Assembly: GCA_903862425.1 (NCBI GenBank)
Contig: CAIOYC010000014.1
Location: forward strand, 1-64,000
Length of the DNA: 64,000 nt
Source of the DNA: an uncultured Caulobacterales bacterium
GTDB lineage: Bacteria; Pseudomonadota; Alphaproteobacteria; Caulobacterales; Caulobacteraceae
Direction of reading: 5' to 3'
Positions 1 to 64,000 of this stretch are shown piece by piece (position 1 is the stretch's first letter; each line of letters starts with the position of its first letter). Below the pieces are notes generated by a model. The model saw only the letters and a list, made by a program, of their open reading frames with translations. It had not been told where the DNA came from and searched no databases. A program made the position numbers and the translations under genes.

Positions 1-8
1 CCTGCGAC

Positions 9-41
9 CGTCATGCCCGGACTTGTTCCGGGCACCCATGG
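9..41. repeat. Dispersed palindromic repeat, left arm of a 33-bp inverted pair
   Basis: This 33-bp unit is repeated exactly, in inverted orientation, at 274-306. Each copy contains its own hairpin (TGCCCGGA, loop CTTGT, TCCGGGCA). Units of this type (GTCATGCCCGGAC... cores) are widely dispersed in alphaproteobacterial genomes; here two copies bracket a GIY-YIG remnant like terminal inverted repeats. Confidence 0.85.
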
Positions 42-57
42 CGCTAGCCTTGCCTTT

Positions 58-264
58 ATGCGGAGCGAGGGGATCATCGCGGTTTACATCCTGGCGAGCC
101 GGAAGAACGGTACGCTCTACACCGGCGTCACCAGCGACCTGTCGCGGCGGGTTTTCGAGCACCGCGAGGGCGTCAACAAGGGCTATCCGCGCCGGTGGAA
201 GATCAACCTGATCGAGTCGGACAATCCAGACTGGCTCGACCTCTACGACCGGCTAAATGGTTGA
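58..264 (+). pseudogene. GIY-YIG nuclease-like gene with internal in-frame deletion
   Basis: About 68 residues if the ATG at 58 is used; an upstream ATG at 13 lies inside the flanking repeat. The N-terminal half matches the small YhbQ-like GIY-YIG family: VYILA..NGTLYTGVT, then the Arg and EH of RRVFEHREG. The C-terminal half matches the family end (RRWKINLIE, NPDW.DLY). Full members of this family run about 90-95 residues. Missing between HREGV and RRWKI are roughly 30 residues that normally hold the beta strand with LVW.E and the REK helix carrying the catalytic Glu. The reading frame stays open, so this could be a short expressed protein, but loss of the metal-binding Glu makes nuclease activity unlikely. 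I call it a deletion derivative. It sits exactly between the two 33-bp inverted repeats. Confidence 0.65.
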
Positions 265-273
265 AGCGTCCCA

Positions 274-306
274 CCATGGGTGCCCGGAACAAGTCCGGGC
301 ATGACG
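274..306. repeat. Dispersed palindromic repeat, right arm
   Basis: Exact reverse complement of 9-41 over 33 bases; the match stops abruptly on both sides. It starts about 10 bp after the GIY-YIG stop codon and can itself form an 8-bp hairpin with a 5-base loop. The following stretch, 307-506, contains no gene that I can support. Confidence 0.85.
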
Positions 307-506
307 AGAATGATGGTGGAGTGGCCGGACTGCTTCCACCCCTTCGCGGAAGCTCGGAGTGTCGGCTTTGGGCATGAGAGAATTAAGGTAGGCCCCTTCG
401 CTCTCGGAGTACCCGAAGTCCATCTTGGCCGCTTCATGGCGTGGGCTTTGCAGGTTGCGAGCCGGGCTTCGCCGGTGTTCTCTCCAAGAAAACGGAGGAA
501 CGGCCC

Positions 507-1334
507 ATGCCTCGCGCGCGCAATGGCGACGTGGAGATCGAGTATCAGTCCTTCGGGGACAACCAGCCGCAGACGGTGCTCTTGGTGAACGGGCTGGGGT
601 CGCAGATGACGCGCTGGCCCGAGGCCTTCTGCGAGAAGCTGGTGGCGAAGGGCTATCGCGTCATCCGGTTCGACAACCGCGACACCGGCCTCTCCATCTG
701 GCCGACCGAGGCCTATACCCTGACCGACATGGCCCATGACGGCTTCGCCGTGCTCGACGCGGCGGGCGTGAAGCGGGCCCATCTGGCCGGGGTGTCCATG
801 GGCGGGATGATCGTCCAGCGCATGGCGCTCGAACATCCGGACCGGGTACTCTCCATGACCTCGATCATGTCCACCACCGGCGAGCCCTCCACCTTCCAGT
901 CGAGCCCCGAGGCCGCCACCGTGCTCAACACGCCGCCACCGAACCCGGACAAGAACTACGAGGCCTTCATCGCCCACGGCATCGCCAGCGCCCGCACCAT
1001 CGGCAGCCCGTCCTATCCCTGGACCGACGACGAAGTACGCGAACGGGTGATCGCCGAGCACGCCCGCGCCTTCAATCCCGCCGGCGTGGCGCGCCAGATG
1101 GCGGCGGTGCGCGGCGATGGCGATCGCACCGCCGCGCTGAAGGGGCTGGCCATTCCGGTGGTGGTGCTGCACGGCGCGGACGATCCGCTCCTGCCTCCCG
1201 CCGGCGGGGAAGCCACCGCCGCCGCCATCCCCGGCGCGGAGCTGCGCATCATCCCCGGCATGGGCCACGACCTGCCGCCGGGCCTCTACGAGATCTTCAT
1301 CGACGCGATCGTGAGCGCCGCCCGTCGCGCCTGA
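507..1334 (+). CDS. Alpha/beta-fold hydrolase
   Basis: A 275-residue alpha/beta hydrolase of unknown substrate, probably a cytosolic esterase or lactonase-like enzyme. The nucleophile elbow is GVSMGG with Ser97. The acid is probably the Asp in LHGADDPLLPP, and the His is in GMGHDLPP near the C-terminus. The oxyanion-hole strand is VLLVNGLG at 24-31. The ATG at 507 is chosen because it follows a strong GGAGGA ribosome site at 494-499; an in-frame ATG at 441 lacks one. No signal peptide is visible. The gene stands alone: 173 bp of apparently empty DNA plus the repeat pair lie upstream, and it converges on the cytochrome gene with a 6-bp gap. Confidence 0.85.
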   Translation: MPRARNGDVEIEYQSFGDNQPQTVLLVNGLGSQMTRWPEAFCEKLVAKGYRVIRFDNRDTGLSIWPTEAYTLTDMAHDGFAVLDAAGVKRAHLAGVSMGGMIVQRMALEHPDRVLSMTSIMSTTGEPSTFQSSPEAATVLNTPPPNPDKNYEAFIAHGIASARTIGSPSYPWTDDEVRERVIAEHARAFNPAGVARQMAAVRGDGDRTAALKGLAIPVVVLHGADDPLLPPAGGEATAAAIPGAELRIIPGMGHDLPPGLYEIFIDAIVSAARRA

Positions 1335-1340
1335 TCCGGG

Positions 1341-2399
1341 CTAGGACTTCGGCAAGGCGGCGATATAGGCGCGGATCAGGTCGATGCCCTCCTTGTGCGC
1401 CAGGGCGCGGCCGAGTTCGGGCATCATCACCCCCGGCTCGCGGCTCTCCATCCGATGGATCATGATTGACCGGTCCGGCTCGCCCGGCGCGATGTCGAAG
1501 TCGAGGTCGGCGGAGGCCTTGCCGGCCGCGACGGGGCGCTTGCCTAGGCCCCGCGCCACGCCGCTGGTGCGCTCGTATTCCAGATAGAGGCCGCTGTTGC
1601 TGGCCGCGCCTTCGGGGTTGTGACAGTGGGCGCAGTTGGCGTCGAGATAGGCGAAGGCGAGGGCCTGCACCGGCGTCGCGGCATCGTCCCAATGCGGCGT
1701 CTTGGGCGCATCGGCGGGGACTCCCTGGAGGATGCCCGACCTTGTCCAATGGGCGAGTTGGTTCTCGGCGCCGGTAACATAGGCGTAGTCGCCGTTCAGG
1801 TTGCGCGCCTTCGGGCCGATGGGCGTGAGCGCGCCGGACAGGGCGTGACATTCCTTGCACTGGTTGACGTTCGGCACGGCATAGCTGAACGAGACCGACG
1901 TACCCCTGGCGTCGGTGAAGGTCACCGGCGTGCGCGCACCCGCCCGCTTCAGCACCGCCTCGGTCTGGGCGTCGTTCCACACATAGGTCAGCGGAACCCA
2001 GCCGCTCGCCCGATGGATCAGCAGGCGCGTCTCGATGAACCGCACCTTCTCCTTGGGCTGACGGAAATCGGCGGGATAGGCGAATGTCTTGACCAGCACC
2101 GCGCCGACCGGAAGGTCGAGCACGCCGGTCGGTCTGTAGCTGCCCTTCTGGCCGGCGGGCACGAAGACGTAGCGCTGTTTTTCCGCATAGTCGCTGAACA
2201 GGGGTGTGTTCAAGGCGTAGGGCGTGAGCGCGGCGTCGGGCGCGCGACCGCCCGCATCGGTGAACAGGCGATAGGCCGCCAGGGTCGGAGCGGGCGCGGC
2301 GTCCATCAGCCGCGCCGTATCCACGCCCTGCGGCGGCGGCGCGGCGCTCATCATCAACAGACTCAAGGCGGCGATACTGGCCGCGAACGCGGGTTTCAC
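1341..2399 (-). CDS. SO2930-family dihaem c-type cytochrome
   Basis: A 352-residue exported protein with an N-terminal signal peptide (MKPAFAASIAALSLLMMSA) and two haem c sites, CKECH at 181-185 and CAHCH at 256-260. Length, spacing and the LNTPLFSDYA and LDANCAHCHNP motifs match the family named SO2930 / HNE_0200, whose function is not established. It is expected to be a periplasmic electron carrier or redox enzyme. The start is GTG at 2399, overlapping the TGA of the upstream beta-helix gene as GTGA, which implies translational coupling. In other genomes this family is typically found beside a parallel beta-helix protein, as here. Confidence 0.88.
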   Translation of the reverse strand: MKPAFAASIAALSLLMMSAAPPPQGVDTARLMDAAPAPTLAAYRLFTDAGGRAPDAALTPYALNTPLFSDYAEKQRYVFVPAGQKGSYRPTGVLDLPVGAVLVKTFAYPADFRQPKEKVRFIETRLLIHRASGWVPLTYVWNDAQTEAVLKRAGARTPVTFTDARGTSVSFSYAVPNVNQCKECHALSGALTPIGPKARNLNGDYAYVTGAENQLAHWTRSGILQGVPADAPKTPHWDDAATPVQALAFAYLDANCAHCHNPEGAASNSGLYLEYERTSGVARGLGKRPVAAGKASADLDFDIAPGEPDRSIMIHRMESREPGVMMPELGRALAHKEGIDLIRAYIAALPKS

Positions 2400-3625
2400 T
2401 TCTTAGACAGCCTCGCCTGGGCCGGGGGCAGCACCACCGGCTTGGGTTCGGCCACCGGGGTTCCGGGGACGGAGGGGACGATGGTCGGCTTGGCGCTCAT
2501 CAGGTTGTTCACGTCCGTCAGGTTAAGGCGCAGCACCGGCCCGTCGGACAGCACCACGTTCACCTTCTCCTCCACCGGCGCGCCGCCCACGCGGGTGAAG
2601 CGGGTGGCGGCGTCCCACAGGATCGGCGGCATGGGCTTGGGCAGGAGGGCGGCGGCCTCCGGCGCGCCAGGGATGTTGGGGGCCCAGCCGTTGCGGCCGA
2701 TATGGTTGCCGCGCACCACAACGTCGCGGGGCAGAGGCTCGTAGGCGGCGTCCTTGATCTCGCGCTTGTAGCCGGTGACGATCACGGCCGCCGAAGCGTT
2801 GCCGCTGATGGTGTTGTCGAATACGTGGATGTCGCGGTTGGCCATGACCATCACCCCGGTGCCGGTGGGCACGGAGGCGACGATATTGCCCTTCGGCGCG
2901 AAGTTCTCCGTGTCGTTGTCCACCACCTTGTTGCGATAGATGCGGTGGCTATGACCGCCCTGCTGCGGCAGGTTGGGCAGGTCGAACACCAGGATGCCGC
3001 CCGCATTGTGGGTCGACAGGTTGTCGTGAACGTCGGCGTTCATCGAATTCTCGATCTCGATCCCGGCCACATTGAAATGGGCCAGGGAGTTCTGGACGAT
3101 GATGTTCTTGGACTGGCCCACATAGATGCCGGCGTCCGAGGCGCCGCGCACGGTCACGCCGTCGATCAGCACATTGGTGGAGGAGACGGGATAGACCCCG
3201 TAGGCGCCGTTGGTGGACTTGGGCGGGCCGGACCAATCCACCTTCATGTCGATGAAGCTGATCTGGTCCACGCCCTTGGCCTTCACCGCGTCGCCCTTGG
3301 CGTCGAGCACGGTGAGGTCGCGCACGGTGACGCCGTTGGAGGTGATCATCAGCCCCTCGCCCGCCGCCATCTGGCCGTGGAAGTCGAGGATGGTCTTGTC
3401 CTGGCCCGCGCCCTTGACGGTGACGTCCTTCACGTCGAGCGACAGGCCGTCGGTGAGTTCGAACGTGCCGGCGCCGAGCAGCACCGTATCGCCCGGCTTG
3501 GCGTCGATCAGGGCGGACTGCAACCGTTCCTGCGCCTCCTTGCCCGGAGCCACCTTGAGGATGGCGGCCTGGGCGGTGGTGGCGAACAGGAACGCGAGCA
3601 GGGCGGCGCCGGCGGGACGGATCAT
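2396..3625 (-). CDS. Secreted parallel beta-helix repeat protein
   Basis: About 409 residues with a signal peptide (MIRPAGAALLAFLFATTAQA). The body is a right-handed parallel beta-helix of the pectate-lyase or NosD type, with successive rungs such as VTVKGAG, VTVRDLTVLDAKG, NVLIDGVTVRGASDAGIYVGQS, IIVQNS and AGIEIENS. The end is Pro-rich and basic (PPAQARLSKK). It matches the beta-helix family that co-occurs with SO2930 cytochromes; its ligand is unknown, possibly a polysaccharide. I prefer the ATG at 3625, preceded by GGAG at 8-base spacing. An in-frame ATG at 3643 overlaps the acylase stop as ATGA and would add six residues ahead of the signal peptide. The gene sits in the middle of a coupled three-gene operon. 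Confidence 0.82.
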   Translation of the reverse strand: MIRPAGAALLAFLFATTAQAAILKVAPGKEAQERLQSALIDAKPGDTVLLGAGTFELTDGLSLDVKDVTVKGAGQDKTILDFHGQMAAGEGLMITSNGVTVRDLTVLDAKGDAVKAKGVDQISFIDMKVDWSGPPKSTNGAYGVYPVSSTNVLIDGVTVRGASDAGIYVGQSKNIIVQNSLAHFNVAGIEIENSMNADVHDNLSTHNAGGILVFDLPNLPQQGGHSHRIYRNKVVDNDTENFAPKGNIVASVPTGTGVMVMANRDIHVFDNTISGNASAAVIVTGYKREIKDAAYEPLPRDVVVRGNHIGRNGWAPNIPGAPEAAALLPKPMPPILWDAATRFTRVGGAPVEEKVNVVLSDGPVLRLNLTDVNNLMSAKPTIVPSVPGTPVAEPKPVVLPPAQARLSKK

Positions 3626-3639
3626 GGGGTGGGCTCCGG

Positions 3640-5727
3640 TCATTTGGCGGCCTCGCCGGGGCGATAGTCGCGCTCGATGTGGCCCTTCAGCTGGGCCTCG
3701 GTGAATAGGACGGGCTTGGTCTTGTGGGCGGCGAACAGGGGCGACTGGTCCGCATAGTGGGGCGAGGTCTCGTCCAGAGTGGCCGAACCGAACTGGTGGA
3801 TGGAGCGCGAGGTCATGCGCCCCTGCCGGTCCCAGTCCACGAACATCACATAGCAGTCGCCGTTGACCCCGTGCAGCCGCCCATCCACCCCCGGCGCGCC
3901 GTATATGGCGCGGTAGATATCCGGCCCCCCGTCCAGCGGCAGGTCGGTCTTGCCGCGGGTCAGTCGGTTCACCTCGCCCCACTCCGGATCGACGCGGTGA
4001 TGCCCGGCCTTGATCAGCGGGATGGCGGCCTTCAGCATCTGGATCGGCGACCAGTCCTTGTGCTGGCGCCGCTCCAGCCACATCACCGCCACCAGGGCAG
4101 CGCCGCGATTGTGCAGGTCGGTCCTGCCGTCCCAGGCGCGCAGCGTGGCCTGCGCCGCGGCGAGATCGGCGTCGCCCTTGGGATCGACCGCCAGCACTTC
4201 CTTCACCCAGGCGAACTCGTCCGAGTGCGGGCTGTAGGCCAGGTCGTACTTGTAGGCGTCGAACGCGGCCGCCGTGATCGAGCGGTCCGCGCCGTAGGTC
4301 TCGAGCGCCCGCCACGCGCGGTTGGTCATGTCGTCCGGGGGCTGGATGCCCATGGAGGCGGGAAAGTCGCTCGGCTTCAGGTCGTCCGCCGCGTCGGTGG
4401 CGCGGAAGGGCGTGTTGTTGGAGTTAAAGACCCAGCCGGACTTAGGATTCCAGATCTGCGGCGACATGCTGAAGGGGCGAAGGCGGGTCCAGACGAGGTC
4501 GGAACGGTCGCCGGGCACGACGCCGGACCAGTCCACCCCGTCCTTGCGCTCGGGATACATGCCGTTGGACAGGTAGCCGATATTACCCTTCTCGTCGGCA
4601 TAGATGTAGTTGATCGACGGCACCTTGCGCATGGCCATGGCCGTCTTCCACTCCGCCAGGGTCGTGGCCTTGTTCATGGCGTAGTATTCGGCGAGCTGGC
4701 CCATGCCGCCCTGGGTCGGCCAACGGATGGCGAAAGCGCCCTGCGGCCCCTTGATCACCGGCCCCTGGATTGAGGCCAGCACCTCGCGCGTCACCGGCTT
4801 CAGCGACCCGTCCGCCTGCTTCACCTGGATCTGCACCGTGCGGCGGTCGAGGTCCTTCCACTGGCCGTCCAGCTTGTACTGGTTCGGATTGGCCGGGTTC
4901 AGGGTCAGTTGATAGACGTCGGTGAGCTTGGGGTGGTTGACGGTCGCGGCCCAGCCGAGATGTGCATTATGCCCGCCGAGCAGGAAGGGGCTGGCGGGGA
5001 AGAAGCCGCCCGCCACGTGCCAGCCCTCGCCGCTCTCCACCACCGCCTCGTACCAGGTCAGCGGCCCGGTCCAGGGCTGGTGGGCGTTGAACAAGAGGCG
5101 TGTATGCCCGTCCGCCGCCCGCGACGGCGCCACCGCCAAGCCGTTGGAGCCTTGCTCGTGCGGCAGCTGCAGCTTGCCCGTGGCGACCTGGGCGAACACC
5201 GTGTCGAGGCCGTAGAAGGTCGGCCCGCGGAACAGGGTGAACGCCGCCAGATCCTTGCCCGTCACAGGCAGAAGGCCCTTGGCCACCTTGTCCGGATGCA
5301 GGGCTGCATAGCGGTTCACTCCGGCCGCATAGGCATCGAGGATGCCGCGGATATGGGGAGACAGGTCGCGCTCGTAGCCGGCGTCCAACGTCCGCTGGCC
5401 ATCCATCAGGGCGAACAGGGTGTCGCTCAGTACGCCGCTTTCGCCCTTCAGCACGGCCGACTGTCCGCGCGAGGCCATCACGCTTTCCTGCACCGTGGCG
5501 AAGTCGTCTTCCGCCTGGGCGAAGCCGAGCCCATAGCCCGCGTCCGCATCGGTCTTGCCGAGCACGTGCGGCACGCCGAAATCGTCGCGACGTATGCGTA
5601 CGTCATAGGCTCTGGCGTCATGGCGGGCGTCGTTGGATTCGGACGCGAGCGCCGGCGCCGCGACAGCGCCCAGCGCCAACACCACCGCCCACACGCCGAC
5701 CCCAAGGCGTCCTATTCTGTCCCGCAC
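3640..5727 (-). CDS. Penicillin acylase-family Ntn hydrolase (secreted)
   Basis: A 695-residue precursor of the S45 penicillin/AHL acylase family. Signal peptide at about 8-28 (VGVWAVVLALGAVAAPALA). An alpha chain is followed by the autoproteolytic Gly-Ser junction in HEQGSNGLAV, with the N-terminal nucleophile Ser194; then the typical substrate-pocket and beta-chain motifs (NAHQPW, GHNAHLGWAATVNHPKLTDVYQ). Members cleave amide bonds of penicillins, acyl-homoserine lactones or lipopeptides; the substrate here cannot be read from sequence. I chose GTG at 5727 because GGAG precedes it by 6 bases and the signal peptide follows directly; the longer open frame upstream is not credible. It is first in the operon with the beta-helix protein and dihaem cytochrome, all three predicted to be exported. 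Confidence 0.87.
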   Translation of the reverse strand: MRDRIGRLGVGVWAVVLALGAVAAPALASESNDARHDARAYDVRIRRDDFGVPHVLGKTDADAGYGLGFAQAEDDFATVQESVMASRGQSAVLKGESGVLSDTLFALMDGQRTLDAGYERDLSPHIRGILDAYAAGVNRYAALHPDKVAKGLLPVTGKDLAAFTLFRGPTFYGLDTVFAQVATGKLQLPHEQGSNGLAVAPSRAADGHTRLLFNAHQPWTGPLTWYEAVVESGEGWHVAGGFFPASPFLLGGHNAHLGWAATVNHPKLTDVYQLTLNPANPNQYKLDGQWKDLDRRTVQIQVKQADGSLKPVTREVLASIQGPVIKGPQGAFAIRWPTQGGMGQLAEYYAMNKATTLAEWKTAMAMRKVPSINYIYADEKGNIGYLSNGMYPERKDGVDWSGVVPGDRSDLVWTRLRPFSMSPQIWNPKSGWVFNSNNTPFRATDAADDLKPSDFPASMGIQPPDDMTNRAWRALETYGADRSITAAAFDAYKYDLAYSPHSDEFAWVKEVLAVDPKGDADLAAAQATLRAWDGRTDLHNRGAALVAVMWLERRQHKDWSPIQMLKAAIPLIKAGHHRVDPEWGEVNRLTRGKTDLPLDGGPDIYRAIYGAPGVDGRLHGVNGDCYVMFVDWDRQGRMTSRSIHQFGSATLDETSPHYADQSPLFAAHKTKPVLFTEAQLKGHIERDYRPGEAAK

Positions 5728-6108
5728 CGGCCACTCCCTGGATCGCGCCCGCTTCTGATCGGATGGCGCGAGGCGCCCGAGCTGCGAGCTTGGATCAAAG
5801 CAGGTGTTTGTGAACACTGACAAGATGCGGCCTGCAGATAGGCAGGGCGGAGCGTTCACGATCCAGGGGCGAAACCGGCTGTCAAACCCGGACGGGGCGG
5901 CGAGACCGGCGCCCACTTCAACACTCGCGCCGCCCACGCGGCCGGGGCGACGGTACCGGGATGAGCGCGTCTAGGCTGGCCGGTCGCCGCGGCCGGAGTC
6001 TGCAGCATCCCTTGTACCCTGCGGGGGTTTTCGGCTAACGGCTGGGTCGGTCGTAGGGTCGGTATGGCCCCCTCTACGGTCCACCCCCGCCGTTCCGAAG
6101 AGCCTCCC
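5728..6108. other. Divergent intergenic region, 381 bp
   Basis: This region separates the leftward acylase operon from the rightward acyl-CoA dehydrogenase gene. I see no gene in it. It holds a short inverted repeat at 5804-5817 and a GGTCGGTCGTAGGGTCGGT stretch near 6045-6063. Promoters for both directions must lie here, but no convincing -35/-10 pair stands out. Confidence 0.6.
5804..5817. promoter_or_regulatory. Short inverted repeat, possible operator
   Basis: GTGTT TGTG AACAC, a 5-bp perfect dyad with a 4-base spacer, about 77 bp upstream of the acylase start. On the minus strand, a TTGTCA-like -35 and a TTTGAT-like -10 flank it. Size and position would suit a repressor site, but no regulator can be assigned and a 5-bp dyad can occur by chance. 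Confidence 0.25.
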
Positions 6109-7905
6109 ATGTCCCTGATCCTGTCCCGCCGCGACCTGGACTTTCTGGTGTTCGAGTGGCTGGACGCCGCCGCTCTCACCAGCCGCGAGCGCTATCAGGA
6201 CCACTCGGCCGAGACCTTTCATCAGGTGCTGGACACCTGCGAGGCCATCGCCACGGACCACTTCGCCCCGCACAACAAGCTGAACGACCAGAACGAGCCG
6301 CAATTTGTGAACGGCGGCGCGGTCACCATCCCGGAGGTCAAGCGGGCGCTGGCTGTCTATAGCGAGGCGGCCCTGATCGCACCGGGGCAGCTCTACGAGT
6401 ACGGCGGCATGCAGCTGCCCGCCCTGCTGGAGAAGGCCTGCGCGGTCTGGTTCCGCGCCGCCAATATCGCCACCTCGGCCTATCCATTCCTTACCGCGGC
6501 CAACCTCAACGTCATCGCCGCCTATGGCGAGGACTGGCAGAAGGAGCGCTTCATCCCGCCGATGACCGAGGGGCGCTTCTTCGGCACCATGTGCCTGTCA
6601 GAGCCGCAGGCCGGCTCGTCCCTATCCGATGTGCGCACCCGGGCGGTGAAGCAGGACGACGGGATCTATCGCCTCTACGGGACCAAGATGTGGATCTCGG
6701 GCGGCGACCAGGATATTTCGGAAAACATCATCCACCTGGTCCTGGCGCGCTCGCCCGATGGCATTCCGGGGGTGAAGGGCCTGTCGCTCTACATCGTGCC
6801 CAAGTTCCTGGTGAACGAGGACGGAACCCTGGGGGAGCGCAACGACGTCGTCCTGGCCGGGCTGAACCACAAGATGGGCTATCGCGGCACCACCAACACC
6901 CTGCTCAACTTCGGCGAGGGCGGCCACCGGCCGGGCGGCGAGGCGGGTGCCGTGGGCTATCTGATCGGGCAGGAGAACAACGGCCTCGCCTGCATGTTCC
7001 ACATGATGAACGAGGCGCGGATCGGCGTCGGCTCAGGCGCGGTGGCGCTGGGCTATACCGGCTATTTGCACGCGGTGGATTACGCCAAGTCTCGCCAACA
7101 AGGCCGCCCCAACGGGGCCAAGGACCCGACCACGCCGCAGGTGGCCCTGACGCGCCACACCGATATCCGCCGCATGCTGCTGGCCGCCAAGTCCTATGTG
7201 GAGGGCGGCATGGCCCTGGCCCTCTACTGCGCGCGGCTGGTAGACGAGGAGCGCACGGCGCAGACCCCCGAGGCGAGGGTCGAGGCGCACCTGCTACTCG
7301 ACATGCTGACCCCCATCGCCAAGAGCTGGCCCTCGCAATGGTGCCTGGAGGCGAACAGCCTAGCGATCCAGGTGCACGGCGGATACGGCTATACCCGCGA
7401 CTACAACGTGGAGCAGTTCTACCGCGACAATCGGCTGAACCCGATCCACGAGGGGACGCACGGCATCCAGGGCATCGACATCCTGGGCCGCAAGGTGGTG
7501 ATGCAGGGCGGTGCGGGGCTGAACCTGTTCAACGCCACACTGGAGAAGACCGTGGCGAGGGCCAAGGCCTCGGGCGACGAGACGCTGGCGGGCTATGCCG
7601 GCGAATTGCATGCGGCGCTGGACCGGCTGAACGCCGTCACCGCGACCCTGCACGCCATCAATGACCAGGAACGGACCCTCGCCAACGCCTCGGTCTATCT
7701 GGAGGCCTTCGGTCACATCACCGTCGCCTGGATCTGGCTGGAGCAGGCTTTGGCGGCGCTCGGCAAGGCCGGCGACTTCTACGACGGCAAGCGCCAGGCC
7801 GCGCGATACTTCTTCCGCTGGGAGCTGCCCAAGGTCTACCCACAGCTCGATCTTCTGGAGACGCTCGACGATACGACCTTGGAAATGCAGGAGGCTTGGT
7901 TCTAA
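6109..7905 (+). CDS. Acyl-CoA dehydrogenase, long form with C-terminal extension
   Basis: 598 residues, about 200 longer than the basic acyl-CoA dehydrogenase; it belongs to the subgroup with an extra C-terminal helical domain. It is a cytosolic FAD enzyme that makes the 2,3-double bond in acyl-CoA during beta-oxidation or related catabolism. Visible motifs: MCLSEPQAGSSLSDVRT (FAD/substrate loop), W.SGGDQD, GYGYTRDYNVEQFYRD, and IHEGTHGIQ with the probable catalytic Glu. The ATG at 6109 follows GAAGAG and begins at the family N-terminus. A TetR regulator follows 30 bp downstream, so the two are probably cotranscribed and the regulator may respond to acyl-CoA. Confidence 0.9.
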   Translation: MSLILSRRDLDFLVFEWLDAAALTSRERYQDHSAETFHQVLDTCEAIATDHFAPHNKLNDQNEPQFVNGGAVTIPEVKRALAVYSEAALIAPGQLYEYGGMQLPALLEKACAVWFRAANIATSAYPFLTAANLNVIAAYGEDWQKERFIPPMTEGRFFGTMCLSEPQAGSSLSDVRTRAVKQDDGIYRLYGTKMWISGGDQDISENIIHLVLARSPDGIPGVKGLSLYIVPKFLVNEDGTLGERNDVVLAGLNHKMGYRGTTNTLLNFGEGGHRPGGEAGAVGYLIGQENNGLACMFHMMNEARIGVGSGAVALGYTGYLHAVDYAKSRQQGRPNGAKDPTTPQVALTRHTDIRRMLLAAKSYVEGGMALALYCARLVDEERTAQTPEARVEAHLLLDMLTPIAKSWPSQWCLEANSLAIQVHGGYGYTRDYNVEQFYRDNRLNPIHEGTHGIQGIDILGRKVVMQGGAGLNLFNATLEKTVARAKASGDETLAGYAGELHAALDRLNAVTATLHAINDQERTLANASVYLEAFGHITVAWIWLEQALAALGKAGDFYDGKRQAARYFFRWELPKVYPQLDLLETLDDTTLEMQEAWF

Positions 7906-7935
7906 AGCTTCGAACCGTAACGGACGGCGGTGCGG

Positions 7936-8532
7936 ATGACTGAACCCGGACTTCGGGCGCGCAAGATGGCGCGCACCCGCAAGACGATCGCGGATGCGGC
8001 CCTGGCCGCCTTCATGGCGCAAGGCTATGGCGCGACGCGCCTGGAGGAGATCGCCGAGGCGGCGGGCGTCCACAAGCGCACCCTGTTGCGCTACTTCCCC
8101 ACCAAGACCCATCTCGTCCTTTATCGCCAGCATGCGGCGCTGGAAACATTCGAGACGGCGCTGGCCGGGCGCGGCGAGCGCGCGGTGGTCGATGTCTGGC
8201 AGGACCATGTGATCGCCCACTCCCGCAAGCTGGTGAACGAGGGCGCCGCCGCCAATATCGGCAAGATCGCCGCGCTCGAACCCTCCGTCCGCCAGGCCGC
8301 GCTGGAACTGCGCCAGCAGTACCAGCGCCTGATCTCCCGCGCCCTGCACCAGGAGGCCGGCGGCGGCAAGGACAGCCTGATCTGGTCCAAGGTGGTCGCC
8401 GCGGCCCTCGTGGGCGGCAACTACGCCGTCGGCGACTGGATCATGCGCGAGGAGGCCTATGGCGAGTTCGAGGTGGCGGAAAGCGAAGTGCTGCGGCTCG
8501 TCCGCGAAGGCTTCTTCCCGCGAAAGGGCTGA
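7936..8532 (+). CDS. TetR/AcrR-family transcriptional regulator
   Basis: 198 residues. The N-terminal helix-turn-helix reads TRKTIADAALAAF, then EEIAEAAGVHKRTLLRYFPTK, the TetR signature. The ligand-binding C-terminal half is poorly conserved, as usual. It starts at ATG 7936, with a GTG two codons upstream as an alternative. It lies 30 bp behind the acyl-CoA dehydrogenase gene on the same strand, so it plausibly controls that gene, as many fatty-acid TetR regulators do; this is inference. It converges on the hybrid kinase with no bases between the stop codons. Confidence 0.85.
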   Translation: MTEPGLRARKMARTRKTIADAALAAFMAQGYGATRLEEIAEAAGVHKRTLLRYFPTKTHLVLYRQHAALETFETALAGRGERAVVDVWQDHVIAHSRKLVNEGAAANIGKIAALEPSVRQAALELRQQYQRLISRALHQEAGGGKDSLIWSKVVAAALVGGNYAVGDWIMREEAYGEFEVAESEVLRLVREGFFPRKG

Positions 8533-11500
8533 CTAGCCCGCCACGCGCAGGGTCTCGGCGGCGCGCAGCGCCAGCACTTCGGCCAAAGGCATAGGCTTGG
8601 CGAAGTGGTAGCCCTGCATCAGATGCACCCCGGCCAGGCGCAGGAACTTGAACTGCTTCTCGTCCTCGATCCCCTCGGCGACGATCTTCATCCCGAGCGC
8701 CCGGGCCACGCCGGAAACCGCGTGTACGATGGCCGCGGCCTCCACATTATCCACGCAGTCCCGCACGAAGTCCCGGTCGAGCTTCAGCTTGGCGAAGGGT
8801 AGTCGCCGCAGATGCTGAAGCGAGGTGTAACCGGAGCCGAAGTCGTCCAGCGCCACCTGCACGCCAAAGGATTTCAGGGCCAGGATATTGTCGCGCACCT
8901 GATCAAAGGCCTCGATCACGGCGGTCTCGGTCACCTCGATCTGCAGGCGGCGCGGGTCGAAGCCCACCTCGTCCACTAGGTCCTCCACCCGTTGCACAAA
9001 GCCCGGCTGGCCGAACTCGGTGGCCGAGGCGTTGACGGCGATGTTCAGACCTGGGGAGCTCGCGCACTCGCGCATGGCCCGGCGGAACACCCAGTCGGTC
9101 ACCTCGTGGATCATCCCCGCCCGCTCGGCGGCGCCGATGAAGATGTCCGGACGTATAAAGCCCTGCACGGGGTGCATCCAGCGGATCAGAGCCTCGGCGC
9201 TGCCGGCGAAGCGGCCGTCACGATCGAACTGGGGCTGGTAGACGAGGCTGAGCTGGTCGGCCGCCAGCGCCTCGCGAAGGTCGGCGATCATGGGATCGAC
9301 CGGTGCGGCGGCGGGGACAACCACAGGAACCGGAGTGGGCTCTGACGACGCGCCGCCGAGGGCCGTGAGGGTCTTTGTGAGCAGGTCCTGCAGGCCGCGC
9401 GCGTCGGTGCGTTCGGGCAGGCGGCCTTCGCGGGCGCCGTTCTCCCAGACGGAAGCAAGCTTGGCGACGGCTTCGGCGCCGATGTTCAGACTCATGGATT
9501 TGATGGCATGCGCGCTCTTGGCCAGGGCGTCCGTGTCGCCGGCCAGGATGGCGGCCTCGGCGGCGGCGGCGGGCGCGGGGGCCTGTTCGCGATAGAGGCG
9601 GAACACCTTCTTGACGAACTCGCCCCGGCCCTGCGCCGCCATGGCGGCGAGCTGGCCCGACACCACCGGGTCGAACAGGCGCGGCGCCGATCCGGATTTA
9701 GGGGTCGGCGCGACGGCGGCGACAAGTTCTGGCTCAGGCTGGAGCAGCGGGGCTTGGCTCTGGTCCTCGGACGGCTCGATGAAGCGGGCCAGGACGTCGG
9801 CCATGGCGCGCAGGGTGAAGGGCTTGTGCAGCACTGCGTCCATGCCGGCGCCCTGCCAGGCATCGGCGGCGCTACCGATCAGGTGAGCGGTCAGGGCGAT
9901 GATCGGCGTGCGGGTCTCGCGCACTTCCGGCTCGCGTGCACGAATCTCGCGGCTGGCGTCATAGCCATCGAGCACCGGCATGGAGCCGTCCATCAGGATG
10001 GCGTCGAAGGGCTCGGCGAGGGCCGCACCAACCGCCTGACGCCCGTCCTCCACCAGCACGACTTCAGCCCCGAGGCGCGACAAGGCTTCCAGCGCCACCT
10101 CTCGGTTCACCGCGCTGTCGTCGGCGACGAGGATGCGCCGACCTCGGAACTGGGTCAGGTGCTGCTGGGCGGCGGCGGCCAGCTTGCGGCTGGGATCTTC
10201 GAGCGCCACGCCGCGCGCCGCCTGATCGAGCAGGGCGAGCAGTTCGTTGCGGCGCAAAGGCTGGACGAGCACCGCCTCCGCCCTGCCGGCCTGGACCAGG
10301 GCCTGGGATGCGGTCTCGCCGTACTCGGCGATGCAGATGCGCCGGCCGGCCGCCTGCACTCCGGGCAGCAGGGATGGGCCGCCGACGATGACGCCGGCCT
10401 CGGCCGCGTCCTCGGCGACGACCTCGAACCCGGCCGCTTCGAGATAGCGGGCCACCACGCGGCGCGTGGCGACGCCGCCATGGGCCACCATCGCCGCCCG
10501 GAGAACGGGCGCGGCCGGCGCGACGGGCGCGGCCTCGACCATCGGCGCACGCAGGGGGAAGGCGAAGCAGGAGCCCTGTCCCACCTTGGAGGTCACCTCG
10601 AACGGTCCACCCATGGCGTCCACCAGCCGCTTGCAGATGGCGAGGCCGAGGCCCGTGCCGCCGAACTTGCGCGTGGTGGACTGGTCCGCCTGGGTGAACG
10701 CGCCGAACACCCCGCCGATCTTGTCCTCCGGTATGCCGACCCCGGTGTCGCGCACGGCGATGCGCAGGTGGTCAGCGTCGATGGGCTCCACCTCGATCAG
10801 CACCGCGCCGGTCTCGGTGAACTTGATGGCGTTGTTGACGAGGTTGGTCACCACCTGGCGCAGGCGCACCGGATCGCCCAGCACCACCCGCGGCGTCCTC
10901 GGATCCACATAGGCGGCGAGGTCCAGTCCCTTGGACGCCGCGCGCTCCCAGAACAGGCTGGTCACGTCCTCGACGATCTCGCACACGTCGCAGGGGACCG
11001 ACTCGAGCTCCATCTTGCCGGCCTCGATCTTCGAGAAGTCGAGGATGTCGTTGATGATGGCCAGGAGGCTGGAGCCCGACTTGGCGATCACCTCGGCGAA
11101 GCGGCGCTGGCGGGGCGGCATCTCGCCCGCCGCCAGCATCTCGGCCATAACCATGATGCCGTTCATGGGCGTACGGATCTCGTGGCTCATGGTGGCCAGA
11201 AAGTCGGACTTGGCGTGGTTGGCGGCCTCGGCCTGGTCGCGGGCGACGACGAGGTCGGCGGTGCGCGCCTTGACCTGGCTGTCGAGGGTGCGGACCTGCT
11301 CGGCGATCTGCCGGTCGCGGATGGAGACCTCGCCCAGCATGCGATTGAAACCGCCGACCAGCTGGCCAAGCTCGCCATCGGCCTTCAGGTCCAGCGCCGC
11401 CTGGTAGTCGTGGCTCTCCTCTATCCGCCGCATGAAGCCGGTGAGGGCGACGATGGGCTGGGTGATGCCGCGCTGCATGCGCCAGGCGATGGCGAGGCCG

Positions 11501-12048
11501 ACGACGAGCGCGATCAGGCTGGCCAGGGCGCTGGCCTGCAGGCTGCGCACGATGAGCGGCGCGACGCTGGCGAGCTGGCCGGTGAGCGTGACGCGGCCCA
11601 CCGGGCGGCCCTCGAACAATACCGGCGCGCTGGCGGTGATGGTCCGGCTGCCCAGCAATCCGATCAGCGAGGCGCCGGAGCCGCGCTTCACCCGCACATC
11701 CCGCACCAGGGTGGCGCCCGAGCCGGTCTCAGTCAGCACCCGCCCGTCGGCCAGCTCCACCCGGCCATAGTCCACCCCCGGCATCTGGCCGATGGCGCGC
11801 AGGGCGGCGAAGGCGTGGATACGGTCGTGGCGCGCCGTGGCGTCGGCGGCCATGGCGGCGAGCACGGTGGCGCTGGATTGCAGGCTCACCGCCTGGGTCG
11901 CCGCGTCGCGCGAGGCGTCGCGGCTCGCGGAAACAGCGGAGACCAGGATCACCGAAAGGCCGACCGACGCGACCACCAGGGCGAGCAATCGGCCGCGTAT
12001 ACTTCCCTTCGAGGTCGCACCCGAGCCGGCCAAGTCCCATTCCAACAA
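8533..12048 (-). CDS. Hybrid sensor histidine kinase with REC, HPt and C-terminal EAL domain
   Basis: 1171 residues. Order: TM1 about 20-40, periplasmic sensor 41-165, TM2 about 170-190, HAMP 190-245, coiled coil, HisKA with His289 in SHEIRTP, ATPase with N-box NLVNNAIKF and G-boxes DTGVGI and GGTGLGLA, a degenerate receiver about 515-615 with no phosphoacceptor Asp, a true receiver with Asp687 (LMDGSMP) and Lys742, an HPt with His847 (SAHAIKS), and an EAL phosphodiesterase 915-1165. The EAL domain keeps its metal-site motifs: EAL 952-954, NAS, EVTE, DDFGSG, KLD, EGIE, QGY. So one polypeptide appears to hold a full phosphorelay plus a probably active c-di-GMP hydrolase. It is divergent from a single-domain response regulator across 140 bp. 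Confidence 0.92.
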   Translation of the reverse strand: MLEWDLAGSGATSKGSIRGRLLALVVASVGLSVILVSAVSASRDASRDAATQAVSLQSSATVLAAMAADATARHDRIHAFAALRAIGQMPGVDYGRVELADGRVLTETGSGATLVRDVRVKRGSGASLIGLLGSRTITASAPVLFEGRPVGRVTLTGQLASVAPLIVRSLQASALASLIALVVGLAIAWRMQRGITQPIVALTGFMRRIEESHDYQAALDLKADGELGQLVGGFNRMLGEVSIRDRQIAEQVRTLDSQVKARTADLVVARDQAEAANHAKSDFLATMSHEIRTPMNGIMVMAEMLAAGEMPPRQRRFAEVIAKSGSSLLAIINDILDFSKIEAGKMELESVPCDVCEIVEDVTSLFWERAASKGLDLAAYVDPRTPRVVLGDPVRLRQVVTNLVNNAIKFTETGAVLIEVEPIDADHLRIAVRDTGVGIPEDKIGGVFGAFTQADQSTTRKFGGTGLGLAICKRLVDAMGGPFEVTSKVGQGSCFAFPLRAPMVEAAPVAPAAPVLRAAMVAHGGVATRRVVARYLEAAGFEVVAEDAAEAGVIVGGPSLLPGVQAAGRRICIAEYGETASQALVQAGRAEAVLVQPLRRNELLALLDQAARGVALEDPSRKLAAAAQQHLTQFRGRRILVADDSAVNREVALEALSRLGAEVVLVEDGRQAVGAALAEPFDAILMDGSMPVLDGYDASREIRAREPEVRETRTPIIALTAHLIGSAADAWQGAGMDAVLHKPFTLRAMADVLARFIEPSEDQSQAPLLQPEPELVAAVAPTPKSGSAPRLFDPVVSGQLAAMAAQGRGEFVKKVFRLYREQAPAPAAAAEAAILAGDTDALAKSAHAIKSMSLNIGAEAVAKLASVWENGAREGRLPERTDARGLQDLLTKTLTALGGASSEPTPVPVVVPAAAPVDPMIADLREALAADQLSLVYQPQFDRDGRFAGSAEALIRWMHPVQGFIRPDIFIGAAERAGMIHEVTDWVFRRAMRECASSPGLNIAVNASATEFGQPGFVQRVEDLVDEVGFDPRRLQIEVTETAVIEAFDQVRDNILALKSFGVQVALDDFGSGYTSLQHLRRLPFAKLKLDRDFVRDCVDNVEAAAIVHAVSGVARALGMKIVAEGIEDEKQFKFLRLAGVHLMQGYHFAKPMPLAEVLALRAAETLRVAG

Positions 12049-12188
12049 AAGCTAATAAAATTCGTAAGTTCAAGTTACGCGGGATTAATGACTGGCGGCT
12101 TAATGTCTCACTCTGCTGCTGGGGTAGCGCATTGAGTACAATAGCTGAAGGTCACGCCGGGGCGTTCTACTACGTCCTGGATGAGCCG

Positions 12189-12740
12189 ATGGATATTCTG
12201 TTCGCGGACGACGATCCGATCCTGCGCGAGTTCGCGCTGGTTCAGCTCGCCTCCGACACCGCGCAGGTGCGTCTGGCCGAAGATGGGCGCGAGGCGCTAG
12301 CCATGGCGTGCGCAGCGACGCCCGACCTGATCGTGCTGGACCTGGAAATGCCGCACATGGACGGGTTCGAGGTGCTGGCCGCCCTGCGCGGCGATCCGCG
12401 AACCGCCGCCATCCCGGTGATCGTCTGCACGGGGCGCGAGGACATCGCCGCCATCGACCGGGCGTTCGAGGCGGGGGCCACCTCCTTCATCGTCAAGCCG
12501 ATCAACTGGCGGCTCCTGACCCACCAGATCCGCTTCGTATTCCGCGCCGGACGCGACGAGAGCGCGGCCAGAGCCGACCTGCGCGCCCTGATGGACGCTT
12601 CTGAGCCGCTACTGCTGCAGGCGGCGACGGGGGATGCGGCGCTGCGCCAGTCCGCGGCGACCTTCGCCAGGGCCGTCCAGCACTTCGCCCGCCGCAGCGC
12701 CGCCGGACCCGCCGGTCCCCGCATGAAGGCGGTCGCCTGA
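12189..12740 (+). CDS. Response regulator, single receiver domain with short helical tail
   Basis: 183 residues. Receiver 1-120: DDD at 7-9, phosphoacceptor Asp51 in IVLDLEMP, switch Thr in VCTGRE, and Lys in SFIVKPINW. About 60 residues of Ala/Arg-rich helix follow, with no DNA-binding or enzymatic output domain. I chose ATG 12189, where the receiver fold begins; a TTG 19 codons upstream at 12132 is possible. It is transcribed away from the large hybrid kinase, suggesting a partner role. The next gene (TadG-like) starts 3 bp after its stop, so the two form an operon. Confidence 0.82.
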   Translation: MDILFADDDPILREFALVQLASDTAQVRLAEDGREALAMACAATPDLIVLDLEMPHMDGFEVLAALRGDPRTAAIPVIVCTGREDIAAIDRAFEAGATSFIVKPINWRLLTHQIRFVFRAGRDESAARADLRALMDASEPLLLQAATGDAALRQSAATFARAVQHFARRSAAGPAGPRMKAVA

Positions 12741-12743
12741 GTT

Positions 12744-13970
12744 GTGACGGGGCAAGGCTGCATACGCGCGCTCTGGCGACGCTTCGGGCACGCTGAGCGG
12801 GGCGGCATCGCGGTGATGGCGGCCATTCTGCTGCCCGTACTGTGCCTGCTGGGTGCGGGCGGCCTCGACATGGCCTCGGTCTATAGCGATCGCTCGACGA
12901 TCCAGGACGCGGCCGACGCCGCCGCGCTCGACTCCGCCAAACAGCTCAGCGTGCTCGGCGCCTCGGGCGTGGCGGCCCGCGCCGAGAGCATGGTCCATGC
13001 GGATCTTCTGAACATGGCGGGGCGGGTGGACCTAAGCGTCGCCGCCACCGTGGCCGTGGATCGCAGCGTCACCGTCAGCGTCACCGGCCATCGCCCGTCG
13101 TTCTTTGGCAACATGTTCCCGCCCGGCGGCTGGACCATAAACGCCTCCTCCACCGCCAAGCCGGCGGGCGAGATGCCCCTGTGCGTGCTTGGCTCGGGCG
13201 GTGGGCAGCAGATCATGCAGCTCAAAGGCTCCAGTCAGATGACGGCCGCCAACTGCCTGGTGCAGTCGGATGGCGACATCGCGGTCGATTCCGGCGGCTG
13301 GCTGAATGCTGGCCTGACCCAGTCCGTGGGATCGGCCTCCGGTCGGATCAGCCCCGCCGCTCAGACCGGCGCGCCCTCGATCCCAGACCCCTTCGCCTCC
13401 ATGAACATCGCCGCCACGGGCATCTGCACCCCGCTCGATCTGGTCTATGATATCGGCATCCAGATACTCGCCCCGGGCGTCCACTGCGGCAACCTCACGG
13501 CCCGCGCCAACTCCACGGTCATCCTGCTGCCGGGCGAGCATTACTTCTACAAAGGCCAGCTGCACCTGCAGGAGAGCGCAACCTTACAGGGCTCCAATGT
13601 GGTGCTGATCTTCGACAAGAGCTCGCAGATTCAGTTCCAGGACCAGTCAAAGGTCGATCTGACGGGCCGGACCAGCGGCCCCTATTCCGGTTTCGTCATG
13701 ATGACCACGACCCAGAACGCGGGCAATTTCGACATCTCCAGCGATAACGCCTATCGCCTGCTCGGCACGCTCTATCTCCCAGCGGCGAAGCTGCGCGTGT
13801 CCGGCACCGGCAACTCGGTGGCCGCCCAGTCGGCCTGGACGGTGGTGATCGCCAAGAGCATCGAGATGAGCGGCAGCGCCAATCTCGTCATCAACTCCAA
13901 CTATGCGTCCGCCCCCGTGCCGGTGCCGCAGGGCGTGGGGCCGAATACCGGCGTGGTGCTGGTCAAATAG
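12744..13970 (+). CDS. TadG-like pilus assembly / surface protein
   Basis: 408 residues. The N-terminal segment is the TadE/TadG-type domain: a basic stretch, a transmembrane helix at about 22-42 (GGIAVMAAILLPVLCLLGAGG), then DMASVYSDRSTIQDAADAAALDSAKQL, the classic Tad_N pattern. The remainder is Gly/Ser/Thr-rich and beta-rich (STVILLPGEHYFYKGQ, VVLIFDKSSQIQF), with few charged residues. It is expected to be anchored in the inner membrane with the C-terminal part in the periplasm. The start is GTG at 12744, three bases after the response regulator stop. No other tad/cpa genes are nearby, so this is an orphan. Confidence 0.8.
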   Translation: MTGQGCIRALWRRFGHAERGGIAVMAAILLPVLCLLGAGGLDMASVYSDRSTIQDAADAAALDSAKQLSVLGASGVAARAESMVHADLLNMAGRVDLSVAATVAVDRSVTVSVTGHRPSFFGNMFPPGGWTINASSTAKPAGEMPLCVLGSGGGQQIMQLKGSSQMTAANCLVQSDGDIAVDSGGWLNAGLTQSVGSASGRISPAAQTGAPSIPDPFASMNIAATGICTPLDLVYDIGIQILAPGVHCGNLTARANSTVILLPGEHYFYKGQLHLQESATLQGSNVVLIFDKSSQIQFQDQSKVDLTGRTSGPYSGFVMMTTTQNAGNFDISSDNAYRLLGTLYLPAAKLRVSGTGNSVAAQSAWTVVIAKSIEMSGSANLVINSNYASAPVPVPQGVGPNTGVVLVK

Positions 13971-14341
13971 GGGGATAGGCCCGGCGCTCTCCACACCGAG
14001 CGCTCTTGGGCCTCCCTGTTTCAAATGGTTTTTGGCCCCGTCCCCACGATCTTGTCCTCGGCGCCGAAACCCGGATTAGTCTGCTCGGATGCCCCTCCGA
14101 CGCCGCCCCGCTCCCAACGTCCGGATTTGCACCACGCGCCTCGGCGTGGATCGCGCGACCGCCGCCCGGCCGGTTCAGACGAAAGGTGTCAGGATGTCCG
14201 GTTGTCCGACGGCTTTCGCGAGAACGGACACCCTTTGAAAACAAGCGTTTCCACAACCCGCTCGATCGTCCTTGGCATCAGGTCTTCGAAGCCGATTTTA
14301 AGGGGTTGGCGGGCGCCCGGCGGATGTGGTGGGATCGTCCC
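13971..14341. other. Intergenic region of 371 bp with no gene
   Basis: No coding region is supported here. The first part holds a possible terminator (13978-14012). Around 14188-14232 there are nested repeats of TGTCCG and its complement CGGACA, with GGTGTC and GGACACC at the ends, able to form alternative hairpins upstream of the amidohydrolase. I do not recognise a known riboswitch. Confidence 0.5.
13978..14012 (+). terminator. Possible terminator after the TadG-like gene
   Basis: Two-step hairpin: outer GGCCC/GGGCC and inner GCGCTC/GAGCGC around an 8-base loop, starting about 8 bp after the stop codon. It is followed by TCCCTGTTTC, only weakly T-rich, so termination efficiency is uncertain. 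Confidence 0.4.
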
Positions 14342-15403
14342 ATGACCGACCCCCGCCACCCCGACGAGCCGATCCTCGAACCCGAACTGAGGATCATCGA
14401 CCCGCACCACCATCTGTGGGATCGCGTCGCGCTGCTGCCCACGCTGCCGCCGGTGCAGCACGAATTCGAGCGCATCGTGCGCCTTGCACCGCGCTATCTG
14501 CTGGACGAGCTGCTGGCGGACATGCGCTCGGGCCACAACGTCGTGGCGACGGTGTTCGTGGAGTGCGGCTCCATGTACCGCGCCGAGGGTCCGCCGGAAC
14601 AGGCGCCGCTCGGCGAGACGGAATTCGTCAACGGCCAGGCGGCCATGTGCGCCAGCGGCGGCTATGGGGCCGTGCGCGCCTGCGCCGGCATCGTCGGACA
14701 TGCCGACCTGATGCTCGGCGACAGGGTGGCGGCCGTGCTGGAAGCCCATGTCGGCCTGGCCCCGGACCGCTTTCGCGGCATCCGCTACAGCGCCGCCCAT
14801 GACGCCGACAGGACCGTGCTAGGCCCCCTCGCCCGCCGGCCCGCCGGCGTCTTCATGGATAGGAAGTTTCGCGAAGGCTTCGCCCGCCTGGCCCCACTCG
14901 GCCTCAGCTTCGACGCCTGGCTGCTGGAGCCGCAGCTGCTCGAACTGATCGATCTGGCGCGCACCTTCCCGGACACGGCGATTATCCTCGATCACGTCGG
15001 CACGCCGCTGGGTATCGCCGCCTATGCGGGTCGGCGCGGGGAGCGGTTCGAGACCTGGCGCGCGCGGATCCACGAACTGGCCAGGTGCTCGAATGTGGTG
15101 GTCAAGGTCGGCGGACTGGCCATGCCCTTCGGCGGCTTCAACCCGGGGGTGGGCGCGGCCCCCCTCTCGGAGCGGCTGGCGGACCTGTGGCGGCCGTATG
15201 TGGAGACGTGCATCGAGGCCTTCGGCGCGGATCGCTGCATGATGGAGAGTAACTTTCCGGTGGACCTCTACACCTGCGGCTATGCGGTGTTGTGGAACGC
15301 CCTGAAGCGCTTGGCTTCCGGCGCTTCGGCTACGGAGAAGACGGCTCTGTTCAGCGGCGTGGCCGAACGGGTGTACCGTCTGGCGCCCAACCTCGTAAGC
15401 TAG
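14342..15403 (+). CDS. Amidohydrolase family 2 metal-dependent hydrolase
   Basis: 353 residues, TIM-barrel amidohydrolase of the PF04909 type (the gamma-resorcylate decarboxylase / lactonase-like group). Metal-site motif IDPHHHLWDR near the N-terminus; later His in ILDHVGTPLG, VVKVGGL and a terminal MMESNFPVD with the usual Asp. The substrate cannot be assigned. ATG 14342 is chosen because the metal motif follows at the normal distance; the frame is open upstream but looks non-coding. The last four bases, CTAG, are shared with the stop codon of the convergent kinase gene. Confidence 0.85.
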   Translation: MTDPRHPDEPILEPELRIIDPHHHLWDRVALLPTLPPVQHEFERIVRLAPRYLLDELLADMRSGHNVVATVFVECGSMYRAEGPPEQAPLGETEFVNGQAAMCASGGYGAVRACAGIVGHADLMLGDRVAAVLEAHVGLAPDRFRGIRYSAAHDADRTVLGPLARRPAGVFMDRKFREGFARLAPLGLSFDAWLLEPQLLELIDLARTFPDTAIILDHVGTPLGIAAYAGRRGERFETWRARIHELARCSNVVVKVGGLAMPFGGFNPGVGAAPLSERLADLWRPYVETCIEAFGADRCMMESNFPVDLYTCGYAVLWNALKRLASGASATEKTALFSGVAERVYRLAPNLVS

Positions 15404-17919
15404 GCGGCGGCCTCCGCCTCCTCCACCTCGGTCCCCACCAGGACGAGGTTGGCGATGGCGTCGATGAGTTCAGCGGCGCGGACGGGCTTGGACAGGTGAC
15501 GGTCGGCCCCGGCGGCGAGGCTGGCCTTGATGTGCTCGTCCAGCGCGTTGGCGGTGAGCATGATCACCGGCATGCGCCCCGCGCCAGTCGCCGCTTCGCG
15601 TTCGCGCAGCAGGCGGGTGGCGGACAGGCCGTCGAGCTCGGGCATCTGCATGTCCATCAGCACGATGTCGAAGGGATGTTCGGCCAGGGCGTCGAGGGCC
15701 AGCTGCCCGTTCTCCACCATGGTCAGCTCCACACCGAGGGTGTCGAGGATGAGCTGGATGACCTTGCGGTTGGTGGGATGATCCTCGGCCAGCAGGATGC
15801 GTGTACCCGCCAGCGAGATCTCGTCCTCCAGCGCCGCGGCTTGCGCCTGGGCCGGCTCGGCGGCGGCGGCCTCCAGCGGCAGTGTGAAGCTGAACGCCGA
15901 ACCGCGGCCCGGCTCTGAACGGGCGTCGATGCGACCGCCCATCAGTTCCACGAGCGAGCGGCAGATGGCGAGCTCGAGGCCCGTACCTCCGAAGCGCCGG
16001 CGGATAGACACGTCGGCCTGCTCGAAGCGGTTGAACAGGCGCGCGCGAACCGCCTCGTCGAAGCCGATGCCGGTATCCTCGACGGTGAAATGCAGGCCGT
16101 CCTGACCCGCCTCCACCGTCAAGGCCACCTCCCCCGCCTCGGTGAACTTCACCGCGTTGGAGAGCAGGTTGGACAGCACCTGGGTCAGGCGCACGCTGTC
16201 GCCCAGATAGGCGCCGTCGATCCCCGGCTCGACGGCCCAGAACATGTCGATGCCCTTGGCGTCGGCGGAGGCGCGATGCAGTTCGGCCACGCGCGAGACG
16301 GTGGTGGAAAGGTCGAACGGGCGCGTCTCGATCCGCATTTCGCCCGCCTCGATCTTGGAGAAGTCGAGGATGTCGGTCAGCACCTGTTCAAGCAGCCGCC
16401 CGGAGGAAACGATCAGCTCGGCCAGCTCCACGTTGCGCGGCGTCGTCTGCTGGGCGACCAGGGTCTCCGACAGAGCGATCACCCCATTCAGAGGCGTGCG
16501 CAGCTCGTGGCTCATATTGGCCAGGAAGCGGGACTTCTCCGTATTGGCCTGCTCGAGCTCCACATTGGCCTTTTCGAGTTCGGCGGTGCGCCGCTGCACC
16601 CGGTGCTCGAGCGAAGCGAAGAGCTCGTCGGCCTTGTCCCGTTCGCTTTGGAGCGAGCGGGCGAGGATACCGATCTCGTCCCGGCGGGCCATGAGCACGT
16701 TGGAGGCTTCCGGGTCGCGGGTGGTGCAGGACGCGGCCAGGATCTCGATCGGGTGCACGATGGCCTTGCGGCTGAGCATCACCAACATGACGGTCTGCAG
16801 GGCGGCGCCGAGCAGACCCAACAGCAGCACCCACGAAGCCGAGCGCGCCGCCGACCACGCCACCGCCGCTGCTGGATAGCGGATCAGCAAGTACCAGTCA
16901 GGACCATCCATTCGACCATAGGCGATGATATCCCTGCCGTCGGCGCTGCGTACCACCCCGAAGGGCGCGGCCTGCTTGTCGAGACGGTCCGCCAGCGGCT
17001 TCAGCCCATGCTCCTTCTCGAACCGGGCCACATAGGCCTCGTCTCGACGCGCAATCCCGGCATCGGGCGCGGCGATGATCTGGCCGTCGGCGCGCATGAT
17101 CATGGTTTCCGAGCCCGCCAGCTTGTCTGACACCACCTGGCTCAGGAAGCCGTCGAGGCGGATGGAGGAACCGAAGGCGCCGACGAACTTGCCGCCTACA
17201 TAGGCGGGTGTGATGCAGCCGGTGGCGACGCGCTGCACGCCCTTGTCGTCCTGCAACAGGCGCTGCAGCGAGGTGCAGCGAGTGGTATGCAGGGGATCGT
17301 TTTGTGGCGTGACGAACTGGCTCATCTCCTCCTGTGAGATATCCAGGTCGGCGGGCGCCTTGTGGCGGTAGAACATCAGACGGTCGGGCCGGTCGGGTCC
17401 AAACATCACAAGCCGGGTCTTGGGCCCGAAGAAATAAAGGTTGTCGTAGTCGCCGTGCACCGCCTGGCCGAAGCGCGACACCACAGGGAAGGCGGCGGCG
17501 AACACCCGTCGCTCATCGGGCGTCATCTCCGCAGCGTGACCGAAGAATGCGCCCATCCCGTAGACCCGCCCGCCGTCGGCATCGGTATAGCCGTCGAACA
17601 GGCTGTCCTTGCTGCGCCGTGTCCCGTCCGGCAGAGTCTGCATGTGACGGTCGAGTAGCGCGTCCGCCTGCGCTTGGCTCATCGCCCCGACCCGCTCCGC
17701 CAAGGCGTCGATCGCCTCTTTCTGCACGGTTATCAGGTTGGAGAAGCGGTGATCGACGTTATCGGTCCGCTCCTGCACGTATTGGGACAGGAAGCCGATC
17801 TGCCGCTTTTCCAACTCGCGCTGAAACACGCCGAACGCCGCCACCGACGTGACCAGCGTGAACGCCAGCGAGGTCAGCCCGAGGCCAACGAGGAAGCGTT
17901 GTGAAACAGAGGTCCCCAT
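15400..17919 (-). CDS. Hybrid sensor histidine kinase with periplasmic Cache-like sensor
   Basis: 839 residues. TM1 about 10-32, large periplasmic region 35-355 of double-Cache character, TM2 about 362-382, linker and coiled coil to 460, HisKA with His471 (NMSHELRTPLNG), ATPase with NLLSNAVKF and DTGIGF, then a receiver with Asp756 (LMDMQMP) and Lys811. The G2 box reads GGTGLELA, with Glu replacing the usual third Gly, which may alter ATP-lid behaviour. It is likely a membrane sensor that passes phosphate internally to its receiver and then to an unlinked HPt. It is not fused to any output domain, unlike the kinase at 8533-12048. Confidence 0.9.
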   Translation of the reverse strand: MGTSVSQRFLVGLGLTSLAFTLVTSVAAFGVFQRELEKRQIGFLSQYVQERTDNVDHRFSNLITVQKEAIDALAERVGAMSQAQADALLDRHMQTLPDGTRRSKDSLFDGYTDADGGRVYGMGAFFGHAAEMTPDERRVFAAAFPVVSRFGQAVHGDYDNLYFFGPKTRLVMFGPDRPDRLMFYRHKAPADLDISQEEMSQFVTPQNDPLHTTRCTSLQRLLQDDKGVQRVATGCITPAYVGGKFVGAFGSSIRLDGFLSQVVSDKLAGSETMIMRADGQIIAAPDAGIARRDEAYVARFEKEHGLKPLADRLDKQAAPFGVVRSADGRDIIAYGRMDGPDWYLLIRYPAAAVAWSAARSASWVLLLGLLGAALQTVMLVMLSRKAIVHPIEILAASCTTRDPEASNVLMARRDEIGILARSLQSERDKADELFASLEHRVQRRTAELEKANVELEQANTEKSRFLANMSHELRTPLNGVIALSETLVAQQTTPRNVELAELIVSSGRLLEQVLTDILDFSKIEAGEMRIETRPFDLSTTVSRVAELHRASADAKGIDMFWAVEPGIDGAYLGDSVRLTQVLSNLLSNAVKFTEAGEVALTVEAGQDGLHFTVEDTGIGFDEAVRARLFNRFEQADVSIRRRFGGTGLELAICRSLVELMGGRIDARSEPGRGSAFSFTLPLEAAAAEPAQAQAAALEDEISLAGTRILLAEDHPTNRKVIQLILDTLGVELTMVENGQLALDALAEHPFDIVLMDMQMPELDGLSATRLLREREAATGAGRMPVIMLTANALDEHIKASLAAGADRHLSKPVRAAELIDAIANLVLVGTEVEEAEAAA

Positions 17920-17963
17920 AGGCGGGGACTCTACACGTCAAGGTGTTTATGACGGGTAAGTGA

Positions 17964-17995
17964 CCCCGTAGCGCAGTCGAGGCTGCGCTACAGGG
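17964..17995. other. Strong intergenic hairpin between serine hydrolase and kinase genes
   Basis: Perfect 9-bp stem GTAGCGCAG / CTGCGCTAC around the loop TCGAGG (17968-17991), extendable by flanking CCC/GGG. It lies between the stop of the serine hydrolase and the start of the downstream kinase, both on the minus strand. There is no T-run on either strand, so it looks more like an mRNA-end stabiliser or barrier than a classical terminator. Confidence 0.45.
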
Positions 17996-18004
17996 CCGAT
18001 TGGA

Positions 18005-19342
18005 TCATTTCTCGGGGTGGGTGAGCGCCTGATAGGTCAAGGTGCGCGCCGCCGTGCCGAGATCGTCGCCGCCCGTGCCGCCCATGCGCTGGATCATGCC
18101 GACGAAGATCAGGTCATTGGTCGGATCGATCCAGAACCAGGTGCCTGCAGCGCCGCCCCAGCTGAACGTGTTCTTTCCCTCAAGCGTGCCCGCGGCGCGC
18201 GGATCGTTCACCACCATGAAGTCGAGCCCGAAGCCTACCGCCTCGTTGAAGCGGGCCACCGAAGTGCCATTGGACGAGACCAGGACATTGTGCGGAATCA
18301 CATTGGTGTCCATCAGCTCCACGGAGGCTGGCGACAGGATACGCACGCCGTCGAGCTCGCCCTTGTTGGCCAGCATCTGGCAAAACCGGGCATAGTCCAT
18401 GGTAGTGGAGGTGAGGCCGCCGCCACCGCTCTCCATGGTAGGCGGCTGGGTGTAGTCGGGCATGGGTCCCATGCCGAACAGGTCCTTCGCCTCCTCGATC
18501 TTACCGGTCTTGGGGTTGCCGACATAGACTGCGGCGAGTCGCTTCTCGCTGCCCGGATGCACGTAGAAGGCGGTGTCGGTCATCTTCAGCGGCTTGAACA
18601 CCCGCTTGTCGAGAAACTCGCCGAGCGTCATTCCAGTGATCTTTTCGATGATGTATCCCTGGATATCGACGGCGTTGGAATAGCTCCAGTTCGTTCCCGG
18701 CTGGAACATGAGGGGAATCTCGGCCGTACGCTCGATCATCTGGTGCAGGCCGGTGGAGGCCAGCACCTTCTTCTCGCGATAGAGCTTGTCCACTGGATGC
18801 ACATCGCCGAGGCCGTAACCGAAACCTGCTGTGTGGCTCATGATCTCGCGCATGGTCGGGGGCCGCTTGGCCTCCTCGGTCAGAATGGTCTTCCCGTCAG
18901 GGCCGAGGCCCGTCATCACGCGCAGGTTCTTGAATTCCGGCACGAAGCGGGTGACCGGATCGTCGAGCCGCCACTTGCCCTCCTCGAACAGGATCATCAT
19001 GGCCACACCGGTCATCGGCTTGGTCATGGAGTAGATGCGGAAGATGGCGTCCTTGCTCATCGGGGCGCCCGCGGGGTTGGCTTGGCCGTAGGTGTTGAAT
19101 TCCACGATCTTGCCATGTCGAGCGAGCAGTGTGGTCATGCCGGCGACCCGGCCCTGCGCCACCACACCGGCCATATAGCTGTCGAGGCTCTTGAGCCGCG
19201 CGCTATCGAAGCCCACGGACTCAGGCGTCGAGGTGGGCGTCAGCCCATCGGCCGCCGCCGCCGGCCGTGCGATACCCGCCAGCGGCGCAGCGACCAGAGC
19301 CGTCGCGAGCAACGCGGCGGCGAATGAAAACCGATGTGCCAA
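18005..19342 (-). CDS. Serine hydrolase, beta-lactamase family (class C / family VIII esterase-like)
   Basis: 445 residues with a signal peptide (FAAALLATALVAAPLAG). Catalytic SxxK is S105-M-T-K108 in YSMTKPM; the second motif is YSN in NWSYSNAVD; a WGG motif replaces KTG near the C-terminus (FSWGGAAGTWF), typical of family VIII esterases and related penicillin-binding-type hydrolases rather than true beta-lactamases. It probably acts in the periplasm on an ester or peptide. The start is TTG at 19342, selected because AGGGGAGG lies 6 bases upstream and the signal peptide begins there; the open frame continues upstream without another good start. Confidence 0.86.
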   Translation of the reverse strand: MAHRFSFAAALLATALVAAPLAGIARPAAAADGLTPTSTPESVGFDSARLKSLDSYMAGVVAQGRVAGMTTLLARHGKIVEFNTYGQANPAGAPMSKDAIFRIYSMTKPMTGVAMMILFEEGKWRLDDPVTRFVPEFKNLRVMTGLGPDGKTILTEEAKRPPTMREIMSHTAGFGYGLGDVHPVDKLYREKKVLASTGLHQMIERTAEIPLMFQPGTNWSYSNAVDIQGYIIEKITGMTLGEFLDKRVFKPLKMTDTAFYVHPGSEKRLAAVYVGNPKTGKIEEAKDLFGMGPMPDYTQPPTMESGGGGLTSTTMDYARFCQMLANKGELDGVRILSPASVELMDTNVIPHNVLVSSNGTSVARFNEAVGFGLDFMVVNDPRAAGTLEGKNTFSWGGAAGTWFWIDPTNDLIFVGMIQRMGGTGGDDLGTAARTLTYQALTHPEK

Positions 19343-19496
19343 AGTAAGCCTCCCCTGTATATTTTGCCCGAGCTTAGGGCGTCCAGCGCGCCATGCAACA
19401 GGCCGTATATTGCTGCATTGCAACTTGAATTAACTTGAACCCCTGCCTGATTGAACTATGGCTAAACCCTCAGCTTTGTACCTTTGGGGAATCCGT

Positions 19497-19769
19497 ATGA
19501 GCGCCCTCGGATTGATCGCGGCCCTTGCCATGACCGCAGCCGTTGCCGATCCTACCTCTGTGCCGACCAGCGTTTCCACGCCCGCCTCGGCCCCCACGCC
19601 CATGGCGGACGGCCAGACGGAGGTGTGCAAGACCATCCAGGTTACCGGGACGCGCTTCCCCGAACGTCAATGCCGCACCAAGGCCGAGTGGGCCGCGATG
19701 CAGGCTGCTGCACGCGATTTCGTCAACAAGCAGACCACCGGCGCCTGCACAGGGCTGAACTGCCACTAG
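19497..19769 (+). CDS. Small secreted protein with Cys-rich C-terminal half
   Basis: 90 residues. The signal peptide (MSALGLIAALAMTAAVA) is followed by a Pro/Ser/Thr linker and a compact end containing VCKTIQVTGTRFPERQC and ACTGLNCH, four Cys in all. Small exported proteins with a VTG(S/T)R..C pattern followed by AEW are common hypothetical proteins in Caulobacterales and sphingomonads; the function is unknown. ATG 19497 follows TTGGGGA; an earlier in-frame ATG at 19458 is less likely. The mature part contains no Tyr. It lies between the serine hydrolase (divergent) and the Sel1-oxygenase gene (convergent, 4 bp between stops). Confidence 0.72.
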   Translation: MSALGLIAALAMTAAVADPTSVPTSVSTPASAPTPMADGQTEVCKTIQVTGTRFPERQCRTKAEWAAMQAAARDFVNKQTTGACTGLNCH

Positions 19770-19773
19770 ACGC

Positions 19774-20709
19774 TCAGCCGGCGAACGGCCGGTCGTGAAT
19801 CCATTGCGAGAATAGCCACTTCTCGCCCCGGGTCGGCGGCAGGCCTGCATGCAGGCTCATCGGATCGGGTCGCCCTGTCGGATCGACGTTGGCGAAATAG
19901 AGTGCGCCGCCCTTGGCCGGCCGGGCACTCAGATCGACGCGGCTGAACCAGGTCTGGCCGCCTTCGAAATCGTCGTTCAGGTAGATCAGGAAGGTGGCGA
20001 TGCGGTCACCGTCATAACCGCTGGGGCGTCCCTCGCGCTGCAGATAGTCCACGTGCGGCCGCAATTCCTGGCCGGTGTCGTAGTGGAAGATCTGCGGCGG
20101 CTCCATGGCGCCGACCGGCAAGCTGAGCATTGCCGAGATACGCGCGCGGACCAGCGCCACCACGCAGTCCGCATCAAATATCGTGAAGACGAAGTCGCTA
20201 TTGGTGCGCTCGCGGGTGAGGCGAGGCGCAGCGCCATACCCCTCGACCATCATGGCCGGCCGAAGCTTGTCCTTCCCCAGCCCGACCAGCCAGTCGCAGA
20301 CCGCCGAAGGGATGAACGCATCGACCTGACGCACGCGGGGGCTGTCGCAGAGGCTGCGCCGCGCGGGCGGAGTCAACCAGGCCTCCAGGTCGATCGCGCT
20401 GCGGCGCATAGCCCAGTCGTCCTTGTCCGGCGCCAGGCATTCGAGCTGTCCCCGCGCGGACGCCGAGCCCAACTGCGCCGCCCGTTGAAGCAGATCAAGC
20501 GCGCGCGGCCAGTCCTGCAGCATCCAGGCGCCTGACGCCGTAAGCGTTGCGAGGAGGTTTGTCGCCTCCGCGTCGCCGGCATCGGCCGCGCGATGCAAAC
20601 ACGTCAGGCCGGAGTCGATATCGCGTACGACGCCCTCGCCGAGCAGCAAGGCGCGGGCTTCGGAGACGGCGGCGAAGGGTTGGGCTGGGCTCATTTTGCG
20701 CAACACCAT
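19774..20709 (-). CDS. 2OG-Fe(II) oxygenase (prolyl 4-hydroxylase type) with N-terminal Sel1-like repeats
   Basis: 311 residues. Residues about 10-95 hold Sel1/TPR-like helices (LLGEGVVRD, LHRAADAGDAEATNLLA, LLQRAAQLGSASA). Residues 130-310 form the P4H-like double-stranded beta-helix: HxD iron ligands H219 and D221 in RPHVDYL, distal His287 in SLHAGLPP, and Lys297 in GEKWLF to bind 2-oxoglutarate. GGQTWF and KGGALYFANVD are typical. It probably hydroxylates a peptide or protein. ATG 20709 has AAGGCGG upstream; a second in-frame ATG is at 20694. It is divergent, across 79 bp, from a TPR-sulfotransferase gene. Confidence 0.86.
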   Translation of the reverse strand: MVLRKMSPAQPFAAVSEARALLLGEGVVRDIDSGLTCLHRAADAGDAEATNLLATLTASGAWMLQDWPRALDLLQRAAQLGSASARGQLECLAPDKDDWAMRRSAIDLEAWLTPPARRSLCDSPRVRQVDAFIPSAVCDWLVGLGKDKLRPAMMVEGYGAAPRLTRERTNSDFVFTIFDADCVVALVRARISAMLSLPVGAMEPPQIFHYDTGQELRPHVDYLQREGRPSGYDGDRIATFLIYLNDDFEGGQTWFSRVDLSARPAKGGALYFANVDPTGRPDPMSLHAGLPPTRGEKWLFSQWIHDRPFAG

Positions 20710-20788
20710 TACCCGCCTTGCCGGCCCATATGCTAGACCCATGGGCGTGGGTGGGAGAACTTGCCCGCGCCTTGGAGTGACGTGTTTC

Positions 20789-22444
20789 ATGACGGATATC
20801 GGCGCGACCCTGTTTGGTCAGACCCCCGGCGACCGGCTGAATGCCGTGATGCAGGCCCTCCAGGGCAACGACACCCCACGCGCCATCGCCCTAGCCGAGG
20901 AAGGTTTGGCTGCCGGACAGGAACACGTGCTGTTTCTGAATCTCTCGGCCTACCGCTTGGAGGAAGCGGGCGATCTCAACGGCGCGCTGGCGCAACTACG
21001 CCGAGCGTTGGTCCTGGCGCCGAACGACATCATGATCCTGACCGCCACGGGCCGTACCTTGTCCCAGTTGGGTCGCGACACCGAGGCGCTGACCTGTTTT
21101 GACGCCGCCGTGTCCAATGAGCCCAGGCACGCCCCCGCACACCATGGACGAGGCCTGTCGCAGACCATGCTCGGCCAGACCGACGACGGCCGTCGCAGCC
21201 ACATGCGTGCTGCCGACCTCGACCCCAACTATCCAGACCCGCTGGGCTCCCTGGCCGATATCGCCCTGCGCGACGGTAAGACGGATGTAGCGCGCACACT
21301 GGCCGAAAGGGCTCTGGCGCTACAACCCGATCAGCCCGCAGCGACCATGGTGCTCGCCGCCATCGAGGTGAAGGCGGGCCAGCGGGATGAGGCCCTGCAA
21401 CGTGCGCGCCGTCTGCTCGCCACCCCGCTGTCGCCTCTCCACCGCGCCGCCGCGGAGCAGCTGGTCGCCGAACAACTCGACGCTATGGACGAGCCGGTCG
21501 AGGCTTTCGAGGCCATGACTCGCGCCAGCGGCCTGCTGCGGCAGGTCTATAGCCGGCAATACGACTCTCCCGAGGTAGAGGGCGCCATCGCCATGACAAG
21601 GCGTATGCACGCCTGGTTCAGCAGCACGTCGAAGGCCGATTGGGGCGCCGCATCGGGGGGCGACGGTACGGCGCCGGACGGCAGGGGCCATGTCTTCCTG
21701 GTCGGCTTCGTCCGCTCCGGTACGACGCTTCTGGAGCAGGTGTTGGCCAGCAACCCCGCGGTGACGGCGCTGGAGGAGCAGGCGACCTTGCGCGCCATCA
21801 CCTCCCCCTGGTTCGACGACGATGCGGGGCTGGAACGGCTGCGTACGATGGAGGCCGCCGAGGCGGATCGTCTGCGGGCGGACTATTGGCGTCGGGTGGG
21901 TGAGTTCGGCATCGACCCTAAGGACAAGGTGTTCGTGGACAAGGCGCCGCTCTCTACCCTGTGGCTGCCCATGGTGGCCAAGCTGTTCCCGCAAGCGCGC
22001 GTGATCCTGGCCATCCGCGATCCGCGCGACGTGGTGCTGAGCTCGTTCCGTCACCGCTTCCTGATCAACGGCCTGACCTGGCCCTTCACCGATCTCGTAG
22101 AAACGGCGAAGTTCTACGATGGACTGATGTCCCTCGCGGACCTTTATCGCGATATCTTGCCGACCCCGATATACCAGCACCGGCACGAGGACCTGATCGA
22201 GGACTTCGACGCGGAGGTAGGGCGGATCTGCGACTTCCTCGGCCTGGAATGGACCGATGCCATGCGCGACTTTGCCGAGACCGCGAAAAGACGTGACGTG
22301 CGAACGCCCAGCGCCGAGCAAGTGCGCCGCGGCCTCTATCGCGAGGGCATGGGCCGCTGGCGCCGCTATGGGCCGGGCGTCGAACCGATCCTACCGATCC
22401 TTGCGCCATGGGTGGAGCGATACGGCTACGACGCGGAAGCCTAG
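20789..22444 (+). CDS. TPR-sulfotransferase, copy 1
   Basis: 551 residues. Residues 10-255 are about six TPR-like helical pairs (EEAGDLNGALAQLRRAL, LSQLGRDTEALTCFDAAV, DGKTDVARTLAERAL). Residues 300-551 form a sulfotransferase domain: the PAPS 5'-phosphosulfate loop FLVGFVRSGTTL at 303-314, and the 3'-phosphate motif RDPRDVVLSSF at 410-420. The fold resembles protein-tyrosine sulfotransferases, and TPR fusion suggests a polypeptide substrate, but the acceptor is unknown. No signal peptide, so it is cytosolic. ATG 20789 follows GGAGTGA. The gene shares CTAG with the convergent beta-hydroxylase gene. Confidence 0.88.
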   Translation: MTDIGATLFGQTPGDRLNAVMQALQGNDTPRAIALAEEGLAAGQEHVLFLNLSAYRLEEAGDLNGALAQLRRALVLAPNDIMILTATGRTLSQLGRDTEALTCFDAAVSNEPRHAPAHHGRGLSQTMLGQTDDGRRSHMRAADLDPNYPDPLGSLADIALRDGKTDVARTLAERALALQPDQPAATMVLAAIEVKAGQRDEALQRARRLLATPLSPLHRAAAEQLVAEQLDAMDEPVEAFEAMTRASGLLRQVYSRQYDSPEVEGAIAMTRRMHAWFSSTSKADWGAASGGDGTAPDGRGHVFLVGFVRSGTTLLEQVLASNPAVTALEEQATLRAITSPWFDDDAGLERLRTMEAAEADRLRADYWRRVGEFGIDPKDKVFVDKAPLSTLWLPMVAKLFPQARVILAIRDPRDVVLSSFRHRFLINGLTWPFTDLVETAKFYDGLMSLADLYRDILPTPIYQHRHEDLIEDFDAEVGRICDFLGLEWTDAMRDFAETAKRRDVRTPSAEQVRRGLYREGMGRWRRYGPGVEPILPILAPWVERYGYDAEA

Positions 22445-23622
22445 AGCCCCTGCCCCACTGGGGCGACGCCGTTGAAGTCGTCGTACAAGCCGCTGACCTT
22501 GGCGATCATCTCGCGCTCCCACGCAGACAGGCGCGGGTTCCAGACATCGAACAGCAGGATGATGCGGAGGTGGTCGCTGTCGTTGAACGCTTCGTGATCG
22601 ATGGTGTCATCGAACACCCATGCCTGCCCATCGGTATAGATTCGCATCTCATTGCCGACCCGGAACCGACAGCCCTCCGGCACGAGGAGCGGCAGGTGAC
22701 AGACCAGCCGAGTGTTGGAGACGCCGGTGTGCGGGGGAATGTGCGTGTGCGCCGCCAGAGCCGAGAACATGGCGGACGGCGAGCGGTTCGGGACCTGCGG
22801 CTGGGGGATTTGCGCCAGTGTCTCCAGCGTTCGGGGGCAAAGTTTGGCGTGCTCCTCCACCCTCACCCCATCGCGCAGCAGGTGATAGGCGCCCCAGCGC
22901 GGCGACCGGTTCAAAGCCGCCCATTGGTCCAGGGGCGATGAGTCCTTGTAGTCGATATAAGGCTCGAACTCGCCCCGGTCCGCTTGCAGTACAGCGGCGA
23001 GTTCGGCCTTGATGGCATCTGACGCCGCCTCCAGCGTCTCAAGCCAGGGAAACTCATCCCGTTCCCAGAACTCGATGACGGGCAGGCCAGGGTAGAAGTA
23101 GCCGAGCGGCTCCTGCTGGTAGCGACGCCGGCGGCCCAGGGTGAAGTCGATGAAGGCGTCGATCCGGCGCGCATCGGCGCTGTCCAACTGAGCCGTCCCG
23201 ACACCATCGCGCAGATAGGCGGCCAGTTCGTCGCCATAGGCCCGGTTGATCTGGCGACCGTGGTCGAGGGCCTGGCGCGTGGGGCCGTCGAGCTGGTGAT
23301 CGGGCGGCGCCTGCAGGATGGCTTGGCCATAGGCGGGCGCCGCCTCGCGAAGCCGGCCCGCGCGCTCTAGCAGCGAAGCGCGCATCAACAGGGCGAGAAA
23401 GGCGCGCGGATCGAGTCGAAGAGCGCCGTCTGTGGCGGCGAGGGCACCCTCGGTATCACCGAGCGCGCGCCGCGCGGCGGCTAGGTTCAGCCAGTCGGTC
23501 AGCGCCGCATCCGCCCTTTCGGTCAGGGCGCCCCAATGAACCGCCGCCGTCTGGAAGTCGCGGGCGGCCATGGCCTTGCGAGCCATCTCCGCATGCGGCG
23601 GCGTGTGCCGAACGTCGCTCAT
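22441..23622 (-). CDS. TPR-fused aspartyl/asparaginyl beta-hydroxylase-like oxygenase
   Basis: 393 residues. Residues 10-110 are TPR-like (DWLNLAAARRALGDTEGALAATDGALRLDP). Residues 180-370 match the Asp/Asn beta-hydroxylase domain: IPPHTGVSNTRLVCHLPL with iron ligand His298, RVG, and FDDTIDHEAFNDSD with His343 and a following Arg353 for 2-oxoglutarate. Like other members of the family, it shows only the two His ligands. Expected activity is hydroxylation of an Asp or Asn side chain in a polypeptide, in the cytosol. It lies 86 bp downstream of the TonB receptor gene on the same strand, separated by a terminator-like hairpin. Confidence 0.87.
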   Translation of the reverse strand: MSDVRHTPPHAEMARKAMAARDFQTAAVHWGALTERADAALTDWLNLAAARRALGDTEGALAATDGALRLDPRAFLALLMRASLLERAGRLREAAPAYGQAILQAPPDHQLDGPTRQALDHGRQINRAYGDELAAYLRDGVGTAQLDSADARRIDAFIDFTLGRRRRYQQEPLGYFYPGLPVIEFWERDEFPWLETLEAASDAIKAELAAVLQADRGEFEPYIDYKDSSPLDQWAALNRSPRWGAYHLLRDGVRVEEHAKLCPRTLETLAQIPQPQVPNRSPSAMFSALAAHTHIPPHTGVSNTRLVCHLPLLVPEGCRFRVGNEMRIYTDGQAWVFDDTIDHEAFNDSDHLRIILLFDVWNPRLSAWEREMIAKVSGLYDDFNGVAPVGQGL

Positions 23623-23637
23623 GAACTCACCACACAG

Positions 23638-23667
23638 AAAAACGGGCGGCGACTGATGTCGCCGCCC
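23638..23667 (-). terminator. Rho-independent terminator of the TonB receptor gene
   Basis: On the minus strand: 10-bp perfect stem GGGCGGCGAC / GTCGCCGCCC, loop ATCA, then G and TTTTT. It lies about 40 bp after the receptor stop codon and directly before the start of the beta-hydroxylase gene, so read-through would be limited and may act as an attenuator for that gene. Confidence 0.8.
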
Positions 23668-23708
23668 GCCTGATTTTCTGTCCTTGGGACCGATAAGTCG
23701 AGCGTGAC

Positions 23709-26700
23709 TTAGAAGTCGAGGGTCAGACCAACGAACATCGTCCGGCCCAGGCTGTCATAGACGCCGGGGAAGGTGTTGCCGTTGCCGGTCGGCGGGCCCG
23801 CCGCCGGGAAGTCGTTGGAGTCGAGCAGCGGCGGGTCGCTGTCCAGGATATTGTTCACACCCGCACGCAAGGTGAGGTTCGGCTTGACCTTCCAAGTGGC
23901 GGAAAGGTCGAAGTAGTTATGGATGCCGATGGTCTCGTCGGCAGTATCCGTCAGGCCTGAGGGGTGGTTAGCAAGCAGGCTGTTGCCGGTCGCAGGCAGG
24001 AACTTGCCAGTGGTGCTGTCGAAAGCGCCGGCAGTGCCTTGGTTGCCGTCGTACTTGACCGCGCCGACTACACGCCAATCGAGCGAGATGGTCACCGGCC
24101 ACTTCGGCGTCTCATAGGTGAAGCGCGTGCGGCTCTTCCAGTGCGGCAGAGGCGTGCCGCAGGTCGTGCCGTAAAGGCCCGCGCAATCATAGGTGCCGAG
24201 GCCGCTGGCGGGATTGACGACGTAGCGGCTGGTATAGGTGCCGACGAACGCGATGTTCAGGTTGCCCCAACGCGGCAGACCCCAGTCTTCCGGCATGAAG
24301 CGATAGTTGGCCGTGAAGTCGAAACCGTCGGTCTTGGTATAGCCGGTGTTGGTTTCCGTGGAGATCACGTAGCCGGCGTTGCCGAACAGGCCGCCCGACG
24401 AGTCGCGGTGGATCTGGCCACAGTAACTTGTGACACCCGCCAAGCATTCGGTGACAACAACGTTAGGCGCAACGGTACCGATCGCATTGTCCACTTCGAT
24501 GCTGAAGTAGTCGATGCTGGCGGTAAAGCGGCGCAGGAAGCCGAAGGTCGGCGTGAAGACAAACCCGGCTGTATAGGTGTCGGCCTGTTCCGGCTTCAGG
24601 TTCAGGTTGCCGCCGCCCAGGAACGAGCACTGGGCTGCCGGGCACTGGCTGATGGAGACCGTACCGGCTGCAGTCTTGGTCGTGCTCAGCGAATTGACGA
24701 ACGCCTGGGGCGTCAAGCCCGCAGCGGTCGCGGCGCTGGCGAAGGTCGCCAGACAGGCCGACGAGATTGAACTGGCGACGAAGGTGCCGGAGCAAGGATC
24801 GCTGCCGCTATACAGGCCGATCGATTGAGTGGCGTAGAGTTCGTCAACGGCCGGGGCCCGGACAGCGCGGTTGTAGCCGGCGCGGAAGCGGATATCCCGG
24901 GTGATCGACCAGTCCAGTTCAGCCTTGTAGGTGCTGGTGGTGCCGGCGGTCGAATAGTCCGAGAAGCGGTAGCCGATATCCAGGGACAGGTCGCGGAAGA
25001 ACGGCTTGTCGTTGATCAACGGCATCCGCACTTCGCCGAACAGTTCATAGACGTCGAAGGAGCCTCCGTTCGGCTGGGTGGAACCGCCCTGGCCGGACAG
25101 ATCGCCCGACTGGAATTCGCTATCCACATCGAGCTTCAGGGTCTCGCGACGGTATTCCGTGCCAAGGGCGATGCCGAAGCCGTTGCTGGCCCAGGGCGAC
25201 TTCAGGCCGTATTGGCCGAGGTCGCCGGTCACCGAAAAGTCCGCGATGGCTTCGGTGGTCGAGCCGCTCTTGAAGCCGGGGGTCAAGACGTAGTTCAGCG
25301 CTTGTTGGGTGAGGCCGCCATATTGGAAGATGTTGAGCGGCACACAGTTGCTGGTGTCCGTCATACACTTGCCGGTCGTGGGATCGACCAGCAGGGCGTT
25401 CTGGATCTTCCGTACCGAGGTGTCGTTCAGATAGTGCTCGTTATAGATCGAGGCGCCGTACTGCAGGTAACCGTCATAGCTCCAGCCCGGAGCGAACTCG
25501 CCACGGAGGCCAAGGTCGATCTTGTAGTTGGTGTGACGCAGATCGTCCTGGCGGTTCGAGCCAACGAAACGCAGGCCGGACTGGACGTTGGCGAGAGCAG
25601 ACGTGCCCGCCATGTTGCCGCAGAGGTCCTGACGCTGGGTCCGACCGTCCGGACCGATCGTGTCGCCGATCAGCGGGTTGTTACAGTTGACCTGCATGTA
25701 GCTGGTGCCGTTCGAACCGGTGCCGGCGAATAGACCCGACGGGGCGATCTGGGCGACCGTGTGATCGTCCGCGAACATGAAGTTCGAGTAGATCTCAGCC
25801 TTTTCGTTGAAGCGGTAGTGGGCGTCGAAGCCAGCCGTGTAGCGGTCTTCCGGACGCTGGAAATAGTTCAGCGGACCGTAGTTGTATGAAGGTACGGCAG
25901 TGGTGACGTAGGTCTTCGATCCATCGGGGTTCAGGTGCAATTGCTTGCCGGAAGCGATCGCGCCGTAGGAGCCCGGATAGGCCGTGCCGGATTGGCCGGG
26001 GATGAACCGCCCATAGGCCGAGTTTGAGGAGCCGGCGCAGGTATGGGAGTCATAGACGTAGGAATTGGCGTTATGGCCGTTCGTCGCCGCGATGGAGCAG
26101 GCCGAGACGTCGAACTTGTCCTGCGTGATGGCCTGCAGGTTCCGATAGGTGGCGTAAGCGGTGATGTTACCCTTATCGTCCGGGCTGTTCAGACCGATGA
26201 TAGCGGACACGTCGTAGGACAGTGTCGCCGTGTAGTCGCTCGGCGCCATCGGGAAGTTGGAGATTCCCTTCACACCCTGCAGTGAACGAGCGGCATCATT
26301 GCTGTTCTGGTGGTTCAGGAATCCATATTGGGCGTCGATCTGCGCGCCCTGGAAATTCTTCTTCATTATGAAGTTGACGACGCCGGCCACGGCGTCGGCG
26401 CCGTACACGGCCGAGGCGCCGCCGGTCACCACGTCAACCCGCTCGACCAGGGCCGATGGGATGTTGTTCAGGTCGGCCACCGGAAGGAGCGGGTCGCCCG
26501 GCATCAGGCGCTTGCCGTCGATCAGCACCAGTGTGCGCCGTGGCCCGAGGGACCGCAGATCGACAGTAGCCGTACCGGTCGAGCCGTTCGAGACGTTGGA
26601 CTGCTGGCCCGCGGTAATCTGCGGCAGGGCGTTCAGCAGGTTTTCGATGTTGGCCGCGCCGGAAAGCTTGATTTCCTGGTCGGTCACCACCGTCAGCGGG

Positions 26701-26885
26701 CTGACCGAGGTCAGGTTCGGCTGGCGGATGCGGGTGCCCGTGACCGTCACTTCCTGAGGCACGGAGGCGTCGGCCGTCGGCGCGCCCGTCGTGGTGGTTT
26801 GCGCCGCCGCCACGCCATGAATGGCGAGAACCGAAGCGCCAGCGAAGATCGTCGACGCCATGAGGCGTGCCCGTCGCGAAATCAT
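23709..26885 (-). CDS. TonB-dependent outer membrane receptor
   Basis: 1058 residues. Signal peptide with RRAR start and AIHGVAAAQ cleavage region; a TonB box-like VPQEVTVTGTRI; plug domain with PLTVVTDQEI, LRSLGPRRTLVLIDGKRL and GGASAVYGADAVAGVVNFIMKK; a 22-strand barrel; and a C-terminal aromatic (GLTLDF) as expected for BAM insertion. There is no N-terminal signalling extension, so no sigma/anti-sigma partner is expected. It is large for the family and has many Asn/Ser-rich loops, consistent with peptide or glycan import. ATG 26885 has AAGGGG upstream. It is flanked on both sides by TPR-fused modification enzymes, which suggests a shared substrate. Confidence 0.92.
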   Translation of the reverse strand: MISRRARLMASTIFAGASVLAIHGVAAAQTTTTGAPTADASVPQEVTVTGTRIRQPNLTSVSPLTVVTDQEIKLSGAANIENLLNALPQITAGQQSNVSNGSTGTATVDLRSLGPRRTLVLIDGKRLMPGDPLLPVADLNNIPSALVERVDVVTGGASAVYGADAVAGVVNFIMKKNFQGAQIDAQYGFLNHQNSNDAARSLQGVKGISNFPMAPSDYTATLSYDVSAIIGLNSPDDKGNITAYATYRNLQAITQDKFDVSACSIAATNGHNANSYVYDSHTCAGSSNSAYGRFIPGQSGTAYPGSYGAIASGKQLHLNPDGSKTYVTTAVPSYNYGPLNYFQRPEDRYTAGFDAHYRFNEKAEIYSNFMFADDHTVAQIAPSGLFAGTGSNGTSYMQVNCNNPLIGDTIGPDGRTQRQDLCGNMAGTSALANVQSGLRFVGSNRQDDLRHTNYKIDLGLRGEFAPGWSYDGYLQYGASIYNEHYLNDTSVRKIQNALLVDPTTGKCMTDTSNCVPLNIFQYGGLTQQALNYVLTPGFKSGSTTEAIADFSVTGDLGQYGLKSPWASNGFGIALGTEYRRETLKLDVDSEFQSGDLSGQGGSTQPNGGSFDVYELFGEVRMPLINDKPFFRDLSLDIGYRFSDYSTAGTTSTYKAELDWSITRDIRFRAGYNRAVRAPAVDELYATQSIGLYSGSDPCSGTFVASSISSACLATFASAATAAGLTPQAFVNSLSTTKTAAGTVSISQCPAAQCSFLGGGNLNLKPEQADTYTAGFVFTPTFGFLRRFTASIDYFSIEVDNAIGTVAPNVVVTECLAGVTSYCGQIHRDSSGGLFGNAGYVISTETNTGYTKTDGFDFTANYRFMPEDWGLPRWGNLNIAFVGTYTSRYVVNPASGLGTYDCAGLYGTTCGTPLPHWKSRTRFTYETPKWPVTISLDWRVVGAVKYDGNQGTAGAFDSTTGKFLPATGNSLLANHPSGLTDTADETIGIHNYFDLSATWKVKPNLTLRAGVNNILDSDPPLLDSNDFPAAGPPTGNGNTFPGVYDSLGRTMFVGLTLDF

Positions 26886-27170
26886 ATTAACCCCTTGCCC
26901 TGTGGAAGCTGACCGGTCGTTGCCGCGCTTCCCTCGATGCGGTGCCCAGGCGATGCCCGCTGAACGCGCACCCCTGATCGACATCAGGGTTGGCCGGTCT
27001 GTAAGATCAGGTCAACATTGGTTTTATTTTCCGCACGCATTTGGGCAGGACCGTAGCGAAAACGTTACAGTCCCTTCATGTACGCCTAACATAAAGGCGC
27101 CGATCCCGAGTGACGTGGGAGGCTACGTCAGCCTAAAGCTGGCTTCGCCTACATGACGGGAGTTGGACGC

Positions 27171-28811
27171 GTGACAGGATCGACAGCCTCGGCGGCGGAA
27201 GCGGCGCGTTGGGTCGCAGACGTGGAAGGCGCTGCGCGCGCGGGCGATTTTCGCAAGGCGTCAGTCTGGGCGGATCGGGCGCTATCCCTTGGGATCAGCC
27301 ATCCGCGACTCTATCAAATCAAAGGGATAGCGCTCGACCAAGCCGGCCGCTTGGACGAATCGCTGATTGAATTCGGTCGGGCCTACGCCCTCGATACGTC
27401 CGACCCGGGCATCGCCAACGCCTTTGCCGCCGGCCTGAGACGAGCCCGTCGCTTCGTAGAAGCAGTGGCGGTCTTGCGCGGCGAAGTCGAACAGAGGCCC
27501 GACATAGTCGAAAGCTGGCTCAATCTCGGCGGGGCGTTGACGGGCGCCGGACGGCTCGACGAAGCGCGCATCGCCTACGAGCGCGCGGCCATTTTGCGGC
27601 CGGATATGGGCGAAGCGCTTGGCAAGCTGGCGGTGCTCGCCCTGCATCGTGGCGACTCGGTGGCGGGGCGCGACATGGCCGAGCGGGCCCTCGCGATCAA
27701 CCCTGACGACCCTGAGGCCCGCCGCGCGCGGATCGAAGCGACGATCGAGGCGAAGCAGCCGACCGAGGCTGAAGCGCTGGCGCGCAGCTGGCTCGCCTCG
27801 TCCAAAATAGGCGCCAATGGTCGGATGCAGGCCTATGGACTTCTGGGCGACGCGCTCGACCAGCAAGGCCGCTATGCCGAGGCCTTCACCGCCTATGGAG
27901 AGAGCAAGGCCGCCTTCGCAGCGACGAACGGGGCTGCGTTCCGAGGCCTCGATTCTACGCCCTTGGCGACATCGCTGGAGGGCATGCGCCGCGAGTTCGA
28001 CGCCCTTCCCGCCGCCTCGCCCTCTACAGCTTCTGTGATGGGCGAATCCGATGCGCCCCGTGCTCACGTCTTCCTGATGGGCTTCATGCGATCTGGGACG
28101 ACCCTGCTCGAACAGGCGCTGTCGCTGCACCCGGACGTGGTCACGCTGGAGGAGACCGAGGCGATGGCGAACGCTGGGGCGGTGCTGCTGGGCAAGCCGG
28201 GCGGGTTGCAGCAGATCGCGGCCATGGACGCGCCCACCGTGGCGCGGGCGCGCGCGCTGTACTTCCAGGCCGTGCGCGATGCGGGCGTGGAGCCCGCCGG
28301 CAAGGTGCTGATCGACAAGCTGCCCTTCAACGGCATCAAACTGCCGCTGATCGCCAAGCTCTTTCCCGACGCGCGCATCCTGTTCGCCATCCGTGACCCG
28401 CGCGACGTGGTGCTGAGTTGCTTTCAGAAGCGCCTGCAGCCGAACAGCTTCTCCTATGAGATGCGCACGCTGGAGGGCGCGGCGCGATTCTACGCCAGCT
28501 ATATGCACCTCGTGCAGGCCTATCGCGCCCGCCTGCCCCTCGCCATCCTGGATCACGGGCACGAGGCGCTGCTCGCGGACTTCGAGGGTTCGGCGCGGGA
28601 GGCCTGCGACTTCATCGGCCTCGACTTCCGCCCGCAGATGATCGCCTTCCATACAACCGCCCGGGACGGGAAGGTGATGTCCCAGACCTCGCGCCAGTTG
28701 CGCGAAGGGTTGAACACCAAGGGGCTTGGCCGCTGGCGCAAGTATGCAGCTGAAATGGCCCCGATATTGCCAATCCTCGAACCCTGGATCCGGGCTTATG
28801 GCTACGATTGA
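27171..28811 (+). CDS. TPR-sulfotransferase, copy 2
   Basis: 546 residues if GTG 27171 is used (GGGAG 8 bases upstream); ATG 27153 is six codons earlier but lacks a ribosome site. Residues 10-250 are TPR repeats (IKGIALDQAGRLDESLIEF, NLGGALTGAGRLDEARIAYERA). The sulfotransferase domain has the PAPS loop FLMGFMRSGTTLLEQ at about 301-315 and RDPRDVVLSCF at about 408-418. Domain order and motifs match copy 1, but the sequences have clearly diverged, so different acceptors are plausible. It is divergent from the TonB receptor across 285 bp that must contain both promoters. Confidence 0.87.
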   Translation: MTGSTASAAEAARWVADVEGAARAGDFRKASVWADRALSLGISHPRLYQIKGIALDQAGRLDESLIEFGRAYALDTSDPGIANAFAAGLRRARRFVEAVAVLRGEVEQRPDIVESWLNLGGALTGAGRLDEARIAYERAAILRPDMGEALGKLAVLALHRGDSVAGRDMAERALAINPDDPEARRARIEATIEAKQPTEAEALARSWLASSKIGANGRMQAYGLLGDALDQQGRYAEAFTAYGESKAAFAATNGAAFRGLDSTPLATSLEGMRREFDALPAASPSTASVMGESDAPRAHVFLMGFMRSGTTLLEQALSLHPDVVTLEETEAMANAGAVLLGKPGGLQQIAAMDAPTVARARALYFQAVRDAGVEPAGKVLIDKLPFNGIKLPLIAKLFPDARILFAIRDPRDVVLSCFQKRLQPNSFSYEMRTLEGAARFYASYMHLVQAYRARLPLAILDHGHEALLADFEGSAREACDFIGLDFRPQMIAFHTTARDGKVMSQTSRQLREGLNTKGLGRWRKYAAEMAPILPILEPWIRAYGYD

Positions 28812-28869
28812 GATACGGCGCTTGCCCGCATCGCGCCGGCGCCGCTAGGAAGGTAAGGGGACGTATGCG

Positions 28870-29424
28870 ATGAGGATGGGAGATATGACCATTCGTAACG
28901 AGCTGATCGCCGGTGTGGCCCTGTTGCTGACAGCCCTGGGCTATGGCGCGCCTGTCGTCGCGGCCGAGCCGCCGCCCGCCGAAGCCTCGGCCCTGAAAAC
29001 CATGATCGACTGTCGACGGCTGCCCACCAAGGACGCCCGCGCCGACTGTTACGACGCCGCTGTCGATGGCCTGAACAAGGCCCAGGCCGAAGGAAAGGTC
29101 GTGGTGATCGACCAGGAGAAGCTGAAGGCGGTACGCAAGCAGGCGTTCGGCTTCAACCTGCCGTCCCTTTCGGGCTTGGCGAAAGGCCTGCGCGAGGAGC
29201 CCATCAACGTCATGACGTTCAAGGTCGTCGACGCACACCAGGAGTCCGAGGATCGCTGGGTGATGGAGACCGCCGAAGGCGCTGTGTGGCGCCAGACCCA
29301 GTCGAGCGGCTTCGCCCTCACCCCCCATTCCGGCTCCAATCTCGTGATCAAGCCCGGCTTCCTCGGCGCCTTCTTCTGCACCATCGACAAGCAGGCCGCC
29401 TTCCGCTGCAAGCGGGACCGCTAG
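28870..29424 (+). CDS. Exported hypothetical protein
   Basis: 184 residues with a signal peptide (IAGVALLLTALGYGAPVVAA). The mature part has a conserved-looking DCRRLPTKDARADCYDAAVD motif (two Cys eight residues apart), then FGFNLPSL, and a beta-rich half with two more Cys (FFCTI, FRCKRDR). The C..I.D...RL.CYD pattern occurs in many small periplasmic proteobacterial proteins of unknown role. ATG 28870 has AAGGGG about 9 bases upstream; ATG 28885 is also possible. It follows the second TPR-sulfotransferase by 58 bp on the same strand and may be cotranscribed. Confidence 0.75.
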   Translation: MRMGDMTIRNELIAGVALLLTALGYGAPVVAAEPPPAEASALKTMIDCRRLPTKDARADCYDAAVDGLNKAQAEGKVVVIDQEKLKAVRKQAFGFNLPSLSGLAKGLREEPINVMTFKVVDAHQESEDRWVMETAEGAVWRQTQSSGFALTPHSGSNLVIKPGFLGAFFCTIDKQAAFRCKRDR

Positions 29425-29505
29425 GCGTTCGCGCCGACCAGTCGCCACGAGAGGCTGGCCGTATCCGATCCTGGCGTGCGAAGTTGCGCCGGAGAGAAGA
29501 GCGCC

Positions 29506-30735
29506 ATGACCGAGCTTGCCACCGAAATCACCGGGCCGCTGAAGGGCGTCCGCATCGTCGATATGACCGGCGTCGTCTTCGGGGCCTACGCCACGCAGAT
29601 GCTCGCCGACATGGGCGCCGAAGTGATCAAGGTCGAGTTCCCCGGCGGGCGGCGCGGGGCGGGCGGCGACATCATGCGCTGGGCGGGCCAGCCGCCGGAG
29701 GGGGCGCCCGCCGATCTCGGCCCCATCTTCATGTCCATCAACCGCAACAAGCGCTCGGTGCTGCTCGACCTGCGCGAACAGACGGCGCGCGCCGCCCTGA
29801 ACGCCCTGATCGCCGAGGCCGACGTGTTCGCCGCCTCCGTCCGCTATGACGGGCTGAAGCGCCTCGGGCTCGACTACGAGGCGGTGCAGACCATCCGGCC
29901 CGACATCGTCTATGTGCATGGCGCGGGCTACGGCTCCGACGGTCCCTATGCGGGAGAGCCGGCCTATGACGACCTGATCCAATCCGCTTCGGGCCTCGCC
30001 GATATCCTCAGCCACACCGACGGCGACCCCACCCCGCGCCTGATCCCCAGCCTCATCGCCGATAAGGTCTCGGGCCTGTTCATGGGCCAGGCCATCCTCG
30101 CCGCCCTGTTCCACCGCCAGCGCACCGGCGAGGGCCAGTTCGTGGAGGTGCCCATGCTGGAGTGCGTCACGAGCTTCAACCTGGTGGAGCACATGTTCGG
30201 CCATGTGTTCGAGCCGCCCACGGGACAGTGGACCTACAGCCGGGTGACCACCCCGCACCGCAAGCCGCACCCGACCAAGGACGGCTATATCGGCATCCTC
30301 CCTTACTCGGGTCTTCAGTGGGAGCAGTTCTTCGAGGTTGCGGGCTGGGGCGAGGAGATCACCCACGATCCCCGCTTCGCCACCGACGCCGCCCGCACCC
30401 AGAACATCCAGGCTCTCTACGCCCTGCTCGACCAGGCGACGGTGACCAAGACCACCCAGGAGTGGCTCGACCTACTGCGTCCCCTCTCCATTCCCGTCAT
30501 CCCCATGAACCGGATGGCGGACCTGATGCAGGATGAGCACCTGAAGGCGGTGGGCCTGTTCGAGCGCTACGATCACCCCGACGCCGGGGCCTATTACAAT
30601 GTCCGTCCGCCGGTACGTTTCTCGAAGACGCCGGCCAATATCCGCCGCCACCCGCCCAAGCTCGGCGAGCATACGGCCGAGGTGCTGGCCGAACTCGGCT
30701 TCGCCCCCGACGCCGACGTTGACAAGAAGGGCTGA
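29506..30735 (+). CDS. Family III CoA-transferase (CaiB/BaiF type)
   Basis: 409 residues. N-terminal GPLKGVRIVDMTGVVFGAYATQMLADMGAEVIKVE and NRNKRSVLLDL are family signatures. The catalytic Asp is probably Asp155 in PAYDDLIQSASG. It transfers CoA between carboxylic acids in the cytosol; the donor and acceptor are unknown. ATG 29506 follows GGAGAGAAG. An acyl-CoA dehydrogenase gene starts 5 bp after its stop, so the two form an operon that would activate an acid as its CoA thioester and then desaturate it. Confidence 0.9.
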   Translation: MTELATEITGPLKGVRIVDMTGVVFGAYATQMLADMGAEVIKVEFPGGRRGAGGDIMRWAGQPPEGAPADLGPIFMSINRNKRSVLLDLREQTARAALNALIAEADVFAASVRYDGLKRLGLDYEAVQTIRPDIVYVHGAGYGSDGPYAGEPAYDDLIQSASGLADILSHTDGDPTPRLIPSLIADKVSGLFMGQAILAALFHRQRTGEGQFVEVPMLECVTSFNLVEHMFGHVFEPPTGQWTYSRVTTPHRKPHPTKDGYIGILPYSGLQWEQFFEVAGWGEEITHDPRFATDAARTQNIQALYALLDQATVTKTTQEWLDLLRPLSIPVIPMNRMADLMQDEHLKAVGLFERYDHPDAGAYYNVRPPVRFSKTPANIRRHPPKLGEHTAEVLAELGFAPDADVDKKG

Positions 30736-30740
30736 CCCTC

Positions 30741-31922
30741 ATGCAGTTCGAACTCGCCGAGGAGCACCGCATGCTCAAGGATCTGGTCCGCCGCTTCGTG
30801 GACCAGGAGCTGATGCCGCTGGAGACCGCGGTGATGCGGCGCGATGTCGATACGGGACGCCCCGGCCTGTCCCACGAGGAGCACGCCCGCATCGACAGGG
30901 TCTCGCGGGAGATGGGTCTGTGGGGTCTCGATGCGCCGGAGGACGTCGGCGGGGTCGACCTGCCCATGGTGGCCATGGTGGGCGTCAACGAGGAGATGGG
31001 CCGCACCATCACGCCCTACACCCTGCCGCCCGACAGCCCGAACCTGCGCATGATGATGGCCACGGTGAACGAGCGCCAGCGCGAGGCCTATCTCGCCCCC
31101 TACGTGCGCGGCGAGACCATCAGCGCCATCGGCATCTCCGAGCCCGGCGCGGGAGCCGACCCCGCCGGCATGCTTACCCGCGCGGAGCGCGTCCCAGGAA
31201 AGGATGGGGGCGAGGACTGGGTGCTGAACGGGCGCAAGATCTGGATCAGCCGCGCCGAGGAGGCAGACTTCACCATCACCATGGCGATCACCGACAAGGA
31301 GAAGGGCGCGCGCGGAGGTGTGTCCGCCTTCCTGATCGACAAGGGCACGCCCGGCTTCAACGTGCTGCGACGCATCCCGATGATCGGCGGGGCCGCTACC
31401 TATGAGATCGCGCTGGAAGACTGCCGCGTCGAGGGCTGGAAACTGCTCGGGACCGAGGGCCAGGGCTTTGCACCCATGCAGCTGCGCCTCGGCACGCGGC
31501 GGATCGAGATGGCCTCGTGGTCCATCGGCATGGCCCAGCGCGCCCTAGACATGATCGTGGAGTACGCACCGCAGCGGAAGACCTTCGGCCTGCCCCTGTC
31601 CGAGCGCCAGGCGATCCAGTTCTGGGTGGCCGACGCCGCCACCCGCATCCATGCCGCCCGGCTGATGACCTATGACTGCGCCTGGAAGCTGGACCAGGGC
31701 CGCGACGTGCGGGTGGAGATCTCCATGATCAAGGCTTACGCCACGGAGATGGCCTATGAGGTGGTGGACCATGCCATGCAGACCTTCGGCGCCATGGGCA
31801 TGACCCGCGAACTGCCCCTGTCGCTGATGTCGGCCAGGTTGCGCACCATGCGCATCTATGACGGCCCGACCGAGGTGCATAAGTGGGTCGTGGCGAGGAA
31901 CCTGCTGGGCTCGAAGCGCTGA
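30741..31922 (+). CDS. Acyl-CoA dehydrogenase (ACAD10/11-like)
   Basis: 393 residues, standard length. Motifs: ISEPGAGADPAGM (FAD loop), WISRAEEADF, EYAPQRKTFGLPLSERQAIQF, and the C-terminal RIYDGPTEVHKWVVARNLL. In the last motif the position usually occupied by the catalytic Glu of YEGT carries Asp, as in the ADGPDEVH group related to ACAD10/11, which handles branched or hydroxylated acyl-CoAs. It is coupled to the upstream CoA transferase. The crotonase at 33483 could supply the next step but is separated by 1.5 kb of unrelated sequence. Confidence 0.9.
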   Translation: MQFELAEEHRMLKDLVRRFVDQELMPLETAVMRRDVDTGRPGLSHEEHARIDRVSREMGLWGLDAPEDVGGVDLPMVAMVGVNEEMGRTITPYTLPPDSPNLRMMMATVNERQREAYLAPYVRGETISAIGISEPGAGADPAGMLTRAERVPGKDGGEDWVLNGRKIWISRAEEADFTITMAITDKEKGARGGVSAFLIDKGTPGFNVLRRIPMIGGAATYEIALEDCRVEGWKLLGTEGQGFAPMQLRLGTRRIEMASWSIGMAQRALDMIVEYAPQRKTFGLPLSERQAIQFWVADAATRIHAARLMTYDCAWKLDQGRDVRVEISMIKAYATEMAYEVVDHAMQTFGAMGMTRELPLSLMSARLRTMRIYDGPTEVHKWVVARNLLGSKR

Positions 31923-31960
31923 TCCGAAGACCGTCGCGGGCTTGCAGGGGCGCGCGGCGA

Positions 31961-32692
31961 TCAGGTTTCGTCCTCTTCCGGCTCCAGCACGCAGCCCCGC
32001 GCCAGGGCCATGGCGCGGACCTGTTCATAGGTCAGGCGCGGGGTCGCGGAGGCGAAGAGTCCGGGACGGAGCGGACTGTCCACGGAGTCCGGCCGTGAGA
32101 CGATAAGCCTTTTAGAACAATGGGTTATGCCGGGAATGGGAGTCCGGGAAGAGTCCACGGACGAGTCCGCCGCGCCGGACTCCGAGGCCCCTGATTCTGA
32201 CTCCCCGGATCCTGGCGTCCCATATTCTGACGTCCCAGGTTCTGGCGTCCCAGATTCTGGCGCCATATGCGCGGCGATGCGGCGGCCCGCTTCTTCGTGG
32301 CGACTGACCTCGCCCACCGTATCGGCCCAATCCTGCTGACCCGTCTCCTGCACCGACAGGCGGCGCAGCTCGCCCACCAGCCGGGTCCAGCCCCGCGCCT
32401 CGTGCAGCCGCCCGGCCATCACAGCTTCCGAGGCGCGCGCCAGCGCCGCCTCCGCCAGATCGAAACAGGGCCGCGCTTCGGACGGGGCGGGCGGCGTGGC
32501 CTCGCCGTCAGGCGCGGGCAGAGCGGCGGCGGCATCCGCCCGCCGCCACCCGCCGGCTCGCGCCGCGGCGAAGAAGGCCGACCGGCCGATGCCGAACCGT
32601 CGGCACACGTCCGCCGCCGTATCCCCGGCCAGATAGGCCGCCCGCGCCCGTGACCAGGCCCGCTGTATGTCGTCCAAGGTGCGCTCGCTCAT
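31961..32692 (-). CDS. HTH protein with pentapeptide-repeat linker, unknown function
   Basis: 243 residues. Residues 1-55 look like a helix-turn-helix (AYLAGDTAADVCRRFGIGRSAFFAAARAGGW), reminiscent of small-terminase or homeodomain-like DNA-binding folds. Residues 75-140 are helical (AEAALARASEAVMAGRLHEARGWTRLVGELRRL). Then come about six tandem pentapeptides of the form PESGT / PEPGT / SEYGT / SESGA, and a C-terminal helix with LTYEQVRAMALARGC. I do not know the function; a DNA-binding adaptor is the simplest reading. The ribosome site is weak. The gene stands alone, with its 3' end facing the acyl-CoA dehydrogenase. Confidence 0.65.
   Translation of the reverse strand: MSERTLDDIQRAWSRARAAYLAGDTAADVCRRFGIGRSAFFAAARAGGWRRADAAAALPAPDGEATPPAPSEARPCFDLAEAALARASEAVMAGRLHEARGWTRLVGELRRLSVQETGQQDWADTVGEVSRHEEAGRRIAAHMAPESGTPEPGTSEYGTPGSGESESGASESGAADSSVDSSRTPIPGITHCSKRLIVSRPDSVDSPLRPGLFASATPRLTYEQVRAMALARGCVLEPEEDET
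32191..32265. repeat. Five tandem 15-bp repeats inside a coding region
   Basis: Five consecutive 15-mers related to CAGATTCTGGCGTCC, imperfect but in register, encode the Ser/Gly/Glu pentapeptides of the HTH protein at 31961-32692. The unit length is a multiple of three, so copy-number changes would keep the frame. Confidence 0.8.
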
Positions 32693-32916
32693 CCCAACAC
32701 ACTACCCCGCCGGACAAGGCCGGGGAGAAGATCGCCGCGAGGGCAGCGCCGGTGAGACGCATCTCATTGAATATGCGCAACCGTTTCCCTCACGACCCCG
32801 CGTTCGGCGTTGGATAGGTGTGCGGATCAACCGCCAAGGTCAGCTCACCGCAAGTCCGTCAAGCGCTGCTCACGACCCATTGCCGAAACTCGATCAGCCG
32901 GTCTTAATCGAAGGCA

Positions 32917-33279
32917 ATGCAGCCGTTCCCTCCCGCACAATCGCTCGAACGCCTTAGGGGTGACAGCATCGCGCAGGTGTGGCTCGACCCTTTCGGGGTC
33001 CGCCTGCTTTTCGAGAGCCAGTTGCAAATCTATGTCGAAGAGGGCCTGGAACACCTGGAGGCTGACGGATCACTCTGGTCCTATGAGTGTCAGTCCGAAA
33101 ATCGCCGCCCACTAGTGCTGCAACGCCTTCTCTACAGGCCAATTGAAGATGTTGAACGCCAAGATTACCGTCTGACGCTGTCATTTGGCGACGGTGTCAC
33201 GCTCTCCATTCTTGGCAGCGAGGGCCAATACGAAAGTGGTCACATCAAAACGCCAGAGGGCGCTTTTGAGGTTTTCTAG
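32917..33279 (+). CDS. Small hypothetical protein
   Basis: 120 residues, cytosolic, no signal peptide. Beta-rich with a pattern of DPFGVRLLFESQLQIYVEEGL, LTLSFGDGVTLSILG and YESGHIKTPEG, resembling the loosely defined DUF6188-type proteins, which have no assigned role. Base composition toward its 3' end is less GC-rich than its neighbours, suggesting recent acquisition. The 224 bp upstream (32693-32916) hold no gene that I can support. The tRNA-like relic follows 52 bp after its stop. Confidence 0.6.
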   Translation: MQPFPPAQSLERLRGDSIAQVWLDPFGVRLLFESQLQIYVEEGLEHLEADGSLWSYECQSENRRPLVLQRLLYRPIEDVERQDYRLTLSFGDGVTLSILGSEGQYESGHIKTPEGAFEVF

Positions 33280-33331
33280 GACGGCAATTGCCAGCCTTTT
33301 CGACTCTCCGAGCGTCGGCTGCATGCGGACC

Positions 33332-33406
33332 GTTAGCGTGGGGGAATTGGTCGACGCCGGGTCTCCCCCGCCCCCACGGGTGCAGGTTCAATCCCTGTCG
33401 CTGACA
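33332..33406 (+). pseudogene. tRNA-like relic: acceptor and T arms intact, anticodon arm degenerate
   Basis: Positions 33332-33338 (GTTAGCG) pair over seven bases with 33399-33405 (CGCTGAC), one G-U included. Directly abutting is a 5-bp T stem, GCAGG / CCTGT, enclosing the canonical loop TTCAATC, and a discriminator A follows at 33406. After the acceptor come TG and a D arm resembling class II (Leu-type) tRNAs, GGAATTGGTCGACG. The 24 bases between D and T arms (CGGGTCTCCCCC...) form no normal anticodon stem-loop, and no CCA is encoded. I read it as a decayed tRNA gene; an alternative is a non-tRNA RNA, since CGTGGGGG / CCCCCACG can also pair. Confidence 0.4.
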
Positions 33407-33482
33407 ACGACTACTTTCCACCCATAGCTGACCCGCCCGCCGTCTGCTGCTAAGCAACGCGGCGAACTGCGGTGGAGGGTGC

Positions 33483-34250
33483 ATGAGCGAGATCGCGCTG
33501 GAGCGGGACGGGCATGTGGCCGTCCTCACCATCGACCGGCCGCCCAACAACCAGGTCAATGTCGAGCTGATCGCCGCTATCGCCGAGGCGCTGGAGGGGC
33601 TGGACGCCGACCGCGACTGCCGCGCCGTGGTGCTGGCCAGTGCGGGCAAGGTGTTCTGCGGCGGGGCGGACCTGTCGCCCGCCGGGCCGGACGGCGGTAG
33701 GCCCGGCAGCATGGCGGGCGACCTCTACAAACAGGCCGAGCGGTTGTTCCGCACCAGCAAGCCCATCGTGGCGGCGGTACAGGGTGCAGCCGTGGGGGCG
33801 GGGCTAGGCCTGGCCCTGGCGGCCGACTTCCGCGTGGCGGCGCCCGAGGCGCGCTTCGCCGCCAACTTCGCCAAGCTGGGTTTCCATTCGGGCTTCGGCA
33901 TCTCCCTCACCCTGCCGCGGCTGATCGGGCTGCAGAAGGCGAGCCTGATGCTGCAGACCGGACGGCGCGTCACCGGCGAGGAAGCCCTGGCCATGGGACT
34001 GGCCGACCAGCTCGCCCCCTTCGCCGAGGTGCGCGACGCGGCCCTGGCCCTGGCGCACGAGATCGCCGCCAATGCGCCCCTGGCCGTACAGTCCATGCGC
34101 GCCACCCTGCGCGCGGGTCTCGCCGATGCCGTGCAAGACCAGCTGGCGCACGAGCTCGAACAGCAGACGATCCAGCGCCGGACCGCCGACTTCGCCGAGG
34201 GTGTGCGCGCCGTGGCCGAGCGTCGGCCTGGGAACTTCGGCGGCGTCTAG
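33483..34250 (+). CDS. Enoyl-CoA hydratase/isomerase (crotonase) family protein
   Basis: 255 residues. Family motifs: LTIDRPPNNQVNVELI, VVLASAGKVFCGGADL (CoA pocket and oxyanion hole), IVAAVQGAAVGAGLGLALAADFRVA. The usual first catalytic Glu (FPE...LGI) is replaced here by FAANFAKLGF, and the second (PE/PDGG) by HSGFGIS, so neither standard hydratase Glu is present. It may be an isomerase, thioesterase or other crotonase variant, or inactive as a hydratase. The start ATG follows a GGAGGG-type site. The next gene, an MFS transporter, starts 14 bp after its stop. Confidence 0.85.
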   Translation: MSEIALERDGHVAVLTIDRPPNNQVNVELIAAIAEALEGLDADRDCRAVVLASAGKVFCGGADLSPAGPDGGRPGSMAGDLYKQAERLFRTSKPIVAAVQGAAVGAGLGLALAADFRVAAPEARFAANFAKLGFHSGFGISLTLPRLIGLQKASLMLQTGRRVTGEEALAMGLADQLAPFAEVRDAALALAHEIAANAPLAVQSMRATLRAGLADAVQDQLAHELEQQTIQRRTADFAEGVRAVAERRPGNFGGV

Positions 34251-34264
34251 CCGCTGGCTTGGCC

Positions 34265-35701
34265 ATGAGCACCCCTCCCCCTCGCTGCGACGCCGGCATC
34301 GCCCACGCCGCCGACAGGAGAGACGGCGCGGAGCGTCCGATCCTGGTGCTCGCCACCTGCATCCTGGCCTCCAGCCTCGCCTTTGTGGATGGGTCGGTGG
34401 TGAATGTGGGCCTGCCCGCCATCGGCCGGAGCCTCGGCGGTAACGCCGCCGACCTGCAGTGGATCATCAACGCCTACCTCTTGCCGCTGAGCGCCCTGCT
34501 GCTGATCGGCGGCGCGCTCGGCGACCGGTTCGGGCGGCGGCTCTGGCTGAACATCGGCGTCGGCCTGTTCGGGGTCGCCTCGCTCGGCTGCGCCATTGCG
34601 CCCACCCTGCCCTGGCTGCTGGCGGCGCGGGGCGTGCAGGGCTTAGGCGCGGCGCTGCTGCTGCCCAACAGCCTGGCCATCCTCGGCTCGGCGTTCGAGG
34701 GCGAGGCCAAGGGGCGGGCGGTGGGCGCCTGGGCCGCCACCTCCTCCATCTCCGCCGCGCTGGGACCGGTGCTGGGCGGCTGGCTGATCGACGGGATCGG
34801 CTGGCGTTCCATCTTCCTCATCAACCTGCCGCTGGCGGTAGGCGCGGTGGCCCTCGCCCTGATCGCCGTTCGCGATCCGCGCGCCGAGAAGGACCGCCCG
34901 CCGCCCGACTGGCTGGGCGCGGCCCTGGCCACCGGCGCGCTCACAGGCCTGATCATGGGACTGACCGAAGGCTCCGGCCCTTCCGGCTGGACCCTGTCCG
35001 CCATCCTCGCCGTCGCAGTGGGCGCGGCCCTCGCCGCCGGCTTCGTCTGGACCGAGGTCAGGCTCGGCGACCGGGCCATGACGCCGCCCGCCCTGTTCGG
35101 CTCGCGGGCACTGATGGGACTGAACCTGCTGACCATGATGCTCTACGGCGCCCTCGGCGGATTTCTGGTGCTGCTGCCCTATCTGATGATCGAGACGGCG
35201 CACTACAGCGCCACGGCGGCGGGGGCCTCGCTGCTACCCTTCCCGATCATCATGGCGGCGGGCGCGCCGATCACCGGACAGCTAGCCGGCCGCTTCGGAC
35301 CCAGGCCGCTTCTGGCCGTGGGGTCGAGCGTGGTGGCGGTTGGATTTCTGCTCGCCCTGCGCATCGGGCCGGGCGCCGCTTACTGGACCGAGGTTCTGCC
35401 CTGCGTCGTCGTGTTCGCCTTCGGCATGTGCGCCGTGGCCGCGCCCCTGACCACCGCCGTGCTGAGCGCCGTGGACCGGCAGCACACGGGCGCCGCCTCA
35501 GGCCTCAACAGCGCGGTGGCGCGCGCCGGCGGCCTTATCGCCGTCGCCCTCCTCGGTCTGGTGCTCGCCCAGCATGGCGCAGCGCTGATCGGGCCCTTTC
35601 GCAGCGCAGCGATCGTGGGCGCCGCAGCCGCGCTCGCCTCGGCGGCGATCGCCCTCCTCATGCTCCCGTACAAGGCGAATTCCGCCGAGAACATCAAATG
35701 A
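34265..35701 (+). CDS. MFS transporter, DHA2 (EmrB/QacA) family
   Basis: 478 residues with about 14 transmembrane helices. DHA2 signatures: FVDGSVVNVGLPAIG in TM1, QWIINAYLL, GGALGDRFGRRLWLNIG (motif A), LGPVLGGWLIDGIGWRSIFLINLPL (motif C region). It is a proton-driven inner membrane exporter; drug or metabolite efflux is typical but unproven here. ATG 34265 is preferred over a TTG two codons upstream. It is closely linked to the crotonase gene (14 bp), so it could export a product of that pathway. Confidence 0.88.
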   Translation: MSTPPPRCDAGIAHAADRRDGAERPILVLATCILASSLAFVDGSVVNVGLPAIGRSLGGNAADLQWIINAYLLPLSALLLIGGALGDRFGRRLWLNIGVGLFGVASLGCAIAPTLPWLLAARGVQGLGAALLLPNSLAILGSAFEGEAKGRAVGAWAATSSISAALGPVLGGWLIDGIGWRSIFLINLPLAVGAVALALIAVRDPRAEKDRPPPDWLGAALATGALTGLIMGLTEGSGPSGWTLSAILAVAVGAALAAGFVWTEVRLGDRAMTPPALFGSRALMGLNLLTMMLYGALGGFLVLLPYLMIETAHYSATAAGASLLPFPIIMAAGAPITGQLAGRFGPRPLLAVGSSVVAVGFLLALRIGPGAAYWTEVLPCVVVFAFGMCAVAAPLTTAVLSAVDRQHTGAASGLNSAVARAGGLIAVALLGLVLAQHGAALIGPFRSAAIVGAAAALASAAIALLMLPYKANSAENIK

Positions 35702-35817
35702 TAGCGGCCGCACGCCCGAAAATGCGGCGCCGCGTCAAGATGCCTGGAAATTGCCCAGCTTTAGGGATCGCAGACGGGCTAAATGCGTTAGGGCTCTGAA
35801 CCTGTACCGGAGTTCCC

Positions 35818-38223
35818 ATGTCGCCCCCGAGCCTGCGTGTCATCGAAAAGTCCGGCCTGACCGCCGAGCACGTGCAGTCCATCGCGATTATAGGCGACTA
35901 TCCACCCCGCCGCTGCGGCATCGCCACCTTCACCGCCGACGTCTTGTCCGCCCTGCGCATCGCCCGGCCGGAAGCCAAGCTGGAGGTCTACGCGGTCACC
36001 GACATCGAAGGCGCCTATACCTATCCCGACGAAGTGGTCTGCGAAATCCAGCAGCAGAGCATCGGCGACTATCTGGCCGCTGCCGAACGCCTTAACGAGA
36101 CGCGTCCCGACCTGATCTGCGTGCAGCACGAGTTCGGCATCTTCGGCGGTTCGGCGGGCGAATTCCTGCTGACCCTGCTGGAAGCCACCGACCGCCCGGT
36201 GGTCACCACCCTGCACACGATCCTGGAGACCCCCAACGGCGATCAGCGCCGGGTGTTCGAGCGGCTCTTGAAGCGCTCCGCCCGCGTGGTGGTGATGGCC
36301 GAGCGCGGCCGCGAGATGCTGCGCCGCGTCTGGCGCGTGCCGGAGGACAAGATCGTCCTCATCCCGCACGGCGCACCGGACCAGCCCCTGTCGTCCACCG
36401 CGCCGTTCAAGGACAAGCTCGGCTTCGGCCAGCACGAACTGCTGTTCACCTTCGGCCTGCTGTCGCCGGGCAAGGGGATCGAGAACGTGATCAAGGCCCT
36501 GCCGCGCATCGTCGCCGCCCGGCCGGACGCGCTCTACGTCGTGCTCGGCGCGACGCATCCGAATCTGATCATCAACGAGGGTGAACGCTATCGCGACTCG
36601 CTCAAGCAGATGGCGCGCGAGCTCGGCGTTGAAGATCATCTGCGTCTGGTGGATGAATATACCGACACACCACGCCTGATCGAATATCTGCGCGCGGCGG
36701 ACATCTACATCACGCCGTACCTGAACCCGCAGCAGATCACCTCCGGCACCTTGTCTTACGCCGCCGCGCTGGGGCGTCCCATCGTCTCGACGCCCTACTG
36801 GCATGCCGAGGAGCTGCTCGCGGACGGACGGGGACGCCTGACACCCTTCGGCTCGTCAGACGCCATCGCCGACGAGGTGCTCGACCTGCTCGGCCACCCC
36901 GACGTGCGCCAGGCGCTCAGCGAACGCATGTACGCCGCCACGCGCGAGACGGTGTGGAGCCGATTCGGCGCCCGCATGATCCAGACCTTCGAGGCGGCGG
37001 CGTCCCTGCCCCGCGCCGAACAGCCGGCCAAGCGCCTGTCGCGCACGCCGCTGGCCATCTCGCTCGGCGGCATGAAGCGGATGACCGACAGCTGCGGCAT
37101 GCTTCAGCACAGTCTGTTCAGCCTGCCCGACCGCCGCCACGGCTATTGCGTGGACGACAACTGCCGCGCGCTCATCCTGATGCACCGCCTGCCCGGCAAG
37201 CCGGACGCGGACCGCAAGGCGCTGGCCAACACCTACGCCACCTTCGTCGCCCACGCCTGGAACGAGGACGAGGGCCGGTTCCGCAACTTCATGAGCTTCG
37301 AGCGCGCCTGGCTGGAGCCGCGTGGGTCCGAAGACTCCACGGGCCGCAGTATCTGGTCGGTAGCGGTGACGGCGGCCCTGGCCTCCGATCCCAGCCAGCG
37401 GCGCTGGGCGGCGGCCCTGATGGACCGCATCCTGCGCCATGTGGACGAGATCGCCCCGCCACGCGCCAACGCTTTCGTCCTGCTCGGCCTGACCACGATG
37501 ATGGAGGCCGGCTGGGGCGAGGACCACATCAAGGCCGTCGTGCGCGCCAAGTCAGACACGCTGGTGGAGATGGTGCGGATTCGCAAAGCCGTCGGCCAGC
37601 CCTGGTTCGAAGACCATCTGTCCTATGACAACGCCCGCCTGGCCGAGGCGGTGATCCGCGCCGGTACGGTGTTGGGGGATGCCGCCATGATCGCCGACGG
37701 CATCGAGGCGCTGGAATGGCTCTGCCGGCGACAGACGGGGCCGCTCGGTCACTTCCTGCCCGTTGCCACGGTCGATTTCGGCCGCCCGCTGGAGGCCAAG
37801 AGCCTGTTCGATCAGCAGCCGCTGGAAGCCACCGCCACCATCGACGCCGGTGAGGCCGCCTTCGCCGCCACGCAGGATCGCCGCTGGATCGACGAGGCCG
37901 AGCGGGCCTATGCCTGGTTCCATGGCGCCAACACCCTCGGCGTCAGCCTGGCGGCGCCCGATGGCGACTGCTTCGACGGCCTGACCTGGGCAGGCGTCAA
38001 CGAGAACCAGGGCGCCGAATCGGTGCTGGCCCTGCAGATGGCCGCCTGCACCCTGCAGCGCATGGTCGGGACCGAGGCCGCCAAGCCCGAACGCGCCACA
38101 TCGCAGAAATGGGAGCAGTCTCCGCGCCCGGAACGAAGTCCGATCTGGGTGAGTGCGGTTTCAAAGAACGATCCGGGCTCCACATCCGCGGAGAATGCTT
38201 TAAGGACGGCGGGAGACAACTGA
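35818..38223 (+). CDS. GT4 glycosyltransferase fused to an alpha/alpha-toroid domain
   Basis: 801 residues. Residues about 15-400 are a GT-B glycosyltransferase of the GT4 mannosyltransferase-like group: IGDYPPRRCGIATFT at the start, HEFGIFGG, FGLLSPGKGIENVIKAL (donor region) and YLNPQQITSGTLSYAAALG near the nucleotide-sugar site. Residues about 410-770 are helical repeats with aromatic motifs (CVDDNCRALILM, WNEDEGRFRNFMSF, YDNARLAEA, GLTWAGVNENQGAESVLALQM) typical of six-hairpin glycosidase-like toroids. It is cytosolic. ATG 35818 has GGAG 5 bases before. A GH130 gene follows 46 bp downstream. The fusion suggests a dual-function enzyme that builds and recognises a mannoside. Confidence 0.85.
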   Translation: MSPPSLRVIEKSGLTAEHVQSIAIIGDYPPRRCGIATFTADVLSALRIARPEAKLEVYAVTDIEGAYTYPDEVVCEIQQQSIGDYLAAAERLNETRPDLICVQHEFGIFGGSAGEFLLTLLEATDRPVVTTLHTILETPNGDQRRVFERLLKRSARVVVMAERGREMLRRVWRVPEDKIVLIPHGAPDQPLSSTAPFKDKLGFGQHELLFTFGLLSPGKGIENVIKALPRIVAARPDALYVVLGATHPNLIINEGERYRDSLKQMARELGVEDHLRLVDEYTDTPRLIEYLRAADIYITPYLNPQQITSGTLSYAAALGRPIVSTPYWHAEELLADGRGRLTPFGSSDAIADEVLDLLGHPDVRQALSERMYAATRETVWSRFGARMIQTFEAAASLPRAEQPAKRLSRTPLAISLGGMKRMTDSCGMLQHSLFSLPDRRHGYCVDDNCRALILMHRLPGKPDADRKALANTYATFVAHAWNEDEGRFRNFMSFERAWLEPRGSEDSTGRSIWSVAVTAALASDPSQRRWAAALMDRILRHVDEIAPPRANAFVLLGLTTMMEAGWGEDHIKAVVRAKSDTLVEMVRIRKAVGQPWFEDHLSYDNARLAEAVIRAGTVLGDAAMIADGIEALEWLCRRQTGPLGHFLPVATVDFGRPLEAKSLFDQQPLEATATIDAGEAAFAATQDRRWIDEAERAYAWFHGANTLGVSLAAPDGDCFDGLTWAGVNENQGAESVLALQMAACTLQRMVGTEAAKPERATSQKWEQSPRPERSPIWVSAVSKNDPGSTSAENALRTAGDN

Positions 38224-38269
38224 GGGCCGTCCCCTGTCGATCCGAACGAAGCCAACCCCGGGTGGACAA

Positions 38270-39562
38270 GTGTCCCTGCTCGAAATCCTCCCGATCCGCA
38301 TGGTGGCCGAACCCGACCGGGTGGTGATCCGACCCTTCCACGTGGTGGCTGATCCGCGTCCGCGCCCCAACGAGACGAACCGCGCCCAGCGCATCGTCAA
38401 GGCGGTGCTGGATATGGACATGCGCACCTGCCAGTCCGAACTGGCGCTGGTGAACCGCGACTTCGGTCAGCGCCACTGGCAGACCCGCCAGGTGTTCATG
38501 CAGCGCTATGAGCAGTTGCGCGACGACATGGACCTCGACGACACCATGCGCGACGAGCGCAAGGAACTGATCGGCGCCTATTTCTGTCACGAATATTCGT
38601 ACACCTCCGCCGCCCTGATGAACCCCTCCGTGGTGCCTCATCCGGACCAGAGCGGCATGATGGACGGCGCCCTGCGCGTGGTGCTGTCGCTGCGGGCCGT
38701 CGGCGAGGGTCACATCTCCTCCATCGCCTTCCGTGAGGGTATCTTGAACCACCAGGGCGGGTTCGATCTCGCCCCGCGTCCGCCCTTTTCCATCGCCGCG
38801 CGCGAGACCGAGGCGGCGAGCGAGGCCAATGGCATGGTCACCACCGCCGAGCGCTTTTCCGAGGCCTCGCTGTCCGGCACGGTGATCTTCCCCTTCACCC
38901 AGCAGCAGCGGAACGGGCTGGAAGACCTGCGCCTGGTGCGGCTGGAGGACGAGCAGGACGGACCGATCTATTGCGGCACGTATACCGCCTTCTCCGGCTC
39001 CAATATCGCCTCGGAGCTGTTGGTCACGCGCGACTTCCGCACCTTCGAACTGAAGCCCATGTCAGGCGCCGCCGCGCGCAACAAGGGCATGGCCATCTTC
39101 CCGCGCAAGGTGAACGGCAAGTACGCCGTGATCGGACGGCTGGACGGGGAAAACCTCTACTTCCTGCAGTCGGACGACCTGCTGCACTGGGAGACGGGCA
39201 CCGAGATCCTCGCCCCCATCTATCCGTGGGAACTGGTGCAGTCGGGCAATTGCGGCTCGCCCATCGAGATCGACGAAGGCTGGCTGCTGCTGACCCACGG
39301 CGTCGGCGCCATGCGCAAATACGCCATCGGCGCGGTGCTGCTCGACAAGGAAGACCCCACCAAGGTTATCGGCCGCACCGCCCAGCCGATCCTGTCGCCC
39401 TCGGACGAGGATCGCGAGGGCTATGTGCCCAATGTGGTCTATACCTGCGGCGCGCTGGTGCATAACCGGCGCCTGTTCATGCCCTTCGGCGTGGCCGACA
39501 GCTCGGTCGGTTTCAGCTTCATCGACATAGACGAACTGCTCGCCAGCATGCAGCACGGCTAA
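38270..39562 (+). CDS. Glycoside hydrolase family 130 protein (mannoside phosphorylase-like)
   Basis: 430 residues, five-bladed beta-propeller of GH130. The catalytic region NGLEDLRLVRLED contains the general acid Asp219. Other family landmarks: MNPSVVPHP, GTYTAFSG, NKGMAIFPRKVNGKYAVIGRLD, GSPIEIDEGWLLLTHGVG, GYVPNVVYTCG. GH130 enzymes phosphorolyse or hydrolyse beta-mannosides, giving mannose-1-phosphate in many cases. Pairing with the upstream GT4 suggests turnover of a beta-mannoside. The start is GTG 38270; an ATG ten codons later is an alternative. The first ~100 residues are a helical N-terminal extension. Confidence 0.86.
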   Translation: MSLLEILPIRMVAEPDRVVIRPFHVVADPRPRPNETNRAQRIVKAVLDMDMRTCQSELALVNRDFGQRHWQTRQVFMQRYEQLRDDMDLDDTMRDERKELIGAYFCHEYSYTSAALMNPSVVPHPDQSGMMDGALRVVLSLRAVGEGHISSIAFREGILNHQGGFDLAPRPPFSIAARETEAASEANGMVTTAERFSEASLSGTVIFPFTQQQRNGLEDLRLVRLEDEQDGPIYCGTYTAFSGSNIASELLVTRDFRTFELKPMSGAAARNKGMAIFPRKVNGKYAVIGRLDGENLYFLQSDDLLHWETGTEILAPIYPWELVQSGNCGSPIEIDEGWLLLTHGVGAMRKYAIGAVLLDKEDPTKVIGRTAQPILSPSDEDREGYVPNVVYTCGALVHNRRLFMPFGVADSSVGFSFIDIDELLASMQHG

Positions 39563-39609
39563 GGAACACCTCAGCCTTGGGAGCATTCTCCAGACACAGG
39601 AGAAACATC

Positions 39610-39822
39610 ATGCTGAAGAACCTTCTCGGCGCCTTCATCGGTTCGAAGATCGAACAGCGCACCGGCCACCCCGTCGCCGGCGCCGTAATCGGCGCGACGG
39701 CGGTATCGATCGCCAAGCGTTCGCTGCCGCTGGCTATCGGCCTCGCTGCGGGCGTGGCGGCGATGGAGCTGTTCAGCCGTTACAAAGCCCGTCAGGTCGC
39801 TCTGCCGGCCTTCGACCGCTAG
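39610..39822 (+). CDS. Small glycine-zipper-like membrane protein
   Basis: 70 residues, MLKNLLGAFIGSKIEQ start. Two hydrophobic stretches with Gly/Ala spacing (PVAGAVIGATAVSIA and LPLAIGLAAGVAAMELF) suggest a glycine-zipper hairpin in the membrane. Function unknown. AGGAGA lies 6-8 bases before ATG 39610; the frame is open upstream but without a good start. It follows the GH130 gene by 47 bp and shares CTAG with the convergent MarR gene. Confidence 0.7.
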   Translation: MLKNLLGAFIGSKIEQRTGHPVAGAVIGATAVSIAKRSLPLAIGLAAGVAAMELFSRYKARQVALPAFDR

Positions 39823-40427
39823 ACCTCTGCGGGAAGGGCCTTGGCGCGGCCCTTCTTGTCCTTCTTCTTTTTCTTCTTCTCAGGCTTCAGCGCCTTGGCC
39901 ATCTTCGATGGTCTGTCGGCCTTGGGCGCCTTGTCGGCCTTCTTCTTTTTCTTCTCCGCCACCACTTCGCCGATAAGGCTGGCTTCGCCCGCTTTAGACA
40001 GGGCGGTGAGGGCGGCGATGAAGGCGTCGCGTTTTCCGGCCGTCAGGTGGCCGAGGATGCGGGTGTCGGCGTCGGTCACGCGCGGCGCGGCCTCGTCCAG
40101 CGCGGCGCGGCCCTTGGCGGCCAGGCGCACTGTCTTGGCGCGAGCGTCGAGGGTTGAGCGCTCGCGGGCGAGAAAGCCCTTCTCGATCATCCGGGCGATC
40201 ATGTCGGCGAGCGTAGAACGGTCGATGCCGGTGGCGCGTACCAGATCGGTCTGGGTCAGGCCCTCATCGGCGGCGACAGCGGCCAGCACCGCATACTGGC
40301 GCTGGGTCAGGGCGCCGGCGCCCACCTCTTCGCCATAGACATCGAGCGCCAGTTGCAGGGCCCGGTGCAGGAGGTGGCTGGGAGAACGATCCAGCACGGC
40401 GACACTCGACTTGTCGGCCTTGGACAT
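39819..40427 (-). CDS. MarR-family regulator with Lys-rich C-terminal tail
   Basis: 202 residues. Residues 15-145 are a MarR winged helix: LTQRQYAVLAAVAADEGLTQTDLVRATGIDRSTLADMIARMIEKGFLAR and the wing RSTLDARAKTVRLAAKG. Residues about 155-202 are a low-complexity basic tail with two runs of five or six Lys (EKKKKKADKAP, PEKKKKKKDKKG), probably disordered and able to bind DNA non-specifically, as in histone-H1-like tails. The DNA coding for it is a long pyrimidine-rich tract on the plus strand. Target genes are unknown. Confidence 0.87.
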   Translation of the reverse strand: MSKADKSSVAVLDRSPSHLLHRALQLALDVYGEEVGAGALTQRQYAVLAAVAADEGLTQTDLVRATGIDRSTLADMIARMIEKGFLARERSTLDARAKTVRLAAKGRAALDEAAPRVTDADTRILGHLTAGKRDAFIAALTALSKAGEASLIGEVVAEKKKKKADKAPKADRPSKMAKALKPEKKKKKKDKKGRAKALPAEV

Positions 40428-40505
40428 GCAGCCCCTCCGATGCGCCCAGCGGATTTGATCCGCACCCGTCCCTTATCGCGCTTTCGCGTCGATTTGACGA
40501 CAGGC

Positions 40506-41102
40506 TTATTGCTGCGTGTCGATGAGATTGGCCGCCGCTTCCGCCGCCTGGGCGTCCTTCATCATCATCGGCATCTGGCTGAGAGCGAAGGCCAGGGTGA
40601 TCAGCAGCGCGCCCGGAAAGCGGAACAGGAACCAGATATTGTCCGGCTGAGTGCGCCAGATGAACTCGTTCAGCACCGCCAGCGCCAGGAAGAAAAGGCC
40701 GAAACGCAGGGTGAGGGTCTTCCAGCCCGCCTCGGTGAGATGCAGGTTGTCGCCGACGATCAGCCGGATCGGGCTCTTGCCCATGGCCAGCCCGATCAGC
40801 ATGCCGGCCCCCAGCGCCGTATCTACGAACGTCGGCTTCATCTTCACGAAGGTCTTGTCGTGGAAGATCAGGGTCATGGCCCCGAATACCAGCGCCATGC
40901 CGCCATAGATGATCGGCAGGGGCGCCACGCGACGCTCCAGGATGAAGTTCGCGGCGATGGCCAGAACGGAGAAGCCCACCAGCCACCAGGTCGCCTTCTC
41001 GAAGTCGTGCGTCACAAGGAAGGCGATCAGCGACACCGCCGGCGCCGCATAGTCGATCCCCATGCGGATCCATGTGCGGGCCTGGGGCGAGATTTCGGGC
41101 AT
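40506..41102 (-). CDS. yciB: Inner membrane septation-type protein YciB
   Basis: 198 residues with about five to six transmembrane segments; matches the YciB/IspZ family (LEIRRVAPLPIIYGG-like motif as LERRVAPLPIIYGGMALVFG, IFHDKTFVKMKPTFVDTALGAGMLIG, WRTQPDNIWFLFRF). Members sit in the inner membrane and influence cell envelope and septation; the exact role is unclear. ATG 41102 with AAGGACC upstream is chosen over an open upstream extension. It lies downstream of ftsY on the same strand with an 80-bp gap, an arrangement common in alphaproteobacteria. Confidence 0.88.
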   Translation of the reverse strand: MPEISPQARTWIRMGIDYAAPAVSLIAFLVTHDFEKATWWLVGFSVLAIAANFILERRVAPLPIIYGGMALVFGAMTLIFHDKTFVKMKPTFVDTALGAGMLIGLAMGKSPIRLIVGDNLHLTEAGWKTLTLRFGLFFLALAVLNEFIWRTQPDNIWFLFRFPGALLITLAFALSQMPMMMKDAQAAEAAANLIDTQQ

Positions 41103-41182
41103 ACGGGGTCCTTGTGGGCGGCGAGGGCGCGTGTGTCTAACACACAGGGTCCGGCTAAGCTCCAGTCCCTGGGCGTGCAAGT

Positions 41183-42160
41183 CTAAGAGGGCAGCCCCAC
41201 CAGCGAGCGGGCGAAGGCGCGGGCGTCGAAGGGCTGGAGGTCCTCGATCCCCTCGCCCACCCCGATCAGCTTGATCGGCGCGGCGCTGGCGGCGGCGACG
41301 GGCACCAGAACCCCGCCGCGCGCGGTGCCGTCGAGCTTGGTCATCACCACCCCGGTCACCCGCGCGATACGGTCGAAGGCCTCGATCTGCGACAGGGCGT
41401 TGCGGCCCACCGTGGCGTCGAGCACCAGGAGCGTCTCATGCGGGTAGGCTGGATCGATCTTCTTCAGCACACGCACGATCTTGGCCAGTTCGTCCATCAG
41501 GCCCTGCTTGTTCTGCAGCCGCCCTGCGGTGTCGATCAGCAGGACGTCCACATCTTCCGCCCGCGCACGCATCACCGCCTCGTAGGCCAGGGCGGCGGCG
41601 TCGGAGCCGGCAGGCTTGCTGATGATCTCGGCGCCCGCCCGATCGGCCCAGACGGCGAGTTGCTCGATGGCGGCGGCGCGAAAGGTGTCGCCCGCGGCGA
41701 TCATCACCTTGGCGCCCCTGGTTTTCAGGTCGGCGGCGATCTTGCCGAGGGTCGTGGTCTTGCCCGAGCCGTTGACGCCGATGAACATCACCACCGAGGG
41801 CCGCCCCTTGACCGCCAGGGGGTCGAAGCGACCCTCGCGGTGCGCGATTTCGCCGAGGATGGCTTCAGCCAAGCTTTCCTTGACCTCGAGCTCGGTGGCC
41901 TCGCGCCCGACCCGCTCGGCGCCGAAACGGGCGGTGATCCGTCCCGCCGCCGCCGTGCCGAGATCGGCCTCGATCAGCATGGTCTCCAGTTCGTCCAGCG
42001 TCTCCTGATCGAGCTTCTTCTTGGTCAGGACGGCGGTGACCTGCTCGCCCAGTTCCTTGGAGGATTTGCTGAGGCCCTTGGTGAGCCGCTGCAACCAGCT
42101 CGTCTCCAGCCCCGTCTTGATCGGGGCGACGATGAAGCCGCTGTCCTGTTGGTCCGTCAT
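41183..42160 (-). CDS. ftsY: Signal recognition particle receptor FtsY
   Basis: 325 residues. SRP-family NG GTPase: N domain helices 20-110, P-loop GVNGSGKTTTLGK at 128-140, GDTFRAAAIEQL, DTAGRLQNK, and TKLDGTARGG. It docks ribosome-SRP complexes at the inner membrane. The acidic A domain is almost absent, leaving about 20 residues before the N domain, as is usual in alphaproteobacteria. It lies 26 bp downstream of mtaB, probably in one operon with dapF, the SDR and mtaB. Confidence 0.95.
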   Translation of the reverse strand: MTDQQDSGFIVAPIKTGLETSWLQRLTKGLSKSSKELGEQVTAVLTKKKLDQETLDELETMLIEADLGTAAAGRITARFGAERVGREATELEVKESLAEAILGEIAHREGRFDPLAVKGRPSVVMFIGVNGSGKTTTLGKIAADLKTRGAKVMIAAGDTFRAAAIEQLAVWADRAGAEIISKPAGSDAAALAYEAVMRARAEDVDVLLIDTAGRLQNKQGLMDELAKIVRVLKKIDPAYPHETLLVLDATVGRNALSQIEAFDRIARVTGVVMTKLDGTARGGVLVPVAAASAAPIKLIGVGEGIEDLQPFDARAFARSLVGLPS

Positions 42161-42186
42161 GGGCGTCTATGTAGCGATGGGCAGGG

Positions 42187-43470
42187 TCAGGCGATAGACG
42201 CCAGCGCCCGGCGACCGTCATGGCCGGTGACAGTCATGCGGATTACCCCGCCGATTTCCGCTTCGCCGCCGAAGGCCAGTTCGGTGAAGTCCTCGGCGCG
42301 GGCGAGGCCGGGCCGTTCCACCAGGGCGGACACCGTGCGGCCGACCTGACGATCCAGGTGGCGGACGAGGGCGCGCTCACCGGCGCCGCGTAGGCGCGTC
42401 GCGCGGGTCTTGATGGTGGCGCGGTCGAGCTGGGGCATGCGCGCGGCGGGCGTGCCGGGCCGCGGCGAGAAGGGAAAGACGTGCAGATAGGCCAGGTCCG
42501 CGGCGTCCACGAGGCTGACCAGGTTGTCGAACATCACCTCGTCCTCGGTGGGGAAGCCGGCGATCAGATCGGCGCCGAAGGCCACGTCGGGGCGCACCTT
42601 CCGCACACTGTCGATCAGGCGAAGGGCGTCGGCGCGGCTGTGGCGGCGCTTCATCCGCTTCAGGATCATGTCGTCGCCGTGCTGCAGCGACAGGTGCAGG
42701 TGCGGCATCAGCCGGGGCTCGTCGCCCAGCAGGCGCAGCAGGTCCGGATCGATCTCCGCCGCGTCGATGGAGGATAGCCGCAGGCGCTTCAGCTCGGGCA
42801 CGAGCTTAAGGATGCGACCGACCAACTGGCCGAGGGTCGGCGCGCCGGGCAGGTCCGCGCCCCAGGCGGTAATGTCCACCCCGGTAAGCACCACCTCGTT
42901 ATAGCCCTGGTCCACGAGGGCGCGCACCGCCTGCACCACCTCGCCCGCCGCCGCCGAGCGCGAGTTTCCACGCCCATAAGGGATGATGCAGAAGGTGCAG
43001 CGATGGTCGCAGCCGTTCTGCACCTCCACATAAGCCCTCGCTCTTGGAAGATTGGCGCGATCCGTAAGCCGATGCTCCGTGACCAGATGGCCGGCGGTTT
43101 CGCGTACCGACATGACGTCGTTTACCCGGACCCGGCTCTGGAAGGCCTCAGGGGCATAGGCGCCGGGTGAAGACTTCAGGCCGTTGCCGAGCACCAGGTC
43201 CACCTCGGCCATGGCGGCGAAGGCGGCGGGGTCGATCTGCGCCGCACAGCCGGTGACCACCAGCCGCGCATCGGGTCGGGCCCGTCGCGCCTTGCGGATC
43301 GCCTGACGCGCCTGACGCACGGCCTCGCCGGTGACGGCGCAGGTGTTGAAGATGATCGCGTTGTCGAGCCCATCGGCCCGCGCCCGCGCCAGGGCCTGTT
43401 CGCTTTCATAGGCATTCAGACGGCAGCCGAAGGTGACGACCTCGAGGCCTTCGCCCCCACTGCCGCTCAT
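42187..43470 (-). CDS. mtaB: tRNA t6A37 methylthiotransferase MtaB
   Basis: About 427 residues. The N-terminal UPF0004 domain binds one Fe-S cluster through Cys16 (VVTFGCRLN), Cys44 (FNTCAVTGEA) and Cys75 (VTGCAAQ). The radical-SAM cluster is CX3CX2C at 154-161 (GCDHRCTFC). A C-terminal TRAM-like domain follows. It converts t6A to ms2t6A at position 37 of ANN-decoding tRNAs. The open frame continues upstream to 43626, but that part translates a dispersed repeat; ATG 43470 itself lies inside the repeat arm, so the native start could be slightly further in. The family order dapF-mtaB-ftsY is common; here an SDR is inserted. Confidence 0.92.
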   Translation of the reverse strand: MSGSGGEGLEVVTFGCRLNAYESEQALARARADGLDNAIIFNTCAVTGEAVRQARQAIRKARRARPDARLVVTGCAAQIDPAAFAAMAEVDLVLGNGLKSSPGAYAPEAFQSRVRVNDVMSVRETAGHLVTEHRLTDRANLPRARAYVEVQNGCDHRCTFCIIPYGRGNSRSAAAGEVVQAVRALVDQGYNEVVLTGVDITAWGADLPGAPTLGQLVGRILKLVPELKRLRLSSIDAAEIDPDLLRLLGDEPRLMPHLHLSLQHGDDMILKRMKRRHSRADALRLIDSVRKVRPDVAFGADLIAGFPTEDEVMFDNLVSLVDAADLAYLHVFPFSPRPGTPAARMPQLDRATIKTRATRLRGAGERALVRHLDRQVGRTVSALVERPGLARAEDFTELAFGGEAEIGGVIRMTVTGHDGRRALASIA

Positions 43471-43493
43471 CCCCGCGGAGGCGGGTACCCGGG
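43463..43493. repeat. Dispersed repeat, left arm of inverted pair at the mtaB start
   Basis: 31 bases matching the reverse complement of 43529-43559 at 28 of 31 positions (core CGCTCATCCCCGCG.AGGC). The arm covers the first codons of mtaB as annotated and its presumed ribosome site. Elements with this core are found many times in Caulobacterales genomes. Confidence 0.8.
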
Positions 43494-43528
43494 TTTGGGC
43501 GGGGCTGCTGGGGTCAGAAATAAACAAG

Positions 43529-43559
43529 CCTGGGTCCCCGCCTTCGCGGGGATGAGCGG
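43529..43559. repeat. Dispersed repeat, right arm of inverted pair
   Basis: Partner of 43463-43493, separated by 35 bp. The arm ends 17 bp from the SDR stop codon, so the pair fills almost all of the SDR-mtaB intergenic space and could fold as a large hairpin in the shared transcript. Confidence 0.8.
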
Positions 43560-43576
43560 AAATTTGAATGCCGAGA

Positions 43577-44446
43577 TCATCCGCCACCGGAAGACTCCGC
43601 GACGAACGCCTTGAACGCATCGGCATAGTCCGGATGCCAGCGCGAGAGAGCGGGACGGTTTTCGGTGATGTCGCCGGCAGCCCAGGCGATGCGCTTGTGA
43701 TCGAGCGCGGTGGGCGTCTCGTTGTCGGGGCACAGGATATAGAAATCGCCCGCAGCGATGCGCTCGAAGGCGAAGTCCACGGTCTGTTCGGCCGTCCACG
43801 CGCCGTCGGGCTTTTCGGTGCGGCCGTTCGCGGTCAGGCCGGTCCAGACAAAGCCGGGGATCAGCAGGTGCGCGCTGACCTTGGAGCCCGGCGTCGTGCG
43901 AAGGGTGTGGGCCAGCCCCTCGGTCAGGGCCTTCACCGCCGCCTTGGACACGTTATAGGCGGTGTCGCCGGGCGGGGTGGTGATGCCTTGTTTGGAGCCG
44001 GTATTGACGATCAGAGCCGGCTGGCCGGCGGCGATCATGGTAGGGGCGAAGGCCTGCACGCCGTTCAGCACGCCGAGGAAGTTCACCCCTAGCACCCGGT
44101 CCCACGCCTCGCGCGGCGCCAGGGCATCGCCGCCCGAACCGACCCCGGCATTGTTCATCAGGATACCGACGGATTCGCCGGAGCGGGCGATCACGCCGCG
44201 CAGATCGTTAAAAGCGGCAGGGTCGGAGACGTCGAGGGTCCAGGTGGTGGCCACACCGCCATTGGCGAATTCGATCGCCTCCAGCGCCCGGTCCAGCCCG
44301 TCGCCGTCACGATCGATCAGATGCAGGTTCATGCCGAGACCGGCCAGCTTGTGGGCGGCGGCTAGGCCGATGCCCGAGGCGGCGCCGGTGATCACGGCGA
44401 CCCGACCGGGCTTCAGGGCGGGATGATCGATCAAGGCGGAACTCAC
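43577..44446 (-). CDS. Short-chain dehydrogenase/reductase
   Basis: 289 residues, classical SDR. NAD(P)-binding TGAASGIG at 20-27, NNAG at 97-100, catalytic Ser150, Tyr163 and Lys167 (YNVSK). The substrate is unknown. The C-terminal region is unusually rich in Trp/Asp (DHKRIAWAAGDITENRPALSRW). GTG 44446 is chosen because GTGA overlaps the dapF stop, which indicates translational coupling. It sits between dapF and mtaB, so it rides on a housekeeping operon. Confidence 0.88.
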   Translation of the reverse strand: MSSALIDHPALKPGRVAVITGAASGIGLAAAHKLAGLGMNLHLIDRDGDGLDRALEAIEFANGGVATTWTLDVSDPAAFNDLRGVIARSGESVGILMNNAGVGSGGDALAPREAWDRVLGVNFLGVLNGVQAFAPTMIAAGQPALIVNTGSKQGITTPPGDTAYNVSKAAVKALTEGLAHTLRTTPGSKVSAHLLIPGFVWTGLTANGRTEKPDGAWTAEQTVDFAFERIAAGDFYILCPDNETPTALDHKRIAWAAGDITENRPALSRWHPDYADAFKAFVAESSGGG

Positions 44447-45288
44447 GACAGCACTCCGGTGAACTCCACTTCCACCGCGCCGGTCATCAGCACGTGGTCG
44501 TCCGTCTCGTTCCAGGCGATTTCCAGTTCGCCGCCGTCGAGGACCAGGGTGGCGGCGCGGCTGCTGAGGCCCCGACGGCTGGCGGCCACCAGGGCGGCGC
44601 AGGCGCCCGTGCCGCACGCCTTGGTGAGGCCCGCGCCGCGCTCCCAGACACGCAGCCGGATCAGGTCGGGCGCGCGCACCTCGCAGAAACCCACATTCAC
44701 GCCCTCGGGAAACAGGGGGTGGTGCTCGATCATCGGCCCGATCTTGTCCACCGCCAGAGCCGAGACGTCGGAGGTGAAAAAGACCACGTGCGGGTTGCCC
44801 ATGGAGACGCAGCCGGGCGTGTGCAGGATCGGCGCACCGAGCGGACCAACCTCCAGCTCGATGCCGCGGGTGTCCATCTCTTCAGCCAGGGGTATCTCAT
44901 CCCAGCGCAGGCGCGGCGCGCCCATGTCCACCGTCACCCGCCGCTCGCCGGCGCGTTCGGCCGTGATGACGCGCTCTTCGGTGTGGAAGCGGGCGCGGTT
45001 GGAGTTCGCCGCCTCCATCAACAACCAGCCGACGCAGCGCGAACCGTTGCCGCAGGCGCCGACCGCCTCGCCGTCGGAGTTCCAGAACCGCACCAGCGGC
45101 GCGTCGCTCCCGTCATCCGAAAGCGCGATCAGCTGGTCGAAGCCGACGCCTGTTTCACGGCTCGCCCAGGCGCGCACCTGCTCGGCGCTCGGCGCGAAGG
45201 CATACACCGGCGCCTGCACGACGGCGAAGTCGTTGCCGAGGCCGTTCATCTTTACGAACGGTATGGAGCGGGTGGCCAGGGTGGTCAT
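44443..45288 (-). CDS. dapF: Diaminopimelate epimerase
   Basis: 281 residues. It interconverts LL- and meso-diaminopimelate for lysine and peptidoglycan. The two catalytic Cys are Cys79 in ACGNGSRC and Cys225 in KACGTGAC, both in the conserved context; the N-terminus FVKMNGLGNDF is diagnostic. ATG 45288 places that motif normally; the longer open frame upstream is the shadow of the divergent gene. It is the first gene of the leftward set dapF-SDR-mtaB-ftsY-yciB. Confidence 0.95.
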   Translation of the reverse strand: MTTLATRSIPFVKMNGLGNDFAVVQAPVYAFAPSAEQVRAWASRETGVGFDQLIALSDDGSDAPLVRFWNSDGEAVGACGNGSRCVGWLLMEAANSNRARFHTEERVITAERAGERRVTVDMGAPRLRWDEIPLAEEMDTRGIELEVGPLGAPILHTPGCVSMGNPHVVFFTSDVSALAVDKIGPMIEHHPLFPEGVNVGFCEVRAPDLIRLRVWERGAGLTKACGTGACAALVAASRRGLSSRAATLVLDGGELEIAWNETDDHVLMTGAVEVEFTGVLS

Positions 45289-45337
45289 TGCCGGGGCTAT
45301 ATAGAGGATCGAACCCTTTCCTCCAAAGGAGACCGCC

Positions 45338-45817
45338 ATGGCTTCCGAAACCACCGGTGACTGGAAGCTGCCTTGGGCGGGCGGATGCCGTTGTGGCCGG
45401 GTGCGGCTGAAGGTGACGGAGGCCCCCATCATGTCCATGGCCTGCCACTGCAAGGGCTGCCAGACCATGAGCTCCAGCGCCTATTCCCTCAGCCTGATGA
45501 TACCGGCGACGGGGCTGCAAGTGACCGAAGGCGAGACGGTGGCGGGCGGCCTGCAGGAAAGCCTCGACCACCGCTTCTGCGCCTACTGCAAGACGTGGAT
45601 GTTCACGCAGTTCGGGCCTGAGGTGCCGTTCGTGAACCTCAGGCCCACCATGTTGGACGACCATAGCTGGGTCGCGCCCTTCGCCGAGTCCTGTGTGGCG
45701 ACCAAGCTGCCGCTGGTCTCCACCGGCACCAGGCACAGTTTCCTGCAGTTCCCACCGCCTGAGGAGCGTCCCGCCCTGATGGCCGCCTTCGCCAAGGACG
45801 GCGCACGGCCGGGTTAA
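45338..45817 (+). CDS. GFA/CENP-V-family zinc protein
   Basis: 159 residues. Zinc ligands in the classical arrangement: Cys17 and Cys19 (GGCRCG), Cys36, Cys38 and Cys41 (CHCKGCQ), Cys81 and Cys84 (FCAYC). The family includes glutathione-dependent formaldehyde-activating enzyme, but most members have other or unknown roles. Cytosolic. The start follows AAAGGAG. Divergent from dapF across 49 bp. Confidence 0.88.
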   Translation: MASETTGDWKLPWAGGCRCGRVRLKVTEAPIMSMACHCKGCQTMSSSAYSLSLMIPATGLQVTEGETVAGGLQESLDHRFCAYCKTWMFTQFGPEVPFVNLRPTMLDDHSWVAPFAESCVATKLPLVSTGTRHSFLQFPPPEERPALMAAFAKDGARPG

Positions 45818-45917
45818 TCCCCACGCTGATCGGAACCATGAACGTTCCGTAATCCTCCTCCCGCTTCCCAAGGCGCCCCACGCCGCTAAGGTGCGGCGCA
45901 CTTTGCTGGGAGCCTTC

Positions 45918-48059
45918 ATGCGCCTGTCCACCGCCCTTCTGTCGGCTTCGGCCCTCGCCCTTCTGACCTCCGGAGCCGTCATGGCCGCACCCGTGACGCC
46001 CGCCGCGCCCGCCGCCGCCGACAGCTGGACGCCGCCGGCCGATCCCTACCTGTGGCTGGAGGACGTGAACGGCGAACGCGCCATGACCTGGGTAAAGGCC
46101 GAGAACGCCAAGACGCTTGGTGTACTGGAAAAGGACCCGCGTTTCCCCGGCCTGTACCAGGACGCGGTGAAGATCGCCGAGGCCAAGGACAAGATCGCCT
46201 ATCCCGGCTTCCTGCATGGCCAGATCTTCAACTTCTGGCAGGACGCCGACCACGTCCAGGGCATCTGGCGCAAGACCAGCTATTACGACTACGCCGCCGC
46301 CTCGCCGAGCTGGAAGACGGTGATCGACGTGGACGCCCTATCCAAGGCCGAGGGCAAGCACTGGGTCTGGCACGGCGCCAACTGCCTGGAGCCGGCGGAG
46401 CGCCTGTGCATGGTCAGCCTGTCCGACGGCGGCGAGGACGCCACCACCGAGCGCGAGTTCGACCTCGATACCGGCAAGTTCGTCGAGGGCGGCTTCGTCC
46501 TGCCGACCTCCAAGCAGGACGTGACCTGGCAGGACATGGACCACCTGCTGGTCGCCCGCGACTGGGGTCCGGGCACGATGACTGAGAGCGGCTATGCCTA
46601 CATCGTCAAGCGCCTGGCGCGCGGCCAGTCTCTCGACCAGGCGGTGGAGGTGTTCCGCGGCACGCCCCACGACGTGTCGGTACGCAGCTTCGAGATGCGC
46701 GACGGCGATGGCAACCACGCCCTGTTCATCGATCAGGGCGTCAGCTTCTTCGAGAGCAAGATCTTCCTTCTGACTCCCACCGGTCCCAAGCCCGTGGGCC
46801 TGCCGCTGAAGGCGTCGCTGCACGGCATGGTCAAGGGCCGCGTGCTGGTGGAGCCGAAACAGGACTGGACCGCCGGCGGCAAGACCTGGGCGGCGGGAAC
46901 CCTGCTGTCGCTGAACCTCGCCGAGCTGAAGGCCGATCCGGCCAATCTGAAGCCCACCCTCGTCTACGCCCCCGGCCCGCGCGAGGCGATTGAGGGCGTG
47001 TCATCGACCAGGGATCATCTGCTCGTCGCCGGCTATGAAAACGTGCGCGGGCGCCTCTATGTCTACACACCCACCGCCAAAGGCTGGACGAAGAAGAAGC
47101 TCGACCTGCCGGACAATGCTTCGGTCGGGGTCTCCGCCACGGAGCTGACCAGCAACCGCGCCTATGTCACCTCCACCGGCTTCCTCGATCCGTCGGCGCT
47201 GTACAGCCTGAACACCGAGAGCGGCGCCCTGACCAAGACCAAGTCCTTGCCGCCGCGCTTCGACGCTTCGGGCGCCGCGGTGGAGCAGCACGAGGCCACC
47301 TCCACCGACGGGACCAAGATCCCCTACTTCCTTGTCCACCCCAAGGGCATGAAGCTCGACGGCTCCAACCCCACCATCCAGTACGCCTATGGCGGGTTCG
47401 AAAGCTCGCTGACGCCGGGCTACAATGCTTCGCTCGGCAAGCTCTGGCTGGAGCATGGCGGGGTCTATGTGCTGGCCAATATCCGCGGCGGCGGCGAGTT
47501 CGGGCCGAAGTGGCACGAGGCGGGCCTGAAGACCAAGCGTCAGATCATCTATGACGACTTCGCCGCCGTGGCGAAGGACCTGATCGCGCGGGGCGTCACC
47601 TCGCCGCGCCGCCTCGGCATCGAGGGCGGCTCAAACGGCGGCCTGCTGATGGGGGTAGAGTTCACCCAGCATCCGGAGCTGTGGAACGCGGTCGATATCC
47701 AAGTGCCGCTGCTCGACATGATCCGCTTCGAAAAGATCGCCGCCGGCGCCTCGTGGGTGGGCGAATACGGCTCCATGTCCAACCCGGACGAGCGGGCCTT
47801 CTGGCTGAAGAACTCGCCCTATCAGGCTCTGAAAGCCGGGGTGAAGTATCCCGAGCCCCTGGTCTGGACCACCACCAAGGACGACCGGGTAGGACCGCAG
47901 CATGCCCGCAAGTTCGCCGCCCGTTTGTCGGAGATGGGCCTGCCGTACCTGTACTACGAGGTGACCGAGGGCGGTCACGGCGCGGGCGCCAACCTCAAGG
48001 AACGGGCCCGCACCACGGCGCTGGAATACACCTACTTCCTGCGCAAACTGGCGGACTAG
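45918..48059 (+). CDS. Prolyl oligopeptidase-family serine peptidase (S9), exported
   Basis: 713 residues with a signal peptide (LSTALLSASALALLTSGAVMA). N-terminal motif DPYLWLEDVNGERAMTWV, seven-bladed propeller about 100-420, catalytic alpha/beta domain after 440. Catalytic Ser572 in GGSNGG, Asp656 in KDDRVGP, His687 in EGGHGAG. It cleaves short peptides, typically after Pro, in the periplasm. ATG 45918 has GGGAG upstream; an in-frame ATG at 45891 would mask the signal peptide. Shares CTAG with the convergent phosphoesterase. Confidence 0.92.
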   Translation: MRLSTALLSASALALLTSGAVMAAPVTPAAPAAADSWTPPADPYLWLEDVNGERAMTWVKAENAKTLGVLEKDPRFPGLYQDAVKIAEAKDKIAYPGFLHGQIFNFWQDADHVQGIWRKTSYYDYAAASPSWKTVIDVDALSKAEGKHWVWHGANCLEPAERLCMVSLSDGGEDATTEREFDLDTGKFVEGGFVLPTSKQDVTWQDMDHLLVARDWGPGTMTESGYAYIVKRLARGQSLDQAVEVFRGTPHDVSVRSFEMRDGDGNHALFIDQGVSFFESKIFLLTPTGPKPVGLPLKASLHGMVKGRVLVEPKQDWTAGGKTWAAGTLLSLNLAELKADPANLKPTLVYAPGPREAIEGVSSTRDHLLVAGYENVRGRLYVYTPTAKGWTKKKLDLPDNASVGVSATELTSNRAYVTSTGFLDPSALYSLNTESGALTKTKSLPPRFDASGAAVEQHEATSTDGTKIPYFLVHPKGMKLDGSNPTIQYAYGGFESSLTPGYNASLGKLWLEHGGVYVLANIRGGGEFGPKWHEAGLKTKRQIIYDDFAAVAKDLIARGVTSPRRLGIEGGSNGGLLMGVEFTQHPELWNAVDIQVPLLDMIRFEKIAAGASWVGEYGSMSNPDERAFWLKNSPYQALKAGVKYPEPLVWTTTKDDRVGPQHARKFAARLSEMGLPYLYYEVTEGGHGAGANLKERARTTALEYTYFLRKLAD

Positions 48060-49324
48060 ACCTTCCGGCAGCTCAGCCGGCGGCCGGTCAGGGTGCAGCG
48101 CGCCACCGGCTTGCCGTCGAAGTCCTTGAACAGGCCGGTCCAGGTCCCGCCTTTTCCACGGTCCATGATGAAGTAGCCGTATTGCTGGAAGGTCAGGCTC
48201 GTGGCCTGCAGGCCGTCGATATAGACCTCGTCCTCATGCACCTTGGCGGGGTCGAATTTCTCGCCCACGTCGCCGCCCGTGCCGACCACCAGCTGGGCGG
48301 GGCGCCGGCCCTCGAAATCGAAGCTGGCGAAGTGGTGGATGTGGCCCGACACCACCATGGCCGCCGCCGATAGGTCCTTGCCCTTGGCCGCCGCCTGCTC
48401 GGTGCGGTTCAGCCCCACATTGAACACGCCGAACGGTCCGAGCTTGAACACCGGAACCTCGCCCCAGAACGGGCGGTGGGTGACGATCCAGTCCGCGCCG
48501 GCGCCGTTCTTCGGCAGGGTGTCCAGCTGGTGGGAGACGATTTCCAGGGCGCCGGGCTTCACCACCCGGTCGTCGGCGTCGGCGCTATCCAGCACGCGCA
48601 GGGTCACGCCACCGCCGATGGGCACGTTGAACACCGGGCTTTCGGCGGGGCAGGCGGTGGCCGACGGGCCGGCGTCGAGCATACGGAACCAGCCCTTCCA
48701 GCCGCGCGTGCAGCTCTCGTGATTGCCCCGTGCGAACACCCAGGGCGCGGCGTCGAGCAAAGGTCTGGCGGGATCGAAGAAATCCGCCTGCCAGCTCGGC
48801 CACAGGTCGCCGTGGGGCGAGCCGACGCAGCCCTTGTACAGCGGCGGGCAGGCCGTCTCCCGATAGTAATAGTCCCCCACGTGGATGACGAGATCGGGTT
48901 TTTCCGCCGCCGCCCGCTGCATCACCAGGGCGAAGGGCCAGGCGCGCGGATCGTTGCAGTCCTGCACCTTCAGCCCCTGCAGGCGGCAGCCCGTGTCGCC
49001 CATGATCAGGATGCGGTCGACGCGCGCGGCCGGGACCGGCAGGCGGTGTTCGCCCACCTGCACCGTGCGGACGCCCTTGGGCAGGGAGAGGCTGCACACG
49101 GCCTGGGGGAAGGCGGCCGCATCGGGCTCGGCCCGGACCTTCATGGGCCGAGGCGCCCCATCAAGGTTTGCTTCGGGGCAGGCCCCGTCCGCCGCTATCG
49201 CGCGCACCTCCGCCGCCCCGCCGTCCACCAGCTGCACCCAGGCGGCGAGAGGCTGAGCGGGTTCGGCATAGGCAGCACCGGCGGCCAATACGGTGAGGAG
49301 CGATAAGATCAATCCGCGCATCAT
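48056..49324 (-). CDS. Secreted metallophosphoesterase
   Basis: 422 residues with a signal peptide (LILSLLTVLAAGAAYA). Calcineurin-like metal-site motifs in order: MGDTGCR, HVGDYYYRE, RGNHE, VTHRPFWGE, GHIHH. Several Cys pairs (CNDP, ACPP, GCVG, CTRG, TACP) suggest disulfides. It hydrolyses a phosphate ester in the periplasm. ATG 49324 is chosen because CAGGG precedes it by about 6 bases; the frame runs open upstream through a dispersed repeat pair and is not coding there. Confidence 0.87.
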   Translation of the reverse strand: MMRGLILSLLTVLAAGAAYAEPAQPLAAWVQLVDGGAAEVRAIAADGACPEANLDGAPRPMKVRAEPDAAAFPQAVCSLSLPKGVRTVQVGEHRLPVPAARVDRILIMGDTGCRLQGLKVQDCNDPRAWPFALVMQRAAAEKPDLVIHVGDYYYRETACPPLYKGCVGSPHGDLWPSWQADFFDPARPLLDAAPWVFARGNHESCTRGWKGWFRMLDAGPSATACPAESPVFNVPIGGGVTLRVLDSADADDRVVKPGALEIVSHQLDTLPKNGAGADWIVTHRPFWGEVPVFKLGPFGVFNVGLNRTEQAAAKGKDLSAAAMVVSGHIHHFASFDFEGRRPAQLVVGTGGDVGEKFDPAKVHEDEVYIDGLQATSLTFQQYGYFIMDRGKGGTWTGLFKDFDGKPVARCTLTGRRLSCRKV

Positions 49325-49364
49325 CGGCATCCCTGCTTCGGACCTCCATTGGCCGAAAGCCCCG

Positions 49365-49389
49365 TCCTTCGACAAGCTCAGGATGAGGG
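49365..49389. repeat. Dispersed repeat, left arm (25-bp inverted pair)
   Basis: Exact reverse complement of 49437-49461 over 25 bases (core CTTCGACAAGCTCAGGATGA), 47 bp apart. The pair lies between the phosphoesterase start and priA and could fold into a long hairpin. This core is frequent in Caulobacterales and sphingomonad genomes. Confidence 0.85.
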
Positions 49390-49436
49390 TTTCCGGCGGC
49401 GCAGCACCTATATCTTCGGCGGGCCGATCGAAGTCC

Positions 49437-49461
49437 CCCTCATCCTGAGCTTGTCGAAGGA
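49437..49461. repeat. Dispersed repeat, right arm
   Basis: Partner of 49365-49389. It ends about 70 bp before the priA start, so the promoters of both divergent genes must lie in or next to the repeat pair. Confidence 0.85.
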
Positions 49462-49532
49462 TGGGCGGCGGTAGCGACATTGCCTCCACCGCGCGGACGT
49501 GAACAAAGAAGGCCCATGTCAGGATCGGCGAA

Positions 49533-51704
49533 ATGAGCGACTGGGTGGCCTCGGTGCTCCTGCCCCTGCCCCTGCCCGAAGCGTTCGACTACGCCGTGCC
49601 GGAGGGGTGGGACCTCAAGGTCGGCGACCAGGTCGCCGCGCCGCTGGGTCCGCGCACCGTGCGCGGGGTGGTGACGGCGCTGCGCGAGGCGCGCGGCGTG
49701 AACCGGCCGCTGAAACTGCTGGCCGCTCAGCTGGACGAAGCCGCCCTGCCGCCCGGCGCCCTCGCCTTCGTGGAATGGGCGGCGCGCTATGGCTGCCAGG
49801 CGCCCGGCGAGGCCCTGGCCATGGCCCTGCGCGGCGCCGGCTTCGCGCCCCTGCGCCCGACCCGGCGACTCACCCTGACCGAGACCCGGCCCGCGCGGTC
49901 CACGCCTGCGCGTGAAAAGGTCATTGGCGCCTTCCAATCCGCCCCCGAGGGCCTGCGTCCCGGTGAAGCGGCAGAACGGGCAGGCGTCTCCGCGGGCGTG
50001 GTCAAGGCGCTGGTGGGCGAGGGCGTCCTGGCCTGGGTCGAGACCCCGCCGCCCGATCCGTTCGGCGATCCAGATCCCGCCCTGCCCGGCGCCGAGCTGA
50101 ACCCCAGCCAGTCCGCAGCCGCCGACCAGCTCAAGGCCATGATGGCCGAGGGCGGGTTCCAAGCCGCCCTGCTCGACGGGATCACCGGGTCGGGCAAGAC
50201 CGAAGTCTATCTGGAGGCCGTGGCCGCCGCCCTCGCCGCCGATCCCGACGCGCAGGTGCTGGTCCTGCTACCCGAGATCGCCCTCACCCAGGCGGTGCTG
50301 GCCCGTTTCGAGCAGCGCTTCGGCGCCCGGCCCGGCGAATGGCATTCTGGCGTGCCGCAGGGACGGCGGCGACAGGTGTGGGAGGCGGCGGCGAACGGCC
50401 GTTGCCGCATCGTCGTCGGCGCCCGCTCGGCCCTGTTCCTACCCTATCGAAAGCTGCGCCTGGTGGTGGTGGACGAAGAGCACGACGGCTCGTTCAAGCA
50501 AGAGGACGGCTTCGTCTATCAAGCCCGCGACCTGGCTGTGGCGCGGGCCAAGATCGAGGGGGCGGCGGTGATCCTCGCCTCGGCCACGCCGTCGCTGGAG
50601 AGCATCTGGAACGCGGAGGCGGGGCGTTATCGGTGGTTGCGGCTGACCAACCGGCACGGCCGGGCTGTGCTGCCGGACATCGACCTTGTGGACCTGCGCG
50701 ACACGCCGCCCGAGCACGGTCGCTGGCTCTCGCCCCGGCTTGTGGGCGAGATGGCGCGGACCTTGGCGGCGGGCGAACAATCCCTGCTCTTCCTCAACCG
50801 GCGCGGCTATGCGCCCCTGGTGCTGTGCAAGGCGTGCGGGGAGCGGATGACCTCGCCGGACAGCCAATCGTGGCTGGTGGAGCATCGCTATACGGGGCGG
50901 CTGGTCTGCCACCTTACCGGCTGGTCCATGCCCAAGCCGGCCGCCTGCCCTCACTGCGGGGCCAAGGACAGCCTCACCTCCATCGGCCCTGGCGTGGAGC
51001 GACTGGAGGAGGAGGCGCGAAATCGCTTTCCCGAGGCCCGCATCGCCGTCTTCTCGTCGGACACCACGCCCGATGCGGAGAGCGCGCGGGCGCTGGTGGC
51101 GTCCATGGCGGCGGGTGAGATCGACATCCTGGTCGCCACCCAGGCGGCGGCCAAGGGGCACAACTTCCCCAACCTCACACTCGTGGGAATCGTGGATGCA
51201 GACCTTGGGCTGCGCGGCGGTGATTTGCGCGCCGCCGAGCGCACCTTCCAACTCCTGGCCCAGGCCACCGGCCGCGCTGGGCGGGCGGAGCGCCCCGGGC
51301 GGGCGCTGATCCAGACCTATCAGCCCGACCATCCGGTGATGCAGGCCCTCAAGGCGCGCGATCGCGACGGCTTCCTCGCCGCCGAGGCGGAGGGGCGGCA
51401 GGCGGCGGGGATGCCGCCTTATGGACGGCTGGCGGCGCTGATCCTGTCCAGTCCCGACGGCGAGGCGCTGGAACGATACGCCCGCGCCCTGGCGGCCGAA
51501 GCGCCGAACGGCGAGGGCGTGGAGGTCTATGGCCCCGCCGATGCGCCCCTCGCCCTGGTGCGTGGGCGTCGGCGCAAGCGCTTTCTGGTGAGGGCCGACC
51601 GCAGCGTGGACATCCAGGCCTACATCACCACCTGGCGCGCCCGCGCCCGCCCACCGAACTCGGTGCGGCTCGACATCGATATCGATCCCTACAGCTTCCT
51701 TTAA
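49533..51704 (+). CDS. priA: Primosomal protein N' (PriA helicase)
   Basis: 723 residues. N-terminal 3'-DNA-binding domain 1-105, winged helix about 125-175, helicase with Walker A GITGSGKTE at 216-224 and DEEH at 314-317, a zinc-binding insert in the helicase core with Cys pairs (LCKACGE, VCHL, PHCG), and the C-terminal motif ATGRAGRAERPG. It reloads the replisome at stalled forks. The zinc region reads CKAC...C...CPHC, slightly Cys-poor compared with enterobacterial PriA, as in many alphaproteobacteria. Confidence 0.94.
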   Translation: MSDWVASVLLPLPLPEAFDYAVPEGWDLKVGDQVAAPLGPRTVRGVVTALREARGVNRPLKLLAAQLDEAALPPGALAFVEWAARYGCQAPGEALAMALRGAGFAPLRPTRRLTLTETRPARSTPAREKVIGAFQSAPEGLRPGEAAERAGVSAGVVKALVGEGVLAWVETPPPDPFGDPDPALPGAELNPSQSAAADQLKAMMAEGGFQAALLDGITGSGKTEVYLEAVAAALAADPDAQVLVLLPEIALTQAVLARFEQRFGARPGEWHSGVPQGRRRQVWEAAANGRCRIVVGARSALFLPYRKLRLVVVDEEHDGSFKQEDGFVYQARDLAVARAKIEGAAVILASATPSLESIWNAEAGRYRWLRLTNRHGRAVLPDIDLVDLRDTPPEHGRWLSPRLVGEMARTLAAGEQSLLFLNRRGYAPLVLCKACGERMTSPDSQSWLVEHRYTGRLVCHLTGWSMPKPAACPHCGAKDSLTSIGPGVERLEEEARNRFPEARIAVFSSDTTPDAESARALVASMAAGEIDILVATQAAAKGHNFPNLTLVGIVDADLGLRGGDLRAAERTFQLLAQATGRAGRAERPGRALIQTYQPDHPVMQALKARDRDGFLAAEAEGRQAAGMPPYGRLAALILSSPDGEALERYARALAAEAPNGEGVEVYGPADAPLALVRGRRRKRFLVRADRSVDIQAYITTWRARARPPNSVRLDIDIDPYSFL

Positions 51705-51756
51705 CCATTCGCGGAAGGGATTTCGTTCAGCTTTCGCGGGTAGATCGGGCGGCTGA

Positions 51757-52547
51757 ATGATGGAGCGGCGGATGGGATCTCCCACCCAGGGATTGAAGAC
51801 GTCGGCGGCGCTGTTCCCCGTCCCCTTCACCATGGCCTTCCAGCCCATCGTCGATGACGCCACGGGCGGCGTGTACGCCCATGAGGCCCTGGTGCGCGGC
51901 GTGGACGGCTCAGGCGCCGGCTCGGTGCTGGAACACCTTACGCCCGGCAATCGCTGGGCCTTCGACCAGGAGAGCCGCATCGTCGCTGTGGAGCTCGCCG
52001 CCCGCCTGGGTCTGGCCGAGCCCGATCAGACAGCGCTGATCTCCATCAACTTCCTGCCCAATGCGGTGAGCGATCCGGCCTTCTGTGTGCAGCCGCTGGT
52101 GGAGGCGGCCCAGGCGGTGGACCTGCCGCTGAACCGCATCCTGTTCGAGTTCACCGAGTATGAACCGATCGACCCCGGCCATCTGCAAGCGATCCTGAAG
52201 ACCTATCGCGGCATGGGCTTTCGCACCGCCATCGACGACTTCGGCGCGGGTTATTCCGGCCTCACCCTGTTGTCCCAGTTCCAGCCCGACGTGGTAAAGC
52301 TGGACATGGCGCTGATCCGTTGCATCGACGTGGACCGGGTCAAGCGCACCATCGTGACGCATCTGGTGCGCCTGGCCGACGACCTCGGCGTGACCGTGAT
52401 CGCGGAGGGGATCGAGACCGCCTGCGAGTACGATGTGCTACGCGACCTCGGCGTCTGCCTGTTCCAGGGCTATCTCTTCGCCAAGCCCGCCTTCGAGGCG
52501 TTGGCCCCGGTGAAGTGGCCCAATGCCCGGCGGAGCGTCCGCGCGGC

Positions 52548-52551
<4 letters not shown>
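51757..52551 (+). CDS. EAL-domain c-di-GMP phosphodiesterase
   Basis: 264 residues, essentially a lone EAL domain. Catalytic motifs are present: HEALVRG (EAL), INFLPN, EFTEYE, DDFGAGYSGL, KLDM, EGIE, FQGYLFA. The NxS motif is altered (INFLPN), as in the BLUF/EAL subgroup with short loops. Cytosolic; it may act as an enzyme or c-di-GMP receptor. An in-frame ATG at 51772 has GGAG 6 bases ahead and may be the true start. Shares CTAG with the convergent transporter. Confidence 0.87.
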
Positions 52552-54199
<1,648 letters not shown>

Positions 54200-54203
<4 letters not shown>

Positions 54204-54949
54204 GGCGGAGGAGCTTTACCGCGTCTGCGCCGCCGCGCCAGCATGTTCAGGCCCTCCACGAACGCGGAGAAGCCCATCGCGGCATAGATGTAACCCCTGG
54301 GCACATGGAAGCCGAGGCCGTCGGCGATCAGCATGGCCCCGATCATCAACAGGAAACCAAGGGCCAGCATGACCAGGCTGGGGTTCTTCTTGATGAAGTT
54401 GGCCAGGGGACCTGAGGCGACCATCATCAGCACCACGGCCACCACCACGGCGGCCATCATCACCGGCAGTTTGTCGGTCATACCCACGGCGGTGAGGATG
54501 CTGTCGATGGAGAAAACCATGTCGAGCAGGATGATCTGGACGATGGCGGCGGCCACGCCGAGGCCGCCCTTCTTCTGATTCGCCGCCTCATGATCCTCGG
54601 CGTTGGGGTCGGTGGCCTCGTGGATCTCGCGGGTGGACTTCCAGATCAGGAACAGGCCGCCGGCGATCAGGATCATGTCGCGCCACGACAGTTCGATCTT
54701 GAAGAGGGTCAGCACCGGACGGGTCAGGCTGACGATGAAGGCGATCATCGACAGCAGGGCCAGGCGCATGATCAACGCCAGGGCGATGCCGAGAGTGCGC
54801 GTGCGCGCCCGGTGCGCCTCGGGCAGGCGGTTGGACAGAATGGCGATGAAGATCAGGTTGTCGACGCCCAGCACGACTTCCATGACGATCAGCGTCAGGA
54901 GCGCGATCCAGGCCGACGAATCGGTGATGAGGGCGGCGAGGGAATCCAT
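54200..54949 (-). CDS. TerC-family membrane protein
   Basis: 249 residues, about seven transmembrane helices. TerC/YgdQ motifs: EVVLGVDNLIFIAILSNRLP and LDMVFSIDSILTAVG with the paired acidic residues thought to bind metal. The family is linked to tellurite resistance and Mn2+ export. No yybP-ykoY riboswitch is recognisable upstream (54950-55149). It is first of a two-gene operon with the MFS pump. Confidence 0.9.
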
Positions 54950-55149
54950 CCGACTATTTCTAGCTGGACGATGCCCAGGTTGCGAGCGTGAAACCTGCGT
55001 GCTAGGGAGCGCACGGCTTTGGGCGGAAACGGCTTGGGCCGGGCCTTTTCGTGCGCGGTTTCCTCAATTCCGACAAGCTTTTAGATCGCCATGGCGGCTC
55101 TTCCTCGAGTCGCTGGGCGGTTCGGCGCAATCTTTAGGTGGTTCAACGC

Positions 55150-55707
55150 GTGGCGGATAATTCCTCACGAATGGCGGATGTCGGCGCACGCTACGCCCAG
55201 GCCCTGTTCGAGCTGGCCGACGAGGCCAAGATGGTCGCGGTCGCCGAAGACGATCTGAAGTCGCTCAAGGCCATGAGCGCCGAGAGCGCGGACCTGCGCC
55301 GGCTGATCGCCTCACCGGCCTTCTCGGCGGAAGACAAGGGCAAGGCTCTGCTGGCCCTCGCCGAAAAGGCGCACCTGAATTCGCTGACCAAGAAGTTCCT
55401 TGGCCTGCTTGCCGCCAACAATCGCGTCTCGGCCCTGCCGGCGACCATTCTGGCGTTCGAGAAGCTGGCCGCCGACCGCCGCGGCGCCGTCGCCGCCGAG
55501 GTCACCAGCGCCATCAAGCTCACCGCCGCCCAACAGAAGGCCATCGCCGCCCAGCTGAAGCAGGCCTTCGGAAAAGACCCGGAAATCTCTACCACCGTCG
55601 ATCCGTCCATCCTGGGCGGGCTGAAGGTGAAGGTAGGCTCCAAACTCTTCGACGCGTCCCTCAAGTCGCGTCTCGACCAACTCAAGTTCGCCCTCAAGAG
55701 AGCGTAA
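55150..55707 (+). CDS. atpH: ATP synthase F1 subunit delta
   Basis: 185 residues. Helical N-terminal domain with [11 protein letters not shown] and the C-terminal [25 protein letters not shown] signature. Links F1 alpha subunits to the stator b subunits. GTG 55150 is chosen because AGGTGG lies 8 bases upstream; GTG 55138 and ATG 55171 are alternatives. First gene of the F1 operon; the Fo genes are not in the window, as expected where Fo and F1 operons are separate. Confidence 0.92.
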
Positions 55708-57258
<1,551 letters not shown>

Positions 57259-57283
57259 GCCCCCGAAGGAGACCTAGAGGGCC

Positions 57284-59657
<2,374 letters not shown>

Positions 59658-59658
<1 letters not shown>

Positions 59659-60227
59659 TGCTGAGCGCGCTGGCGCTGCTTGCCGCGTTGCAAGCGGCGC
59701 CGGCTGAGGCGGGCCAGAGCCTGCCACCCGAGCCTAAGGCCTACGTCACCCGCTTCTGTGCACCGATCGCCATCAGCGAGCCGGATGGCGGGGTTCTGCG
59801 TCAGCATTACGCCGACTGGGGCGCGAAGCTGACGAACGAGGATCAGGCCCAGGCCTTCCGCCCGCAGGACGCCGACGTGCCCGGCCAGATGGTCGGCTTC
59901 GACGCGCCGGGCGCTCCGCACGCCTTCGTGGATCGTCGGCGCGGCATGTGTTCGCTGATCTACACCTCGGCCCACACGCCAGACTCGGTCATCGCAGACC
60001 TGCACGGCGGCCTCAATCTCGGCGGCCACGATGCCCAATGGCGTCAGGTCACCACCAAGCGGGTTGGCCGACCCGGTCCGATCCGCTATTTCATGACCGG
60101 AAGCGACGACGGCCGGTTCGGCCTTTGCGCCACCCTTTTCGAGGATCTGCGACTGCACGACGCCACGCCGGCGACGATGGTCCGGGTCGAAACCTGCCGC
60201 CTCGGCCCAGACGATACCCTGGGCTGA
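59658..60227 (+). CDS. Secreted hypothetical protein inserted between atpD and atpC
   Basis: 189 residues with a signal peptide (LSALALLAALQAAPAEA). Mature protein has four Cys (RFCAPIA, GMCSLIY, GLCATLF, ETCRLG), so two disulfides are likely in the periplasm. It starts by TGATG overlap with atpD, so it is translated with the F1 subunits, although a periplasmic protein cannot be an F1 subunit. I see weak similarity to the protein encoded just beyond atpC (60569): a shared CxP motif near the N-terminus, a central Cys followed by a P.S pattern, and similar C-terminal halves. The family is unknown to me; it may be a Caulobacterales-specific passenger. Confidence 0.8.
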
Positions 60228-60253
60228 CGAAACCTGGACTGAGACGACCGACC

Positions 60254-60520
60254 ATGGCCAAGTTCCACTTCTCCCTCGTGTCGCCCGAGCGCGAGCTCTA
60301 TGCCGGCGAGGTCGATCAGGTCGACGCCCCCGGCGCGGAGGGCGATTTCGGCGTGTTCGAGGGCCATGAGCCATTCATGACCACCCTGCGCACCGGCACC
60401 GTCACCGTCTATGCGGGCAGCGCCCGGCGCATGTTCGAAGTGCAGGGCGGTTTCGCCGACGTGACCCCGGAAAGTTTCACCCTCCTCGCCGAACAGGCCG
60501 TCGAGATCGGCGCGGCCTAG
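60254..60520 (+). CDS. atpC: ATP synthase F1 subunit epsilon, short form
   Basis: 88 residues. FHFSLVSPERELYAGEVDQVDAPGAEGDFGV and FMTTLRTGTV are the standard N-terminal beta-sandwich. The C-terminal two-helix domain, about 45-50 residues in Escherichia coli, is absent, as in many alphaproteobacteria, so epsilon-type autoinhibition through that domain is not possible. It is separated from atpD by an unrelated gene. ATG 60254; ribosome site weak. Confidence 0.93.
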   Translation: MAKFHFSLVSPERELYAGEVDQVDAPGAEGDFGVFEGHEPFMTTLRTGTVTVYAGSARRMFEVQGGFADVTPESFTLLAEQAVEIGAA

Positions 60521-60568
60521 CTTTTACCGGTGGGGCGCTTACCTTCGGTGTCGGCTGGAGGGTTCAAC

Positions 60569-61147
60569 ATGCGCGCCTTGATCTTTGCAGGACTGTTGGC
60601 GATGCTCGCCGGAACGGCCCATGCCGCGCCGCCTGCGACCTTGCCCGAAGCCGTGCTGAAGGTGGTGGACAAGGTCTGCCGCCCGGCCGTGGACGCCGAA
60701 GCCAGCCCGGACAATTTCGCCGCCGCCGCCGACCTGACGGCCGTGCCGCAAGCCCCTGCGAACCTGCCCATGGGCATTGTCGGCCTCACCAACTGGCGCG
60801 CGCCCTCGCCGGAGGGACAACTCTATGTGATGAGCGGCGTCTTCCCCGAGTCGACCCTGCCATCCACCTGCGTGATCGCGGTCTACGGGGCGGACAATGC
60901 GCCGGTCTCCAAGGCGGTGGGCGATTATGTGATCGGGCTGAAGCGGGGTTTCGTGGTGAATTCGCGCTACAACTTCGTCGCCAACGGCTATCGCCTCACC
61001 CGCTATGACCGGCGCGCGGGAGACACCCTGCACTCGGTGATGATCATGGATGCGGTGACGCCGCGGCCCGGCTATCCCACCGAGGTGTTCGCCGCCTTCG
61101 TCGTCGATCAGGGCTGGATGCTGCACCCCGCCAAGGCCAGGCCGTGA
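60569..61147 (+). CDS. Secreted hypothetical protein downstream of atpC
   Basis: 192 residues with a signal peptide (MRALIFAGLLAMLAGTAHA). Two Cys (KVCRPAV and STCVIAVYG). Weak but position-wise similarity to the protein at 59658-60227: VCRPAV versus FCAPIA after the signal peptide, and TCVIAVYGADNAPVS versus MCSLIYTSAHTPDS. GGAGGG lies 6 bases ahead of ATG 60569. The next gene overlaps its stop as GTGA. Function unknown. Confidence 0.8.
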   Translation: MRALIFAGLLAMLAGTAHAAPPATLPEAVLKVVDKVCRPAVDAEASPDNFAAAADLTAVPQAPANLPMGIVGLTNWRAPSPEGQLYVMSGVFPESTLPSTCVIAVYGADNAPVSKAVGDYVIGLKRGFVVNSRYNFVANGYRLTRYDRRAGDTLHSVMIMDAVTPRPGYPTEVFAAFVVDQGWMLHPAKARP

Positions 61148-61406
61148 CCGACATTCTGCTGAACGGCGCCCTGCTGAATATAGGCGGAGTCGTCGGCGTG
61201 CTGATGGTGCTGGTCGCCTATGGCGGCATCCATTTCGACCGGCTCGACCCCAAGAAGGCGCCGGCCCTGCTGCTGAACCTTTTCGGCTCGGCGCTGATCC
61301 TGCTGTCCATGATCCACGCCTTCAACTTCTCCGCCTTCCTGATGGAAGCCGCCTGGGCGGCTATGGCCGCCTTCGGGCTGGCGAAGCTGTTGGTGGGGCG
61401 GCGGGG

Positions 61407-61410
<4 letters not shown>
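61144..61410 (+). CDS. Small membrane protein, CBU_0592 type
   Basis: 88 residues with three hydrophobic segments: [55 protein letters not shown]. The pattern of an N-terminal Gxx[13 protein letters not shown] and a terminal Trp-containing helix fits the CBU_0592 family. The start is GTG 61144, coupled to the upstream secreted protein by GTGA. It shares CTAG with dapD. Confidence 0.78.
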
Positions 61411-62284
<874 letters not shown>

Positions 62285-62288
<4 letters not shown>

Positions 62289-62947
62289 GGGACGGTCTTC
62301 AGGCTGGCGGCGTTCAGGAAGGCGGTAAGCGAAGCCGTTCTATGCTGGACATAGGCTTCGGTCGAGGCTTTGGCATGATCGCCCACCAGCACGGTGGTCA
62401 TGCCGAGGATAGCGGCGGGGGCAAGGTTCACCGCCCGATCCTCGAAGAAGGCGGTGGTGGCCGGCGTTACGTCGTGGGCGCGGATCAGGGCGTCGAAAGC
62501 GCGTGGGTCGGGCTTGGAGATCAGGCCGGCCGCTTCGGTGTGAAACACCTCCTGGAACAGGTCGGCGAGGCCGAGGCGTCCCAGCACCCGCTCCGCATGC
62601 CATCGCGAGCCGTTGGTGAACACCAAGCTCCGTCCGGGCAGACGGCGGATCGCCTGGCGCAGACCATCGTCCGGCTCAAGGCTGTCCAGCGGTACGTCGT
62701 GCACGTCGCGCAGGAAGTCGTGCGGATCGGCGTCGTGGTGGGCGATCAGGCCGGGCACCGCCGAGCCGTGCTCGTCCAGATACCGCTTCTGCACCGCCCA
62801 GGCCTCGTCCGACGGCAGCCCGGTCAGGCGCATAAAGTACTGGCGGATCCGCTCCTCGATCAGCTCGATATAGCCCGACGACGGCGGATAGAGCGTGTTA
62901 TCGAGGTCGAACAGCCAGGTGTCGATATGGGTAAGATCGGCGCTCAC
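62285..62947 (-). CDS. HAD-family hydrolase, pyrimidine 5'-nucleotidase-like
   Basis: 220 residues. HAD motif I FDLDNTLY with nucleophile Asp14 and Asp16; motif [15 protein letters not shown]; motif III Lys in [13 protein letters not shown]; motif [11 protein letters not shown]. Resembles the SDT1/YjjG-type pyrimidine 5'-nucleotidases. Substrate not certain. Overlaps argB as ATGA and dapD as ATGA, so all three are coupled. Confidence 0.9.
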
Positions 62948-63867
62948 CCCGCGCGCACCAGGGTGCCGGCGCCGTGCTCGGTGAACAGCTCCAGCAGCAT
63001 GGCGTGGGGACGGCGGCCGTCCATGATGACCACAGCCTCCACGCCCGCGTCCACGGCGGCGATAGCGGTCTCGAGCTTGGGGATCATGCCCCCCGTGGCG
63101 GTGCCGTCCTTGATCGCCGCGAAGGCTTCGGTGACGGTCAGGGTCCGGATCAGCTCGCCGCTCTTGTCCAGCACCCCGCGCACGTCGGTGAGCAGCAGCA
63201 TGCGCTTGGCCTTCAGCGCCCCGGCCACGGCGCCGGCCACGGTGTCGGCATTGATGTTATAGGTGTCGCCTGCCGCCGACACGCCGATGGGCGCGATCAC
63301 CGGCACATAGTCCTGCTCGGCATTGATGAGCAGCTTGAGCAGCTGCGGATCGACCGTTTTGGGCTCGCCCACGAAGCCGAGATCGACCACCTGCTCGATC
63401 ATCGAGTCCGGGTCCTTCTTGGTCCGCCGCGCCTTGGTGACGGTGATCAGTCGGGCGTCCTTGCCCGACAATCCCACGCCGCGCACATTGGCCTCGGCGC
63501 CCGCGCGGTTGATCCAGTGCACGATCTCCTTGTTGATCGCGCCGGACAGGACCATCTCGGCCACCTCCATGGTGGCCTCGTCGGTGACGCGCAGGCCGTC
63601 GATGAAGTTGGACTTCACGCCCGACCGCTCGAGCATGCGGCTGATCTGGGGGCCGCCGCCGTGCACCACCACGGGATGGACGCCGAGCAGCTTCAGCAGC
63701 ACCGCGTCGGCGGCGAACTTCTGCGCTACGGCCTCCTCGCCCATGGCGTGGCCGCCGTATTTGATCACCACCGTCTCGCGGTCGTAGATCTGGATGTAGG
63801 GCAGAGCCTCCGCCAGGGTATGGGCGGTGGCCCAGCCGTTCTCTTCGTCAGCGGCGGTCACGGTCAC
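62944..63867 (-). CDS. argB: Acetylglutamate kinase
   Basis: 307 residues. Motifs: [85 protein letters not shown]. Second step of arginine synthesis, phosphorylating N-acetylglutamate. The N-terminal helix before the kinase core ([14 protein letters not shown]) is present, typical of the arginine-sensitive hexameric form. The start is GTG 63867 with GGAG 9 bases upstream. Confidence 0.95.
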
Positions 63868-63953
63868 GGGCGAAGGCTCCGGGCGGGTCGGCGGGGTGGT
63901 ATTGCTAAAGTCAGCGACCGGCGCAACCTCACTTGTGCAGCGGCCCGTACCTT

Positions 63954-64000
63954 CCTCATCCTGAGGTGCTCACGAAGTGAGCCTCAAAGGACGCAGGAGC
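63954..64000. repeat. Dispersed palindromic repeat at window end
   Basis: Begins CCTCATCCTGAG, as in the repeat at 49437, but continues into GTGCTCACGAAGTGAGC, with a hairpin GCTCAC / GTGAGC, and ends CCTCAAAGGACGC. It is a second variant of the same family, upstream of argB, and may continue beyond the window. Confidence 0.7.

Follow-up and report, generated by a model that had tools for sequence, protein, structure and literature searches.

A receptor-linked cassette of putative protein-modifying enzymes at a TonB-dependent receptor locus in Caulobacteraceae

Gene content and enzyme features of the locus

The window analyzed here is the whole stretch of 64,000 nucleotides taken from contig CAIOYC010000014.1 of an uncultured Caulobacterales bacterium (GCA_903862425.1). 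Within 9 kb, it encodes a prolyl-4-hydroxylase-type oxygenase (P4H), an aspartyl/asparaginyl beta-hydroxylase-like oxygenase (AspH), two sulfotransferases (ST1 and ST2), and one large TonB-dependent receptor (TBDR). Open reading frames and Pfam matches place these five genes as a first-pass annotation had described them, and each of the four enzymes indeed carries an N-terminal repeat domain, which is Sel1 in P4H and TPR in AspH, ST1, and ST2 (Table 1). The locus also contains genes for two secreted proteins, S1 and F4, that the annotation had left out. A hydrophobic signal stretch is present on the TBDR and F4 and absent from all four enzymes. The cassette has a GC3 of 0.80-0.82, a little below the values of its neighbors (about 0.86-0.91). 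No Fur box was found in the window at three or fewer mismatches to an E. coli-like consensus, from which the box of the host may diverge.

Table 1. Genes of the receptor locus, with window positions and supporting features.
Feature	Positions	Strand	Supporting features
S1, small secreted protein, 103 aa	19458..19769	+	Signal peptide; homologues in 24 related loci; no Pfam family
Sel1-P4H, 2OG-Fe(II) oxygenase, prolyl-4-hydroxylase type	19774..20790	-	2OG-FeII_Oxy_3 (PF13640), 50 bits; Sel1
ST1, TPR + Sulfotransfer_3	20789..22444	+	Sulfotransfer_3, 110 bits; OGT-like TPR coil and tyrosylprotein-sulfotransferase-like domain
TPR-AspH, aspartyl/asparaginyl beta-hydroxylase-like oxygenase	22441..23622	-	Asp_Arg_Hydrox, 145 bits
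TBDR, 1058 aa	23709..26885	-	Plug and TonB barrel; signal peptide
ST2, second TPR + Sulfotransfer_3 protein	27153..28811	+	Sulfotransfer_3, 104 bits
F4, secreted Cys-containing protein, 184 aa	28870..29424	+	Weak VasI-like match; recurrent beside TBDRs of the locus subfamily

P4H contains the metal ligands and the 2OG-binding Lys of its family in the order H-x-D ... H ... K (PHVDYL ... SLHAG ... GEKW), and its closest solved structures are algal and bacillar prolyl 4-hydroxylases (E about 1e-24). Together with the PF13640 match, these features fit a prolyl 4-hydroxylase, and this activity is predicted from sequence. The Sel1 stretch scores 25.5 bits, below the cut-off of 30.7; solved Sel1 proteins are nevertheless matched at 1e-8. 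The start codon of P4H is possibly a later ATG, at position 20709.

The closest solved structure to AspH is human AspH (7e-24 by sequence). The fold model of the locus enzyme has a pLDDT of 91, and its catalytic domain superimposes on that of human AspH with a TM-score of 0.84. Its TPRs are near or below the Pfam cut-off and are plain in the fold model. In an alignment with 18 relatives, H297, H342, and R352 are invariant, and both metal-binding His residues and the 2OG-binding Arg are kept. Thus, the PF05118 fold, two-His metal site, 2OG Arg, and TPR fit an Asp/Asn beta-hydroxylase, an activity that is predicted from sequence and model.

ST1 (fold model pLDDT 90) has a catalytic domain that is nearest to TPST, with TM-scores of 0.64-0.72 depending on the target and a sequence match to TPST2 at 5e-10. 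In model comparisons, its N-terminal coil is nearest to OGT and to designed TPR coils. Across 20 relatives, the sulfotransferase P-loop, a Glu at the TPST base position, and the Lys/Arg motifs vary little or not at all. The PAPS P-loop, catalytic Glu, and fold fit a TPST-like enzyme, for which tyrosine sulfation is predicted on the same grounds.

Because the nearest solved relatives are TPST, the TPR of OGT, AspH, and P4H, the kin of these enzymes are protein modifiers. The first-pass annotation had taken a common repeat type to suggest that all four enzymes recognize one kind of polypeptide. This argument is weak, since P4H carries Sel1 and the other three carry generic TPRs. A shared TPR type was also rejected as an argument for a shared substrate because the similarity between the TPRs of ST1 and those of AspH is no more than generic for TPRs.

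Recurrence around one receptor subfamily

The clustering of these genes goes beyond chance, since the 3.69-Mb genome has a single TPR-AspH (E ≤ 1e-20), just two TPR-sulfotransferases (E ≤ 1e-40), and a single TBDR of the locus subfamily (E ≤ 1e-150), and all of them lie here. The genome encodes 34 TBDR barrels in all. Two further copies of P4H are found elsewhere, at C9. P4H was considered as a core member of the cassette and rejected, its homologues standing mostly alone and away from TBDRs of the subfamily; it is treated as facultative.

Co-occurrence in related genomes was the point on which the first-pass annotation had staked its idea of a system. The genes do recur together and form a conserved functional group. 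The five-part set is found together in a genome of the same genus (G012) and in a second genus, g21 (G069, G075, G089, G104, and G114). Relatives were searched with local BLASTs and with HMMs built from fetched loci, whose bit scores favor the host family, and 120 Caulobacteraceae-type loci were annotated with profiles of the same origin. Around one TBDR subfamily, which is common to Alpha-, Beta-, and Gammaproteobacteria, these 120 loci share a pool of AspH, ST, P4H, a TPR-PF13759 oxygenase, a PiuC-family dioxygenase, and F4. An ST-like protein that has no Pfam match is also recurrent, and OppBC and SppA lie at the flanks of the pool. The PiuC-type member scores above the cut-off of NCBIfam NF003974. 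Several of these partners in relatives (OppABC, SppA, the TPR-PF13759 oxygenase, and the PiuC-type dioxygenase) did not figure in the first-pass annotation.

When GTDB was scanned with the AspH alignment, 79 loci were obtained, some of them from genomes that are also in the family set. They come from Nevskia, Stagnimonas, Povalibacter, Steroidobacter, Nitrospirillum, Sphingomonas, Massilia, Duganella, Roseateles, Hyphomonadaceae, and others. Among the 66 AspH genes with full flanks, which are the best-scoring relatives and no random sample, 48 have a subfamily TBDR (>900 bits) within 6 kb. ST occurs near 26 of these 66 genes, the PF13759 oxygenase near 17, PiuC near 13, and P4H near 11. In the host family, a subfamily TBDR is nearby for 24 of 50 AspH genes, 19 of 31 ST genes, and all five TPR-PF13759 genes (5/5), and the AspH and ST counts miss cases in which the TBDR frame is interrupted (for example, L031). 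By arithmetic, with one such TBDR per 3.69 Mb, the chance of finding one nearby is about 0.4%. For the remaining 26 of the 50 family AspH genes, no subfamily TBDR is nearby, so the AspH family is wider than the TBDR system and presumably has other jobs or substrates elsewhere.

The composition of the cassette is fluid. Over 72 TBDRs with flanks, at least 17 changes in the neighboring enzymes are required, and two-gene TBDR-AspH loci occur in Massilia and Duganella. A conserved, modular pool of cytosolic protein modifiers around the receptor, recurring in Alpha-, Beta-, and Gammaproteobacteria, is well supported, and some functional tie of the cassette to the TBDR is highly probable. The best reading of the enzymes is that they are cytosolic protein modifiers serving the TBDR.

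Receptor, cargo, or secreted protein as substrate

As substrate, the first-pass annotation had put forward a peptide or protein passing in or out through the receptor, or the receptor itself. Among the receptor, its cargo, and a small secreted protein, the pattern across genomes favors the receptor but does not set the three apart. In genus g14, TBDRs of the same subfamily lie in glycan loci (GH2, GH43, GH127) with a Cupin_8 oxygenase adjacent, and Cupin_8 is found 187-343 bp from a subfamily TBDR in 16 of the 17 best cases. The Cupin_8 family includes FIH-like Asn/Asp hydroxylases and could thus stand in for AspH. Genomes with AspH and genomes with this Cupin_8 avoid each other, with 4 shared versus 19.7 expected among 149 genomes, a comparison in which phylogeny is not controlled. 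Since an oxygenase neighbor is kept in both oligopeptide-uptake and glycan loci, the modifiers appear to follow the receptor and not the cargo. Read most simply, the data tie these modifiers to the receptor irrespective of its cargo.

The association has further variants. ST pairs also adjoin a different receptor family, TonB-Xanth-Caul, and a tryptophan halogenase lies near one g22 locus. Subfamily TBDRs also occur with no known modifier nearby (L241-L249), which, like the AspH and P4H genes that lie away from such TBDRs, counts against the receptor as target. An alignment of 72 AspH-linked and 22 enzyme-free TBDRs contains no column of Asp, Asn, Tyr, Pro, or Cys that discriminates the two groups. 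The receptors thus carry no mark of a target at the residue level, although Cupin_8 could replace AspH in part of these 22 "enzyme-free" TBDRs.

The cassette could instead act on cargo. A peptide or peptide-like iron carrier would enter via the TBDR and OppABC, and the cytosolic enzymes would hydroxylate or sulfate it for use, release, or detoxification. OppABC and the peptidase SppA adjoin TBDR-AspH/ST loci in relatives. OppB and OppC, sometimes with OppA and OppD, lie beside the TBDR-AspH pair in Nevskia/Stagnimonas and Caulobacteraceae loci, with OppA-B-C-D downstream of the pair in Stagnimonas, and an S49 peptidase is among the neighbors. In several lineages an oligopeptide transporter lies beside the pair, which points to peptides as cargo of the receptor in those lineages. 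A related case is CciT, a Caulobacter TBDR that strictly and specifically requires CciO, a PiuC/YbiX-type 2OG/Fe(II) dioxygenase located in the cytosol, by a mechanism that is left open (PMC12004947). A role in transforming the imported substrate has been suggested for CciO homologues (PMC12004947). Moreover, CciT protein is still produced without CciO, and the three models of the authors (substrate synthesis, inhibitor removal, and substrate oxidation) do not include modification of CciT (PMC12004947). These points count against the receptor as target. However, the enzyme-TBDR tie is kept in many Duganella and Sphingomonas loci where Opp genes are not clear, and the subfamily retains its oxygenase neighbor in glycan loci. 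OGT-like TPR arms and TPST and AspH folds also fit polypeptide chains better than short peptides. Modification of the cargo is therefore considered rather unlikely.

Alternatively, the substrate could be secreted S1 or F4, which would be hydroxylated and sulfated in the cytosol and, once exported, would act at the receptor in a role such as co-receptor or metal-binding partner. S1 consists of a signal peptide, a Pro/Ala/Thr-rich linker, and a core with two invariant Cys residues and a G-[ST]-R motif. Its homologues occur in 24 fetched loci from Alpha-, Beta-, and Gammaproteobacteria, mostly beside TBDR, AspH, ST, P4H, or Oxy5, and a precursor-peptide search of all gaps of the window cluster returned S1 as the sole conserved small ORF. 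F4, secreted and Cys-containing, recurs beside the subfamily TBDR. However, S1 is missing from most cassettes, and of its roughly 115 copies, which are spread over 68 of 149 family genomes, most lie elsewhere. No invariant Asp or Asn lies between the cysteines in the comparison of S1 homologues, and F4 is also present in an Opp-TBDR locus that lacks any enzyme (L243 and L244). A secreted partner as the substrate thus appears unlikely. It is still less likely that a direct biochemical link is lacking altogether and that TBDR loci, being prone to insertion, gather accessory enzymes whose co-localization reflects shared mobility or regulation. The frequent change of enzyme sets, the slightly lower GC3 of the cassette, and the several TPR-AspH genes that stand alone agree with such an origin. 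However, random cargo would be mixed, whereas one TBDR subfamily is surrounded in three classes by a small, recurring choice of enzymes, most of them protein modifiers fused to TPR or Sel1 repeats. The specific requirement of CciT for CciO also argues against mere co-localization (PMC12004947).

In the preferred reading, the cassette is linked to the receptor and modifies it. The TPR coils of three enzymes and the Sel1 repeat of the fourth would hold a polypeptide, and Pro and Asp/Asn side chains of an exported protein would be hydroxylated in the cytosol. Tyr, or a freshly made hydroxyl, would then be sulfated on the same protein, and modification would precede its exit from the cytosol. The adjacent TBDR would be the most likely target, and its function would hinge on the modification as that of CciT does on CciO. 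HMW1C-type NGT provides a precedent for the cytosolic modification of exported surface proteins (PMC5303269). Hydroxylation plus sulfation of a polypeptide, which the first-pass annotation had proposed as a pathway, suits the AspH, P4H, and TPST kin and the OGT-like TPR; a fixed four-enzyme pathway, by contrast, does not emerge from the relatives. A receptor-linked modification cassette with the adjacent TBDR as its direct target is put forward tentatively, as a serious possibility that falls somewhat short of an even chance. A broader version, more doubtful but conceivable, is that TBDRs are a general class of modified outer-membrane proteins, in which cytosolic hydroxylation, sulfation, and, where tryptophan halogenases are neighbors, perhaps halogenation by receptor-specific, often TPR-guided enzymes are needed for transport. 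If so, the dependence of CciT on CciO and the joint occurrence of PiuC-type enzymes with TBDRs would be accounted for. Bacterial outer-membrane biology would also gain protein sulfation and Asp/Asn hydroxylation.

Relation to described systems

The first-pass annotation had named no described system with this enzyme set, which agrees with a search that covered part of the literature. Within that coverage, no relevant paper linked TBDRs to sulfotransferases, AspH, halogenases, or cupins, and no description of a TPR-sulfotransferase combination beside a TBDR was found. The cassette points to a so far undescribed mode of chemical tuning of TBDRs or of something that works with them.

Individual enzymes have close counterparts. 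Like human AspH, the locus AspH has an N-terminal TPR, the same oxygenase fold, and conserved metal and 2OG ligands. Unlike human AspH, it is cytosolic, lacks a transmembrane anchor, and has no known EGF-like substrate, and the arrangement of its domains differs (rmsd about 14 over both domains). ST1 resembles TPST1/2 in catalytic fold, P-loop, Glu in the base position, and Lys/Arg motifs, whereas TPST has no TPR. The TPR coil of ST1 is instead like that of OGT, which transfers a sugar.

RaxX-RaxST, which produces a sulfated peptide in Xanthomonas, includes a bacterial sulfotransferase that acts on a polypeptide. RaxST differs in that its partners are the RaxX precursor and the RaxABC exporter, and neither an exporter nor a RaxX-like precursor is seen at the locus. 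As a RiPP-type precursor, S1 is the only conserved candidate, with the limited distribution among cassettes and wide occurrence elsewhere given above.

CciT-CciO is the closest described case, and the locus cassette is a related but different arrangement that resembles this pair in combining a receptor with partners in the cytosol. Kin of CciT-CciO include PiuA-PiuC and Fiu-YbiX (PMC12004947), which are linked to cefiderocol uptake. In both CciT-CciO and the locus, a TBDR gene lies beside a 2OG-Fe(II) dioxygenase gene, and the two are co-conserved across Proteobacteria. However, the locus TBDR belongs to another subfamily, and the locus has AspH, P4H, and two sulfotransferases with no PiuC/YbiX (PRK05467) enzyme, the PiuC family being found in cassettes of relatives only and not in the window. 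The enzyme sets of the locus type are also modular. The dependence of a TBDR on a cytosolic dioxygenase has been reported for CciT-CciO yet is unexplained. The loci described here extend this kind of partnership to enzymes with OGT-like TPR arms and TPST-like sulfotransfer, the nearest solved kin of which act on proteins, so that modification of the receptor or of an exported partner becomes a directly testable answer.

Small secreted proteins beside the cassette

Two small secreted proteins, S1 and F4, are encoded beside the cassette of oxygenase, sulfotransferase and TonB-dependent receptor (TBDR) genes (Table). The S1 gene was absent from the first-pass annotation, which was made from sequence only. 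S1 homologues occur in 24 related loci, and about 115 copies are present across 149 genomes of the host family. The V-T-G-[ST]-R core of S1 is similar to VTGTRI, the TonB-box-side motif of the window TBDR. The F4 gene usually lies upstream of, and divergent from, TBDRs of the window subfamily, including those of Sphingomonas.

Table. Small secreted proteins flanking the cassette
Feature	Position	Strand	Length (aa)	Domain matches
S1, conserved secreted protein	19458-19769	+	103	no Pfam match
F4, secreted Cys protein	28870-29424	+	184	weak VasI-like match only

Base composition and repeats

GC3 is 0.80-0.82 in the cassette genes (19774-28811) versus about 0.86-0.91 in most flanking genes, a lower value compatible with acquisition or lower expression. 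Stretches like ILRQAQDE/LILSLSKDG and HPREGGDP/RVPASAGMSG in the predicted N-termini of two ORFs elsewhere in the window (~49380-49489 and ~43480-43620) have the look of dispersed repeats, not of coding sequence.

Related loci in other genomes

A Hyphomonadaceae cassette (L205:13673-14653, 18172-18789, 18786-19424) has additional AspH-type oxygenases lacking TPRs and a Sulfotransfer_2 protein, and in Paucibacter ExbB- and ExbD-type TonB-motor genes come after the TBDR-AspH pair (L171:12382-14138). A TBDR of the window subfamily has two enzymes encoded upstream of it: a tryptophan halogenase, which matches PF04820 at 623 bits, and a GH2 galactosidase (L238:2697-4232). Genomes of genus g14 carry 2-8 Cupin_8 (JmjC-type) genes each (those beside TBDRs, L230-L237); for the best of them, a TBDR is encoded 187-343 bp away in a glycan-use locus, and no function seems to have been described for these pairs.

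Cassette-type TPR-sulfotransferase pairs also flank a TonB-Xanth-Caul receptor (TIGR01782; L143:4385-9299, L144:9152-15810), which belongs to a different TBDR family from the cassette receptor. A protein of about 340 aa, ST_B, recurs in relatives' cassettes (L087:4131-5081, L071:11975-12997). ST_B matches no Pfam or NCBIfam entry and contains a P-loop-like GSTLLSR stretch; it possibly represents an undescribed sulfotransferase-like family.
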